The notes below the pieces were generated by a model that had not been told where the DNA came from, ran no database searches, and saw only the letters and a program-made list of their open reading frames with translations. A DNA stretch of 55,537 nucleotides from the NCBI GenBank assembly GCA_027030245.1, contig JALVFE010000037.1, positions 1 through 55,537 of the forward strand, written 5' to 3'. Positions 1 through 55,537 of this stretch are shown piece by piece. Source of the stretch: Melioribacteraceae bacterium. Lineage in GTDB: Bacteria; Bacteroidota; Ignavibacteria; Ignavibacteriales; Melioribacteraceae. Position 1 is the stretch's first letter; the number at the start of each line of letters is the position of its first letter. The translations under genes and the position numbers were made by a program.

Positions 1-101
1 GGATTCATCAATCATTAAATTATAAAACACCAGCAGAGGTGTACTTTAAATGAATAATGAACTTAGTATATTATTACACCTTAAATTATTTATAAATCTG
101 T

Positions 102-1043
102 TCAATACATGGGGTACAGATAAGTTATTTGATGTTTATTTTTACCATTCCTTTTCATTATCCATAACCGTCCACTAATAGCGCGTGAATCCGTATATAT
201 TATCCATTCACCGTCCGGCGACCAATCACATCCATATCCTTGAGTTTCCGTTAGTTGTTTTTGGTTAGTTCCATCTGAATTCATTACCCAAATTTGCGGC
301 GCTCCTCCGTTAGATTGAGAGGTATAGGCAATACTATTACCATCAGGTGAATATTTAGGATACTTATTTTCAGAAGCATAAATATTATTTTCATTCAAAT
401 GTGAGATTTTTATAGTATCAGAAGGGTGATCAGAATTAACTTTAAATAATTCACTGTGGTAGCCTATGAATAAAATCCATTTTGAATCTAAAAACCAAGA
501 TGGCATCCTTCCGCCTATAATTTTACTTTTATCTTTGCCATCAGCATTCATTTTCCAAATATTATAGCCACCATCTTTTGTATCTCTATTAGAATCATAT
601 GCAATCCATTTACCGTCGGGACTCCATGACGGGAAATAGTTCCTCCCTTCAGAAGTTAGCTGTATCAAGCTATCACCATTAGATTTGATTTTATATATTT
701 GTGCTTTGTCGCTAAAAACCAGCCATTCACCGTCCGGTGACCATGAAGGACTATGTGCTCCGTTACTTATATATAATATCCGATTATTAGCGCCATTTGT
801 ATCAATAAGGTAAATTCCTGTTTTACTTGAGACTGAATCGCCATGTATATATGCTATTGTTTTTCCATCCGGCGACCATGCGGCTTCATAATCAGTTAAT
901 CTAAAATCAAAACACTCAAAACACGGGGGTTTAGTTTCATTTCCCAAAGGATTGTCTTCACATGAAATTAGAAATAATGATAAAGTAATTGCTGTAAAAA
1001 TTAGGGATATTTTTTTTATCCGTATTTTCATTTCCCTTTCCAT
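102..1043 (-). CDS. TolB-like beta-propeller lipoprotein (PD40 repeats), copy 1
   Basis: This is a predicted exported lipoprotein of 313 residues. The N-terminus has a basic start, a hydrophobic core and a lipobox ending LISC, so it is probably anchored in an envelope membrane. The rest is a run of WSPDG-type repeats (for example SWSPDGKWIAYDSNRD), the PD40/WD40-like blades seen in the propeller of TolB and related proteins. No catalytic domain follows, so it is a propeller-only protein; its ligand is unknown. A second in-frame ATG at codon 5 (position 1031) is an equally plausible start. It lies 12 bases downstream of a paralogue and shares a long, nearly identical DNA block with it. The family call is firm; function is not known. 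Confidence 0.75.
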   Translation of the reverse strand: MEREMKIRIKKISLIFTAITLSLFLISCEDNPLGNETKPPCFECFDFRLTDYEAAWSPDGKTIAYIHGDSVSSKTGIYLIDTNGANNRILYISNGAHSPSWSPDGEWLVFSDKAQIYKIKSNGDSLIQLTSEGRNYFPSWSPDGKWIAYDSNRDTKDGGYNIWKMNADGKDKSKIIGGRMPSWFLDSKWILFIGYHSELFKVNSDHPSDTIKISHLNENNIYASENKYPKYSPDGNSIAYTSQSNGGAPQIWVMNSDGTNQKQLTETQGYGCDWSPDGEWIIYTDSRAISGRLWIMKRNGKNKHQITYLYPMY

Positions 1044-1055
1044 TTTTCCAAAATC

Positions 1056-2084
1056 TTAATTATATGTTGGTTTAGGATTAAACGTTAGTTGCTTTTTATT
1101 TCCTGTATCAATATCTATTATCCAAAGGACCCCATTGTCGTAAGACCATTTGTTATAATTATGTTGTGAATAAACTATTCTTTTCCCATCAGGAACCCAA
1201 CTAAATATCCCACTAATACCACTAGAAGTGAGTATTTTGATAGCATTTTTAGACAAGTCAAAAAGCACAAGTTTCGGTAGTCCCCCTTTACCCTGTGAAG
1301 AGAATGCTATCTTTGTCCCATCAGGTGAATATTTAGGGTATCTATTATCATATGCATAAATATTATTTTCATTCAAATGTGTTATTTTTATAGTATCAGC
1401 AGGGTTATCAACATTAACTTTAAATAATTCACTATGGTAGCCTATGAATAAAATCCATTTTGGATCCAAAAACCAAGATGGCATTCTTCCGCCTATAATT
1501 TTACTTTTGGCTTTGCCATCAGCATTCATTTTCCAAATATTATAGCCACCATCTTTTGTATCTCTATTAGAATCATAAGCAATCCATTTACCGTCAGGGC
1601 TCCACGCAGGGAAAAAGTTTCTTCCTTCGAAAGTTAGTTGAATTATTTGTGTTGTATCAAATACCATTTTATTTTCATCAAAAGGCATTTTATAAATATT
1701 TGCATTTTTCACAAAGACTATCCATTTCCCGTCAGGTGACCAACCAGGTGTATCTAATGTATATGGTAATACTCTTCTCATATTTGCACCATCTATATTT
1801 ATCAGCCAAAAACCAAGTGAGTCTGTATCAAATACTTGCTCGTAAAGTCCGTGTTTAATTGTATCTATTCTCAGCATTGGTATATGATTAAATCCAACGA
1901 TTTTACCATTCGGATGTACTACAGGTGTATCATAAGGGGCGGTAAATAACAGCAAAGGATCAATTCCACCTCCTCCGTCAAGAGGGTTACCATCGTTACA
2001 ACTTGTAATAATAAAAACCAATACTGTGAGAATAAAAAGTATGTATTTATCAGAAAACATTTTATAATTACTCAGTTTAATCAT
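1056..2084 (-). CDS. TolB-like beta-propeller lipoprotein, copy 2
   Basis: This 342-residue protein is a paralogue of the next gene downstream. It begins with a signal peptide and lipobox (IITSC) and continues with PD40 propeller repeats of the WSPDGKWI type. The central repeat block is almost identical in DNA to copy 1, whereas the N-terminal and C-terminal thirds differ clearly. The two genes read in the same direction 12 bases apart and probably form one transcript. A role in envelope protein binding is possible by analogy with TolB, but no pal or tol gene is nearby, so no function is assigned. Confidence 0.75.
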   Translation of the reverse strand: MIKLSNYKMFSDKYILFILTVLVFIITSCNDGNPLDGGGGIDPLLLFTAPYDTPVVHPNGKIVGFNHIPMLRIDTIKHGLYEQVFDTDSLGFWLINIDGANMRRVLPYTLDTPGWSPDGKWIVFVKNANIYKMPFDENKMVFDTTQIIQLTFEGRNFFPAWSPDGKWIAYDSNRDTKDGGYNIWKMNADGKAKSKIIGGRMPSWFLDPKWILFIGYHSELFKVNVDNPADTIKITHLNENNIYAYDNRYPKYSPDGTKIAFSSQGKGGLPKLVLFDLSKNAIKILTSSGISGIFSWVPDGKRIVYSQHNYNKWSYDNGVLWIIDIDTGNKKQLTFNPKPTYN

Positions 2085-2309
2085 TTCATCTCCATTTCAT
2101 TTTAAGTTTTATTAAGTTAATGATATTTATACTTTCAGTTAGCATAGTATATCCTTTTTATCTAAATAAGTAAGTTCCGGATTTAATACAAGAGAAAAGA
2201 ATATAATCAAATCCTCGAAACATAGGTAGGTTAACTGACTGCTTTCGATGAAATTTTTGCAGATGTAAACTGAGAGATATAAAGATTGCTGTGAAAAACG
2301 GAAACTTCC

Positions 2310-2329
2310 AGAGAGAGAGAGAGAGAGAG
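2310..2329. repeat. (AG)10 dinucleotide microsatellite
   Basis: Ten uninterrupted AG units lie in the roughly 495-base gap (2085-2579) between the propeller lipoproteins and the ArsC-like gene. It is about 225 bases upstream of the lipoprotein pair, which is divergent from the gene on the right. The rest of the gap is A+T-rich and I see no gene or RNA in it. Confidence 0.8.
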
Positions 2330-2579
2330 TAAAAATCGTGCCAAAGTATTTACTCCTTAAAGTAAGATAGTAATATCTTATATTTCAATATCGTAAATTT
2401 TTATTTAAATGTCAAGGTTGTTTTTTATGCCTATTAAACTATTATTACTTTATTATTATATAAGCTGATTATATTACTACCCCCGTGCGGACGGTGGAAG
2501 TAATGATAAGTGCTGATGGTCGTGGCAATTAAATCGTTTTTAATTAAATTTACACCCGTAAATAAATTCTAAGGGAAAT

Positions 2580-2930
2580 ATGAACATTCAAATTTTCGGA
2601 ACAAAGAAATGTAACGATACCAAAAAAGCCGAGCGGTTTTTCAAAGAGCGTGGTATAAAATATCATTTCAGAAATCTTGCGGAAAAAGGTATAAGCAAAG
2701 GCGAATTGAACAACATCAAAAATGTGATTCCGCTTGAAGAATTATTGGACAAAGAAGGCAAGGAATATAAAAAACGGAATTTGGAATATATGGTTTACGA
2801 TTTGGAAGAAGAGCTTCTCGAAAATCCTTTATTATTGAAAACCCCGATAGTAAGAAACGGCAGGAAAGTTACGACCGGTTACAAACCGGAAGTTTGGAAA
2901 GAATGGATTAACGAAGATAAAAATAATTAA
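2580..2930 (+). CDS. ArsC/Spx-family thioredoxin-fold protein
   Basis: This 116-residue cytoplasmic protein has the length and fold signature of the ArsC/Spx/YffB family. It starts MNIQIFGTKKCNDTKKA, with the redox cysteine C11 followed by NDT, then helical segments, and ends with the TPIVRNG...TTGYKPEVWKEW pattern typical of the family. Only one cysteine is present, as in YffB-type ArsC-like proteins, so a disulfide-cycling arsenate reductase of the multi-cysteine type is unlikely. No ars genes are adjacent, so substrate and role are open. The ATG sits after an AAGGGAAAT ribosome-binding region. It converges on the HAD gene with only four bases between them. Confidence 0.75.
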   Translation: MNIQIFGTKKCNDTKKAERFFKERGIKYHFRNLAEKGISKGELNNIKNVIPLEELLDKEGKEYKKRNLEYMVYDLEEELLENPLLLKTPIVRNGRKVTTGYKPEVWKEWINEDKNN

Positions 2931-2934
2931 ATTT

Positions 2935-3564
2935 TTACCGATTAAGTCCGTCGGGAATAATTCCCCTTTCCGAAAAAGCTTTTCTCAGAGTTTGGTTATC
3001 CGTGAATTGAATTGCATCCCAGCCGAGTTTTTTTGCGGTTTCGGCGTATTCGTAAATATCGTCTATAAAAATATGTTCGTGCGGTTGCTTGCGGGTAAAT
3101 TCTTCTACGGCTTTGTATATTCCGGCTTCGGGCTTTACCGCTCCCACTTCATGCGACAAAATTAACTTATCAAAGTAATTTAAAAATTCGTATTTTTTCC
3201 AGCCGTATTCCATGTGAATTTCATTGGTATTCGAAAGCAAAACGAGAAGGTAATTTTTCTTCAACGCCGGCAACAGATTTACAAGTTCTTCGTTCACCGT
3301 AAAAATGTTAGAAAAATAGTAGCAGAATTCTTCTTCGGTAAGTTGGAAGTTCGTCCATTCCATCATGATTTCGAGGAATTCTTGCTTACTCATTTTACCT
3401 TTTTCGAAGTTCCGGTGAATTTCGTAATTCTGTTTATACTTCAGGGCAAATTCATCTCCCAAGCCTTTTTCCCTTCCTTCCAATTCATCCAAAAAACCAC
3501 GGTAATCAAACGGGATAAGGACATTACCGAGATCAAACACGATAACAGAAATATTATTTTTCAT
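2935..3564 (-). CDS. HAD-superfamily hydrolase (YihX/haloacid-dehalogenase-like)
   Basis: This 209-residue cytoplasmic protein belongs to the HAD superfamily. Motif I is VFDLGNVL with nucleophile D11; the second Asp of a phosphatase DxD is replaced by Gly, as in YihX-type and dehalogenase-type members. Motif II is LLSNTNE, motif III is the Lys in GAVKPEAGIY, and motif IV is FIDDIYEYAETAKKLG. An all-helical cap lies between motifs I and II (subfamily IA). The substrate is probably a small phosphorylated metabolite but cannot be named from sequence. It lies 15 bases downstream of the exported-protein gene and probably shares its transcript. Confidence 0.8.
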   Translation of the reverse strand: MKNNISVIVFDLGNVLIPFDYRGFLDELEGREKGLGDEFALKYKQNYEIHRNFEKGKMSKQEFLEIMMEWTNFQLTEEEFCYYFSNIFTVNEELVNLLPALKKNYLLVLLSNTNEIHMEYGWKKYEFLNYFDKLILSHEVGAVKPEAGIYKAVEEFTRKQPHEHIFIDDIYEYAETAKKLGWDAIQFTDNQTLRKAFSERGIIPDGLNR

Positions 3565-3579
3565 TTCTCCGCCGTAAAT

Positions 3580-4371
3580 TTATTCGTTTATCTTGAATAA
3601 ACCGTCTTCCAAACCGGAATTAATTTTTATTCTTTCAACACGGAAATTTATTTTCAACATTCCGTAAGATTGAGTAATTTCAAACGGAAATTTAACGTTA
3701 TTAACTTTCCTGTAATCGGAAAATCCGGTTATTTCCTTAAAACTTCCCTTTGCGGTTTTAACCGTAATTTCTTCTTTTACTTTTAACCAGGTGTCTGCAT
3801 CAAAGTATTGATACCAATTTTCCAAACCGTTACCGGTTAATTTAATTTTATAAACTTTGCGTCCGTTGACAAATTCAACGCCGACAAATTCAGGTTTTAT
3901 TCCGGAGTTCTTATAATCAACGGGGAAATGAATGCCGGATTTTGCTTTGATAATTTTTAATCCGTAACCCGAAAGTTTTTCCATTCTGCCCATAAAATAA
4001 ATTGCCGCTTCGTTTCCGTCGTAAACAATTTTTTGTTCAACTGTTCCCATGTTTAATATCCGTAGAAACTTACCGGGAGCTTTTTGAAAAACGGATAAAG
4101 AAACAGTTATTCCGTTGGCATCCCCGGTTAACATCACGGTTTTATCTTTTATTTTCAAAAGGTTTTCTTTGCCGCCTATTGCATTTACGTAATTAAGTAA
4201 AATTTCCGTGGGTTCAATTTGCAAGGAATCGCTTAAAATCATCCTGCGGTTTTGATTTGCGGTTTTGTTTAGATTACGATTGTTATTTACTTCCGTTCCG
4301 TTTGCCGCAACAAAACAAAGCACGGCACAAAACACAAAAAGAAAAACAACCGAAGGGTTCCAGCGGTTCAT
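3580..4371 (-). CDS. Exported protein, LolA/outer-membrane lipoprotein-sorting-like
   Basis: This 263-residue protein has an N-terminal signal sequence (hydrophobic stretch followed by a VAANGTE cleavage region). The mature part reads ILLNYVNAIGGKENLLKI and then a series of beta-strands with Lys/Tyr-rich turns and a tryptophan-containing YQYFDADTWLKVK segment. This pattern resembles the LolA/MucB/outer-membrane lipoprotein-sorting fold and the C-terminal domains of Bacteroidota M16-peptidase-associated proteins. I infer a periplasmic lipid or lipoprotein-binding role only by that resemblance. It is followed closely by the HAD gene on the same strand. Confidence 0.5.
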   Translation of the reverse strand: MNRWNPSVVFLFVFCAVLCFVAANGTEVNNNRNLNKTANQNRRMILSDSLQIEPTEILLNYVNAIGGKENLLKIKDKTVMLTGDANGITVSLSVFQKAPGKFLRILNMGTVEQKIVYDGNEAAIYFMGRMEKLSGYGLKIIKAKSGIHFPVDYKNSGIKPEFVGVEFVNGRKVYKIKLTGNGLENWYQYFDADTWLKVKEEITVKTAKGSFKEITGFSDYRKVNNVKFPFEITQSYGMLKINFRVERIKINSGLEDGLFKINE

Positions 4372-4412
4372 AACATTCTAATAAAATATTAAGATTACAA
4401 TCAATATAAAAA

Positions 4413-4434
4413 AAAGCCCGAAAAAACGGGCTTT
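4413..4434 (-). terminator. Intrinsic terminator downstream of glyS
   Basis: An 8-bp perfect stem (AAAGCCCG/CGGGCTTT) closes a six-base A/T loop. On the minus strand it is followed directly by a run of T, the layout of a Rho-independent terminator 25 bases after the glyS stop. Confidence 0.85.
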
Positions 4435-4459
4435 GCGCAAACATTAAAACGAGTTATAA

Positions 4460-5953
4460 TTATTTTAATTTTAATATCAAATAATCTAACAAACCGAGAA
4501 TTGCAATTCTCTCTTGTTCCATCGAATCGCGTTCCCGAACCGTTACCGTATTGTCTTCGAGCGTTTGCGAATCGACGGTAATGCAAAAAGGCGTTCCGGC
4601 TTCGTCTTGCCTTCTGTATCTTCTTCCTATCGCTCCTTTATCGTCGTAAAATACCTTTAAGTGCGGTCTCAACTCGGTTTCAATTTTTTTAGCAATTTCC
4701 GGCATTCCGTCTTTATTGACCAATGGCAAAATAGCCGCCTTTATCGGCGCCAGTTTGGGATGGAACTTCAAGACAACCCGCTTTTCGCCTTTTACTTCTT
4801 CTTCGTGATAAGCATCTACCAAAAACGCCATGAAAGAACGGCTGGCGCCTGCCGAAGTTTCAATTATGTAAGGAATGTATTTTTCTTTCAGTTCTTCGTC
4901 ATAATATTTTTGCGATTTACCGGAATATTCTTCGTGCCGGCTCAAATCGAAATCCGTTCTATTGTGAATTCCTTCGATCTCTCCCCAACCGAAAGGGAAT
5001 TGATATTCGATGTCCGTAGCTTCTTTGGCATAGTGGGCAAGTTTATCAGCGGGATGATCGTGGTATCTCAGTTTACCGGGATTCATTCCAAGCGATTTAT
5101 ACCATTCCATTCTGATTTCTTTCCAATAGTCGTAATATTTTTTATCATCACTCGGTTTAACAAAATACTGCATTTCCATTTGCTCGAATTCGCGTGTGCG
5201 GAACAAAAAGTTTTTCGTATTTATTTCGTTGCGAAATGCTTTCCCGATTTGCGCAATTCCGAACGGCAGTTTTTGCCTGCTCGCATTTTGAACATTTAAA
5301 AAATTAACGAAAATACCCTGTGCTGTTTCGGGTCGTAAATAAATAACATTTCCTTCTTTTTCAACGGGACCTAAAAACGTTTTGAACATTAAATTAAAAC
5401 TTCGCGGTTTGGTAAAAGTATTTTTACTTCCGCACTGCGGGCAACTGACCAGCGAGAGCAGGGATTCGCTTAATTTTTCTTTTTCCAAAACAGCTGTAAA
5501 TTTTTCGTTAAGGTCCGAATCCGATGCAACAATTTCCTTTACTTCGGGTAAGAATTCCGAATTAATTTCTTCCAGGTTTTGCACTAATTGTTTTAAGGCT
5601 TTTTCTTTTCTTTTGTCGGAGAGAAACTCTGCCAAAGTATCCAAACGGAAACGCGCTTTACATTGCTTACAATCAATCATCGGATCGGTAAAGTTTTCAA
5701 CATGACCGGAAGCTTCCCAAACTTTCGGATGCATAAGAATTGCAGCATCCAATCCTTCCACGTCGTCTCGGTAAGTCATTGCCTTCCACCATTCGGATTT
5801 AATATTGTTCAACAGTTCAACTCCAAGCGGACCGTAATCCCAACATCCGTTTAATCCGCCGTAAATTTCGCTCGATTGAAACACAAATCCGCGTCTTTTG
5901 GAAAGCGATACGATTTTCTCAATTACACTGTTTTGTTGGCTTTTCTGTGCGAT
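4460..5953 (-). CDS. glyS: Glycyl-tRNA synthetase (class II, alpha2 type), apparent ATC start
   Basis: This enzyme charges tRNA-Gly. The protein has the eukaryote/archaea-like single-chain architecture: [18 protein letters not shown] near the N-terminus, two CxxC pairs (CKQCKARF and CPQCGS) likely to bind zinc, motif 2 [14 protein letters not shown], motif 3, and a C-terminal anticodon-binding domain ending in a conserved [14 protein letters not shown]. The first conventional start in frame is a GTG at 5884, which would remove a conserved N-terminal helix ([12 protein letters not shown]). Reading upstream, that helix is intact back to an ATC codon at 5953-5951, preceded by GAGGTGA at close spacing, and an in-frame TGA lies two codons before it. 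I therefore start the gene at the ATC, giving 497 residues. This is either a rare AUC start or a sequencing/assembly error. Confidence 0.9.
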
Positions 5954-6050
5954 GGTTCACCTCAATTGTTGATAATAAATGTGCAAATATAACAGAATTT
6001 TGGAAAATTAAGAATATTACTAAAGCGGAGTGAAATTTTTGGAAAAGCAA

Positions 6051-6284
6051 TTACTTTGAGTTTTCTTCTTCAATCCAATCGACACTTAAGAATCTGAGCA
6101 ACTTATCGATTTCCAATGCTTTTTGCATCATTTCGATTTCCTGGGCTTTACCGAACTGTTCGGTTCTGTATGCCCTTGCCCATTCAGGCAATTTATTTCT
6201 TATTTTTTTCAACTCTTTAACGAGTCTGTAAACCAATTCGAGTTCGGGAGACATAAACAGATAAAATTGTAATTGGATTTTCAT
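6051..6284 (-). CDS. Small helical protein of unknown function
   Basis: I do not recognise this 77-residue protein. It is rich in Lys and Glu and predicted to be mostly helical (ELELVYRLVKELKKIRNKLP...). There is no signal peptide. An internal ATG at codon 11 is an alternative start. It lies 61 bases downstream of the 70-residue gene on the same strand. Confidence 0.45.
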   Translation of the reverse strand: MKIQLQFYLFMSPELELVYRLVKELKKIRNKLPEWARAYRTEQFGKAQEIEMMQKALEIDKLLRFLSVDWIEEENSK

Positions 6285-6345
6285 ATCAATTATCGGAAGG
6301 AAAAATAATTTTGTTAGCGGCGGACAACCGGTTTCAAGCTAAAAA

Positions 6346-6558
6346 TTAATGCTCTGTGATTTCCCCCACATATTTAACAGTAACATTTACCCCTTCAAGT
6401 TGTTCGGGAAGTTTTTCCAATAATTCCTTATCGTCTTTGCTTACCAAAATTCTTATGTTGTATTCGTTATTTTCCAATCCGATACCAACACCAACGACTC
6501 CGGGAATTTTCAACAATTCGTTCTGATATTTTTCTTTAATCTTAACCGCCTTTTCCAC
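6346..6558 (-). CDS. Stand-alone copy of the protease N-terminal domain
   Basis: This 70-residue protein has no signal peptide. Its core (IPGVVGVGIG, then KLPEQLEGVNVTVKYVGEI) matches the segment of the neighbouring protease that precedes its catalytic domain (NGVIGTATTK, then KLPKTIEGVPVVVKNVGEI, residues about 63-110). It is therefore a free-standing version of what looks like the pro- or inhibitor-like domain of that protease. A terminator separates the two genes. A role as intramolecular-domain mimic or inhibitor is inference only. Confidence 0.6.
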   Translation of the reverse strand: MEKAVKIKEKYQNELLKIPGVVGVGIGLENNEYNIRILVSKDDKELLEKLPEQLEGVNVTVKYVGEITEH

Positions 6559-6588
6559 TTGCGCCCCCGTTGTAAAAAATTAAAAAGC

Positions 6589-6617
6589 GGCTGCCACGGA
6601 AAAATTCCATGGCAACC
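6589..6617 (-). terminator. Intrinsic terminator downstream of the protease gene
   Basis: Two 13-base arms (GGCTGCCACGGAA and TTCCATGGCAACC) pair with only wobble or single mismatches around a three-base loop. On the minus strand the hairpin is followed by a T run. It separates the protease from the 70-residue gene. Confidence 0.75.
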
Positions 6618-6631
6618 GGGAAACCTACTGT

Positions 6632-7687
6632 TTAGTTCCCACAGATTGTAACGCCGAAACGATTCAAAACAAAATCGATTGGCGAACCGATTGTAGTTGT
6701 GCTTGAACCGGCATACAACAGAGCTACCGGTGAATTATTCGCATCGTCGGTAACAATCAGCGAACCCGAATCTCCGCCGCTTGACATATTAGTAAATTCT
6801 ATCTGATCCTCAAATCTTGCGTAGCCGCCGTCCGGTGTATAATTAACAACAACCGTTACGTTAACGCCGGTAACGGTTCCGTAAGTTACTCCTGTAGTTC
6901 TTCCCGTTTTTTTCACTTTCATGCCAAGTGTAGCTTGAACCGTAGTACTACTGGGTGTATAACCGCTAACCATCGCACAATCGGTTTGTACGCCCGGTTC
7001 AACTTTGGCAATTGCCGCATCAATCGTGTTACTGTTTTTAAGAGGCTGCCATTTAATTACCTCGTAATCATAAAGCTTTGCCACGATATCGGCAGTATTC
7101 TGGGAACAAACCGGATCGGTATCAATCAAACCGGGTTGTACAATGGGTTCGCCTATTTCGGCGCGGTTTTTTCGGGCAAAAACGTGATTATTACTCAAGA
7201 AAAATTTCTCACCGTTTTTTTCCACTACGCAACCGATCGTGCCCCCCACACAAGCTCCGCCGCCGGCACCTGGGAAATACCGGAAATCGTTATAGTTTCC
7301 ACCCGAAACTCCACCGGGGATCGGACGGTAACGACCGGTGTAAACATCCTGGGCATAAATTTCACCAACATTTTTAACAACAACAGGAACTCCTTCTATC
7401 GTTTTCGGCAATTTATTCGCCAATCCGCTGCGGTTCGTTAAAATTTCGATTGCATAACTGCCGTTTGGTAATTTTGTGGTTGCCGTACCGATAACACCGT
7501 TCTTTCTAAGAAGTTTATCGGTATGCCGGTCTTGAATTTCAAATACTTTGTGTATGTCGGTAATCTTCGCAAGAGGTTGTGAAGCGCTATCGGGAGTAAT
7601 AACTTCCGGTGATTGTTGCTGGCAAGAAAAGAGAAAAGATATTAAAATAGTGATGAGAATTAATCTAAAAGCATTTTTTAGATTCAT
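6632..7687 (-). CDS. Secreted trypsin-like serine protease (lipoprotein)
   Basis: This 351-residue protein has a lipobox (LFSC, C22), an N-terminal domain of about residues 40-112, and a chymotrypsin-fold catalytic domain. The likely triad is H168 (FFLSNNHVFAR), D223 (NTIDAAIAKV) and S307 (SSGGDSGSLIV), each in the expected local sequence and order. Several cysteines (C146, C153, C194, C237) may form disulfides. The N-terminal domain is repeated as a separate small gene downstream, so it may act as a propeptide or inhibitor. The protein probably acts outside the inner membrane on unknown substrates. The next gene is separated by a terminator. Confidence 0.8.
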   Translation of the reverse strand: MNLKNAFRLILITILISFLFSCQQQSPEVITPDSASQPLAKITDIHKVFEIQDRHTDKLLRKNGVIGTATTKLPNGSYAIEILTNRSGLANKLPKTIEGVPVVVKNVGEIYAQDVYTGRYRPIPGGVSGGNYNDFRYFPGAGGGACVGGTIGCVVEKNGEKFFLSNNHVFARKNRAEIGEPIVQPGLIDTDPVCSQNTADIVAKLYDYEVIKWQPLKNSNTIDAAIAKVEPGVQTDCAMVSGYTPSSTTVQATLGMKVKKTGRTTGVTYGTVTGVNVTVVVNYTPDGGYARFEDQIEFTNMSSGGDSGSLIVTDDANNSPVALLYAGSSTTTIGSPIDFVLNRFGVTICGN

Positions 7688-7955
7688 AAGTCCTCCTGAT
7701 ATTATTTATTTGAAAGAACAACGAACTTTCGTATTGGGGAGAAAAGGAAATTATTTAAACTTAAAGGGAGTAAAGAGAAAAAATTCAGAATATCGTTTTA
7801 ATCAATTATTTATCAATTTAATTTTTTATTTATTTATAAGCAAGAAATTTTCGATAAACGGCGTTTACTTCTAAAAATTTAATATCGATTAATGTTTGTT
7901 TCGGTGCATTGAGTTGGTTAAATTTGCGTAGTTAAAAACAAAGTTGAGAGAGAAG

Positions 7956-8228
7956 ATGACTACCTTACCCCCTGCCGGAGTTAAAAAATTTCCGGAAGAT
8001 TCACTGGAAAATAAGGTTTACTCAATAGTAGAATCATTCAAAGACAATATTCCGGTTATGAACGACCGTTACCGCCTCGGTTATAATTTGTACAAATTGG
8101 TAACCGGCGAGGGCGATCCCCCGGAAGTTATTGTAAAGAATTCCAAACTCCATTTGGAAAACATTACCGAAGCGGAGCTTGCTAAAAAACTATCGGAAAA
8201 ACTGAAAGACTTAACCGATAAGAATTAA
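7956..8228 (+). CDS. Small conserved hypothetical protein
   Basis: This 90-residue cytoplasmic protein is not recognised. I chose the ATG at 7956, which follows a GAGAGAGAAG ribosome-binding region, over the TTG at 7944. The sequence MTTLPPAGVKKFPEDSLENKVYSIVESF is followed by a charged helical C-terminus ending in KLSEKLKDLTDKN. It converges on fbp with five bases between stops. Confidence 0.5.
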   Translation: MTTLPPAGVKKFPEDSLENKVYSIVESFKDNIPVMNDRYRLGYNLYKLVTGEGDPPEVIVKNSKLHLENITEAELAKKLSEKLKDLTDKN

Positions 8229-8233
8229 TTCTT

Positions 8234-9259
8234 TTATTCGGTTTCCGCCATTTCGTTTTCCGCAAGGAATTTACTTACCATATCAACATCATCCGCACTT
8301 CCGATATAAATCGGTACGCGTTGATGCAATTTCTCCGGTTGAATTTCCAAAATTCTGTTTTTACCGTCTATCGCTTTTCCGCCGGCTGCTTCAACAATGA
8401 AAGCCATCGGATTGCATTCGTACATCAAACGTAATTTACCGTTAGGATTTCTTTTATCTGCAGGATAAATAAATATTCCGCCGTAAAGCAAATTCCTGTG
8501 AATATCCGCAACCATGGAGCCGATATATCTTGCCGAATATGGCTTACCGTCGTAATCCACGGCATCTTGCAAATGTTTGATATACTTTTTCAGACCCGGT
8601 CGCCAATACTTGTAATTACCTTCGTTAATACTGTAAATTCTACCTTTTTTAGGAATTTTAATATTGTCGTGCGAAAGCAAAAATTCACCGAATGCGGGAT
8701 CGAGCGTAAAACCGTAAACACCTTCGCCGGTAGTATAAACCAGCATTGTGCTGGAGCCGTAAATCACATAACCGGCAGCGACTTGGTTAACACCTTTCTG
8801 CAAAATATCTTCGAGTGTTCCGGGAGAACCGTCATCGGGAGTTACTCTTTTGTAAATGGAAAAGATCGTTCCGATACTTACGTTTGCATCGATATTGGAA
8901 GAACCGTCCAGCGGATCGAAAAGCAATACGTATTTTCCCCTTTTGAAATGTGGCGGAATGTGAATAATATCTTCTTCTTCTTCGGAAGCCATAACGCATA
9001 AATGACCGCCGTGATCCATCGCACGGTAAAGCATATCATGTGCATAAACATCTAACTTCTTTACTTGCTCGCCGTGAACATTATTATCTCCGGTAAATCC
9101 CAAAATATCTACTAATCCTGCTTTGTTCACTTCGAGGGAGATTACTTTTGCCGCAAGTGCCAAATCGTGCAGAAGCGCCGAAAGTTCTCCGGTTGCTTCG
9201 GGGTGTTTTTTTTCACCTTCCAAAATGTGGCGGGTTAACGTCATAAAATTAATCATCAA
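8234..9259 (-). CDS. fbp: Fructose-1,6-bisphosphatase, class I
   Basis: This 341-residue enzyme hydrolyses fructose 1,6-bisphosphate to fructose 6-phosphate in gluconeogenesis. The family signature is intact: ASEEEED for metal binding, [20 protein letters not shown], and [19 protein letters not shown] near the substrate site. The start is an ATG preceded by AAAGGAGGTATTTG. It lies 12 bases downstream of the ABC exporter pair, so it may be co-transcribed with it, although no functional link is evident. Confidence 0.95.
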
Positions 9260-9271
9260 ATACCTCCTTTG

Positions 9272-11059
9272 TTAGGCAGTTTTTGTAATTTCCTGATCCT
9301 TATATTGCAACTGATAAAGTTTAAAATAAATTCCGCGTTTTGCAAGTAATTCCTGATGGGTTCCCATTTCCTTTATTTCACCTTTGTGCATAACAATAAT
9401 TTTATCGGAATTCTGAATTGTGGAAAGCCTGTGGGCTATTACAATCGATGTTCTTCCCGAAAGTAATTTTTTAATGGCTTGCTGAATTAATATTTCGGTC
9501 TCCGTGTCAACGCTTGCCGTTGCTTCATCGAGAATTAATATTTTGGGATCGTAAGCCAATGCCCTTGCAAAAGAAATTAATTGTTTTTGTCCAACACTTA
9601 AAGTAGCGCCTTTTTCTTGAACTTTTTCGTCATACTTTTGGGGAAGATTGTTAATAAAATTATGTGCTCCTACCATTGCGGCGGCTTTTTTAATTTCGGA
9701 CTCACCGATGGCGGAATTATTCAAATTGATATTTCCTTTTATCGTTCCGGAAAACAAAAGCACATCTTGCAAAACAACACAAATTAATTTACGCAAATCT
9801 TCTTTGCGCATGTTTTTTATGTTTACGCCGTCAATCAGAATTTCCCCTTGTTCTATTTCGTAAAATCTGGAAAGAAGGTTAACAATCGATGTTTTCCCGG
9901 CACCTGTTGCACCAACAATCGCAACGGTCTGTCCCGGCTCTATTGTAAAAGAAACATTTTTTAATACAGTTTCGCCTTCGTTGTATGCAAATGTTACATT
10001 TTTAAATTCTATTTTGCCCCTGAACTCACTTAATTTTACCGGTTTTTCCGGATCGGGAATAATTGTTTTATCGTCTAAAAGCTTAAAAATTCTTTCCGAT
10101 GAAGCCATTGCCGTTTGCATTATGTTATATTTCTCCGATAAATCGCGAATCGGTCTGAAAAACATTTCCGTATATTGAACAAAAGCAAATAAAATGCCAA
10201 GCGTCATTGTCGATTCGAAAACTTTGCCGCCGCCGTACCAAATAATCAACGCAACGGCAAGCGAACTTAATATTTCTACAGTAGGGTAAAAAATAGCATA
10301 ATAAAAAACCGATTTAATATTCGCATCGCGGTAATCTTTGTTAATGCCTTTAAATTTTTTCAATTCGCGTTTTTGTTTGTTGAAGAGTTGAACAATACTG
10401 ATTCCGCCGACTCTTTCTTGCATATAGGAATTTAACCGTGCAAGATGGAAACGGACATCGCGGTAAGATTCCCTTACTTTTCTTCTGAACAGAAACGTTG
10501 CATAAAACAGCGCGGGCAATACCGATAAAGTAATCAGCGAAAGATCGAACGAAAGCGAAAACATGAAAACGAAAATCCACATGATTATAAAAAGATCGCT
10601 GAATACCATAACTATTCCCGAAGAAAAAAGCTCGTTCAATGACTCAACGTCGTTGGTAACGCGGGTTACGATTCTGCCGACAGGCGTTTTATCGAAAAAT
10701 TTTAACGCAAGTTTTTGAACGTGTGAAAAAATTTGAACCCGCAAATCATAAATTATTTTCTGACCCATCAATTGAGTGAAATAAGTCAACCCGTATTGCA
10801 TTATAGCTTGAAATAAAAGAGAGATGAACAACAAAGCCGTAATTAAGGTAAGGCTTTCATAATCTTTATTTGCTATACTCGTGTCTATTGCAATTTTTGT
10901 TAAATACGGTCGCAATGGCGCCAATCCCGCAACAAATACGTTCAAAAAAATCGCAAGCACCACATACTTTTTATACGGTTTCACATACGTCAAAAGACGT
11001 TTCATCAATTTAGAATCGTATGCTTTACCGAGTATTTCGTCGCTTAATTGTTCCCGCAT
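9272..11059 (-). CDS. ABC exporter half-transporter (consensus Walker B, LSVGQ signature)
   Basis: This 595-residue protein is one half of a type IV ABC exporter: six membrane helices in about residues 20-310 and a nucleotide-binding domain after 340. Walker A is GATGAGKTS near residue 383, Walker B is ILILDEATAS with the catalytic Glu, and the H-loop is VIAHRLSTI. The signature motif is LSVGQ instead of LSGGQ. The gene starts at the base immediately after the stop of its partner (TAAATG), so the two are almost certainly translated together and form a heterodimer. The substrate (lipid, drug or peptide) cannot be deduced. Confidence 0.9.
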   Translation of the reverse strand: MREQLSDEILGKAYDSKLMKRLLTYVKPYKKYVVLAIFLNVFVAGLAPLRPYLTKIAIDTSIANKDYESLTLITALLFISLLFQAIMQYGLTYFTQLMGQKIIYDLRVQIFSHVQKLALKFFDKTPVGRIVTRVTNDVESLNELFSSGIVMVFSDLFIIMWIFVFMFSLSFDLSLITLSVLPALFYATFLFRRKVRESYRDVRFHLARLNSYMQERVGGISIVQLFNKQKRELKKFKGINKDYRDANIKSVFYYAIFYPTVEILSSLAVALIIWYGGGKVFESTMTLGILFAFVQYTEMFFRPIRDLSEKYNIMQTAMASSERIFKLLDDKTIIPDPEKPVKLSEFRGKIEFKNVTFAYNEGETVLKNVSFTIEPGQTVAIVGATGAGKTSIVNLLSRFYEIEQGEILIDGVNIKNMRKEDLRKLICVVLQDVLLFSGTIKGNINLNNSAIGESEIKKAAAMVGAHNFINNLPQKYDEKVQEKGATLSVGQKQLISFARALAYDPKILILDEATASVDTETEILIQQAIKKLLSGRTSIVIAHRLSTIQNSDKIIVMHKGEIKEMGTHQELLAKRGIYFKLYQLQYKDQEITKTA

Positions 11060-12814
11060 TTAATTCATCTCTTTCAATTCTTCTTCCAAAAGTTGTTTGT
11101 AATGCAGATCGGCATAAATTCCGCCCAGACGTATCAGTTCGCTATGCGTACCTTCTTCTTTAATCATTCCGTTTTCCAAAACGATAATTTTATCGGCATC
11201 TTTAACAGTAGAAATTCTGTGACTTATAATGATATTGGTTCTTCCTTTCATAAAGTTTTTCAATCTTTTCAATATTTCTTCTTCGGTATTGGTATCGACC
11301 GCAGAGAACGAATCATCCAGAATAAGAATTTTCGGATGTATAGCCAATGCGCGTGCTAAAGCAGTTCTTTGTTTTTGACCGCCGGAAAGGGTAATTCCCC
11401 GTTCCCCCAAAACCGTTTCGAACTTTCCGGGGAAAGTTTCAACATCTTTTTTTAATTGTGCAATCTCGGTTACTTCGTCAAGGATTTCATCGGCTTTTCC
11501 GTTTCCGTTCAATCCGTATAGAATATTGTTTTTCAACGTATCGGAGAAAAGGAAAGTCTCTTGAGGAGCCATACCGATTTTACTCCGGAGAACTTCTACC
11601 GGTATTTTCCGGATATCGTTGCCGTCGATTAATATTTCACCTTCCGTTACATCGTATAAGCGCGGGATAAGATTAACCAAGGTAGTTTTACCCGAGCCGG
11701 TGTTTCCTACTATTGCAAGTGTAGTTCCGGACGGAATATTTAAATTTATATTTTTTAATACTAACGGTAAATTTTTGCCATAACCGAAACTCACGTTACG
11801 GAATTCGATTTTGCCGGTAATATCACTGATAGAGTAATCGGTAATTTTTGAGTTTGTTATTTCTTCTTTTTCCGACCAAATGCTAAGCAATCTTTTCATA
11901 CTTGCCGAAGCTTGTTGGGCTATATTTATTATCCATCCGAAAGCTATAATCGGCCAGATCAACATTCCGAGATAAGCCACAAAAGCCATAATTTCGCCCA
12001 GCGTTATTTTGTCTTCGATTATCATACTTCCGCCGATCCAAATAACGACGATTATCGAAATTCCCGTAATCATAAACAGCATAGGCATAAAGAAAGCTTG
12101 GATACGGATTTTATCCATATTTTTTTCGAGATAATCACTGCTTAATTTTTTGAACTGTTCAATCTCGCTTTGTTCGCGTACATAAGCTTTGATTACTCTG
12201 ATCCCCGCAAAATTTTCTTGGGCTTTTGTCGTGAGTTCGGAAAACTTTTCTTGAATTTTGGTGAACTTCTTATGAATCTTTTTGCTCAACTTATAAACGG
12301 AAAAAGATAAAAACGGCAAAGGCAAAAGAGCGTAAAGCGTAAGCAGCGGTGCCAAGGAAATCATTATGGAAATGATAAGTATGAATTTTACTATGGTATC
12401 GACCGAATACATTACAACCGGACCGATATACATTCTAACGGCGTTAATATCGTTTGTAGTGTGCGCCATTATGTTTCCGGTTGAATTTGTTTGAAAAAAC
12501 CTTAACGGTAATTTTAGAAGGTGAGCCCAAAAATCGTTTCGCAAATCGTATTCAATTTTTCTCGAAGTTACGATTATCGTTTCCCTTATCAGAAAACGGA
12601 AAACGCCGCTTATAATTGCCGCGCCAAGGATTAAACCGGCGTATTGCAACAATAAAGTGTAATCGGGAGTTTGTTTAAGCGCATTAATGCTGTTTTTCAA
12701 AAAAATCGGAATTGTAACTTGGGCAATATCGGAAATGAAAATAAATACAAAACCGCTTATTAATGCTTTTTTATATTTGAAAAAATATTTATTAAGTTTT
12801 AATAAACTCTTCAT
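11060..12814 (-). CDS. ABC exporter half-transporter (degenerate Walker B)
   Basis: This 584-residue protein is the partner half of the exporter. It has six membrane helices, then a nucleotide-binding domain with Walker A GNTGSGKTT, canonical signature LSGGQKQR and H-loop IISHRISTV. The residue after the Walker B Asp is Asp (ILILDDSFSAVD) where the catalytic Glu is expected. Combined with the LSVGQ signature of its partner, this puts one normal and one degenerate ATP site in the heterodimer, as known for TM287/288 and BmrCD type exporters. It is the first gene of the pair. Confidence 0.9.
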   Translation of the reverse strand: MKSLLKLNKYFFKYKKALISGFVFIFISDIAQVTIPIFLKNSINALKQTPDYTLLLQYAGLILGAAIISGVFRFLIRETIIVTSRKIEYDLRNDFWAHLLKLPLRFFQTNSTGNIMAHTTNDINAVRMYIGPVVMYSVDTIVKFILIISIMISLAPLLTLYALLPLPFLSFSVYKLSKKIHKKFTKIQEKFSELTTKAQENFAGIRVIKAYVREQSEIEQFKKLSSDYLEKNMDKIRIQAFFMPMLFMITGISIIVVIWIGGSMIIEDKITLGEIMAFVAYLGMLIWPIIAFGWIINIAQQASASMKRLLSIWSEKEEITNSKITDYSISDITGKIEFRNVSFGYGKNLPLVLKNINLNIPSGTTLAIVGNTGSGKTTLVNLIPRLYDVTEGEILIDGNDIRKIPVEVLRSKIGMAPQETFLFSDTLKNNILYGLNGNGKADEILDEVTEIAQLKKDVETFPGKFETVLGERGITLSGGQKQRTALARALAIHPKILILDDSFSAVDTNTEEEILKRLKNFMKGRTNIIISHRISTVKDADKIIVLENGMIKEEGTHSELIRLGGIYADLHYKQLLEEELKEMN

Positions 12815-12917
12815 TAATTTCCATTGAGATTATACGTTGCAAAATACAAAGAAATGGAATTAATTTCTCAACGGAAAATCCGCAGTGATAAAGGATGGTG
12901 GAACGGGTTAGTGATTT

Positions 12918-14192
12918 TTATCCGATAATATTGAAACCCGTATAAGGTTGCAATACTTTCGGAACAATAACTTTTCCTTCCGGGGTTTGATAATTTTCCA
13001 ATATGGAAACCATCAATCTGCTGGTTGCCAATCCCGAACCGTTTAACGTATGAAGGAATTCCGGTTTTTTGCTGTCTTTTCTTCTGAAACGGATATTCGC
13101 CCTTCTTGCTTGAAAGCTCTCGAAATTACTGCAAGAAGAAGCTTCCAACCATTTTTCTTCGGCAGGCGACCATGTTTCCAAATCGTAGCACTTTGCCGCG
13201 GCAAAGCTTAAATCGCCCGAAGCCAATAGCAGCACACGGTGAGGTATTTTCAATTCTTTCAAAATATCTTCGGCATCTTTCACCAAAGCTTCAAGCGCAT
13301 TGTAGGAATCTTCGGGTTTAACAAATTTTACCATTTCCACTTTATTGAATTGATGAACCCGCAAGAATCCTTTGGATTCTTTTCCGTAAGACCCCGCTTC
13401 CCTTCTGAAGCATGCGGAAAATCCAACATATTTCAAAGGCAAATCATCTTCGGTCAATATTTCGTCTCGGTGAAGATTGGTAATCGGCACTTCCGCTGTC
13501 GGAATAGGATACAAGTTATCTTTCTCGCAGAAATACATATCGTCTTGCATTTTCGGTAATTGTCCGGTTCCCTTCATTGAATCGGCGTTAACCAAAAACG
13601 GCGTTAGCACTTCCTTGTATGCGTGTTTTTGAATGTGATAATTTAACATAAAGTTAATAAGCGCCCGTTCAAGTATGGCGCCTTTGCCCAAATAAACCGG
13701 GAAGCCCGAACCGCTTATTTTAGCTCCCCTTTCGAAATCGAGGATACCCAGTTTTTTACCAAGTTCAACATGATCCAAATAATCGAATTCTTTTTCGAAA
13801 GAAAAATCTTCCGGTGCCCAACGCCTGACTTCCACGTTGTCTTCTTCTTGTCCTACCGGCACGGATTCATGCGGTAAATTCGGCACCCACATCAGCAATT
13901 CGTTAAGCTTTTCGTTCAGTTTGCGGAGTTCGTCATCATGCATTTTAATTTCGTCGGATACTTTTTTCATCTCCGCAATAATTTCATCCGCGTTTTCACC
14001 GGCTTTTTTCAAACGCCCGATTTCTTGGGAAACTTTGTTTCTCTTTGCTTTTAATTCTTCGGTAATTCTTATTATTTCCCTTCGTTTTTTATCTACTTCG
14101 AGAATTTGATCGACCGTATCTTTTTCGTTTTTGTTTTTAATTCCCTGTTTAACCAATTCGGGATTTTCGCGGATGAATTTTAAGTCTAACAT
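12918..14192 (-). CDS. serS: Seryl-tRNA synthetase
   Basis: This 424-residue class II synthetase charges tRNA-Ser. It has the N-terminal antiparallel coiled-coil arm (residues about 25-105, rich in Lys/Glu), then the catalytic core with motif 2 (CFRREAGSYGKESKGFLRVHQF begins the loop) and motif 3 (LNGSGLATSRLMVSILENYQ). The length is normal. It sits between leuS and the ABC exporter, all on the minus strand, 38 bases after leuS. Confidence 0.95.
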   Translation of the reverse strand: MLDLKFIRENPELVKQGIKNKNEKDTVDQILEVDKKRREIIRITEELKAKRNKVSQEIGRLKKAGENADEIIAEMKKVSDEIKMHDDELRKLNEKLNELLMWVPNLPHESVPVGQEEDNVEVRRWAPEDFSFEKEFDYLDHVELGKKLGILDFERGAKISGSGFPVYLGKGAILERALINFMLNYHIQKHAYKEVLTPFLVNADSMKGTGQLPKMQDDMYFCEKDNLYPIPTAEVPITNLHRDEILTEDDLPLKYVGFSACFRREAGSYGKESKGFLRVHQFNKVEMVKFVKPEDSYNALEALVKDAEDILKELKIPHRVLLLASGDLSFAAAKCYDLETWSPAEEKWLEASSCSNFESFQARRANIRFRRKDSKKPEFLHTLNGSGLATSRLMVSILENYQTPEGKVIVPKVLQPYTGFNIIG

Positions 14193-14230
14193 CTTACCCC
14201 TTAATCAAAAATCATTTTAACTTTAATTAT

Positions 14231-16699
14231 TTATTTTACAACAATATTGTAGATTTTATTTTTCACATAGATTTCTTTTATAATATTTTTTCCGTCGGTA
14301 TGCGCCTTTACGTTTTCTTCTTTCCAAACGGCTTCTTTTACAGTTGCTTCGTCGCTATCGACGGGTAATTTCACTTTTGCCCTTACTTTGCCGTTAACTT
14401 GAACGACCACCGTAACTTCGTCAGCGGTAAGAGCATTTTTATCGGCATCAAACCAAACAGGATTTTCGAAAAGCGATTTTTCGTTTCCGAGTAAATTCCA
14501 GCATTCTTCTCCCAGATGAGGCGCAACAACCGAAAGCATAACGGCGAATCTTTCAAGAGCATAGGTCTTTAAGCCGTCTTCCACCTTATCGATATTTTTT
14601 GTCATTTCGTTCAACAGTTCCATCAAAAGAGCTACGGCAGTATTGAAGCGGAAGTTATCGAGTTCCTTATCGAACTTTTCAACCGTTTGATTCACTTTTC
14701 TGTACAAAGCTTTTTCAATTTCATTTAGCTGACCTAAATCATATTTTTCCGCCGAGGGGGTTTGGTTTTTAGTTCCTTTATGATTCAAAAACAGATTATA
14801 GACCCTTTGCACAAATCTGTCAATTCCCACAATCCCCTTATCGCTCCAATCGCCGCCGAGTTCGTAAGGTCCCATAAACATCAAATACATTCTGAAAACA
14901 TCGGAGCCGTAGCTGTTAACAAAATCATCGGGATTGACAACATTACCTTTTGACTTGGACATCTTTGCGCCCATGTTGGTAATTGTTCCTTGATGAATCA
15001 ATTTTTGAAACGGTTCGTCGCTTTTTACCAATCCCAAATCTTTAAGAAATTTATGAACAAATCTGGCATAGAGCAGATGCATTGTAGCGTGTTCGGCACC
15101 GCCAACATACATATCGACCGGAACCCATTTATCCGCCAACTCTTCGTCGAACATTCCTTTTTCGTAATGCGGATCGAGATAACGCAAATAATACCACGAC
15201 GAATCGACGAACGTATCCATTGTATCAACTTCGCGTTTGGCTTTTCCACCGCAGTGCGGACAAGTTGTATTTACGAAATCTTCGTTGCTTGCAAGGGGCG
15301 AACCGCCGTCGTGTTTGAAATCGACTTCGTAAGGAAGTTCAACAGGTAAATCTTCTTCCGGCACAGCAACTTCGCCGCACTTTTCGCAGTAAACAATCGG
15401 GATAGGCGTTCCCCAATATCGCTGGCGCGAAATGAGCCAATCGCGCAATCTGTAATTAACGGTTCTCTTGCCCAATCTGTGGCTTTCCAAATATTCGGTA
15501 ATTTTCTGAATTGCTTCTTCGGAACGCATACCGGTAAATTCACCGGAATTAATCATTATACCGGGTTCCACGTATGCTTCTTTCAGTTCATCGTCGGGAT
15601 TTGTGCCGGGTTCCAGTATAACTTTTTTTATCGGGAGTCCGAATTTCTTGGCAAATTCAAAATCCCTTTCGTCGTGGGCCGGAACCGCCATAACGCTTCC
15701 CGTTCCGTAAGTGGCAAGAACATAATCGGCAATCCAAATCGGTACTTTTTCACCGTTCATCGGATTAACGGCATAAGCGCCAATCGGAACCCCGGTTTTT
15801 TCTTTTGTTGTGGATGTCCTTTCAATTTCGGATAACCGTTTAACCGACTCGATATATTCCGCAACTTTTTCTTTGTTTTCGGGAGTGGTAAGTTTTTCAA
15901 CCAATTCATGTTCAGGCGCCAAAACCATATAAGTTACACCGAAAAGCGTATCGGGTCGGGTTGTAAAGACGGTAATTGTATCGCCAGTGCCGTCAACTTT
16001 AAACTTAACTTCCGTTCCGTAACTCTTACCAATCCAGTTCGTCTGCATTATTTTTGTTTTTTCAGGCCAATCTATTTTTTCCAAACCTTCAAGCAAAGCA
16101 TCGGCATATTTTGTAATTCTGAAAAACCATTGTGTCAAATCCTTGCGCGTAACGGGCGTTCCGCATCTTTCGCAAGTTCCGTCGGATTGAACTTGTTCGT
16201 TTGCCAATACGGTTTTACACGAAGGGCACCAATTAACCGGAGCATTTTTTCTGTATGCCAAACCGTTTTTATACAATTGCAAAAACAACCATTGATTCCA
16301 TTTGTAATATTCCGGAACGCACGTCATTAATTCGGCTTTCCAGTCATACATACAACCCATTGCTTTTAATTGCGCTCTAATGTCTTCAATGTTTTTAAGA
16401 GTGCTGTCTTGCGGGTGCACACCGGTTTTTATTGCATAATTTTCCGCAGGCAGACCGAATGCATCGTAACCCATCGGTTCGAAAACGTTGAAACCTTTTA
16501 ACTTCTTAAACCTTGCCCAAGAGTCGGTTGGAGCATAATTATACCAATGCCCGATATGTAATTTTGCGCCCGAAGGATAAATGAACATTACGAGCGTGTA
16601 AAGTTTTTTTTCAATGTCGTTAAGGTCGGTTTCGTATACCTTTTTCTCTTCCCAATATTTTTGCCATTTTTTTTCAACTTCTTGAAACGGATATTTCAT
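14231..16699 (-). CDS. leuS: Leucyl-tRNA synthetase
   Basis: This 822-residue class I synthetase charges tRNA-Leu. The HIGH motif appears in PSGAKLHIGHW, the KMSKS motif in MGAKMSKSKGN, and an editing domain lies between with the TTRPDTLFG segment. A zinc-ribbon region has CPSCKTV and CERCGT. I chose the ATG at 16699 (MKYPFQEVEKKWQ), which follows GAAGGGGAAA and matches where the family begins; an upstream start at 16747 would add 16 atypical residues. Confidence 0.95.
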   Translation of the reverse strand: MKYPFQEVEKKWQKYWEEKKVYETDLNDIEKKLYTLVMFIYPSGAKLHIGHWYNYAPTDSWARFKKLKGFNVFEPMGYDAFGLPAENYAIKTGVHPQDSTLKNIEDIRAQLKAMGCMYDWKAELMTCVPEYYKWNQWLFLQLYKNGLAYRKNAPVNWCPSCKTVLANEQVQSDGTCERCGTPVTRKDLTQWFFRITKYADALLEGLEKIDWPEKTKIMQTNWIGKSYGTEVKFKVDGTGDTITVFTTRPDTLFGVTYMVLAPEHELVEKLTTPENKEKVAEYIESVKRLSEIERTSTTKEKTGVPIGAYAVNPMNGEKVPIWIADYVLATYGTGSVMAVPAHDERDFEFAKKFGLPIKKVILEPGTNPDDELKEAYVEPGIMINSGEFTGMRSEEAIQKITEYLESHRLGKRTVNYRLRDWLISRQRYWGTPIPIVYCEKCGEVAVPEEDLPVELPYEVDFKHDGGSPLASNEDFVNTTCPHCGGKAKREVDTMDTFVDSSWYYLRYLDPHYEKGMFDEELADKWVPVDMYVGGAEHATMHLLYARFVHKFLKDLGLVKSDEPFQKLIHQGTITNMGAKMSKSKGNVVNPDDFVNSYGSDVFRMYLMFMGPYELGGDWSDKGIVGIDRFVQRVYNLFLNHKGTKNQTPSAEKYDLGQLNEIEKALYRKVNQTVEKFDKELDNFRFNTAVALLMELLNEMTKNIDKVEDGLKTYALERFAVMLSVVAPHLGEECWNLLGNEKSLFENPVWFDADKNALTADEVTVVVQVNGKVRAKVKLPVDSDEATVKEAVWKEENVKAHTDGKNIIKEIYVKNKIYNIVVK

Positions 16700-16855
16700 T
16701 TTCCCCTTCGGTAATAGTGAATAATAATGAGATATCAAACTTATCAAATTACAAAAGGTTTATCAAGAAATAGATTTTCATTAGGCGGAAACAAACAAAT
16801 TTGGAACAAATTGATTCGTAATTTCATATAAAGTTTGATAATTAGCGGGTAACAA

Positions 16856-17266
16856 ATGGGAAAGCTGATTACATATCTTACGCTTGTGATTTTATTGGCA
16901 ATTCCTTTGGCAATTTTTCCCCAGCAAACAAAAGCACAGACCGATTCCCTGAAAGAAAAACACGAAAAAATTCCGTTACTTTTTTTAAAATCTTCACTTG
17001 AACTGCAACTGGAGAAGTTGCAAGCAGGTCAATTCGATTTATCCGCTTTGAATTATTCCGGTTATCTTGCCGGAGAACTTAACGCTGCACAAAGAAAAAC
17101 ATTAAGAGACAAATTGTACATTCGCTATCTTTTCCGCAATTCAAAAAACAACTTGGGTTTTTGGGGTGATGTTTTGAAATATGCGAATCTTACAGGAGCT
17201 GTTTTTCTCGCAGCGCAACACATCTCGAAATACGGTTTTTTATCCACACCGCCGGAGAAAAAATAA
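16856..17266 (+). CDS. Small exported protein of unknown function
   Basis: This 136-residue protein has an N-terminal signal sequence (hydrophobic core followed by FPQQTKAQTD). The mature part is predicted helical and ends in a short hydrophobic stretch (YANLTGAVFLAAQHI). I do not recognise a family. It is divergent from leuS and 65 bases upstream of lysA. Confidence 0.5.
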   Translation: MGKLITYLTLVILLAIPLAIFPQQTKAQTDSLKEKHEKIPLLFLKSSLELQLEKLQAGQFDLSALNYSGYLAGELNAAQRKTLRDKLYIRYLFRNSKNNLGFWGDVLKYANLTGAVFLAAQHISKYGFLSTPPEKK

Positions 17267-17331
17267 CTACGCCGAAGATTTATAAGTGAATATTTTATAT
17301 TTTTGCACTTCGTTAATTATGCGGAGAAATC

Positions 17332-18612
17332 ATGCAGTTTTTCGATTCCGAGTATTTCACTTATAAAAATAACAGACTTTATTGCGAAGGAACCGATATC
17401 TCCGAAATCACCGGAACAGTCGGGACTCCGGTATTTATTTACAGCAAAAAGTTTTTCACCGACCACTATCGTAAATTTGCCGGGGCATTCTCCGCAATCG
17501 ACCATACGATTTTTTACGCCGTTAAATCCAATTACAATCTGAACGTAATAAAAACATTTTACGATTTGGGAAGCGGAATAGACGTAAATTCTGCCGGCGA
17601 ATTTTACAGAGCGGTTAAAGCCGGAGTGGATCCGAAAAGAATGATTTTAACCGGTGTGGGCAAAACCCGGAACGAAATAAAACTCGGCATAGAAAACGAA
17701 GTTCAGTTTATTAAAGCGGAATCGGAGCAGGAAATTTATTTAATTGATAAAATTGCCGGTGAGCTCGGGAAAGTTGCGCCGGTTGCAATAAGGGTTAATC
17801 CCGATGTGGATCCGGAAACTCATCCGTATATTTCAACGGGTTTGGCGGAAAACAAATTCGGTATCGATTCAAAATCAGCTTACGGACTTTTCTTGAAAGC
17901 TTCAAATCTTAAAAATATAAAGTTAACGGGAATCGATATGCATATCGGTTCGCAAATTACTAGCGTAGAACCTTACAAAGAAGCGGTTGAAAAATTAGCC
18001 GGGATGTTCCGCTCGTTAAGGGATGAGGGGGTGGAGCTTACGCATTTCGATATTGGCGGAGGAATGGGTGTAAAATATAAAAATGAAAAACCTTTTACTC
18101 CCCGTGAGCTTGCGGAAGCAATTTTACCGGTTTTAAGTGATTTAGACTGTAAAATAAGTTTTGAGCCTGGAAGATATTTAACCGCAAACGGCGGTATTCT
18201 GGTTACCGAAGTGCTTTACACAAAAACAAACCAAAAGAAAAATTTTATAGTCGTTGATGCGGCAATGACCGATTTGCTCCGTCCGAGTATTTACGGTGCG
18301 TATCATCATATTCAACCGGTAACATTAAGCGACGGCGGGAATGACATTGTTGCCGATGTTGTCGGTCCGGTTTGCGAAAGCGGAGACTTTCTGGCAAAAG
18401 GAAGAACGATTTCCGAATGCAAACCCCAAGATCAACTTGCGGTTTTTTCAGCAGGCGCTTACGCAATGGTTATGTCATCGAATTACAACGGCAGAAGACG
18501 CCCGCCGGAAATTATGGTAGACGGAGACAAATTCTACACAATAAGGAGCCGCGAAACCTACGAACATTTATTGTTTGACGAAAAAATAAACAAAGAATTA
18601 TTCGAGAATTAA
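17332..18612 (+). CDS. lysA: Diaminopimelate decarboxylase
   Basis: This 426-residue PLP enzyme converts meso-diaminopimelate to lysine. The PLP lysine is K65 in FYAVKSNYN. The glycine-rich phosphate loop is FDIGGGMGV, the substrate and PLP contacts EPGRYL and CESGDF are present, and the fold-type III barrel plus C-terminal beta domain has normal length. No other lysine genes are adjacent. About 1 kb of repeat-rich non-coding DNA follows. Confidence 0.95.
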   Translation: MQFFDSEYFTYKNNRLYCEGTDISEITGTVGTPVFIYSKKFFTDHYRKFAGAFSAIDHTIFYAVKSNYNLNVIKTFYDLGSGIDVNSAGEFYRAVKAGVDPKRMILTGVGKTRNEIKLGIENEVQFIKAESEQEIYLIDKIAGELGKVAPVAIRVNPDVDPETHPYISTGLAENKFGIDSKSAYGLFLKASNLKNIKLTGIDMHIGSQITSVEPYKEAVEKLAGMFRSLRDEGVELTHFDIGGGMGVKYKNEKPFTPRELAEAILPVLSDLDCKISFEPGRYLTANGGILVTEVLYTKTNQKKNFIVVDAAMTDLLRPSIYGAYHHIQPVTLSDGGNDIVADVVGPVCESGDFLAKGRTISECKPQDQLAVFSAGAYAMVMSSNYNGRRRPPEIMVDGDKFYTIRSRETYEHLLFDEKINKELFEN

Positions 18613-19607
18613 ATTCCACCCGTAAATTAATTTTTCTTTTTTCCATTTGGTATTTGTGATTTGGAATTTGATATTTCTTTACTTTGTGTTCTTTGTGGTT
18701 AAAAAAGAAACCACAGATTCCCACAGATTAAACACGGATTGTTAACAGAATAATTGGATTTAGTCATTTGGAATTTGGAATTCATGTCTTGTTATCCCGT
18801 CCGCCTACGGCGGATTGTTCATAAACTGTCATTCCGAACTTGTTTCGGAATCTAGATAAACCCGCATTCTAACACAAAGCCTAACTCTGCGAAGTAACAC
18901 AAAAAATTTATGCCTTAACAGACTATTTGTTCATTTCTTTTGTCCCCGATAAATCGGGACAAGCTTCAATACAAAAGAAACGAATCAAAGAAAAAATCAA
19001 CGCCCTGATTTTATCGGGGTAAACTGAAAATAGTTTGCTAATTTTTATAATTAGTGCCCCGTAGGAGCACAATATTTATAGTTTATTAAAGAAAAAAACA
19101 AATAAACTCCAGCGGAGTGAAACGTTTTTTGTGATTTGTATTTTCTCCCATGTCATCCTGACAAAGGTCAGAATAAAAAGAAGGATTTTTTAGATGCTGA
19201 ACCAATTCGCCTGCGGCGAACAGCATGACACATAATTTAAATGTTTCGGGACTGCATGACAGTCTGATTTTTGGAATTTGTAATTTGTTATTTGGAATTT
19301 CTTGTCTGTCATTCCGTCCGCCAATGAAACTGTCATCCCGAACTGGTTTCGGGATCTAAAAAGAACTCGCTTTTTCATCGGGCAAACACCGTATGGCGTG
19401 ACATATTTTTAGGACTTGTAATCTGACGTAGAATCAAAACTCCAGCGGAGTGAAACAATTTTGTCATTTGTTATTGGGAAATGGTCATTGGTTATTTGTA
19501 ATTTGGAATTTTGAAGTTGTTGTTTTTTTCCGCCTGTTTATTCAAAATCCCTTTGTAAATTTGTATTTTGTGAAACAAATTTCTTTCAAAAAATGTAAAC
19601 AGAAGTC
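18613..19607. repeat. Repeat-rich non-coding region with many small palindromes
   Basis: No convincing gene is present in this 1-kb gap. It holds several short inverted repeats: ACTCCAGCGGAGT twice (19106-19118 and 19439-19451, both followed by GAAAC), ATTCCGAA/TTCGGAAT (18831-18851), the related ATCCCGAA/TTCGGGAT (19335-19355), CCGCCTACGGCGG (18801-18813) and CCCGAT/ATCGGG near 18945. Degenerate copies of AATTTGGAATTT-type words recur between them. This is the look of dispersed REP-like or decayed MITE-like elements, not of a regular array. Confidence 0.7.
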
Positions 19608-21635
19608 ATGAAAAAATTCATCGCACTCGTTTTCATATTAATATCCGTTACTCTTTTAGCTCAAACAAAACCGTTAACGGTTGACGATCTCTGGGCAATG
19701 AAACGGATTGGCAGTTTCGATATATCGCCTGACGGTAAATCGATTTTATTTTCCGTTACAATTTATAGCATTGAAGAAAACAAAGGTAACACCGATATTT
19801 ATTTTGTTAAGTCGGACGGAACGGACTTACACCCGGTATTGAATTCTGATGAAAACGAATCCGACCCGAAATTCCTTCCCGACGGAAAACATTTTTCTTA
19901 CAATTACAAAGGGAACATTTGGATTAGTGATTTAGCGGGAGAAAATCGTAAGCAATTAATCGATTTACCTACCGGCTCGTACGGCGCTGTTTGGTCGAAT
20001 GACGGCAAAAAGTTATTATTCACTTCAAAGGTTTATCCGGAATGCACGTCCCCCGAATGCAATACGGAAAAAGATAAAAAGAAAGAGAAAAGCAAAGTTA
20101 AAGCTAAAATTATTACGGAATTAATGTTCAGGCATTGGGACAGTTGGCGCGGCGAGAAAAGAAGTCACCTTTTCCTTTACGATACCCAAACAAAAGAAAT
20201 AACCGATTTACTTTATAAAAGCAAATTCGACGTTCCACCAATTGCACTCGGCGGGGGTTATACGTTTTCCCCCGGCAGAGATGAAATAGCTTTTTGCATG
20301 AACGAATCCGGCTTCCTTGCAACAAGCACAAACAACGATATTTTTACAATTAAACTTTCCGGTATAAATAAAAAAGGCAAAAAACCTTATACGAAAATAT
20401 CCGTGAGCAAAGGAAACGACACTTCACCAGTTTATTCGCCCGACGGGAAATATCTTGCTTTTCTTTCCATGGAACGCGAAGGATTCGAATCCGATAAACT
20501 CAGGATAATTTTACTCGACAGAAAATCCGGCGAACTAATAAACTTAAGCGACAACTTCGATTTTTCAGCGCAAAATATTGTTTGGTCGCCAGACTCAAAA
20601 TACATTTACTTTACTGCGGCAAATAAAATTTACAATTCAATTTTCAAAGTTAATGTTGAAACCAAAAAATTTTCAACGGTTTTGGAAACACGGGTCAACA
20701 CAGGCTTAACCCTTTCGCACGACGGGAAAAAATTATTTTTTAAGCAACAGCGGTCAACCCAACCTTACGAAATATTTTCCATTTCGGCGAACGGTAAAAA
20801 CCTAAAGCAAATTACTTCGGTAAATGCCGCTCTGCTCGGTGAAATCGAGATGAACGAAATAGAAACGTTTTGGTCGAAAGGTGCGAACGGTACGCCGGTT
20901 CAATCGATTCTCATTAAACCGCCGTTTTTCGATCCGCAAAAAAAATATCCGATGATATTTTTAATTCACGGCGGACCCCAAGGGCATTGGACCGATGATT
21001 TCCATTACCGCTGGAATATCCAATTGTTCGCTTCGAAAGGATATGTGGTTGTTGCACCGAATCCGCGCGGCAGTGTGGGTTACGGACAAAAATTTACCGA
21101 TGAAATTTCGCGCGACTGGGGCGGAAAAGTTTACACCGATTTGATGAATGCTTATGATTACGCCCTGGCAAACTTCGAGTTTATCGATAAAGATAATACT
21201 TTTGCGGCAGGCGCTTCTTACGGCGGTTACATGATAAACTGGATTGAAGGTCATACCGACCGTTTTAACGCTTTGGTCTGCCACGACGGAGTTTTTGATT
21301 TGGAAAGCATGTACGGAACAACCGAAGAACTCTGGTTTCCCGAATGGGAGTTCGGCGGTCCGCCATGGGAAAGCCGGGAACTTTACCGGAAATGGTCGCC
21401 GCACATGTATGTAAAAAATTTCAAAACCCCGATGCTGGTAATTCACGGCGCAAACGACTTCCGCGTTACGGAAGGTCAAGCTTTCGAATTATTCACTTCG
21501 CTTCAGCGTATGGGCGTTGAAAGTAAATTTTTATATTTCCCGGACGAAACACACTTCGTAACAAAACCTCAAAATTCTAAATTGTGGTGGAATACAATTT
21601 TCAAATGGTTTTCCGATCATAAAAAGGAGAAATGA
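19608..21635 (+). CDS. Exported S9-family prolyl oligopeptidase-like peptidase
   Basis: This 675-residue protein has a signal peptide ending LLAQ, a seven-bladed propeller (PDGK-type repeats, residues about 25-400) and a C-terminal alpha/beta-hydrolase domain. The catalytic triad is visible as S537 (GASYGGYM), D617 (HGANDFRV) and H649 (DETHFV). Such enzymes cleave short peptides, often as dipeptidyl or acylaminoacyl peptidases in the periplasm. It overlaps the next gene by four bases (ATGA), indicating one transcript. Confidence 0.9.
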   Translation: MKKFIALVFILISVTLLAQTKPLTVDDLWAMKRIGSFDISPDGKSILFSVTIYSIEENKGNTDIYFVKSDGTDLHPVLNSDENESDPKFLPDGKHFSYNYKGNIWISDLAGENRKQLIDLPTGSYGAVWSNDGKKLLFTSKVYPECTSPECNTEKDKKKEKSKVKAKIITELMFRHWDSWRGEKRSHLFLYDTQTKEITDLLYKSKFDVPPIALGGGYTFSPGRDEIAFCMNESGFLATSTNNDIFTIKLSGINKKGKKPYTKISVSKGNDTSPVYSPDGKYLAFLSMEREGFESDKLRIILLDRKSGELINLSDNFDFSAQNIVWSPDSKYIYFTAANKIYNSIFKVNVETKKFSTVLETRVNTGLTLSHDGKKLFFKQQRSTQPYEIFSISANGKNLKQITSVNAALLGEIEMNEIETFWSKGANGTPVQSILIKPPFFDPQKKYPMIFLIHGGPQGHWTDDFHYRWNIQLFASKGYVVVAPNPRGSVGYGQKFTDEISRDWGGKVYTDLMNAYDYALANFEFIDKDNTFAAGASYGGYMINWIEGHTDRFNALVCHDGVFDLESMYGTTEELWFPEWEFGGPPWESRELYRKWSPHMYVKNFKTPMLVIHGANDFRVTEGQAFELFTSLQRMGVESKFLYFPDETHFVTKPQNSKLWWNTIFKWFSDHKKEK

Positions 21636-22030
21636 AAATGCAAGACAACTTAAACGGCGATTACAACGATATCGAAGAAATTTACGAACATCAAAAATCG
21701 GATGATTTAAACTTTTACGAAAACGAAACGGAAGAATCGTTCAACCGTAAAAAAAGATACGTTGATGAAAACCTTTGGGAAAAAGTCGAGCGCTTGGGCA
21801 AGAAAATATCTTTTGCAAAAGATATTGCCGCGCTCTACCGCTATTTAACCGATCCGAGAGTTTCGTGGCACAGAAAAACAATTGTGGTCGGCGCGCTCAT
21901 TTATTTTATCGTTCCAATCGATACAATTCCCGATTTAGCGCCGCTGGTCGGCTATTTGGACGATTTGGGTGTGATTACCGCAGTGTTAAAATTTTTGGGA
22001 CATGAATTAATTCCATATTACGAAAATTAA
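21632..22030 (+). CDS. YkvA/DUF1232 family small membrane protein
   Basis: This 132-residue protein carries the DUF1232 core: LYRYLTDPRVSWHRKTIVVG followed by a hydrophobic segment with IVPIDTIPDLAPLVGYLDDLGV. The N-terminal 45 residues are acidic and variable. Family members are thought to sit at the membrane; their function is not established. The ATG at 21632 overlaps the stop of the peptidase; a second ATG at 21638 is possible. Confidence 0.8.
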   Translation: MKMQDNLNGDYNDIEEIYEHQKSDDLNFYENETEESFNRKKRYVDENLWEKVERLGKKISFAKDIAALYRYLTDPRVSWHRKTIVVGALIYFIVPIDTIPDLAPLVGYLDDLGVITAVLKFLGHELIPYYEN

Positions 22031-22043
22031 CGGAAGCGGATAA

Positions 22044-22589
22044 ATGAAACCGATGAATTTTAAAGTCATTAAAAGCGAAATTCTTTTCCGGGGGAAAGTT
22101 TTCGATTTGAAAGTGGATGAAATTGAATACGACAGCGGGAATAAAGGAATACGCGAAGTTGCGGTACATAACGGCGGCGCTGTTGTTGTTCCGGTTAAAG
22201 ATGACGGAAAAATAATTCTTGTAAAACAATTCCGTTATCCGTTCCAGGATTTTCTGCTTGAGCTACCCGCCGGAAAGCTTGAGCCGGAAGAAGACCCGCA
22301 AGAATGCGCCACCCGTGAACTTACCGAAGAAACAGGCTATTCCTCCGATTCGATATCTAAACTCGGGAAAATATACACAACGCCTGGATTTTGTACCGAA
22401 GTTCTTCACATTTATCTGGCGGAAAACTTAAAAAGCGGAAACCACAACCGCGAAGAAGGCGAATACGGAATGGAAGTTTACGAATTTACTTTGGAAGAAA
22501 TTAACGAAAAGATAATGAGTGGTGAAATTGTCGATGCAAAAACAATAAGCGGAATCCATTTTTATAAATTGCGGAAAGGCTTAAATTAA
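22044..22589 (+). CDS. NUDIX hydrolase, ADP-ribose pyrophosphatase type
   Basis: This 181-residue protein has a complete Nudix box (GKLEPEEDPQECATRELTEE then TGY), with the RE and EE metal-binding residues. The N-terminal LVKQFRYPFQDFLLELPAG segment is typical of ADP-ribose pyrophosphatases that act on ADP-ribose or other nucleoside diphosphate sugars. It follows the YkvA gene by 13 bases and overlaps the convergent murI by nine bases. Confidence 0.9.
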   Translation: MKPMNFKVIKSEILFRGKVFDLKVDEIEYDSGNKGIREVAVHNGGAVVVPVKDDGKIILVKQFRYPFQDFLLELPAGKLEPEEDPQECATRELTEETGYSSDSISKLGKIYTTPGFCTEVLHIYLAENLKSGNHNREEGEYGMEVYEFTLEEINEKIMSGEIVDAKTISGIHFYKLRKGLN

Positions 22590-23402
22590 CTTCACCAATT
22601 CGTCAACGTCAATTTTTTTAATTTCACCGACCGGATTGCCTAAAAACCTTCCGGCAATTTCCTCGAATTTCGAAGACAAGTCGCTCACGTAAAAATCGAT
22701 TTTCCCTTTGCCCGCTTGATTGTTAAGAAGATTCTGATCTTCCAAATATTTTTGTACAACGAGAGCGGCGGCAACACCCGAATCGATTAATTCCACATTT
22801 TCACCGACCGACTCACCAATTACCCCGGCGAGAATTGGATAATGGGTACAGCCCAAAATTAAAGTATCTATTTGCTTTTCTTTAAGTTCGTGTAAATATT
22901 CGTCGGCAATAAGTTTTGTTGCTTCATGGTCAATCCATCCTTCTTCTGCAAGCGGAACGAAAAGCGGGCAAGCTTTTTCGTAAACTTCCAAACTCCCGTT
23001 ATGCTTTAACAACTCAGCCGAATATGCTTTGTTGTTTATTGTTGCGTTAGTTCCGATTACACCGATTTTACCGGATCGCGATGTTTCAATTGCCAACTTT
23101 GCTCCTGGATCTATCATTCCGATTACGGGCACATCGAATCTTTCTTTCAAAACCGGGAGCGCAACCGAAGAAGCGGTGTTGCACGCAACTATAATCATTT
23201 TTACATTGTGGGTTAACAGATACGCGGCATCTTGCAAAGCGTATTCTATAACGGTATCGTTTGATTTTGTTCCGTAAGGAACTCTGGCGGTATCGCCGAA
23301 ATAAACGATATTTTCGGAAGGTAAAATGGAAGAAATTTTTTTTACCACCGTCAGTCCCCCGATGCCGCTGTCGAAAATTCCTATCGGATTTGAATTGCTC
23401 AT
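22581..23402 (-). CDS. murI: Glutamate racemase
   Basis: This 273-residue cytoplasmic enzyme makes D-glutamate for peptidoglycan. Both catalytic cysteines are present: C74 in VACNTASS and C185 in LGCTHYP. The N-terminal IGIFDSGIGGLTVVK and the GDTARVPYG segments are characteristic. It is 27 bases downstream of glnD on the same strand and may be co-transcribed. Confidence 0.95.
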   Translation of the reverse strand: MSNSNPIGIFDSGIGGLTVVKKISSILPSENIVYFGDTARVPYGTKSNDTVIEYALQDAAYLLTHNVKMIIVACNTASSVALPVLKERFDVPVIGMIDPGAKLAIETSRSGKIGVIGTNATINNKAYSAELLKHNGSLEVYEKACPLFVPLAEEGWIDHEATKLIADEYLHELKEKQIDTLILGCTHYPILAGVIGESVGENVELIDSGVAAALVVQKYLEDQNLLNNQAGKGKIDFYVSDLSSKFEEIAGRFLGNPVGEIKKIDVDELVKLI

Positions 23403-23429
23403 AAATTACAACAAACACTAATTATTAAA

Positions 23430-25988
23430 TCATAAAAGTTTTTCTATTGCTTGGGTCAGTTCTATTTTTATCAACTCGTAATCGTTTTCAGAGATTTTCT
23501 TGCCCATACGGTCGAGTGTATAAAACGAATCGACTACATCGTCGCCCTTGGTTGAAATTTTGGCGAAATATATAGTTAAACCGAGCTCATGCAATTTTTT
23601 TGTTATTTGGTAAAGCAGTCCCAATCTATCGGGAGAAGAAACATCGATAATCGTAAATTTTTCATGCTCTTCAAAGTTAATTTTGATTTTACCCTTTCTA
23701 CTGAAAAGTTTCTGTTCAAGCCTCCACCATTTGGACTTAACGCGGTTAAATTCTTTTGTAATCTGCAGCTCGCCTTTAACAATTTGGGAAAGTGTGTCTT
23801 TAATTTTTTCGTATCTTTCCGGTTCAACTTTTTCATGCGTTCTGAAATCCGTTACGTTAAAACTATCGATTACGATTCCGTCTTTTCTCGTGAAAATCCG
23901 GGCATCGTGAATATTCAAATCGTTAATGGACAAAGCTCCGGTAAGTTTTGCCAGCAGCGATTCGGAATCCCTTGTAACAATGCTGATATTCGTATAACTT
24001 CCCTCTTCCTTAAAAAATACGGCAATATCGGAACCCTTTTCGATTTCTTCAACGTGTTCGTTAATTTCTTCTTGCGAATAATGCGCCAGATAACCCATAT
24101 CATCCATAAGTTCGATATGTTCTTTCATGCTTTCGTTACCCTGCGCCTTCGAGTTACTAATCACTTCAAGCGATTCCTGGTAAAGCAAATCCTCGCCGGT
24201 AAGCTGTTTTTCCAACATCTCTTTTGCTTTGGAGTAAAGCTCATATAATAAATCGCTTTTCCATTGAGTCCAAATCGCCGGACTGACAGCGGAAAGATCA
24301 GCATAAGTCAATAAATAAAGCATATCCAATGCAAGCATGGAAGGAAAGATGGAGATAAAATTATCAAGCGTAGCCGGATCGTTTAGATTACGGCGGAAAG
24401 CAACTTGCTCCATCAGCAAATGATTTCTTACCAAAAATTGAACGAGCGATATTTCGTCGTTTTCGTAACCGAGCCTTTCCATTATTGAATTGGCAATTTC
24501 CGCGCCTATTATTTCGTGACCTGAAATACTAATCGGTTTACCGATATCGTGAAATAAAATTGAAAGGAACAAAATATCTTTTTCTTTCAAACGGGAATAT
24601 ATTTTTCCCAATTGTGTTGATTTGCCTTCAAGCAATTCAAGGTTTTTGATAGCAATAATCGTATGTTCGTCAGCGGTGTAACAATGATAAACGCCCGGTT
24701 GAAAAAATCCTACCATCTCTTTGAATTCGGGAAGAAAAGCCGCAAGCACTCCGAACTCATTCATGGAAGAAAGAACATTGCCCACGTTTTTAGGCAGTTT
24801 CAGTATTTCCCTGAAGAACACCGAAGAATTATATTCTATTTCGGGATATTCGGCATAATCCAATACGCTTTCGATAATTAATGCACGTAAAGCCTGATCG
24901 AAAATTGCATCGTGTTTACCGCGATAGTAAAATACCCGCATAATTTCGGAAAACGTTAATCTTTTATCTTTCTTAGTGTATATTATTCCATTCTTAAGAG
25001 TAAAGTCTTCATCCAGTTCAATAGTCAAATAATCGGAAACTGGATTGATTATTTCCTGCTTGAAACGTTTCATCATTGTTTTTGAGAAGCGGAATATCGT
25101 AGTTGCGGCGTCGAAGTATTCGTGCATTAATTTGTAATTTCCGTGTTCGCCGTAACCGAGTTGTTCGGCAAGTTTTTCTTGAGCACCAAATTCCAATCTG
25201 TCGTCTTTTCTTTTTGTAAGCAAATGTAAATTGTTACGAAGTGTTAATAATAAATTGTAGCTTTTCACAAGCCTGTTTTTACTACGGACATTTATCAATC
25301 CTTGTTGGTAAAGCAATTCGATAAAATCTTCGGATTGTGCAACTTCGTTTTGTTTTGTAAGCATCTGCTTGTTTTTTATGGAATACAACCATTCGAGTGC
25401 GTGCAAATCCCTTAAACCGCCTGCAGTAAATTTGATATTCGGTTCCAAAACCTTGGGCGAATCGCCGTACTTTTTGTGTCGCGCGGCAATATCGGTAAGA
25501 AAATCGTTCAGAAGTTTTTCTTTATCGATTTTCTCTATTTCCGAAAGGAGTTTTTTATTCCATTCTTTGTAAATGTTTTCGTCGCCTATAATAAAACGTG
25601 TTTCGAAAAATTGCGTAAAAGTGTGAAGGTCGGTGGAAATAAATTCACCGATATCGGCTAATTCCCTTACGGTATGCGAAACTTCAATTCCGGCATCCCA
25701 AAGCAAACGTACGCATTCCGATAAAGAATCTTCCTTGCCTTTCAGTTTGGGAAAGATAAACATTATATCGATATCGGAATAAGGCGCAAGCTCGCGCCGG
25801 CTAAAACTTCCGGCGGAACACAGAACACATTGGAAATTTTTATCCCTTAGAATTTTAACAATATACTCTTCAACCAAAAGACTGTACGCAACGCTGAATT
25901 TGAATCCGTCTTTGCGCAGTTCTTCGTCGGCAAACAAATCCTCTTTTGCCGCAGCAAATTGTTCTTTTAATTTTTGTAAGTCTGCCAT
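23430..25988 (-). CDS. glnD: PII uridylyltransferase / uridylyl-removing enzyme
   Basis: This 852-residue protein has the full GlnD domain order. A nucleotidyltransferase domain carries AGSFSRRELAPYSDIDIMF (residues about 60-78). An HD domain for deuridylylation carries FHDIGKPISISGHEIIG. Two ACT domains at the C-terminus bind glutamine; the second starts near FTIIDVSSPDRLGLL. It modifies PII in response to glutamine and thereby sets nitrogen metabolism. No glnB or glnA lies in the window. Confidence 0.92.
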   Translation of the reverse strand: MADLQKLKEQFAAAKEDLFADEELRKDGFKFSVAYSLLVEEYIVKILRDKNFQCVLCSAGSFSRRELAPYSDIDIMFIFPKLKGKEDSLSECVRLLWDAGIEVSHTVRELADIGEFISTDLHTFTQFFETRFIIGDENIYKEWNKKLLSEIEKIDKEKLLNDFLTDIAARHKKYGDSPKVLEPNIKFTAGGLRDLHALEWLYSIKNKQMLTKQNEVAQSEDFIELLYQQGLINVRSKNRLVKSYNLLLTLRNNLHLLTKRKDDRLEFGAQEKLAEQLGYGEHGNYKLMHEYFDAATTIFRFSKTMMKRFKQEIINPVSDYLTIELDEDFTLKNGIIYTKKDKRLTFSEIMRVFYYRGKHDAIFDQALRALIIESVLDYAEYPEIEYNSSVFFREILKLPKNVGNVLSSMNEFGVLAAFLPEFKEMVGFFQPGVYHCYTADEHTIIAIKNLELLEGKSTQLGKIYSRLKEKDILFLSILFHDIGKPISISGHEIIGAEIANSIMERLGYENDEISLVQFLVRNHLLMEQVAFRRNLNDPATLDNFISIFPSMLALDMLYLLTYADLSAVSPAIWTQWKSDLLYELYSKAKEMLEKQLTGEDLLYQESLEVISNSKAQGNESMKEHIELMDDMGYLAHYSQEEINEHVEEIEKGSDIAVFFKEEGSYTNISIVTRDSESLLAKLTGALSINDLNIHDARIFTRKDGIVIDSFNVTDFRTHEKVEPERYEKIKDTLSQIVKGELQITKEFNRVKSKWWRLEQKLFSRKGKIKINFEEHEKFTIIDVSSPDRLGLLYQITKKLHELGLTIYFAKISTKGDDVVDSFYTLDRMGKKISENDYELIKIELTQAIEKLL

Positions 25989-25999
25989 AAAATAAAATT

Positions 26000-26031
26000 A
26001 AATCGGACAAGAGTAACTCTCATCCGATTTT
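26000..26031 (-). terminator. Hairpin terminator between the lyase and glnD
   Basis: Outer arms AAATCGG/CCGATTT and inner arms AGAGT/ACTCT form a two-part stem. On the minus strand it follows the lyase stop by about 30 bases and is succeeded by a T-rich stretch. It probably separates the lyase transcript from glnD. Confidence 0.6.
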
Positions 26032-26061
26032 TTAATAATTCGGTTTTCAATTTATATAAAA

Positions 26062-27468
26062 TTAAAGTTTTTTGAACCGCGCTTGGAAAAATCTGAGATA
26101 TTTCGGTTCGTAAACCATTTTAAGTCCTTTGATTTTCTTTCTTCTGTCGTAAACCTCCACAATCGACTCGAACGTAACGTCGATATGAGCTTGAGTGTAT
26201 ACCCTTCGCGGAAAGGTCAATCTTACCAACTCGAGATTCGGATAAATATGTTTACCTGTTTTCTTATCGCGCCCAGCTGAAACTATTCCGCGTTCCATGC
26301 TTCTTACGCCCGAATCGACGTAAATTTCCGCCGCCAATGTTTGAGCGGGAAATTGGTCTTGTTTAATATGCGGTAAAAATTTCTTTGCGTCAAGGAAAAT
26401 CGCATGACCGCCAATCGGTCTAACGATTGGAATATCGTATTCCATCAACCGGTTTCCAAAATATTCTATTTGTCCTACACGCGCATGAATATTATCGTAA
26501 TTCACCATTTCTTCTATTCCGCGTGCCATGGCTTCCATATCCCTTCCCGCCAAACCTCCGTATGTGTGCAAGCCTTCGTAAATTACAACCATGTTCCTTG
26601 CTTCGTTAAACACACGTTTGTTGTTTGTTGCCAGGAATCCGCCGATATTAACCATCAAATCTTTTTTTGCGCTGACCCAAATCCCTTCGAAATGGGAACA
26701 AATCTCCTTAATGATAGCCGCAATGCTTTTTGTTTTGTAACCTCTCTCCCTCGTTTTAATGAAGTATGCGTTTTCCGTAATCCGCGTTGCGTCCAGCCAC
26801 ATTTTAATTCCGTATTTATCCGCAAGCTTTCTTACGGCTTTCAAATTTTTCATAGAAAAGGGTTGACCGCCCGCCATGTTTACGGGTCCGGCTAAACTGA
26901 TATACGGAATTTTTTTCGGTCCGACTTTTTTGATAAGGTCTTCGAGTTTCTGCAAGTCCACATTACCTTTGAACGGATGTTCGTTTTGCGGTTGATGCGC
27001 TTCGTCGATAATTACATCAACAAAAGTTCCGCCTGCCAATTCCTGATGAAGTTTTGTTGTTGTGAAATACATGTTGCCGGGAATGTAATCCCCGGGTTTA
27101 ATTAAAATTTTGGAAATCATATGTTCGGCGGCGCGCCCTTGATGCGTAGGCACGAAATACTTGAATCCGTAGTATTTTTTTACGTTATCCCACAAGTAAT
27201 AAAAGTTTTTGCTTCCCGCATAAGCTTCGTCGCCCAGCATCATGCCCGACCATTGGTAATCGCTCATCGCGTTGGTGCCGCTGTCGGTTAATAAATCGAT
27301 ATATACATCTTCGGATTTCAGAAGAAAAGTATTGTAACCCGCCGATTTTATTGCCTTTTCCCTTTGTGCGCGGGTCGTCATCTTTATCGGTTCGACCATC
27401 TTAATTTTGTAAGGTTCCGCCCAACTTCTTTTTACTAACTTTTTCTTAGCCATTTTTCCTCCGGACAT
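26062..27468 (-). CDS. tpl: Tyrosine phenol-lyase (beta-tyrosinase)
   Basis: This 468-residue PLP enzyme belongs to the tryptophanase/tyrosine phenol-lyase family, which splits the side chain from the amino acid to give pyruvate and ammonia. The PLP lysine is K269 in SAKKDLMVNIGG. Phenol-lyase rather than tryptophanase is indicated by GVRSMERGI, which contains the Arg used to bind the phenol hydroxyl, by the MYFTTT segment, and by the C-terminal RFFQARF with the paired Phe. Tryptophanases usually have VEIG-type sequence in place of MERG. The start may be the second Met at codon 6. It has about 18 bases to queF upstream, but no functional link is obvious. Confidence 0.85.
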   Translation of the reverse strand: MSGGKMAKKKLVKRSWAEPYKIKMVEPIKMTTRAQREKAIKSAGYNTFLLKSEDVYIDLLTDSGTNAMSDYQWSGMMLGDEAYAGSKNFYYLWDNVKKYYGFKYFVPTHQGRAAEHMISKILIKPGDYIPGNMYFTTTKLHQELAGGTFVDVIIDEAHQPQNEHPFKGNVDLQKLEDLIKKVGPKKIPYISLAGPVNMAGGQPFSMKNLKAVRKLADKYGIKMWLDATRITENAYFIKTRERGYKTKSIAAIIKEICSHFEGIWVSAKKDLMVNIGGFLATNNKRVFNEARNMVVIYEGLHTYGGLAGRDMEAMARGIEEMVNYDNIHARVGQIEYFGNRLMEYDIPIVRPIGGHAIFLDAKKFLPHIKQDQFPAQTLAAEIYVDSGVRSMERGIVSAGRDKKTGKHIYPNLELVRLTFPRRVYTQAHIDVTFESIVEVYDRRKKIKGLKMVYEPKYLRFFQARFKKL

Positions 27469-27486
27469 TAACTGAATTGAACAAAA

Positions 27487-27864
27487 TTAATTAATTTCGG
27501 GTTTCTTAAATCCTTCTTTTACGTATTCGGCTTCTATAACCGAACTGATACCTCCGCGAACATTAAATTTTGCAGTCAATTTCATGTAGCGCGGGTGTAA
27601 AACATCTACCAAATCTTCAAGAATTTTATTCGTAACGCTTTCGAAATAGATGCCGTCGTTGCGGTACGAATTCAAGTAAAATTTATAAGACTTCAACTCA
27701 ACGCATAATTTATCGGGAATGTATTCGAGAATCATCGTTGCAAAATCGGGCTGACCCGTTACGGGACAGAGCGAAGTAAATTCCGGCGCAATATGTCTGA
27801 TTAAATAATCCCTTGCCGGGTAAGGGTTTTCAAAAGTATCAAGAATTTTCTTTTTATCTTCCAA
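27487..27864 (-). CDS. queF: NADPH-dependent 7-cyano-7-deazaguanine reductase
   Basis: This 125-residue enzyme reduces preQ0 to preQ1 in queuosine synthesis. It is the short, single-domain (YkvM-type) form. The catalytic Cys C33 and Asp D40 are seen in [12 protein letters not shown], and the NADPH-related [11 protein letters not shown] helix follows. It lies 21 bases downstream of queC. Confidence 0.93.
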
Positions 27865-27885
27865 TTTATTTCTCCCTAAACTTTT

Positions 27886-28572
27886 TTAAAAATACTTGGG
27901 TCTTATTTTGTACGGAATCGGGTCTTCGATACCAAGTTGTTGGAATCCGCGCAAACGCAAAGCGCAACTATCACACACGCCGCAAGCTTCGTCTTCGTTT
28001 TGGTAACACGACCACGTTAAATTCAACGGGGCGTTAAGTTCCAAACCCTTGCTTATAATTTCCGATTTTCTCAAATGAATAATGGGCGTTACAATTTCGA
28101 TATTCGTGCCGGGTTTGGTGCCCAGATTTACCGCATGCTCAAAAGCTTTAAAAAAATCGGGTCTGCAATCGGGATAACCCGAAGAATCTTCGAACACAGC
28201 TCCGATAAAGATTTTGGTCGCACCCAGAATTTCCGCCCAGCTTGCACAAACGGAAAGTATGTTTCCATTTCTGAACGGAACATAGGACGTTGGGATTTCC
28301 TTACTAGTCAAATCCGCTTTGGTCACTTCCATGCTTTCGTCTGTTAAAGACGAGCCGCCGATTTTTTTGAAATAGGTAAAATCGATTACCATTCTTTTTT
28401 TTACGTTATAATGGTCTGCAATATCGTTGAATGCGCGTAATTCCCTCTTCTCGGTTCTCTGACCGTAATTTGCATGGAGAAAAGCCAAATCGTACGACTG
28501 CGCGGCAATTGCCGCCGTTACGCAACTATCCATGCCCCCGCTTACCGCAACAACAGCAAGTTCTTTTTTCAT
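27886..28572 (-). CDS. queC: 7-cyano-7-deazaguanine synthase
   Basis: This 228-residue enzyme makes preQ0 from 7-carboxy-7-deazaguanine with ATP and ammonia. The PP-loop is VAVSGGMDS near the N-terminus. A C-terminal cluster CYQNEDEACGVCDSCALRL supplies four zinc-binding cysteines. I chose the ATG at 28572 over an upstream GTG at 28584. queC and queF form a two-gene queuosine unit; queD and queE are not in the window. No preQ1 riboswitch is evident upstream. Confidence 0.93.
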   Translation of the reverse strand: MKKELAVVAVSGGMDSCVTAAIAAQSYDLAFLHANYGQRTEKRELRAFNDIADHYNVKKRMVIDFTYFKKIGGSSLTDESMEVTKADLTSKEIPTSYVPFRNGNILSVCASWAEILGATKIFIGAVFEDSSGYPDCRPDFFKAFEHAVNLGTKPGTNIEIVTPIIHLRKSEIISKGLELNAPLNLTWSCYQNEDEACGVCDSCALRLRGFQQLGIEDPIPYKIRPKYF

Positions 28573-28779
28573 AACAAAAATCACAAAAAATGAGAGAATT
28601 AAGATACTAAAATCTTAAAAAATAGTGAAAAGGTTTGCTTCTTGTGGCATTTGTCTAAGAGCGAAAATTTGTTATTGAACGGATTTATAATTTGTTTTAC
28701 AATTTTTACTAACGGGGGGATCATTTAGCTGCGGAATTGAACACGGATTGCTTTCAATCTGAGTTTGAAATTATGTTTT
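28573..28779. other. Short A+T-rich gap between queC and the integrase
   Basis: No gene, hairpin terminator or attC-like palindrome stands out in this stretch. It marks the left edge of the integron. Confidence 0.5.
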
Positions 28780-29736
28780 TTAATCCAAAGGACTTCTAAC
28801 GCCAAAGCCGCCTTTGTTAATTACGTGAGTGTAAATCATTGTGGTTCTAACAGATTTATGTCCCAAAAGTTCTTGTACGGTACGGATATCGTAGCCGTCT
28901 TGTAAGAGGTGCGTTGCAAAAGAGTGGCGAAAAACCTGAGGGGAAATATGTTTATTTATTCCGCTTTTTTTAGAAGCCGTTTTAACCTTTCTTTGAATTG
29001 TGGAGGAATAAATATGATGACGGTAAAGCTGGCCGGTTTTTTCATCCTTTGCAAATATTTTTGACGGAAAGACATATTGCCAAGCAAACTCTTTATTAGC
29101 ATTGGGATATTTTTCAGCAAGTGCATAAGGAAGAGTGGTTTTGCCGAATCCCTTTGAAAGGTCTTGCTTGTGCAAGTTTTTAACTTTTTTAATTTGATTT
29201 TTGATTAACGGGATTATTTTTTCGGGCAGAACGGTAAATCTGTCTTTTGCGCCTTTTCCGTCTCGCACCAGGATTTGTTTATACTCAAAATCGATATCCT
29301 TTACGCGTAGTCTCAGAGCTTCAGAAAGTCGAAGTCCGGAGCCGTAAAGCAAAGAGCACACAATATATTCCACGCCTGTAATATGGTTAAGAACGGTCTT
29401 TACTTCGTGTTTGGAAAGAACGACGGGAGCGGATTTTTTATATTTGGCGCGTTCAATTTGATCGATTTTCCCAATATCCTTGCGTAGAATTTCTTTGTAG
29501 AGAAAAATTAACGCATTTAGAGCTTGATTTTGAGTGGATGGAGCAACATGTTTTTTTACGGCAAGAAAGTTAAGAAAATTGCGTATTTCTTTTACTCCCA
29601 AATCATTCGGATGTTTTTTATTGTAAAAATAAATATAACGAAGTATCCAGTTTACGTAAAGTTTTTCTGTATTAGGGCTATAATGTTTTACCCGCAATTT
29701 ATTTCTAACCGATTGAATAAGTTTTGATTTAGCCAA
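28780..29736 (-). CDS. intI: Integron integrase (tyrosine recombinase)
   Basis: This 318-residue recombinase is an integron integrase and not a phage or Xer type. It carries the IntI-specific insertion at about residues 193-225 (LPYALAEKYPNANKEFAWQY then VFPS), followed by RHH and the GGFGVRSPLD C-terminus. Catalytic residues are R136 (GLRLSEA), K161, R270 (FRHSFATHLL), H293 (LLGHKS) and nucleophile Y302 (IYTHV). The usual His of the HxxR box is Gln (Q267-V-F-R270). The start is a TTG at 29736; no ATG is available upstream. It reads away from the cassettes on its right, the usual integron arrangement, and would catalyse their insertion at attI and their excision. Confidence 0.93.
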   Translation of the reverse strand: MAKSKLIQSVRNKLRVKHYSPNTEKLYVNWILRYIYFYNKKHPNDLGVKEIRNFLNFLAVKKHVAPSTQNQALNALIFLYKEILRKDIGKIDQIERAKYKKSAPVVLSKHEVKTVLNHITGVEYIVCSLLYGSGLRLSEALRLRVKDIDFEYKQILVRDGKGAKDRFTVLPEKIIPLIKNQIKKVKNLHKQDLSKGFGKTTLPYALAEKYPNANKEFAWQYVFPSKIFAKDEKTGQLYRHHIYSSTIQRKVKTASKKSGINKHISPQVFRHSFATHLLQDGYDIRTVQELLGHKSVRTTMIYTHVINKGGFGVRSPLD

Positions 29737-29983
29737 AATAATATACTGCCGGATATTTGATAAAAAATATGTTTAATATACTGCAAATATTATGAAAATA
29801 CAAAATGGGATATTTAGATACAAATAATTTGATTTTTAAAAAGACGTCATATCATACTAAAATTGATGGAATTTCAACTAAAATGAATTGACTTTGATCA
29901 TTGAAATTCTTATTATGAAGCAAAAATTAGAATATATTAATAAAAAACAGCGGAAAAAACTGCAAGTTATTATATAGTTATGC
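29737..29983 (+). other. Integron attI region and junction with cassette 1
   Basis: This A+T-rich non-coding stretch separates intI from the first cassette. A core-type box GTTATGC lies at 29977-29983. It is the exact reverse complement of the R'' box GCATAAC of the first attC at 32354, as expected if the first cassette begins at 29978. Two further GTTAT-type words just upstream could be part of attI. The integrase promoter is expected here, but I cannot place it. Confidence 0.7.
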
Positions 29984-30016
29984 AACTAATAAGTTTAATA
30001 CAAAATAGGAGTAAAA

Positions 30017-30406
30017 ATGAATATCAAGAAAGCATTTATTATTATTATATTTTTGCCATTTGCTCTTTATGCAATTGGTACTGGTGGTTTATTGATTCAC
30101 GTACCATATGCAAAAATATATTTTGATAATGTTGAGCAAAAGGATTTTAAGGCTTATGTCCATCCTATGGAGGGAGCTTGGCTAGTCTTGATGCCTAATG
30201 AAAATTATGGTATTGCGTTTGATAAAGTTAAAAAACAAATAATAAAAATTGATTTACAATACATAAAACAAACGGAATGGCAAAATGTTGTTAATGTGCC
30301 GCACGGTGCCCCTTTTACTGTTATGCCTGGTCGTCCCTCTTTTGGTAAAACATATTGTGAAGGTATATTTAATAATATACATATAAAAATTATAGTTGAA
30401 AGATAG
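30017..30406 (+). CDS. Cassette 1: small exported protein of unknown function
   Basis: This 129-residue protein has an N-terminal hydrophobic signal or anchor (AFIIIIFLPFALYAIG) and a beta-rich remainder ending with IKIIVER. I do not recognise a family. It follows AGGAG closely and is eight bases upstream of the symporter, so the two are translated from one cassette transcript. It is more A+T-rich than the housekeeping genes. Confidence 0.5.
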   Translation: MNIKKAFIIIIFLPFALYAIGTGGLLIHVPYAKIYFDNVEQKDFKAYVHPMEGAWLVLMPNENYGIAFDKVKKQIIKIDLQYIKQTEWQNVVNVPHGAPFTVMPGRPSFGKTYCEGIFNNIHIKIIVER

Positions 30407-30414
30407 GAGTAGAT

Positions 30415-31914
30415 ATGTTCCCCTTAGATAAAAATACTATACAACAGATTACAACAATACTAGTCTTTCTTTCAATCTCTTATTACTTATTCATATCTTT
30501 CAGACACTCCATAACAATGAGTGTTTCAAAAAACATAAGTAAATTTCTTAGATTCAAAGAAGACGGTGAAATTGAAGAGAACGGCATTAATGCTAATGAC
30601 CTTAAAAGGACATTTATGGCGAGTGCTTTTTCTTTAGCAAGCGCAATCTATGTCTATGTTGAATGGGCATCTTATGATGGACTGTTCGCGCTTTGGTCTC
30701 CTATAACTTGGGCATTAGGTATATATATACTATATAAACTTACTACTAAAATTTATGAAGTCGGTCGATCATCTTGGACACTTCATTCTTTTTTAGGTGA
30801 TTACTTTGATAATGAAAAAACAACAAAAATATCATCACTTGTTACAAGCAGTGTTTTTTTATTGCAAGTTGCGGCTGAGGTTGTTGTAGGTATAGCCGTA
30901 CTAAAAGCTTTTATTGGACCTGAAATATCAATTACATATTTAAGCATAGTTGTAGGAACTATTTTTATAATTTATTCTCTCATTGGTGGTCTACCATCAG
31001 TACTTGTTACAGATAACCTTCAGTATCGTCTTGTATTATTGTCATTATTTGCCATATTTCTTATTGCAATTAATGAAGGTGGAGCAACCGGTTATAATCA
31101 TTTGTTAGAATCTCTACCTACTTTTTTACCTTCTGGAACAAATTGGATTATAGTACTAAGTTTACTAGCTCTTAATTTCCCTCTACTGTTTACTGATATG
31201 TCCGTTTGGCAAAGAATATCTGCTTCAAAATCTGTTAAAGAAGCAAAGGAAGGATCAAAAAAATTTTTTTGGTCACTATTATTTTGGATGTCTGCAATTG
31301 TAATTTTCGGTACAGCTTTCAGCTCCTCCTTTACAGATGTTGACACCGTAAGACCAGCAATTAGGATGATTTCTTTTTTTTCAGATTCAATTGCTTACCC
31401 ATTCTTAATAACTGGTTTTATTGCTGCACTTCTTAGTACAGCAGACACATTTTTAATTTCTTCAGTTCAGACTATAATTGCTGATTGGAAATATCGAGAA
31501 GCACTAAAATCAGTAAATTATAATTCATCGAATCTAGATGAAAATACCCATAAAAGAATGATTAAAGATTCTAGAATTGGAACCCTTGTATTTGGTATAG
31601 TTTCAGTAGCTATTGGTATTTTGACTTGGTTTTATTTAGGTAAATTGTTAGAGCTACTATTTGTTATTTTTGGCATACAGACCTCATTGGCACCAGCAGT
31701 TTTATATTCTTTGTTCAAAAAGGAAGCACATATTGCTAAACAAGCTTCTTTTTATAGTATACTTGTTGGTGCTTTATTTGCAATTATAGGGCTGATATTG
31801 TCTTTCTATAATCTTACTATTATGGGAATTGCAGTTTCACTATGGACTCCATTAATATCCCTTCTGTTATCAAGTGTAACATTCTTATTATTTATTAGGA
31901 GGACTAATGGATAA
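30415..31914 (+). CDS. Cassette 1: sodium/solute symporter (SSS) family transporter
   Basis: This 499-residue polytopic membrane protein has about 13 hydrophobic helices. The signature GFIAALLSTADTFLISSVQ near residues 335-355 is the conserved segment of the SSS (LeuT-fold) family, which contains sodium-binding residues. The N-terminal region (residues 30-60) is a charged loop. The substrate could be a carboxylate, sugar or amino acid and cannot be chosen from sequence. It overlaps the following small membrane protein by eight bases, suggesting a coupled partner. Confidence 0.8.
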   Translation: MFPLDKNTIQQITTILVFLSISYYLFISFRHSITMSVSKNISKFLRFKEDGEIEENGINANDLKRTFMASAFSLASAIYVYVEWASYDGLFALWSPITWALGIYILYKLTTKIYEVGRSSWTLHSFLGDYFDNEKTTKISSLVTSSVFLLQVAAEVVVGIAVLKAFIGPEISITYLSIVVGTIFIIYSLIGGLPSVLVTDNLQYRLVLLSLFAIFLIAINEGGATGYNHLLESLPTFLPSGTNWIIVLSLLALNFPLLFTDMSVWQRISASKSVKEAKEGSKKFFWSLLFWMSAIVIFGTAFSSSFTDVDTVRPAIRMISFFSDSIAYPFLITGFIAALLSTADTFLISSVQTIIADWKYREALKSVNYNSSNLDENTHKRMIKDSRIGTLVFGIVSVAIGILTWFYLGKLLELLFVIFGIQTSLAPAVLYSLFKKEAHIAKQASFYSILVGALFAIIGLILSFYNLTIMGIAVSLWTPLISLLLSSVTFLLFIRRTNG

Positions 31915-32359
31915 CCTAATAAATTATACTTCTTATTTAATAGCTATTGGCTGCATTTTATTTTTTGTTATAGACTCTCTTGAAAAACTGGAAAAAGCTA
32001 TTTCTAAAATAGATACTTCCCAAATTCCAGTTGATAATGTATCTATAACAGATAATGGAGAAGGATATAAATCTTTGGTAATACCATTCAATTCCCTTTA
32101 TAAATTTTTTAGGTTATGGCGGGACAAAAGATTTTTGGGACAAGGTAAATACTTCTCTAAAATTATTATTGCGTTAATACTCATATTGTTTAGCTTACAA
32201 ATTTTATCTGACCTTTTTTCAAACATTATTTCTTTATTTGCTCAACTAAGTTTATTACTTAAATTCTTCATACACTTAATTGCTGCAATCTTTCTTATTA
32301 TATGGAGTTTTCTATATCGATTATCAAAAAAATATTTAGCAAACAGTGTGGTTGCATAA
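31907..32359 (+). CDS. Cassette 1: small membrane protein, possible transporter partner
   Basis: This 150-residue protein has an N-terminal hydrophobic helix (YLIAIGCILFFVIDSL), a soluble middle of about 65 residues and two or more C-terminal membrane helices (IIIALILILFSLQIL, LIAAIFLIIWSFLY). No family is recognised. Its start lies inside the end of the symporter gene, so the two are likely to be translated together and may interact. Its TAA stop (32357-32359) lies within the R'' box of the cassette's attC, a common arrangement in gene cassettes. Confidence 0.6.
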   Translation: MDNLINYTSYLIAIGCILFFVIDSLEKLEKAISKIDTSQIPVDNVSITDNGEGYKSLVIPFNSLYKFFRLWRDKRFLGQGKYFSKIIIALILILFSLQILSDLFSNIISLFAQLSLLLKFFIHLIAAIFLIIWSFLYRLSKKYLANSVVA

Positions 32360-32456
32360 CCCGCCAATCAAGCTGAATTTGCCACGCCGGCGATGAATCG
32401 GCAAAGGGAAGTTTGTTTAAGGCGTGGCAAATCAGCTTATCGGCAGCCCGTTATAT
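32354..32456 (+). other. attC site of cassette 1
   Basis: The site is a 103-base imperfect palindrome. It starts with R'' GCATAAC and ends with R' GTTATAT at 32450-32456. Internal arms are AAGCTGA (32370) with TCAGCTT (32432) and an 11-bp perfect pair TTTGCCACGCC (32378) with GGCGTGGCAAA (32421). This is the folded-strand structure recognised by IntI. Cleavage is expected after G32450. Confidence 0.88.
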
Positions 32457-32490
32457 GTTTTAGAAAAATTGTTATTATTTGAGAGTAGAT

Positions 32491-32832
32491 ATGGATTTAG
32501 AAAAACTTAAAATTGATATTGAATTGCTTGCCGAAGATATAGAAAAAGCTTATAATAGTAATCAGGGTATTGATTCCCAAAACCAAGAAAATATACGTAT
32601 GTGGAAGATTTATAATGAAATTAGGGAAAAAGTTATCGAATTATCTTCTGAAAAATTTTCTTCTCTCCGTCAAATTGAATTACCTCCACCGAACAATACC
32701 AACCAATATTTACGAAATAGATATTATAAACAAGAACTTTTACCACTTTTAAATGAAGTTAAAAAATTAAGTAAGTATTATAATTCTTACTTAAACGGGA
32801 CAAAATCAAGTTCAATTAATACAAATGTGTAA
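32491..32832 (+). CDS. Cassette 2: helical protein of unknown function
   Basis: This 113-residue protein (from the ATG at 32491; a TTG at 32479 is possible) is highly charged and helical: MDLEKLKIDIELLAEDIEKA, then RMWKIYNEIREKVIEL and a C-terminal YYKQELLPLLNEVKKLSKYY. I do not recognise a family. It is 12 bases upstream of the nuclease gene, and the two together have the size of a single nuclease with a helical N-terminal domain. A functional partner role is therefore likely. Confidence 0.5.
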   Translation: MDLEKLKIDIELLAEDIEKAYNSNQGIDSQNQENIRMWKIYNEIREKVIELSSEKFSSLRQIELPPPNNTNQYLRNRYYKQELLPLLNEVKKLSKYYNSYLNGTKSSSINTNV

Positions 32833-32843
32833 TTTTAGAATTA

Positions 32844-33278
32844 TTGAGTAATCGTTTTCACCGTGTTGTTAGACAATTAAGAAATAGATATGGAGATCGA
32901 CCTCCTTTAACTATTGAAGACGAATATGATTTTCAATATTTACTTCACGCTCTTCTAAATCTATATTTTGATGACATCCGCCCTGAAGAATGGACACCAA
33001 GTTATGCTGGTGGCCATTCAAGGATTGATTTTCTCCTTAAAAATGAGAAAACATTAATTGAGTTAAAAAGAACAAGAGAATCATTGACAGGAAAACATAT
33101 TGCTGATCAATTGATTATAGATATTGATAGATATAAGGTTCATCCAGATTGTGAATCTTTATTTTGTTTTATTTATGATCCAGAAGCACGAATTTCTAAC
33201 CCAAGTGGTTTAGAAAATGATTTGTCAAAAAGCGAGAATGGCTTCGAAGTAATAGTCCGAGTAAGACCAAACATATAA
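32844..33278 (+). CDS. Cassette 2: PD-(D/E)XK nuclease domain (DpnII/MboI-like)
   Basis: This 144-residue protein matches the restriction-endonuclease-like domain found in many bacterial conflict systems. The active-site pattern is D62 in SRIDFLL, then E73 and K75 in LIELKRTRESL. It is followed by the family's DQLIIDIDRY and FCFIYDPEARISNPSGLENDL segments. It begins at a TTG, with no ATG in frame after the preceding stop, and its TAA overlaps the R'' of the next attC. A phage-defence or DNA-damage effector role is inference from family context. Confidence 0.7.
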   Translation: MSNRFHRVVRQLRNRYGDRPPLTIEDEYDFQYLLHALLNLYFDDIRPEEWTPSYAGGHSRIDFLLKNEKTLIELKRTRESLTGKHIADQLIIDIDRYKVHPDCESLFCFIYDPEARISNPSGLENDLSKSENGFEVIVRVRPNI

Positions 33279-33362
33279 CCCGCAAATCAACTTGACCGCC
33301 GTACTCGTGCGGGTTTTCTGCTAAGTTTAAGTTTGGTTTGTTAATTCTGTTTGCTGTTAGAT
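33273..33362 (+). other. attC site of cassette 2 (proposed extent)
   Basis: R'' ATATAAC (33273-33279) is the exact reverse complement of GTTATAT, the 5' end of cassette 2 at 32450. It shares the ATAACCCGCAAATCAA core with the first attC (ATAACCCGCCAATCAA). A hairpin AACCCGC/GCGGGTT lies at 33277-33315. The first perfect GTTRRRY box downstream is GTTAGAT at 33356, which I take as R', though the internal pairing is weak. Confidence 0.55.
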
Positions 33363-33633
33363 TGGGAACTGTGCAGTGTAAATTTGGTCGCCGTGCTTGT
33401 TGAGAGATCCCCGCATTCGCGAGGACAGGCTTAAGCACGGCTTATAAAAATAAATATTCGTTGTTAGCTTGTCATTGCACTTTGGGGCGGACAAGTTATG
33501 CCAAAGGCATCCCAAAGAAGTAATTTTTAGATATTGGGGATTTGCAACGCCGTTAGGTTACAGTTATTCCTTTTGATATTTAAATAAATTTTCGATATAT
33601 TGTTGTACAATTGTACATAATCGGGAACACATT
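33363..33633 (+). other. Non-coding stretch with further attC-like sequence
   Basis: No gene is visible here. The stretch holds a perfect 9-bp inverted repeat GCCGTGCTT/AAGCACGGC (33390-33441), GTTAGCT at 33463, GTTATGC at 33495 and GTTAGGT at 33552. The segment from about 33490 to 33558 resembles 34378-34443 (both start GTTATGCCAAAGG and end with a GTTA box). It may be one or more geneless cassettes or a complex attC. Confidence 0.5.
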
Positions 33634-34026
33634 ATGAGTTTAGTTGTCGACACTTCGGTTATTATTTCTGTTATTACTAATGAAGCACATAAAGCAAAAC
33701 TAATAAGAGCAACAAAAGGAGAAGAATTAATAGCTCCTGTCTCACTTCACTGGGAAATTGCCAATGCATTTTCCGCTATGTTTAAAAAGAATAGAATTTC
33801 ATTAGAACAAGCGAAGGAAGCTATTAAATATTATTCCCAGATAAAAATAAGATTTGTTGATATTGACTTGATTAAAGCACTGGATATCGCTTATAAATAT
33901 AAAATTTATGCTTATGATGCTTACTTTATTGTTTCCGCAAAACAATATAAAAGTAAACTTATTAGTTTGGATAAAGGTCTTATCAACATTGCCAAACAAA
34001 ATAAAATTATCACTATAGAGGTTTGA
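33634..34026 (+). CDS. Cassette 3: PIN-domain toxin (VapC-like)
   Basis: This 130-residue protein has the PIN nuclease fold with the acidic cluster D6 (VVDTSVI), E41 (WEIANAF), D95 (YAYDAYF) and D113 (SLDKGL). VapC toxins cleave tRNA or rRNA when released from their antitoxin. The antitoxin gene follows after one base, so the order is toxin then antitoxin, the reverse of the common VapBC order. Such pairs are frequent in integron arrays, where they may stabilise the array. Confidence 0.88.
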   Translation: MSLVVDTSVIISVITNEAHKAKLIRATKGEELIAPVSLHWEIANAFSAMFKKNRISLEQAKEAIKYYSQIKIRFVDIDLIKALDIAYKYKIYAYDAYFIVSAKQYKSKLISLDKGLINIAKQNKIITIEV

Positions 34027-34027
34027 G

Positions 34028-34279
34028 ATGAATATATATACATATAGCGAAGCACGACAAAAATTATCCAAGTTATTAAACGAAGCAAAAAAAGAAGGTA
34101 AAGTAATTATCAAAAGAAAAGATGGAACAACCTTTGAAATTAAACCGGTTACTGAAAATAAATCTCCTTTGGATGTTAAAGGTATAAAGCTAAATTTAAA
34201 AACAGATGAAATAATCAACTTTATTAAAGATAGCAGAAGTTCCAAAAACTTTGGTAACATAAACCGCAAATCCAAGTAA
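34028..34279 (+). CDS. Cassette 3: Phd/YefM-type antitoxin
   Basis: This 83-residue protein starts MNIYTYSEARQKLSKLLNEA and continues KVIIKRKDGTTFEIKPV, the usual N-terminal DNA-binding fold of Phd/YefM antitoxins. The Lys-rich C-terminus is likely to wrap around the toxin. It would neutralise the PIN protein and repress the operon. The stop overlaps the next attC-like site. Confidence 0.85.
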   Translation: MNIYTYSEARQKLSKLLNEAKKEGKVIIKRKDGTTFEIKPVTENKSPLDVKGIKLNLKTDEIINFIKDSRSSKNFGNINRKSK

Positions 34280-34313
34280 TACAACTGCGGAGCAGGCAAC
34301 TTGTGCGTTATAC
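34258..34313 (+). other. attC-like site of cassette 3 and following non-coding block
   Basis: The sequence begins CATAAACCGCAAATCCAAG, similar to the R''/L'' part of attC 1 and 2. Small arms AAGT/ACTT and CTGC/GCAG follow, and it ends at GTTATAC (34307-34313). From there to 34443 is non-coding and ends in a second GTTATAC box; its last 65 bases resemble 33490-33558. Confidence 0.55.
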
Positions 34314-34472
34314 CGCTGGATGAGCTGTGTTTGATTCAGATTGAGAGTTTTAAGTTCGTGATGAGTGCTTGCGCGGTCATGTTATGCCAAAGGTATCCCT
34401 GAAAACAAACTTTAGAAATTGGAAATTTCCAAAACTGTTATACGCATTAATTAATTAAGAAAGGAAAATAAT

Positions 34473-34709
34473 ATGAAAACCATGACTTGCAGGCAACTGG
34501 GCGGGGCGTGTGAAAAGGAGTTTCATGCTAACACATTTGAAGAAATGGCTGAATTGAGCAAGCAGCACGCAATGGAAATGATACAAAAGCAAGATGCGGC
34601 GCATCTGGAGGCAATGAAAAAAATGCAAGAGCTTATGAAAAACCCGGATGAGATGAACAAGTGGTTTGAATCAAAACGTAAGGAGTTTGAATCTTTGCCC
34701 GACAGTTAA
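34473..34709 (+). CDS. DUF1059-family small protein
   Basis: This 78-residue protein matches the DUF1059 pattern: MKTMTCRQLGGACEKEFHA, then TFEEMAELSKQHAMEM and a C-terminal MNKWFESKRKEFESLP. Two cysteines (C6 and C13) are in the N-terminal half. Function is unknown. It follows a GTTATAC box at 34437, so it may be the last cassette, but I see no attC after it, so it may also be resident chromosomal DNA. Confidence 0.75.
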   Translation: MKTMTCRQLGGACEKEFHANTFEEMAELSKQHAMEMIQKQDAAHLEAMKKMQELMKNPDEMNKWFESKRKEFESLPDS

Positions 34710-34928
34710 TGTTCAGTAAATAAACAAAAAAATTAGTCCAATATCCGCTGCGCTACTTTGTTACAGTTGAGCATGATACTAAAACACCCCAATACACGAA
34801 TAAATCCGTTAATGCAAAGATCAATTTTAACCTTTTGTCTTAAAAAAAATTTATAGGTAAATTTTTTAAGAAATTAAATTAAAATAGTTTTCATAAAGAT
34901 TATTGAATAAAATGAGAGGGAATGAACA
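34710..34928. other. Gap at right edge of the integron
   Basis: No gene or attC palindrome is visible. The stretch is A+T-rich and leads to the T9SS cargo gene. Confidence 0.4.
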
Positions 34929-37469
34929 TTGAATATTTTGCGCACTCTTTCGTTTTATGTGTATATACTTACGGTTTTTACCGCTTCCCTTTCCGCAAAG
35001 CCGGATGGCTATGTCCATAACTGGCAGAGAACAAACCCGGGTGGTGGGGGTGCTTTTAGCACTATCGGCGCCAGCGCAAGCGGTATTATAATAGCCGGAA
35101 GCGATTTGAGCGGAGTTTATAGAAGTCTGGACGGCGGTAAAACTTGGGACGTTGCCGGAATTTACCGGGGTATTCAGGAAACACACATCGCCGGTATTGG
35201 ATTTGATCCATACAACGGCAACATTATTTTCATTGGTTCGGAGAACGGAATTTATCGCAGCATTGACGGTGGCGAATCGTATTCGAAAGTGTTCGATTCC
35301 GGTTATATTACGGATATTGAAATTGCCCGGAATGATACTTCGATTGGATACGCCGCTTACAGAAACGCTTATAATACTTCCACGTGTAAAATTTTACGAA
35401 CTTCAGATAACGGTAGGAATTGGACGATAATTTCGCAGGACTTCCCTGCCGGCGAACCGATCTTGAAAATTGTCTGCGACCCGCACAACGCCGATATTGT
35501 TTATGCGCTTACCGGAAAAAGTCGATTTGTATGCGGTCCGGCCCGTCTTTATCAAAGTGTTAACGGCGGGAAAAATTGGACCCGTTTGGCTGACCAGGCC
35601 GGATCTATTATGGATATTGCTGTTGACCCTAACGACGGCAATGTTTTATACCTATCCACTTACAGCGCTACTTGTACTGCCAACGAATGGGGTTGGACGG
35701 ATATGAACGGCACCTTATACCGCAGTCTGGATAAAGGAGCAACCTGGAAAAAGATGGCGGACAGAACAGGCATAATTTTCATGGACCCGGATACATCCGG
35801 CTTGATTCGATTACTCGATCCCCGTGAGATCAATTCATGGAGAGAAGATGCCGGTACATGGACATCGGTCGATAGCGGACATACTTTCACCCATACCGGA
35901 TTTATTGATAATTGGGATTGCGGTTTCAACGGTATATACGATCCAGAGTATTCCACCCACGAAACCTACGGCACAAGTTTTAACGGACTTTGCCAAACCC
36001 TTGGAACGGATTTATCTAACCCCGATGTGATTTTATGGACAAATTCGCAATTTAGTTTTCGCTCGGTGGACAACGGAACAACATTCAAAAATACTTTTAC
36101 GCGAGAGATAAAACCGGGCTGGTGGCAATCAACCGGTTTTGATAATATCGATATGATTGATATTGCCATTCATCCCGCAAATAATAACATAATATTTATC
36201 GGTTTATTTGATATCGGCTTATGGCGCAGTTTGGATCACGGTAAAAGCTGGCAATCTTGTAATAATAAAAACTTTACCGGATCATGGAAAGAATACGGCG
36301 GTAATACCGCAACAGTTGCCGTAGACCCCGTGCGTACAAATGTTGTTTGGGCAACCATGTCCGAATATCAAGAAGGAGAATACCCGACGTACCTTGTGCG
36401 AAGCGATGAAACGGGAGCGCAAGACAGCTGGGTTATATCTAACGGAGGCTTACCGGAAACCGAAGTTATGGGACTTTCCGTCGATCCGAACAGCCCGGTA
36501 GAAAACCGGACATTATTCGTAACTGCCGAGGGCGATGTGTACCGTAGTGTGGATGACGGGTACAATTGGAACAAGGTATTGGAAAACAACGGAATACGTT
36601 TTACGGCAGTGGATTGGTTCGACGGCAACTTGGTTTATGCCGGTGGCGGTGCGGGATTTTGGCGTTCAACGGACGGTGGTAACACTTGGGAAGAAACCGG
36701 CGTTCCGGATATGCGGGGGAATAAAGATTTTTGGGACTCCGAGGGGCAAGGCGTATTTGATATACATCCCGATCCACATAAAACGGGCGTGGTTTACGTA
36801 ACCGCATTCGGAACGCAGAAAGGGTTATGGCGCAGCAACGATGCGGGTGTCAGTTGGGAAAAATTATTAACCGATAATTACATGCGCCGGGTTGCAGTTT
36901 CACCGTTAAATCCCAACATTATATATGCCACTTCTTCTTCTGCGTTTAGCTACGGGGGTTATCAACCGGAATCAAACGGTGTTCTCTTTTCAAACGACGG
37001 GGGAAGCACATGGACAAAAGCAAACGAGGGTATGGCTTGGCCCTTTGCCGTCTGCGTTGAATTGGATTCGCTTGGTTATGTTTTTGTCGGTTCATCCGGA
37101 ACAGGTTTTCAAATGGCAAAGATACCGGGAACAAGTACTTCAATCGAAAACGGAAAACACCAAATAACCGATTTTAAATTAATGCAAAACTACCCAAATC
37201 CGTTTAATCCTACTACAACAATTAAATATGCTATTCCCAAAACCCCCCTTAATCCCCCCTTTGCTAAAGGGGGGAAAACAGGGGGGGTCGTAATGCTCAA
37301 AGTTTATGATGTTCTAGGACGGGAAATTACAACGCTTGTTAAAGAAAAACAACCTGCCGGAAAATACAAAGTAACATTTGATGCAAATAATTTGCCAAGC
37401 GGAATTTATTTATACAAACTTCAAGCGGGAAGTTTTGTTCAAACAAGGAAAATGATTTTGCTGAAATAG
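34929..37469 (+). CDS. Secreted BNR/sortilin-like propeller protein with T9SS C-terminal domain
   Basis: This 846-residue protein has a Sec signal peptide (VYILTVFTASLSAKP) and many repeats of the form RSxDxGxTW (for example YRSLDGGKTWD, WRSTDGGNTWEE), which are BNR/Asp-box propeller blades as in sialidases, sortilins and xyloglucanases. Family members with this arrangement are often GH74-like, but no catalytic Asp pair was verified. The C-terminus has NYPNPFNPTTTIKYAIP and ends GSFVQTRKMILLK, a type A sorting domain for type IX secretion. The start is a TTG at 34929 following GAGAGGGAATGAACA. A palindromic insertion lies inside the sorting domain. Confidence 0.85.
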   Translation: MNILRTLSFYVYILTVFTASLSAKPDGYVHNWQRTNPGGGGAFSTIGASASGIIIAGSDLSGVYRSLDGGKTWDVAGIYRGIQETHIAGIGFDPYNGNIIFIGSENGIYRSIDGGESYSKVFDSGYITDIEIARNDTSIGYAAYRNAYNTSTCKILRTSDNGRNWTIISQDFPAGEPILKIVCDPHNADIVYALTGKSRFVCGPARLYQSVNGGKNWTRLADQAGSIMDIAVDPNDGNVLYLSTYSATCTANEWGWTDMNGTLYRSLDKGATWKKMADRTGIIFMDPDTSGLIRLLDPREINSWREDAGTWTSVDSGHTFTHTGFIDNWDCGFNGIYDPEYSTHETYGTSFNGLCQTLGTDLSNPDVILWTNSQFSFRSVDNGTTFKNTFTREIKPGWWQSTGFDNIDMIDIAIHPANNNIIFIGLFDIGLWRSLDHGKSWQSCNNKNFTGSWKEYGGNTATVAVDPVRTNVVWATMSEYQEGEYPTYLVRSDETGAQDSWVISNGGLPETEVMGLSVDPNSPVENRTLFVTAEGDVYRSVDDGYNWNKVLENNGIRFTAVDWFDGNLVYAGGGAGFWRSTDGGNTWEETGVPDMRGNKDFWDSEGQGVFDIHPDPHKTGVVYVTAFGTQKGLWRSNDAGVSWEKLLTDNYMRRVAVSPLNPNIIYATSSSAFSYGGYQPESNGVLFSNDGGSTWTKANEGMAWPFAVCVELDSLGYVFVGSSGTGFQMAKIPGTSTSIENGKHQITDFKLMQNYPNPFNPTTTIKYAIPKTPLNPPFAKGGKTGGVVMLKVYDVLGREITTLVKEKQPAGKYKVTFDANNLPSGIYLYKLQAGSFVQTRKMILLK
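37241..37287 (+). repeat. In-frame palindromic insertion in the T9SS domain gene
   Basis: The inner arms CCCCCCTTT (37254-37262) and AAAGGGGGG (37266-37274) are perfect, with further C and G runs outside. It encodes a TPLNPPFAKGGKTGG-type segment, which interrupts the usual short link between IPK and VVMLKVYDVLG. C/G-run palindromes of this kind are dispersed in several bacterial genomes, and I infer that one inserted here without breaking the frame. Confidence 0.75.
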
Positions 37470-37773
37470 TTTCTTACAACCGCTCCAACACTTTACCGAC
37501 ATAAACGATATGATTTTGTAAATACATTGGGGAAAAGCGGTTCGGCAATATATTAAAACAGAACACGTATTCTAGGAAATAATGAGTAACAATGTTTGCA
37601 AAATGTTACTGTTGGTAAATCCACCATTCATTATAAAATTAATGACTATTTACGGTTTCAGTGCAAGCAACAACACTCTACATTACCTTAATATTAAAAG
37701 ATTTGATTTGTAATATTTTGTACTGTGCGGATACGGATGGTTTTATCTCTAAACAACAAAACAACCGTACGTT
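37470..37773. other. Convergent gap with no recognised element
   Basis: This A+T-rich stretch lies between two convergent genes. I see no clear hairpin with a T run and no gene. Confidence 0.4.
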
Positions 37774-38997
37774 TTACTTATTAACTTCGCTTTTTAATTT
37801 GAAAATCAAAACGCCAACAACAAAACTTACTGCCGAAGAAAGTAAAAACGGCACCGAACTTCCGAAAGCATCCCACAAAATACCGGCAACAACGGAACCC
37901 GTCATCATAGCGAAACCGGAAAACATTGTTAAAAGTCCGATTGCAGAACCGAGGTAATCGCCCGGAATTAAATCCGAGACCCAAGCTTTTATTACTCCTT
38001 CGTTGGAAGCCGAATAGATTCCGTAAAGGGCAAACAGTAACCAGATAATAATCATACTCGAGTTAAAAGCAAACCCTAAATAAACAAGCGAGAAAACAAA
38101 CAATCCGGAAATAAAAACATTTTTCTTTCCGAATTTATCGCTCATCAATCCGATTGGATATGAAACGATTGCGTAAACAATATTATAAAAAACGTAACCG
38201 CCAATTGCCAAAGTATCGGAAGCGGAAATGTTTTTTGATTTCAGAATTAAAAAAACATCGCTGCTGTTAACGAAAGAGAAAAGAATAAACAAAACGAAAA
38301 GTTGTTTATAACGTTTAGGGGCAATCTGCCAAAATTCTTTGTACGTATATTTTTTTACTGAATTTTCCCCGGCTTTTTTCGATTTAACATCTTTGATGGT
38401 TAAAGTAAATAAAATTGTTAATATGGCGAGAACTATTGCCGCGATATAAACAAATTGATAATCGACTTTATAAAAATGCAAAAGCGCAATTGCCACCAAA
38501 GGTCCAACAACCGCTCCCAAAGTATCCATTCCGCGATGAAATCCAAATACGGCGCCGGTATTTCCCGAAGCATTGGCGGCTAAAATTGCATCGCGGGGTG
38601 CGGTTCTTATTCCCTTCCCCACTCTGTCCAAAGTTCTTGAAAAAATAACTGTGGAAACTTTGGGTATGAAACCGGGTAAAGGTTTTACAATAGAAGACAA
38701 ACCGTATCCCAAAACCACGAAAACCGAGCGTTTCCCCAATTTATCGGATAAATTACCGAAATATCCTTTCAGTAAACCGGCGGTAACCTCGGCAATACCT
38801 TCTATTAAACCGACGAGCGACATTGAAGCGCCGAGCGTAACGGTTAAGAATAACGGCGTTACCGGATAAAGCATTTCGCTCGCAAAATCGGTGAAGAAAC
38901 TTACCAGACCTAACAAAAAAACTTGCTTGGGAATCTTTTTAAATAAACGCACAGCGGCTCCGGGTTTATACGGTGAAATTATGCGAATAAAATTCAA
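37774..38997 (-). CDS. Major facilitator superfamily transporter
   Basis: This 407-residue protein has 12 predicted membrane helices. Characteristic MFS loops are present: GNLSDKLGKRSV after helix 2, RTLDRVGKGIRTAPRDA after helix 4, and SYPIGLMSDKFGKKNV in the second half. The RxGKGIRTAPRD motif is common in a group annotated as drug or unknown-substrate exporters. Substrate is unknown. It stands alone on the minus strand. Confidence 0.85.
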   Translation of the reverse strand: MNFIRIISPYKPGAAVRLFKKIPKQVFLLGLVSFFTDFASEMLYPVTPLFLTVTLGASMSLVGLIEGIAEVTAGLLKGYFGNLSDKLGKRSVFVVLGYGLSSIVKPLPGFIPKVSTVIFSRTLDRVGKGIRTAPRDAILAANASGNTGAVFGFHRGMDTLGAVVGPLVAIALLHFYKVDYQFVYIAAIVLAILTILFTLTIKDVKSKKAGENSVKKYTYKEFWQIAPKRYKQLFVLFILFSFVNSSDVFLILKSKNISASDTLAIGGYVFYNIVYAIVSYPIGLMSDKFGKKNVFISGLFVFSLVYLGFAFNSSMIIIWLLFALYGIYSASNEGVIKAWVSDLIPGDYLGSAIGLLTMFSGFAMMTGSVVAGILWDAFGSSVPFLLSSAVSFVVGVLIFKLKSEVNK

Positions 38998-39152
38998 ATG
39001 AAGGTAAAGTTATAAAATTGGAGAGTTAATTGTGGAATATTCGTAAAAAAAATTCAATTTGGGTTGATAATTTGATTACAACTTTTATCTTTGTAATTTA
39101 ATGTTAGAAAGATATTGAAAGAGCCTTCCAAAATTAATAATCGAGGTTTGAT

Positions 39153-39767
39153 ATGGAATTTTACGAATTGCATCCGGAAAACCCGCAAATCCGGTTCATC
39201 AAAAAAGCAGCGGACGTATTAAGTAACGGCGGAGTAATAATTTATCCTACCGATACCGTGTACGGTTTGGGTTGCGATATTTTTGAAAAAGACGCACTGG
39301 AAAGAATATTTTTAATAAAAAACGAGGCTCACACCAAATTATTAAGTTTTATCATACCGGATTTCAAAAACATTTCGCAATATGCCAAAGTTTCGGATAT
39401 GGCTTTTAAATTGATGAAAAAACTTACACCCGGACCTTATACGTTTGTTCTGCCCGCCGCACGCGAAGTTCCTAAAAAATTATGGACGAAAAGAAAAACC
39501 GTGGGAATCCGTATTCCCGATTGTAAAGTTACACGTATGCTCGTAGAAGAATTGGGGCATCCCATTATCAGCACAAGCGTAACAAACAGAAAGGGTGAAA
39601 TATATTTCGACCCGGAAGAAATAAAAAGGTTTTTTAACCCTCACGTCGATTTAATGCTTTCTATAGGTGCGCTTAGCGGCAAGCCGTCAACCATAATCGA
39701 CTTGAGCGGTGAAGAACCAGAAATTATACGTGAAGGAGCGGGCGAAATTAACTTTTTGGCCGTTTAA
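39153..39767 (+). CDS. YrdC/YciO-family protein (L-threonylcarbamoyladenylate synthase type)
   Basis: This 204-residue protein has the YrdC fold: IIYPTDTVYGLGCDI near residue 30, KLTPGPYTFVLPA, KTVGIRIPD, and the PSTIIDLSGEEPEIIREGAG end. TsaC/Sua5 members make the threonylcarbamoyl-AMP used for t6A tRNA modification. The lack of a Sua5 C-terminal domain fits TsaC, but the sequence is closer to the YciO subgroup (KNEAHTKLLSFIIPDF), whose activity is less certain. It converges with the SDR gene. Confidence 0.82.
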   Translation: MEFYELHPENPQIRFIKKAADVLSNGGVIIYPTDTVYGLGCDIFEKDALERIFLIKNEAHTKLLSFIIPDFKNISQYAKVSDMAFKLMKKLTPGPYTFVLPAAREVPKKLWTKRKTVGIRIPDCKVTRMLVEELGHPIISTSVTNRKGEIYFDPEEIKRFFNPHVDLMLSIGALSGKPSTIIDLSGEEPEIIREGAGEINFLAV

Positions 39768-39779
39768 CCTTTTAATTTT

Positions 39780-40559
39780 TTAACTTTGTTCGCGATACGT
39801 CATAAACACGTTTGCCTGAACCGCAGGCATTACAATCATTTCATTAATGTTTGCATGCGGAGGACGGGTTGCACAAAATACGACTGCATCGGCAACGTCT
39901 TCACCGGTTAACGGTTTTATCCCCTCGTAAACTTTTTTGGCTTTCTCCTCATCGCCGTAAAACCTTACGATGCTGAATTCCGTTTCTACCATGCCGGGAT
40001 CGACGGTGGATACGCGAACGCCTTTTCCCAATAAATCCATGCGCAACGATTTCGTAATTGCCGCTACGGCGTGTTTGGTAGCGCAATAAACTCCGCCGCC
40101 TTTGTATGCTTCGTGACCCGCGATAGAACCGATATTAATAACATGACCTTTTCCCCTTTCAACCATACCGGGAACTACAAATCGCGTAACGTAAAGAAGT
40201 CCTTTTATATTAGTATCTATCATTTCCTCCCAACCTTCAATATCGTCTTCGAACAGCGGATTCAATCCCCTGCCCAAACCGGCGTTATTTACAAGAATAT
40301 CTATTTTACGCCATTTTTCAGGCAGACCGGAAACAAAGCTCTCCACTTCACGTCTGTTTCTTACGTCTAATTTATGCGCCAACACTTTTACATTATAATT
40401 ATCCGTAATTAATCGGAGAAGTTCATCCAATCTTTCTTTTCTTCTCCCCGTAATAATCAAGTTGCTCCCTTCCTTAGCAAAAGCAATTGCACATGCCTTT
40501 CCTATTCCGGACGTAGCACCGGTTATAAAAACAATTTTATCTTTTATTGAAAAGTTCAT
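39780..40559 (-). CDS. Short-chain dehydrogenase/reductase (YdfG-like)
   Basis: This 259-residue SDR has the NAD(P) site TGATSGIGKA, NNAGLG, active-site Ser in NIGSIAG and Tyr/Lys in YCATKHAV. The Arg-rich GRRKERL after strand 2 suggests NADP(H). The DPGMVETEFSIVRFYGDEEKA segment places it with YdfG-type serine or 3-hydroxy acid dehydrogenases. It is divergent from the nos cluster. Confidence 0.88.
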   Translation of the reverse strand: MNFSIKDKIVFITGATSGIGKACAIAFAKEGSNLIITGRRKERLDELLRLITDNYNVKVLAHKLDVRNRREVESFVSGLPEKWRKIDILVNNAGLGRGLNPLFEDDIEGWEEMIDTNIKGLLYVTRFVVPGMVERGKGHVINIGSIAGHEAYKGGGVYCATKHAVAAITKSLRMDLLGKGVRVSTVDPGMVETEFSIVRFYGDEEKAKKVYEGIKPLTGEDVADAVVFCATRPPHANINEMIVMPAVQANVFMTYREQS

Positions 40560-40803
40560 TTTACCTCCTAAAATATTATGATAAAAGTTAGAAAAATTTT
40601 TTATTTTTTATTACCTTATTATGAAATTAAATGATTAATTCGGATAAAAAATTCTTGTTTGCTGCGGCTAATTTTTTTATATTAAAATACCTTAAAATCT
40701 TTTTTAGCCATGTATCCTAAATCTACAAAAATCGACATATCAAATTTTCATCGAACGAAGTTAATAAATCACTTAATTTACCAACTAATTTAACGAGGGA
40801 GGT
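40560..40803 (+). promoter_or_regulatory. Divergent upstream region of the nos cluster
   Basis: This 244-base A+T-rich gap separates the SDR from the first nos gene and must hold the nos promoter. I looked for an FNR/CRP-type TTGAT-N4-ATCAA palindrome and did not find one. A strong AACGAGGGAGGT lies just before the ATG at 40804. Confidence 0.45.
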
Positions 40804-43053
40804 ATGTTAAAAAAATCTCATGCTACAATGTTCGGCATAGTATTTTTCTTACTGTTTACTATGCTCGGACAATTGTCAGCTCAACAGACTCTTGAGGATG
40901 TAAAGAAGGCACGCGGCCTAGACGATAACGACGTTTTGGCTGCAGTGAAAACCTTTATGCCGCGAGGGGGTCGCGACGAATACTTCGCTTTCGTCGGAAC
41001 CGGTAATTCCGGAACAATGATTGTTTACGGAATTCCATCGATGCGTATCTACAAATACGTTGGTGTATTTTCACCCGAGCCGTGGCAAGGATACGGTTAT
41101 GACGACGAAAGTATGCTTATGTTAAAGAAGGGTTCCTTCGATGATCGCATTTACAGCTATGGCGATATGAGATATCCCGCACTTTCCGAAACTAACGGCG
41201 AATATAACGGAAAATATCTCTTTTATTCGGACGGAGCTAATTCCCGTATCGCAATGTTAGGATTGGACGATTTTGAAACCAAACAAGTTCTTCCCCATCC
41301 TTTATTCGTTAATTGCTTCCCAGGCGTTGCGGTTACCGAAAATACGGAATGGGTTATTCAAACAAGTCAATATCCCGCTCCTTGGGAAAACAAAACTGCC
41401 GATATTGAAAAAGAATTCGATTCTAAATTCAAATCCGGAGTAACCTTCTGGAAATTTGTGGATCCGAAAGAAGCTACAAGATCCGGTCATCATATCGGCC
41501 GTATGATTAAAGAAGAATCTTTTACCGTGGAATTGCCTCCTTTTACTCTCGACTATTTTGATACCGGTCGTAAAGGAAGCAAAAACATGGTTGTAGGTTT
41601 AGCTTCAAAAGACGGCAAAAATTATATCTATATTATTGATTATTCTAAACTGAAAGACAAAGTATCGTCACGATTTAACGAAACAAACATTGTTTCGACC
41701 AAAGACGCCGTAAGCGAGAAAGGGCTTGCAATGATAGAACTGCCCGAAGCGGCAAGAAAAGTTAAAGTTACACCCGACGGTAAATACTTTATTACCGCAA
41801 GCGACAATGCAATGGTATTCGACTTCGATAAAGTTGCATCCGCATTGGCCAACGGTACTTTCAACGGTAAAACCGCGGGAGATATTCCGTTAATCGATGC
41901 CGCATCGGTAATGAAAGGAAAAATCAATATTGGTAAAGATGCCATGGATTTGGCTTTCGATTACAGAGACGGCGTTGTTTATTCTTCGGCATATTCCGAT
42001 AAGAAAATTGTCCGTTGGAACTACAACGACATGAAAAAAGAAGGCGAATTAGCCTTAACTTTCAAACCGGGTCAATTGATGACACCGCAAGGCATGTCTG
42101 CCGCACCCCATTCAAATTATCTTGTTGCGGTTGATAAAGAAGGTTTATACGACCATTTCCCGAATGTGGGACCTGTAAGACCAAGTTTTCAACATTTAAT
42201 TGATATCTCGTCTGACAACATGAGAGATATTTACACAATGAGTTTGCCTCAAGCTAACATCTACGGTTCGGTTGCCGTTCTGAGAACTACAATCAAACCG
42301 ATTATCAGATACGCTTTAGGTACAAACACAAGAACCGGTGAAATTTCCGATTTCAAAACCGTTGCAGGTCAAGAAAAAGTTGAACGCCAAGGTAACAGGG
42401 TTCACGTATTCGGTACTTTGATCCGTTCGCACATCACACCGGAAATCGTGGAAGTTAACCAAGGTGATGTTGTAACATTCCACTTAACAAACCTTGAGAG
42501 AGCGGAAGACGAAACCCACGGTTTTACTATCAACACTTATGGTAAACACGGAAGTTTTGAGCCGGGTAAAACCGCTTCGCTTACATTCGTGGCAGACCGT
42601 GCGGGAGCCTTCCCATACTACTGTACCGAATTCTGTTCGGCTCTTCACTTGGAAATGGAAGGTATTCTTCTTGTTAAACCTAAAAACTGGAAAGGTAAAG
42701 TTGAAAAAGAAGTTGCTTTAACAAAAGAAGAATTGGCTCAATACAAAAAACAATATGAGAAGAAAGTTGAAGTAATCAAACAAACCGGCGACGTAATTAA
42801 CGGCGTGGTTAAATTCTTAAAAGAAAACGATTACGCTAAATATCCTTACGTTAAAGCACTTGTAGAGGATGCCGTAGATCAATTGGAAAAAGGAAAATTT
42901 GCTAAAGAGAACTATGAAAAATATGCAAAAGAAGGCAAATGGAAAGATGCTTTCTTATGGGCAGAACAGTATTGGCAATACCAAGTTAAAGCCGCCGATG
43001 TTGGACTGCGTGCTAAGACACTATTAGAAGAGAAATTACAAGGAGGCAAATAA
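40804..43053 (+). CDS. NosZ paralogue A: CuA kept, CuZ ligands all lost
   Basis: This 749-residue protein has a Sec/SPI signal (LSAQQT) and aligns end to end with the next gene and with nitrous oxide reductases: an N-terminal seven-bladed propeller and a C-terminal cupredoxin domain. The cupredoxin CuA site is intact, with H572 (ETHGF), C607 and C611 (YYCTEFCSALH), H615 and M618. At the seven positions that bind the CuZ cluster the residues are R123, Y124, F172, R318, D382, Q424 and Y487, so no CuZ can form. The reading frame is open throughout and conserved away from these sites, so it is not a decaying pseudogene. A Lys/Glu-rich helical tail of about 120 residues follows the cupredoxin domain. 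The probable role is the electron-entry subunit of a heteromeric N2O reductase. It overlaps the next gene by one base. Confidence 0.9.
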   Translation: MLKKSHATMFGIVFFLLFTMLGQLSAQQTLEDVKKARGLDDNDVLAAVKTFMPRGGRDEYFAFVGTGNSGTMIVYGIPSMRIYKYVGVFSPEPWQGYGYDDESMLMLKKGSFDDRIYSYGDMRYPALSETNGEYNGKYLFYSDGANSRIAMLGLDDFETKQVLPHPLFVNCFPGVAVTENTEWVIQTSQYPAPWENKTADIEKEFDSKFKSGVTFWKFVDPKEATRSGHHIGRMIKEESFTVELPPFTLDYFDTGRKGSKNMVVGLASKDGKNYIYIIDYSKLKDKVSSRFNETNIVSTKDAVSEKGLAMIELPEAARKVKVTPDGKYFITASDNAMVFDFDKVASALANGTFNGKTAGDIPLIDAASVMKGKINIGKDAMDLAFDYRDGVVYSSAYSDKKIVRWNYNDMKKEGELALTFKPGQLMTPQGMSAAPHSNYLVAVDKEGLYDHFPNVGPVRPSFQHLIDISSDNMRDIYTMSLPQANIYGSVAVLRTTIKPIIRYALGTNTRTGEISDFKTVAGQEKVERQGNRVHVFGTLIRSHITPEIVEVNQGDVVTFHLTNLERAEDETHGFTINTYGKHGSFEPGKTASLTFVADRAGAFPYYCTEFCSALHLEMEGILLVKPKNWKGKVEKEVALTKEELAQYKKQYEKKVEVIKQTGDVINGVVKFLKENDYAKYPYVKALVEDAVDQLEKGKFAKENYEKYAKEGKWKDAFLWAEQYWQYQVKAADVGLRAKTLLEEKLQGGK

Positions 43054-45452
43054 TGAAAAAGGTAAATAAATTAATACGGAAATCATTATTGGTTACTGCC
43101 ATCTTTGCTTTCTCTGCCTTGTTATTGGTTAATTGTGGAGGAGAAAAGAAATCCGGCGCGGCCGGTTTAAACGGTGCACCGTTCGGAGACGAATCTTTCG
43201 GCGACGTGGTTAAAAGAAGAGGTCTGAATGCTCAAGACGTATTAGCCGCAGTTAAAACATATACACCTGATAAAATCGAAGACGAATATGTTTCACTTAA
43301 CTCCGGCGGTCAGGCAGGTAACATGCCTATGTATACCGTGCCTTCGATGAGAATGATTAAATACGTTCCCACCGCAGCCAGACAACCATACAATGGTTAT
43401 GGCTATAGCGTGGAAACCAAAAAATTAATGGAAAAAGGATTCATCGACGGTGAAGAAATCCTTTGGGGTGATACTCACCATCCGGGATTCTCCGAAACCG
43501 ACGGTTTGTATAACGGTAAATGGGCTGCTATTAATGACAAAGCCAATCCCAGAATTTATATTGTTAGCTTAAAAGACTGGGAATTAAAACAAATCGTTCA
43601 GAATCCAATTTTCCGTTGCGACCACGGCGGTTGTTTCTTTACCCCGAATTCAGAATACATCATGGAAGCCGCTCAATATCCGGCTCCTTATGATAGAAAA
43701 TACCATCCGCTTACGGAAGCAACATTCGAAAAATATTGGAGAGGCGGTCTGACTTATTGGAAATTCAATAACGAAACCGGTAAAGTCGACGAAAAGAATT
43801 CGTTTACTTTCGAATTTCCACCTTATACACAAGACTTAAGCGATGCCGGTAAAAACGCAAGCTACGGTTGGGGTTTCACAAACTCATTCTGTTCCGAAAT
43901 GTATTTCGGAGGAATCGAAAGAGGACGCCCGCCGTTTGAAGCAGGTTGTTCTTCCAAAGATACCGACTATTTGCACGTAACCAATTGGAAGAAAGCAGCG
44001 GCATTAATCAAAGCCGGTAAAATTAAAATCAAAAAGGTTCGTGATCACATTGTTATTCCGATTGAAAGTGCAGTTAAACACGGATTGCTTTATTTAATCC
44101 CCGAACCTAAATCTCCTCACGGCGTGGATGTTGATCCTACGGGAGATTACATCATCGTTGCAGGTAAATTGGATTCCCATGCGTGGGTATATTCGTTCAA
44201 GAAAATTATGGACGCCATCAAAAACAAAAAATTTGAAGGCACCGACAAATTCGGTATTCCGATTATTGCATTGGAAGATGCATTGCACGGAAGCGTGGAA
44301 GTCGGTTTAGGTCCTCTGCACAATCAATACGATGATGAAAAAGGTATCGTATACACATCCATTTACGTTGATTCCCGTGTAACCAAATGGGATTATTTGA
44401 ATCTGAAAGTGTTGGATTATGTAAGTTCACATTATAATATCGGACACTTGGTTTCCGCTCACGGCGATACTAAAAAACCGCATGGAAAATATTTGATTTC
44501 GTTGGATAAACTTTCAATCGACAGATTTAATCCCGTCGGACCTTTGCATCCGCAAAACCATCAATTAATTGATATCGACGCACCAAAAATGAGAATCATA
44601 TATGATTTGCCATTACCGATGGGCGAACCGCATTACACTGCTTTAATCAGCATAAAAGATTACAAATCCGTCGATAAATATCCGGTCGGTACCGATATTA
44701 CAACCGGTAAAAAATCCAAATACTTTACTGCTCTTGGCAAAGAAAGAGTTGTAAACAGAGGTAAAACGGTTGAAGTTTTCGGTACAATAAATAATGGCAA
44801 AGTTACTCCCGGTAACATTAACGTTAACCAGGGACAAAAAGTTATTATTCATCTAACAAACCACGGACAAACAAAACTCGATCACTACGTTTACGAAGTT
44901 GCGGCTAACGATGCAATGTACAGATGGAGACCGGGTGAAACCGCAACTATCGAGTTCGTTGCAGAAAAAGCCGGTATGTTCCCGTTGTTGTTGGATGAAA
45001 TTCACAGCCCGGAAAACCGTCAACTTCAAGGGTATCTGGCTGTTAAGTTCAATCAAGAAGCCGAAAATGCACGCTTGTTAGCTTACTCTAAACGGGTTCA
45101 AGCAGATATGCAGATGCAAGCATTCAAACCTTCTGCAATTGAAATTAAGAACTTGTTACCTGGAGAAATGGAATTCCTGAACTATGGATGTAACGCATGC
45201 CATAAATTCGGTACCGAATTTAACGGACCCGATTTGCTGATGGTTGACAAGCGCAGAGACGACAAATGGCTGAAATCGTGGATACTTAATCCCGAAAAAC
45301 ATTACAGCGAACCGGATATAGAAGCAATGCGACAGAAATATAAACTCGCAATGCCTAATCAAAATGTTTCGGAAAAGGATGTTGGCAAAATTATTCAATA
45401 CTTGAAAGCTAAATCCGAAGCTGTAATGAAAGAGATGACAAATAAAAAATAA
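43053..45452 (+). CDS. nosZ: NosZ paralogue B: CuZ kept, CuA lost, cytochrome c fusion
   Basis: This 799-residue protein reads as a clade II nitrous oxide reductase catalytic subunit. All seven CuZ histidines are present: H142 and H143 (GDTHHPG), H191 (RCDHGG), H356 (SPHGVD), H423 (GPLHNQ), H465 (IGHLVSAHGDT) and H527 (GEPHYT). In the cupredoxin domain the CuA residues are L647, H651, N655 and L658 in place of Cys, Cys, His and Met, in an ungapped alignment with subunit A; only H611 remains. The C-terminus has a cytochrome c domain with C713-x-x-C716-H717 and probable axial M767. The signal ends in LLVNC (C28), a lipobox with an unusual Asn before Cys, so it is probably membrane-anchored. AGGAGG at 43041 inside the upstream gene and the TAATG overlap imply coupled translation with A. 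Confidence 0.92.
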   Translation: MKKVNKLIRKSLLVTAIFAFSALLLVNCGGEKKSGAAGLNGAPFGDESFGDVVKRRGLNAQDVLAAVKTYTPDKIEDEYVSLNSGGQAGNMPMYTVPSMRMIKYVPTAARQPYNGYGYSVETKKLMEKGFIDGEEILWGDTHHPGFSETDGLYNGKWAAINDKANPRIYIVSLKDWELKQIVQNPIFRCDHGGCFFTPNSEYIMEAAQYPAPYDRKYHPLTEATFEKYWRGGLTYWKFNNETGKVDEKNSFTFEFPPYTQDLSDAGKNASYGWGFTNSFCSEMYFGGIERGRPPFEAGCSSKDTDYLHVTNWKKAAALIKAGKIKIKKVRDHIVIPIESAVKHGLLYLIPEPKSPHGVDVDPTGDYIIVAGKLDSHAWVYSFKKIMDAIKNKKFEGTDKFGIPIIALEDALHGSVEVGLGPLHNQYDDEKGIVYTSIYVDSRVTKWDYLNLKVLDYVSSHYNIGHLVSAHGDTKKPHGKYLISLDKLSIDRFNPVGPLHPQNHQLIDIDAPKMRIIYDLPLPMGEPHYTALISIKDYKSVDKYPVGTDITTGKKSKYFTALGKERVVNRGKTVEVFGTINNGKVTPGNINVNQGQKVIIHLTNHGQTKLDHYVYEVAANDAMYRWRPGETATIEFVAEKAGMFPLLLDEIHSPENRQLQGYLAVKFNQEAENARLLAYSKRVQADMQMQAFKPSAIEIKNLLPGEMEFLNYGCNACHKFGTEFNGPDLLMVDKRRDDKWLKSWILNPEKHYSEPDIEAMRQKYKLAMPNQNVSEKDVGKIIQYLKAKSEAVMKEMTNKK

Positions 45453-45472
45453 TTGTCAATCAGTTTAACCAA

Positions 45473-45510
45473 AAGAGACTGGATTTAATAAATCCGGTCT
45501 CTTTTTTTTT
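45473..45510 (+). terminator. Intrinsic terminator after the nosZ pair
   Basis: The arms AAGAGACTGGATTTA and AAATCCGGTCTCTT pair around a short loop with one mismatch and run straight into nine T residues. It lies about 20 bases after the stop of nosZ-B and should end or attenuate the transcript of the two structural genes. Confidence 0.88.
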
Positions 45511-45572
45511 GGTCTTAGAATCGTTAAATTTTAGGACTAAATTTTTTCAAATAATAAACGGAAGTAGGTCTT

Positions 45573-45974
45573 ATGAAAAAAATACTCACCAGCATTGTAG
45601 TTGTTTTTATCTCTATCACTTTTATTGTTAACTGCGGCGGAGAGAAAAAAGCTCCGACTAAAGAAGCTCCCGCCAAAAAGGAAGTTAAAAAAGTAGCCGA
45701 TTTGGCAAACGGAGAGAAAGTTTTTAATAAAGTCTGTGTCGCTTGCCATCTTACCGGTGTTGCCGGCGCTCCTGCGGTAACCGATAAGGCAAGATGGGAA
45801 GAAAATGCGGCAAAAGGTTTCGACGTTTTATATAAAAGCGTTTTGAACGGTGTGCCGAAAGGTAAATACGGCGTTATGCCTCCACGCGGAACTTGTACCG
45901 ATTGTTCCGACAAAGACCTTTACGATGCGGTACATTTTATTTTGAAAAAAGCAGGAGTAACAGCCAAAGAATAG
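45573..45974 (+). CDS. Monoheme cytochrome c lipoprotein (NosC-like)
   Basis: This 133-residue protein has a signal with the lipobox FIVNC (C21), the same VNCGGEKK start as nosZ-B, then a Lys/Pro/Ala linker. The cytochrome c domain has C55-x-x-C58-H59 and axial Met in YGVMPPRG (M102), and a CTDC pair near the C-terminus typical of cytochrome c5-like proteins. It is a probable periplasmic electron donor for the N2O reductase, carrying electrons from the quinol side. It is 31 bases upstream of nosB. Confidence 0.85.
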   Translation: MKKILTSIVVVFISITFIVNCGGEKKAPTKEAPAKKEVKKVADLANGEKVFNKVCVACHLTGVAGAPAVTDKARWEENAAKGFDVLYKSVLNGVPKGKYGVMPPRGTCTDCSDKDLYDAVHFILKKAGVTAKE

Positions 45975-46005
45975 ATTTTTAATAACAAAATCGGATGGCA
46001 GCACA

Positions 46006-46764
46006 ATGGGAAATGCAAAGAATAGGATTTACCAGGTTTTAGCGATTTTGGGTATTATACTTTTATTCGTAACATTTTATTCCCCTATTTGGTCTGTTGC
46101 GTTACAAAGTATTCAGTATCCCAAAACAATGTATCCCGAAGGTATTAAAATTTATTTTACCTACGACGGTGTTTACAACGGCTGTAAAGGTGTAAAAGAA
46201 AGAGAAGAATTAGCCGAGGATGTGGGCGCTGATTGTTTGATTGAAATGAATAAAATCAATCACTTTATCGGAATGTACCCCATAGTTCAAGGCGTTAACG
46301 ATGTGAATGAAATCGGTGAACACGTTCCATATCCGGTTTACGCAGCGGAAAAAATTCCACCCGAAGAAATTCCGCAAGCTCTCAAGATTCTCGATTTTAT
46401 TCTCAGACATTCTTTCTACCTTTTCGTGATTTTTGCAATTATGGTAATGATTTTTGCTTTTACAACCAAGAAAACACTTTCTTGGGCAGCTATTATTCCG
46501 TCTTTAATTCCTTTTTACTTTCTGGCTGTTTACACTTATTATTTGTATTGGTACGGTCATAATTTGGGATTACACGGAGGCGGAGCATTCGGCGGAATTA
46601 AACCGTTTATGCCTACTGTTTTCGGTGAAGGTAAAGTAGCACAGTTTACAACCGAATCTTATCCGTCTTACGGATTCTTTTTGGCTGTACTTACATTTTT
46701 AGTATTAATATTTGCGGTTTTACTTAAACGCAAATCACTGAAGGAAAGTGAAAGTAAAGCGTAA
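46006..46764 (+). CDS. nosB: NosB, membrane protein of clade II nos clusters
   Basis: This 252-residue protein has an N-terminal membrane helix, a periplasmic domain with MNKINHFIGMYPIV, and three more helices after residue 130 including a His/Gly-rich loop (YGHNLGLHGGGAFGG). This arrangement and position between nosZ and nosD match NosB, an integral membrane protein found only in clade II clusters. Its exact role in electron transfer or maturation is not settled. Confidence 0.82.
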   Translation: MGNAKNRIYQVLAILGIILLFVTFYSPIWSVALQSIQYPKTMYPEGIKIYFTYDGVYNGCKGVKEREELAEDVGADCLIEMNKINHFIGMYPIVQGVNDVNEIGEHVPYPVYAAEKIPPEEIPQALKILDFILRHSFYLFVIFAIMVMIFAFTTKKTLSWAAIIPSLIPFYFLAVYTYYLYWYGHNLGLHGGGAFGGIKPFMPTVFGEGKVAQFTTESYPSYGFFLAVLTFLVLIFAVLLKRKSLKESESKA

Positions 46765-46774
46765 TTTTTTTCTG

Positions 46775-46804
46775 GCAGTCCTAAGTTTGCTTAGGACTGC
46801 TTTT
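46775..46804 (+). terminator. Hairpin terminator between nosB and nosD
   Basis: A 10-bp perfect stem GCAGTCCTAA/TTAGGACTGC with a six-base loop is followed by four T residues. It lies 10 bases after the nosB stop and may reduce read-through into the maturation genes. Confidence 0.7.
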
Positions 46805-46824
46805 AACGAAAGGCACGAACTAAG

Positions 46825-48165
46825 TTGAAAAAGTCTATAGACAAGATTCCAAGTAACCGTTTCTATTCATTAAAAAAAATTTTAATAGAATTCCTTTTCC
46901 TTACTCTGTTTTTTTCACCCATTTTATCCTTACATTCGCAAAACAATGAACCCGGCACACTTTATTCCTTCGATAACATAACCGTTGATACGGCAAATGC
47001 TATTCCCCTTCAACCGATTATTGACAAAGCTTTGCCCGGTGATACGGTTTTGCTTAAACCGGGATTTTATACCGGTCCGGTTACAATTACCAAAAACAAT
47101 ATTACCATAGACGGACAAGGTAAGTCCGTTATTTCCGGTTTAAATAAAAGATCGGTTATTTATATAAAAAGCGACAGCAATAATATTTTAAACTTAAAGA
47201 TAATTCAATCCGGCCGTTCACACGACCAGATAGATTGCGGAATTTCCATTCGCGGAAATTTTAATACAGTAAAAAATTGCAGAATAGAAGATTGTCTTTT
47301 CGGCTTGGATATTCAAAATGCACACCTTAATAAAATTTTACACTGTGAAATTTCTTCAAAGCTCGATAGAAATCTTGCATTTAAAGGTGATGCAATAAGA
47401 TTATGGTATTCTAAAAACAATCTAGTTAAGCATAACTATTGGCATCACGTAAGAGATATGGTTGTTTGGTACTCAGCTGAAAACATTTTTGAAGAAAACA
47501 AAGGAATAGGAAACCGTTACAGCATACATTTTATGTATTCGCACAATAACAAAATTTTGAACAACGAGTTTTACAAAAATTCCGTCGGTATCTTTTTAAT
47601 GTACAGCGAAAAAACTTTGATGGTTGGTAATACGATTATGCAATCAAACGGTACGAGCGGTATGTGCTTGGGAATGAAAGAAACTTCTTCTAACCAGATT
47701 TTGAACAATAGATTTATTTATTCTGCAATTGGAATTTATGTTGACGTTTCTCCCTTCGTTCCTTCGAAAATGAACACGATAGAAAACAACGAAATCGCTT
47801 TTTGTGGAATGGGTGTAAAGTTTCTTTCCAACCAAGAAGGAAATCTTTTTAAACATAACTATTTTCATGATAATCTTGCCCAAGTTACCGTTGAAGCTAA
47901 AACGGCAAACCGTAACAAATGGATTAACAATTATTTTGATGATTATCAAGGATTTGATAGAGACGGGGATAACCTCGGAGATACTCCATACCGCTTATTT
48001 TCCTATGTTGAACATTTATGGGATTTTAACGAGAACGTTAGATTTTTCTACGGTGCTCCTATTCTTGTTATTTTGGATTTTCTTGAAAGATTAGCACCGT
48101 TTTCTTCACCTAAGTTTATTCTTGAAGATAAAAAGCCGCTGTTTCATTGGGTCGGTGAATTATAG
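46825..48165 (+). CDS. nosD: NosD, periplasmic copper-site maturation protein
   Basis: This 446-residue protein has a signal peptide (FFSPILSLHSQ) and a right-handed beta-helix of CASH/NosD repeats (NNITIDGQGKSVISG, and repeated NKILNNEFYKNS-type coils). NosD with the ABC transporter NosFY supplies sulfur and copper handling for the CuZ cluster. The start is a TTG at 46825; no ATG fits the signal peptide. Confidence 0.9.
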   Translation: MKKSIDKIPSNRFYSLKKILIEFLFLTLFFSPILSLHSQNNEPGTLYSFDNITVDTANAIPLQPIIDKALPGDTVLLKPGFYTGPVTITKNNITIDGQGKSVISGLNKRSVIYIKSDSNNILNLKIIQSGRSHDQIDCGISIRGNFNTVKNCRIEDCLFGLDIQNAHLNKILHCEISSKLDRNLAFKGDAIRLWYSKNNLVKHNYWHHVRDMVVWYSAENIFEENKGIGNRYSIHFMYSHNNKILNNEFYKNSVGIFLMYSEKTLMVGNTIMQSNGTSGMCLGMKETSSNQILNNRFIYSAIGIYVDVSPFVPSKMNTIENNEIAFCGMGVKFLSNQEGNLFKHNYFHDNLAQVTVEAKTANRNKWINNYFDDYQGFDRDGDNLGDTPYRLFSYVEHLWDFNENVRFFYGAPILVILDFLERLAPFSSPKFILEDKKPLFHWVGEL

Positions 48166-48292
48166 TTTTTGCTGAATTAGTTCTTTGTAACAATTATTAA
48201 AAAATTCAATTGGTTTTTTAAGGGATATTTTACAATTTTAGTATACATTCTACTTCTTCTGATAATTTTAAAGACATTAAAATGAGTTCGCT

Positions 48293-49144
48293 ATGGCAAA
48301 AGAAAACAAAACAAACATTAACAGGCGACAGTTCTTAAAATCCACCGCGGTAGCAACCGCAAGTATGGTTGCAATAGGTGCGGGAGTTTCTTTTATTCAA
48401 AAATACAAGCACGACGAAAACGACGGCAAACAACTATTACGCCCGCCGGGTGCAATAGAAGAAGATGCTTTCCTTTATGCTTGTATTAAATGTGGTCTGT
48501 GCGTGCAAATATGCCCTATTCATGCCATAAAATTAGCCGGAATAAACGAGAACCTTTCGTACGGAACTCCGTATATCAATGCCCGCGAGCAAGCATGCGA
48601 TTTTTCGTGCGACTCTATTCAGTGTGCCGAAACATGTCCTACAGCCGCCTTGTATTTTGTCCAATTTAAGGAAGCCGGATTAAAAGCAATTGAAGAAGTG
48701 CAAAAACAAGGACCCGAAGCGTTAAAAAATATAAATCCGTTTAAGGTGCAAGTTGTTGCCATGAAAAAGGTAACCAGAATCGGTGTGGCAAAATTAAACG
48801 AAAAAACTTGCCTTTCGGTAAAAGGTAAAGGATTTTCTGGAACACCACGGGGAAAAGATTTCAAAGGGGTTTTAAGACCTCAATCAAAAGAATCGAGAAA
48901 AGCGTATCCGCTTAGAGAACAAAATTATGAAAGAGAGATTTGCGACTTATGCGTAACAGAGTGCCCTATAGGCGAAGAAGCAATAAAACTTGAAAAGAAC
49001 GTTAATGCCGATGGAACTGTCAGTTATAAACCCAAAGTATTGGAAGGTTGCACCGGCTGCGGTGTATGCGAAATGATTTGTCCTACAGAACCGGCAAGCA
49101 TTGTTATTGAAGCCGGAAAGAAGTATGAGGAGGTTTACTCATGA
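48293..49144 (+). CDS. nosG: NosG, Tat-exported ferredoxin-type protein
   Basis: This 283-residue protein has a twin-arginine signal (NRRQFLKSTAVATA) and four cysteine clusters for [4Fe-4S] centres: CIKCGLCVQICP, CDSIQCAETCP (with an upstream Cys), CDLCVTECP and CTGCGVCEMICP. It resembles NapG. With NosH it should pass electrons from menaquinol to the periplasmic N2O reductase system. Its stop overlaps the nosH start (ATGA). Confidence 0.9.
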   Translation: MAKENKTNINRRQFLKSTAVATASMVAIGAGVSFIQKYKHDENDGKQLLRPPGAIEEDAFLYACIKCGLCVQICPIHAIKLAGINENLSYGTPYINAREQACDFSCDSIQCAETCPTAALYFVQFKEAGLKAIEEVQKQGPEALKNINPFKVQVVAMKKVTRIGVAKLNEKTCLSVKGKGFSGTPRGKDFKGVLRPQSKESRKAYPLREQNYEREICDLCVTECPIGEEAIKLEKNVNADGTVSYKPKVLEGCTGCGVCEMICPTEPASIVIEAGKKYEEVYS

Positions 49145-50076
49145 AACTATTCGGCAAAAAATCAGAACCGCTTCCTCCTAAAAAAAACGAGGATATGCCT
49201 CACAGTAAATTGGGGATGCCGTATAAAGATTGGATGGGCTTAAACGAAAACAGACACAAATGGAGAAACAGAAGATGGGCTTTTTTAATTTTTATTAATC
49301 TCCTTTTCGTTGTGTCTTTTGCTCTCGACCTTTCCCTACTTGAGGGTTCCCTCAGCGGTTCAAGATTATTGGGCTTTTACTTACTCGACCCTTATAACTC
49401 ATTTCAGCTCTTGGCTATTTCCGTTAGGACCGAATATTTGCCTTACCTTACAATGAATTTTGTTATCGGATTTTTCACTATTGTTATTTTTTATGCGATA
49501 ATGGGCGGAAGGTCTTTCTGTTCCTGGGTATGCCCGTATCATTTCTTAGCGGAATGGGCGGAAAAGCTCCACGATTACTTGGTTAAAAAGAAAAAAATAA
49601 AAGAGCATTCGTTCCAGCGCGGTTTACGTTATGTGTTTTGGGCAGGATTTATTATCTTGGCATTTGCAACGGAAAGATTAGTTTTCGAAACACTTAATCC
49701 TGTCGGAATTCTTTCGCGGGCAATGATTTACGGTCCCGGTCTAATTTTACTTTGGGTTTTGGTAATTATTGCTTTCGAAATCGTGTACAGTAAAAGATTT
49801 TGGTGCCGCTATGTTTGTCCAATAGGTGCAACATGGAGTATCATCGGCAATATTTCTCCCGTTGCAGTAAAATTTGAATTGGATAAATGCGGCCATTGCA
49901 GAAAATGCCAAGATGTTTGCCTTGTACCGCACGAATTGTGGTTTGTTACACGCGGGAAAGCAACGCAGGAAAAACATTATGTCGGCTCCGATTGTACGCG
50001 CTGCGGGTATTGCGTTGATGTTTGCCCCGGTGACGCTTTGAATTTCACAGTAAAAGGATTAGATAAAATTTTATGA
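49141..50076 (+). CDS. nosH: NosH, membrane quinol dehydrogenase
   Basis: This 311-residue NapH-like protein has four membrane helices, two CxxxCP motifs (CSWVCPYHF and CRYVCPIGA) and two [4Fe-4S] clusters (CGHCRKCQDVC and CTRCGYCVDVCP). It is the membrane partner of NosG and oxidises menaquinol. It overlaps nosG and nosF by four bases each. Confidence 0.9.
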   Translation: MKLFGKKSEPLPPKKNEDMPHSKLGMPYKDWMGLNENRHKWRNRRWAFLIFINLLFVVSFALDLSLLEGSLSGSRLLGFYLLDPYNSFQLLAISVRTEYLPYLTMNFVIGFFTIVIFYAIMGGRSFCSWVCPYHFLAEWAEKLHDYLVKKKKIKEHSFQRGLRYVFWAGFIILAFATERLVFETLNPVGILSRAMIYGPGLILLWVLVIIAFEIVYSKRFWCRYVCPIGATWSIIGNISPVAVKFELDKCGHCRKCQDVCLVPHELWFVTRGKATQEKHYVGSDCTRCGYCVDVCPGDALNFTVKGLDKIL

Positions 50077-50966
50077 CGGAAAATAAATTACATAACGGCG
50101 TTTTAATAGATATTAAGCATCTTTCAAAATCGTTTAAGAAAATTAAAGTAATCGACGATTTAACAATTTCGTTTTCCCAAAACGAAAGAGTTGCCCTTAT
50201 TGGTCAGAACGGAGCGGGGAAAACTACTCTGATAAGATGCATTTTGGGTCAATATGTCTACGACGGTGAGCTTAGTGTGTTCGGAATGAATCCGCGAACC
50301 GACAGGGAAGAAATACTTAAAAGCGTCGGATTCGTGCCTCAACTTCCTCCGCCTCTTAAAATGACGGTTAAAGAAATTCTCGACTTCTTTTCCGGTTTAA
50401 CCGGAACCGATAAAAAAGAATTTATACAAATCAGTGAAGATTTGGGATTATCTATCGAAAACAATCTGTCGAAACCTTTTCTCAAACTTTCGGGAGGGAT
50501 GAAACAAAAACTTTTGGTTTCCCTGGCTCTGGGAAGAAAACCGAAAGTAATTTTGATGGACGAGCCGTCCGCAAATTTGGACCCGCAAGCAAGAGAAATA
50601 TTTTTTCAATATTTGAATAATGTAAGTAAAGATACTTTAATGATCCTAAGCAGTCACCGGATGAATGAAATATCCACACTCGTTACAAGAATTGTGGAAA
50701 TGGATTTGGGCAAAGTTACGTTAGACGAACATCTTGTTATTTCGGCAAGTCCGGAAAACAAATTTTCTTACAAAATTGTTTTCAAAGAAATTAACGACGA
50801 TCTAAGAAATATTCTGAACGATTGGAAATTCACCGCAGTAAACGGCAATTTTACATGGGAATCAGAAATTAATGAAAGCGATAATGCGAAATTCTTAAAT
50901 ATAATCTCACATTTTTCCGCCGTTATAAAAGATATGAAAGTAGAGAAACTGGAGGCCGGACAATGA
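50073..50966 (+). CDS. nosF: NosF, ABC transporter ATPase
   Basis: This 297-residue ATPase has Walker A GQNGAGKTT, signature LSGGMKQK and Walker B VILMDEPSANLD. It powers NosY and acts with NosD in CuZ assembly. The gene is in the classical nosFLY arrangement with four-base overlaps on both sides. Confidence 0.92.
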   Translation: MTENKLHNGVLIDIKHLSKSFKKIKVIDDLTISFSQNERVALIGQNGAGKTTLIRCILGQYVYDGELSVFGMNPRTDREEILKSVGFVPQLPPPLKMTVKEILDFFSGLTGTDKKEFIQISEDLGLSIENNLSKPFLKLSGGMKQKLLVSLALGRKPKVILMDEPSANLDPQAREIFFQYLNNVSKDTLMILSSHRMNEISTLVTRIVEMDLGKVTLDEHLVISASPENKFSYKIVFKEINDDLRNILNDWKFTAVNGNFTWESEINESDNAKFLNIISHFSAVIKDMKVEKLEAGQ

Positions 50967-51448
50967 AAAGAAAATTAATTCCTTTATTTTTAGTCTTTTT
51001 GTTTGCATGTTCATCCGGACCGGATTATTCACCGAGAAAAATCAATTTCGATCGTGATGTTTGTGCAATGTGCAAAATGGGATTGACGGATCAAAAATAT
51101 TCCGTTCAAGCAATTAACAACTACGGTGAAGTCTTATGGTTCGACGATATCGGATGCTTGGTTGAAATGATGAAAACAGACAAATGGAAAAACTTTGCCA
51201 AAGATTCGGTTAAAATATGGATTGGCGATGCCGAAACCGGCAAATGGATTGACGCCACCAAAGCTTATTACCGTTTCGGAGATAGAACTCCGATGGGCTA
51301 CGGTTACGGTGCTTTGGAAAATAAAACAGCAGATTCTCTGTTTACTTTCGATGAAACCGTTAAACGCATTGAAGAAGGTGAAACCATGCGCGAAGAATTT
51401 TTGAAAGAACATAAAATGATGAAACACGGAGACAAAGGGAAACAGTAA
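50963..51448 (+). CDS. nosL: NosL, copper chaperone lipoprotein
   Basis: This 161-residue lipoprotein (lipobox LFAC) has the NosL copper motif C34-A-M36-C37-K-M39 and a YYRFGDRTPMGYGYGAL segment typical of the family. NosL delivers Cu(I) for N2O reductase maturation through NosDFY. The C-terminus is His/Met/Lys-rich (EHKMMKHGDKGK), which may also bind copper. Confidence 0.9.
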   Translation: MKRKLIPLFLVFLFACSSGPDYSPRKINFDRDVCAMCKMGLTDQKYSVQAINNYGEVLWFDDIGCLVEMMKTDKWKNFAKDSVKIWIGDAETGKWIDATKAYYRFGDRTPMGYGYGALENKTADSLFTFDETVKRIEEGETMREEFLKEHKMMKHGDKGKQ

Positions 51449-51451
51449 AAT

Positions 51452-52282
51452 ATGAAAAACGGATTAACTCAAATAGCTGTTTTGGATATTAAACAAAATT
51501 TACGCTCCAAATGGTTTTGGAGCTACAGTCTTCTGTTCGGCGGATTTGTTGCCGTAATGTTTGCCCTCGGAATAACCGAATCCCAAATTATCGGATTCGT
51601 TGGGCTAAGCAGACTTATGGTAACGTTTATGCAAATAAGCATGGCAATACTGCCGATATTCGTGTTAATATCAACCGTACGTTCGGTTGTCGGAGACCGT
51701 GAATCAAACGTTATGGAATACATGCTGTCATTACCCGTTTCCCTTTCCGGTTACTTTTGGGGAAAACTTCTCGGGCGTTTCGTAGTTATTTTCGTACCGG
51801 TATTTTTAGCTTTGTTCGGTGCTACAATTTGGGCAAGCATAACAAAAATTGATGTTCCGTGGAATATGTTCGCCGTTTACAGTTTTCAACTTGCCGCAAT
51901 GGTAATTTGTTTTTTGGGAATGAGCATGTTTATTTCGACCATTGCACGATCCCAAGAAATTGCCATCAGCGTGGCTTTTATCATTTGGCTCCTTTCCGTT
52001 GCATTTCTTGATTTAATTCTGATGGGCGTAATGTTGAAAGCGAGAATGAATCCCGATTTAATAATCGGAGTGGGAATGATAAATCCCTTGCAGGTTTTCC
52101 GTACCGGTGCGTTGGCTTTATTCGATCCCGAACTAACCGTAATGGGTCCCGCTTCTTATTATATTCTGGATACCGTATCGCGTCCCGTATTCATTATCTT
52201 CTCGATTTTATATCCGGTTTTGCTTGGCGGACTTTTAGCATATTGGGGAAACAAGTATTTTAATAACAACGATATTTTATAA
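51452..52282 (+). CDS. nosY: NosY, ABC transporter permease
   Basis: This 276-residue protein has six predicted membrane helices and the RSVVGDRESNVMEYMLSLPV segment characteristic of NosY and related ABC-2 permeases. It forms the NosDFY complex. The stop and the next start overlap (TAATG). Confidence 0.92.
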   Translation: MKNGLTQIAVLDIKQNLRSKWFWSYSLLFGGFVAVMFALGITESQIIGFVGLSRLMVTFMQISMAILPIFVLISTVRSVVGDRESNVMEYMLSLPVSLSGYFWGKLLGRFVVIFVPVFLALFGATIWASITKIDVPWNMFAVYSFQLAAMVICFLGMSMFISTIARSQEIAISVAFIIWLLSVAFLDLILMGVMLKARMNPDLIIGVGMINPLQVFRTGALALFDPELTVMGPASYYILDTVSRPVFIIFSILYPVLLGGLLAYWGNKYFNNNDIL

Positions 52283-53250
52283 TGAAATTCAAATTTTATT
52301 TTAATCAAATAATTTCTTACATAGAAAAAACTAAATTTCTTCTTCCCGTTTTTATTATTGTGGCTGGTTGCAACGGAATTGATACACCTGAAACGCTACC
52401 CCATTTTCCCAATCCACCGGATACTTTACATATATTAAAACTTGCAAATTTCCTCTCCAAAACAGACGAAGACAGTATTATAAATATTGAAACCACAACG
52501 AAATCCGGGCAAAAAAGATTTAAAGGAATAAGGGCGGTTCCTCAAGATTATGACGATTTCCGCAGAATGGAATTGGATAACGTTTATTGGCGTGGTGCAA
52601 GCGTTATCGAAGGTGACTTCAGAGGAGCTGTTTTCCGTTCTGCCAATTGCAGCGACGGGAACTTCGAATCAAGCGATTTCAGAGTTGCGGATATCCGTTG
52701 GTCGGTTTTCGACAATTCAAATTTGAGGAATTGTAATTTTAGTCAAGCTCACATGTTTCACGTAAAAGTTAACAATGCCGATCTATCGAACTCTGATTTT
52801 AGAGGAGCAAATATGTTCGGAATGGAAGGTCACAATGCAAGTTTAGTTAATTGCGATTTTACCGGAGCTTTGATGAAAGACTCGGAATTTCTCCATTCCG
52901 ATTTCACAGGAAGCAAAGGCATTAAAGCAAAATTATTTCGTGCCGTTCTAAAAAATTCCAAAATCGATAGCTGTGATTTCAGCTATTGTGATTTTACCGG
53001 TGCGGGACTTGAAGGAGCTTCATTCCGACATTCAAGATTAAGATTTACTAATTTCCAAGGAGCTCATTTACAAGGAGTCGATTTCACTGGTGCCGACTTA
53101 TTGGGTTGTAAACTTAAAGGTGCCAATTTTGAAAACACAATATTTACAAATGCAATAAATCTACCTGAAAGCTTAGAAGCAATTCTGGTTGACAGTATAG
53201 CTTCTCCAACAACAGTAAATGAAAAAAATATCAGCTCCTTAGAATATTAA
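52282..53250 (+). CDS. Pentapeptide-repeat lipoprotein
   Basis: This 322-residue protein has a signal peptide with lipobox VAGC and about 30 pentapeptide repeats of the A(D/N)Lxx type (NADLSNSDFRGANMFG, HLQGVDFTGADLLGCKLK), which fold as a quadrilateral beta-helix. It is translationally coupled to nosY, so it belongs to the nos transcription unit. Its role is unknown; a structural or protein-binding role near N2O reductase or NosD is inference. Confidence 0.8.
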   Translation: MKFKFYFNQIISYIEKTKFLLPVFIIVAGCNGIDTPETLPHFPNPPDTLHILKLANFLSKTDEDSIINIETTTKSGQKRFKGIRAVPQDYDDFRRMELDNVYWRGASVIEGDFRGAVFRSANCSDGNFESSDFRVADIRWSVFDNSNLRNCNFSQAHMFHVKVNNADLSNSDFRGANMFGMEGHNASLVNCDFTGALMKDSEFLHSDFTGSKGIKAKLFRAVLKNSKIDSCDFSYCDFTGAGLEGASFRHSRLRFTNFQGAHLQGVDFTGADLLGCKLKGANFENTIFTNAINLPESLEAILVDSIASPTTVNEKNISSLEY

Positions 53251-53261
53251 CGGAGGAATAA

Positions 53262-54632
53262 ATGTTTGGGAAACTCAAACAACTATTAAGCGATAAGAAA
53301 TTAATCGCTTCGAAAGAAAAGTGGCAAACCAAGCAAAAGAAAGTTGAAACCGTTTCTGAATATGTAAATGCTCTCATTAACCATTTGAACGAAGTAGCTT
53401 CAATTATTGCGGCAAAAAAAGGCGAAAAACTTAAAGGTAAAATATTCAGGATAGGAATTACACATCTTGTCGACAACAAACTTGTTCCTCTTCCGTTAGT
53501 CCGAGCGAAAGAACTCGAAAAAGTTTTCCTAGACGAATTTCTTGTTATGCCGGTTGAAGCCACTTCGTTAGGTAAATTGCTTGAAACCCGAAAAGGCGAT
53601 ACGATACGCGATATGGAAGCGCATCTTGCGAAAAGAGTAAAATCAATATCCTCCCAAATTGCATTGAAATGGGGCGTGAAATCCAATATGCGCATGCCTT
53701 ACAAAACTCTTAAAAATTCAGGAATAATTTTCTTTAGTGCGGACGTAACAAATTTCTTTAATGAAGAGCTGTTCGATTACATAGAATCCCTCATTCCCGA
53801 TATTGAAGCTTATCTGAACATCGCAAACGATTTTGACAAATTGGTTGAAATGCAAGAGGAACTGGTAAACAAAGAAGGAGATTCTTTACACAGTAAAAAG
53901 CTTTTACATCACTTGCAAATAATTCTGGAAAAAGAACAAAACCCATTCCCCGAAAAATTAAATTACGAACAGAAAGTAATATTAAAAGGTAACGAAGTCT
54001 CCGGCAATTTGATAAATCTGTGGAAAATTGATGAAAATAGAGCGGCGATTTTGCTACTTGAATCGGATGTAAACATTGTCGATTCCGCAAGAATGTCTCT
54101 CTACTTACGCGGAATGTTTCTCAAAGAAACGCAAAAAACCCAAAAAGTTGTGGAAATAGTAAAAGCTTTGGAAAAATATTATTGGGAATTCCTTGACAGC
54201 GATCCCTATCTTACTTCCACGGAAGAAATGGTCTCGGTTTTTCTGGGAATAATTAACCTCAGCAAACATGAGCTTACGTATTCAAACATCGGATTTATTC
54301 ACCCTATTATTTGTCATAAAGACGAAGGAACCGTTGATATTTTGGAAAATACGGGTCTGTATTTCGGGAGTATGGATCAAAGCTTTACCGAAGAAACCGT
54401 TCCGTTGAAAAAAGGCGAACGGCTATTTTTAGCTACCAGTTCGCTTTTGGAGATTATGAAACGCGATCATAAGGTTTTAGGAACGGAATCTCTTCATAGA
54501 GTGATTAAAGAAACGCATACAAAACAATTAACCGAAGTATGCCACGTAATTTATCAAACAGCCGAAGACTTATATAAATCATCGGAAGAAAATTATGATG
54601 CAATTTTCGCCGCGATAGAAATTTTGGAATAG
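53262..54632 (+). CDS. Degenerate SpoIIE/RsbU-type phosphatase-like protein
   Basis: This 456-residue protein has no signal peptide. The N-terminal half is helical. The C-terminal half resembles a PP2C/SpoIIE phosphatase: NLWKIDENRAAILLLESDV corresponds to the strand before the first metal Asp, NIGFIHPIICHKDEG to the AGHPP loop, and LKKGERLFLATSSLLEIMK to the GDxLxLYTDG motif. In the last the metal-binding Asp and Gly are replaced by Ser, and the GHG after the first Asp is missing. I infer a catalytically weak or inactive phosphatase acting in regulation. It lies 11 bases after the pentapeptide gene. Confidence 0.5.
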   Translation: MFGKLKQLLSDKKLIASKEKWQTKQKKVETVSEYVNALINHLNEVASIIAAKKGEKLKGKIFRIGITHLVDNKLVPLPLVRAKELEKVFLDEFLVMPVEATSLGKLLETRKGDTIRDMEAHLAKRVKSISSQIALKWGVKSNMRMPYKTLKNSGIIFFSADVTNFFNEELFDYIESLIPDIEAYLNIANDFDKLVEMQEELVNKEGDSLHSKKLLHHLQIILEKEQNPFPEKLNYEQKVILKGNEVSGNLINLWKIDENRAAILLLESDVNIVDSARMSLYLRGMFLKETQKTQKVVEIVKALEKYYWEFLDSDPYLTSTEEMVSVFLGIINLSKHELTYSNIGFIHPIICHKDEGTVDILENTGLYFGSMDQSFTEETVPLKKGERLFLATSSLLEIMKRDHKVLGTESLHRVIKETHTKQLTEVCHVIYQTAEDLYKSSEENYDAIFAAIEILE

Positions 54633-54656
54633 TAATATAAAACTTTAAATATTTTT

Positions 54657-55142
54657 ATGGAAAGAATAATGAAATTTTTAAGAATCGTTTCAATATTTGC
54701 TTTGTTAACCTTATTGGCTTGTTCGGCTTCAGACAAAAACATCGAAAAAAAATTCAAAACTGTTGATGATATTACCGATGATATGATATGCGAAAGTTGC
54801 GGTAAAAATTTGATTAAAAATGTGTCCACTATTCACATTGTGGAAATGAATAACGGGGACGTACATAAATATTGTTCTTTAAATTGTTTGGCAAAAGATT
54901 GGAATAAACTTTCCGAAGATGTAAAAACAGTTTTGGTAATGGATGCCAAATTCAAAATATTCTTCCCGGCAAAAGATGCACATTATGTTATACGCGATAC
55001 TTTCGGAAGAAGCAAGAAAGAAACAACCGCTTACGCATATCAAAATCCCGAATACGCGCGGAGGTTTATGAAAGATTTTTGGGGAAGAGAAATAGTTTAT
55101 TTCCACGATGCTTTGGAAATTGTCTCTGGCAAAAAACTCTAA
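54657..55142 (+). CDS. Second NosL-like lipoprotein
   Basis: This 161-residue protein has a lipobox (LLAC, C22) and the layout of NosL. The metal motif is C45-E-S-C48 without the flanking Met residues of NosL, followed by HKYCSLNCLAKDW (C73, C77) and AHYVIRDTFGRSKKET, which matches the conserved NosL Tyr-Val segment. It is probably a divergent NosL paralogue with different metal affinity. Two starts are possible, at 54657 and 54669; the second has GGAAAG upstream. It is the last gene of the nos region. Confidence 0.7.
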   Translation: MERIMKFLRIVSIFALLTLLACSASDKNIEKKFKTVDDITDDMICESCGKNLIKNVSTIHIVEMNNGDVHKYCSLNCLAKDWNKLSEDVKTVLVMDAKFKIFFPAKDAHYVIRDTFGRSKKETTAYAYQNPEYARRFMKDFWGREIVYFHDALEIVSGKKL

Positions 55143-55173
55143 GATTCAATTAGTAAGTGCGACAAAATAATGG

Positions 55174-55207
55174 TTAATTATCTGGAGGTTAACCCCCAGA
55201 TAATTAA
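55174..55207. repeat. Perfect inverted repeat at the end of the nos region
   Basis: Two perfect 12-base arms TTAATTATCTGG and CCAGATAATTAA flank a 10-base centre that contains GGTTAACC. An outer pair GCGACAAAA (near 55159) and TTTTTGTCG (near 55216) surrounds it. It may act as a terminator or be the subterminal end of the IS30-type element. Confidence 0.7.
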
Positions 55208-55225
55208 AAAAAATATTTTTGTCGT

Positions 55226-55537
55226 ATGGAAAATAAAAAATACAAACACGTAAGCAAAGAACAAAGATATTAAATATCGGTTCTCTTAAAAACTGCGCAC
55301 AAAGTTAGTTTTATATCAGAACAATTAAATTTGCATCGATCAACTGTTTATAGGAAGATAAAAAGGAACTCAAAACAGCGAGGCAACTACGATGCTAATT
55401 ATGCAAACCCGTGTGCAGAAATAAGAAAAGAAAGATTTGCCAAAAACAGAAAATTAAATCAAGCAATAATTAGTTTTATTAGAGATAAATTAGAAAACGA
55501 ACAATGGTCTCCCGAACAGATTACGGGTTATTCTAAG
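55226..55537 (+). pseudogene. IS30-family transposase, 5' part with in-frame stop
   Basis: The frame from ATG 55226 reads KYKHVSKEQRY, a TAA stop at 55271-55273, then ISVLLKT...LHRSTVYRKIKRNS and a long basic segment ending EQWSPEQITGYS at the window edge. The stop falls where IS30 transposases usually have Gln or Glu, so it looks like a CAA-to-TAA change. The N-terminal helix-turn-helix of IS30 is clear. The rest lies outside the window. Confidence 0.8.

Follow-up and report, generated by a model that had tools for sequence, protein, structure and literature searches.

Nitrous oxide is a greenhouse gas, and its bacterial reductase normally has both copper centres in one protein. The locus described here raises the question of whether two proteins can divide these centres between them and still form a single enzyme. 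The window, i.e., the whole stretch of DNA that was analysed (55,537 nucleotides from a Melioribacteraceae bacterium), contains two adjacent NosZ paralogues, A and B, which a sequence-only reading had taken for the halves of a split, probably heterodimeric nitrous oxide reductase. The two genes and their parts are the following:

40804..43053, + strand: gene A, NosZ paralogue with intact CuA and no CuZ (open frame, 749 aa)
40975..42303, + strand: propeller of A, about aa 58-500, CuZ ligands replaced (alignment, AlphaFold model)
42397..42678, + strand: cupredoxin domain of A, about aa 532-625, CuA ligands kept (alignment)
42724..43047, + strand: C-terminal helical tail of A, three helices, aa 641-748 in the model (AlphaFold model, identity)
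43053..45452, + strand: gene B, NosZ paralogue with seven CuZ His, no CuA and a C-terminal cytochrome c (open frame, 799 aa)
43134..43136, + strand: Cys28 of B, lipoprotein-type Cys closing the leader (motif LVNC)
43281..44651, + strand: propeller of B, about aa 77-533, CuZ ligands kept (alignment, AlphaFold model)
44766..45047, + strand: cupredoxin domain of B, about aa 572-665, without CuA ligands (alignment; strands retained in the model)
45165..45449, + strand: cytochrome c domain of B (Pfam Cytochrom_C; CNACH at aa 713-717, positions 45189-45203)

Both genes are open frames and meet at the sequence TAATG (43051-43055), in which one base is common to the stop codon of A and the start codon of B; this TAATG overlap had been noted in the sequence-only reading. 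Both proteins matched solved nitrous oxide reductases in a sequence search. Against the TIGR04246 model (Sec-dependent nitrous-oxide reductase, equivalog cut-off of 625 bits), B scores over the cut-off (664.6 bits) and A under it (469.8 bits). The source genome (3.8 Mb, 97.7% complete) was searched for an ordinary two-site NosZ, whose presence had been named as an argument against the split; none was found, and A and B are its only NosZ genes. A third match to the NosZ profile, on another contig, covers profile positions 502-576 only and was rejected, as it looks like a cupredoxin/COX2 match.

Known NosZ is a homodimer in which CuA and CuZ occur in the same chain (PMC11573801). In the window, A retains the five CuA ligands (H572, C607, C611, H615 and M618) and carries R123, Y124, F172, R318, D382, Q424 and Y487 at the seven CuZ positions of its propeller. 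B retains the seven CuZ histidines (H142, H143, H191, H356, H423, H465 and H527) and carries Y612, L647, H651, N655 and L658 at the CuA positions. The alignment thus reads both proteins as originally proposed, with Y612 added to the list of replaced CuA ligands.

The ligand positions were then assessed in an alignment of 177 NosZ-like frames, comprising 42 ordinary NosZ, 67 ligand-complete A and 57 ligand-complete B, together with incomplete rows (4 A, 6 B and 1 ordinary, L040). All seven CuZ histidines and all five CuA ligands are present in each of the 42 ordinary rows. All 67 A and none of the 57 B have the CuA set (H, C, C, H, M), the reverse is true of the full set of seven CuZ histidines (all 57 B, none of the 67 A), and the two centres never coincide in a ligand-complete A or B chain; the incomplete A and B rows follow the same pattern over their covered part. 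In order, the CuZ columns of A contain R (65) or W (2), F/Y, F/Y (one H), a variable residue, D (67), a variable residue and Y (67), and the CuA columns of B contain Y (57), L/I/F/V, H/N/other, G/K/other and L (56) or Q (1). The loss of every ligand, as claimed for the window pair, stands for that pair but not for the wider family, since 13 of the 67 A proteins retain a single CuZ histidine (at the sixth position in 11, the third in 1 and the fourth in 1; none has more than one). Because the same pattern extends across every ligand-complete A and B examined, the split is not due to chance. Together, the A-B pair supplies all the ligands required of a NosZ, and a single chain fails the one-chain definition. 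The division is evident beyond the ligands as well: ordinary NosZ has 136 columns in the propeller and 32 in the cupredoxin domain that are constant (≥95%), of which A retains 43 and 28, and B 103 and 11, respectively.

The occurrence of the pair was assessed by scanning 84,980 species genomes with three A proteins and two exact peptide patterns, and taking the best 80 of 296 relatives; the resulting count of A loci is therefore a lower bound. A-type proteins account for 70 of these best 80 (L042-L111), all from uncultured genomes, labelled as Melioribacteraceae, Bacteroidales, Lentimicrobiaceae, Flavobacteriales, Flavobacteriaceae, Saprospiraceae, Lutibacter, Polaribacter, Chlorobiota and Cloacimonetes. 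Two of them (L042 and L043) are apparently the same loci as those of the family genomes G003 and G047 below, and two others (L080 and L081) belong to one MAG. The remaining 10 (L112-L121) are single-chain NosZ of the ordinary kind, with 43-45% identity; they come from Azoarcus, Thauera, Azonexus and other Betaproteobacteria. In 64 of the 71 A loci (the window included), B is the immediate downstream neighbour of A in the same orientation, and the other 7 are at contig ends. With the starts chosen here, the gaps between A and B are mostly -1 to 50 bases, with outliers of -50 and 100.

Among the three other genomes of the genus, one (G003) has the pair, one (G001) has a single ordinary NosZ and one (G002) has neither. 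Three of the 79 genomes of the family possess the pair (the source genome G000, G003 and G047), and 31 others have another match over the cut-off (that of G043 being incomplete). The same three A proteins were recovered among the 164 genomes of the order (3/164), where the ligands of a fourth match (G085) identify it as an ordinary NosZ. In the phylum sample, in which up to two first-look candidates were scored among the genomes listed, 1 of 395 genomes contains the pair, namely that of the window. A sample from the order of another pair-bearing genome, G188, gave 2 of 296: G188 itself and G569, in which A adjoins a frame bearing the CuZ histidines. The pair is therefore uncommon across the sampled phylum and order genomes. 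Adjacent complementary pairs, whose absence from related genomes would have spoken for decay or misassembly according to the sequence-only reading, nevertheless recur in the genus, in the family and across Bacteroidota groups. Their absence from many close relatives is genuine, but this patchy occurrence (3/79 of the family) reads as transfer or replacement and not as decay, and suggests transfer; the base composition of the nos region (G+C 0.36-0.41, versus 0.31-0.41 in the rest of the window) gave no signal of a recent one. Plasmid carriage of the pair was considered and rejected: 139 plasmid records match A, all at <60% identity, and the five listed are annotated as nosZ.

In order to assess whether the pair is the sole enzyme of its hosts, 50 pair-bearing genomes of 69 listed were searched at E ≤ 1e-40, bearing in mind that MAGs can miss genes. 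No ordinary NosZ was found in 48 of these 50. One A and one B are present in 46 genomes; G196 has two pairs, G200 has one pair in which A was matched as two pieces of one open frame, and G188 and G189 have the pair plus an extra ordinary NosZ with complete ligands. In 3 of the 50 genomes no hit exceeds the TIGR04246 cut-off.

The residues that join CuA to CuZ across the known NosZ dimer interface are preserved almost solely on the cupredoxin domain of A and the propeller of B. In solved NosZ, one active site is built jointly from the CuA of one chain and the CuZ of the other, which are linked by F617 of the cupredoxin domain and by E488 and K450 of the propeller; Phe617 controls access to the CuZ of the partner chain, and the Ca2+ loop of blade IV touches the partner's cupredoxin domain (PMC11573801). 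These residues were mapped through our own alignment. At the E488 column, all 67 A have Asn (N485 in the window) and all 57 B have Glu (E525). The F617 column is Phe in 67 of 67 A (F610 in the window) and in a single B; the other B have Gln (24), Ile (15), Val (8), Tyr (7) or Met (2). The Ca2+ clamp loop, deleted from blade IV of the window A and retained in the window B, is missing from all 67 A. Its D274 is conserved as Asp throughout the 57 B, whereas none of the 67 A has Asp there, and E260 of this loop is Glu in 41 B and Met in 16. K450, near CuZ, is retained in both proteins (67/67 in the propeller of A). Judging by these residues, the contact of the A cupredoxin domain with the B propeller would be the only one with both sides essentially intact.

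The predicted folds are those of NosZ in both cases. The AlphaFold models of A and B have pLDDT values of 81.5 and 80.1, respectively, and a pTM of 0.72 each, and all 50 matches listed for either model are solved NosZ. Over these 50 matches, the B model gives the better fit (TM by target 0.82-0.87, rmsd 3.7-4.6) compared to the A model (0.63-0.67 and 7.5-8.2). In the A model, residues 612-617, inside the CuA loop, have a pLDDT of <50.

The two proteins also exhibit mirror-image conservation. The mean pairwise identity of A is 0.635 in the propeller and 0.909 in the cupredoxin domain, that of B is 0.771 and 0.664, and that of ordinary NosZ (32 rows of the family and order) is 0.756 and 0.764, respectively. 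The cupredoxin domain is the more similar of the two in 100% of A-A, 3% of B-B and 56% of ordinary comparisons, and in 93% of those among the ten Betaproteobacteria. In quick domain trees of 36 rows (branch halves summed where the drawn root cuts them), the branch leading to the A group measures 1.70 for the propeller and 0.29 for the cupredoxin domain, and that leading to the B group 0.49 and 2.38. In a quick tree with 57 rows, of which 20 are A and 20 are B, each of the two groups is set off by a branch with a support of 100; their placement relative to the ordinary groups is unsure, owing to long branches and the midpoint root. The distances of A and B are correlated (mirror-tree r = 0.86), which is no evidence of contact, as linked genes would give such a value anyway. 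Nei-Gojobori dN/dS ratios, calculated for three domains of A and B in seven pairs of close relatives, are 0.00-0.13 in 41 of 42 comparisons (1 undefined), although they are rough because several dS values exceed 1. Given these low ratios, all of the domains, including those devoid of copper ligands, look strongly constrained and maintained.

The interface residues and the mirror-image conservation point to a contact between the CuA of A and the CuZ of B in a putative heterodimer. We consider it highly probable that A and B are two subunits of one nitrous oxide reductase with one live CuA(A)-CuZ(B) contact. It is very probable that neither protein works without the other, and, to judge from their sequences, the pair very likely works like NosZ. 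In the proposed scheme, a clade II (Sec-type) NosZ would have been duplicated once, and the copies would have degenerated in opposite halves. A and B would assemble head to tail, as in the NosZ homodimer, such that the CuA cupredoxin domain of A lies on the CuZ propeller of B; the reverse contact, between the copper-free cupredoxin domain of B and the CuZ-less propeller of A, would be structural.

The supply of electrons to such a pair may be considered from the additional features of B and from the downstream genes. CxxCH is present in all 57 B frames of >700 aa (one copy in 48, two in 9) and in 0 of 71 A frames. The candidate axial Met of the window B is M767, in the motif AMPNQ, and an MP motif occurs 30-95 residues past CxxCH in 55 of the 57 ligand-complete B; one of the two exceptions (L096) ends before its haem. 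The leaders differ as well. That of A is of the ordinary Sec type by eye. A loose pattern for a Cys after the hydrophobic stretch of the leader flagged all 64 B and, of the 71 A, three (L057, L068 and L110); in these A leaders, the Cys falls within the hydrophobic stretch and precedes AMAQQ or ALAQQ, and they were read as ordinary Sec leaders. A stricter lipoprotein-leader pattern matched 40 of 57 B and none of the 71 A, and a further leader pattern matched all 27 of the B leaders (of 64) that could be cut out. These motifs suggest that B would be tethered to the membrane as a lipoprotein, through a putative lipid anchor. The cupredoxin domain of B was inspected for a substitute copper site, and this was rejected: His is found at H651 in 28 of 57, at H604 in 23 of 57 and at H611 in 56 of 57, so that, with only H611 near-constant, there is no conserved substitute ligand set.

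Downstream of the pair, the window codes for the following:

45573..45974, + strand: small c-type cytochrome, 133 aa, likely electron carrier (lipoprotein-type leader by eye)
46006..46764, + strand: membrane protein in a NosB-like position (no family match)
46825..48165, + strand: NosD (TIGR04247, over the cut-off)
48293..49144, + strand: NapG/NosG-like ferredoxin (best matches below their cut-offs)
49141..50076, + strand: NapH/NosH-like protein (TIGR02163, over the cut-off)
50073..50966, + strand: ABC ATPase, NosF by position (general ABC matches only)
50963..51448, + strand: NosL-like lipoprotein (by eye and position; no family match)
51452..52282, + strand: ABC permease, NosY (by eye and position; no family match)

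The names NosF, NosL, NosY and NosB are based on sequence and position, with no specific family match. The sequence-only reading was silent on these nos-type genes, as it was on the haem-c domain and the lipoprotein-type leader of B. Across the loci with enough downstream DNA, homologues were seen of the small cytochrome c (27/51), the membrane protein (45/45), NosD (39/40) and the NapG-like (25/38), NapH-like (20/38), NosF (17/38) and NosL (9/38) proteins; the later genes are undercounted, as the loci end about 5 kb past B. The 13 loci in which NapG was not seen are mostly from Bacteroidales, where NosD is followed by other genes; homologues of NapG, NapH and NosF were not found inside the locus in many Bacteroidales loci.

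Electrons from menaquinol could pass through the NosG/H-like proteins, the cytochromes c and the haem of B to the CuA of A, the place of the B haem in this route being a guess by analogy with cNosZ. They would then cross from the CuA of A to the CuZ of B, where N2O would be reduced. We infer the physical pairing, the electron route and the N2O-reducing activity from the features described above. The whole picture is likely: an obligate heterodimeric NosZ, derived from one ancient duplication with complete reciprocal loss, having one CuA-CuZ site fed by the haem of its CuZ subunit and acting as the only N2O reductase in many uncultured Bacteroidota and in related bacteria.

Several observations count against the A-B model. 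The haem of B makes a reduction of CuZ without A conceivable; two of the 50 pair genomes possess an extra ordinary NosZ; the division is imperfect at the interface, where A keeps K450 and E260 is Met in 16 of 57 B; the A model fits solved NosZ more poorly; the further pair loci of the scan are all from uncultured genomes; and NapG, NapH and NosF homologues were not found inside many Bacteroidales loci.

The first of these observations leads to the rival that is still live, although less likely, in which B is active without A by means of its own haem. The B-B homodimer would be the whole enzyme, its haem c replacing CuA, and A would be a separate soluble CuA carrier or dispensable. The haem motifs that recur throughout B accord with this proposal, as does the cytochrome c fused to the known cNosZ (PMC8139620). 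Nonetheless, no part of the pair is more conserved than the cupredoxin domain of A, which retains Phe617, the propeller of A is still NosZ-like and constrained, and every A on a contig that continues has B next to it (in a scan queried with A), so we regard a self-sufficient B as unlikely. Cupredoxin-like proteins take part in the copper-site maturation of other systems, and A might accordingly bind B mainly for assembly, as a copper-loading factor or scaffold, its CuA carrying no catalytic electrons; this is quite improbable, since the five CuA ligands are invariant in all 67 A, as is the conduit Phe. It is more improbable still that the complex reduces another small substrate or a sulfur species instead of N2O: we found no activity in print for any member, and the members found are uncultured, but B combines the seven CuZ histidines and most of the constant propeller columns with a score over the NosZ equivalog cut-off, and NosD and other nos-type genes lie downstream. 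Decay, pseudogene formation or misassembly of two nosZ copies, for which no evidence was found, has a negligible probability and is ruled out by the recurrence in MAGs from many differently named assemblies, the open frames, the dN/dS well below 1 and the strict complementarity, all of which agree with the earlier view that random decay is hard to reconcile with this locus.

The heterodimer favoured here can be compared with the known types of NosZ. Like the pair, the homodimeric NosZ of clades I and II have a two-domain fold, CuA and CuZ sets (those of A and B being pooled) and NosD/nos-type neighbours. Unlike the pair, they have both centres in each chain and two sites per dimer; the single centre in each of A and B predicts one site per A-B heterodimer. 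The cNosZ is a variant of the canonical enzyme bearing a fused cytochrome c, for which Sec export and an operon with NosB/D/G/H/F/Y/L have been reported (PMC8139620). The Wolinella-type cNosZ resembles B in its C-terminal cytochrome c and in similar genes nearby, but B lacks all CuA ligands and is paired with A. Within the best 80 of the 296 relatives, the ordinary NosZ closest to A are those of the Azoarcus/Thauera/Azonexus group (L112-L121), which, unlike the pair, have all ligands in one chain (10/10). Their identity to A is 38% in the propeller, 72% in the cupredoxin domain and 43% in the tail, which the A tail resembles, and to B it is 60% in the propeller and 33% in the cupredoxin domain; such a likeness, to B in the propeller and to A in the cupredoxin domain and tail, is expected from a common ancestor. 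The clade III lactonase-type NosZ (NF052460) shows only weak similarity (89.0 bits for A and 101.5 for B, versus a cut-off of 700).

A split or heterodimeric NosZ was not described in the open PMC full texts among the matches listed, as judged by the title and the start of the abstract, subscription journals and preprints being outside this scope. According to a survey of 1,083 wastewater MAGs, 15 contain two clade II nosZ, none of them ≤45 genes apart, unlike the A-B pair (PMC11409646). A 2024 paper on aquatic nosZ makes no mention of CuA or CuZ in its main text (PMC11148229).

The presence of CuA and CuZ on separate chains is a departure from the one-protein rule for nitrous oxide reductase, and a clear natural example of complementary loss after duplication. 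In this natural system, electron entry and catalysis are open to separate mutation, copper loading and study; half-site reactivity and the order of assembly can be examined, and electron crossing at the dimer interface can be tested directly. Since both genes match nosZ models, surveys may count two nosZ at such a locus, or discard A for its missing CuZ ligands.

In subunit A, the NosZ paralogue that retains CuA, the former CuZ positions R123 and D382 are occupied by Arg in 65 and by Asp in all 67 of the 67 aligned ligand-complete A proteins, and these two residues may perhaps form a salt bridge that occupies the metal cavity. In subunit B, which retains the CuZ histidines, H611-Y612 (window 44883-44888) adjoins the lost CuA His; among the 57 ligand-complete B proteins of the alignment, His is found in 56 and the following Tyr in all.

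Nine B proteins of about 900 residues (loci L064, L071, L072, L078, L081, L082, L084, L086 and L109) contain a second CxxCH motif and therefore probably carry two haems.

The genomes of L071 and L072 (G188 and G189, with loci L126 and L127; Flavobacteriaceae/Flavobacteriia MAGs) code for both an A-B pair and an ordinary NosZ with the full ligand set, and are of use as internal controls. The Lutibacter MAG SZUA-1414 (G196) contains two A-B pairs (L080 and L081). In genome G085, the ordinary NosZ match (L125, G085:C156) is reported with one internal TAA.

Two further frames in the window were identified by eye:
28780-29736, minus strand, tyrosine recombinase/integrase-like frame
54657-55142, 3' of the nos-type genes, second NosL-like lipoprotein with a CESCGK motif
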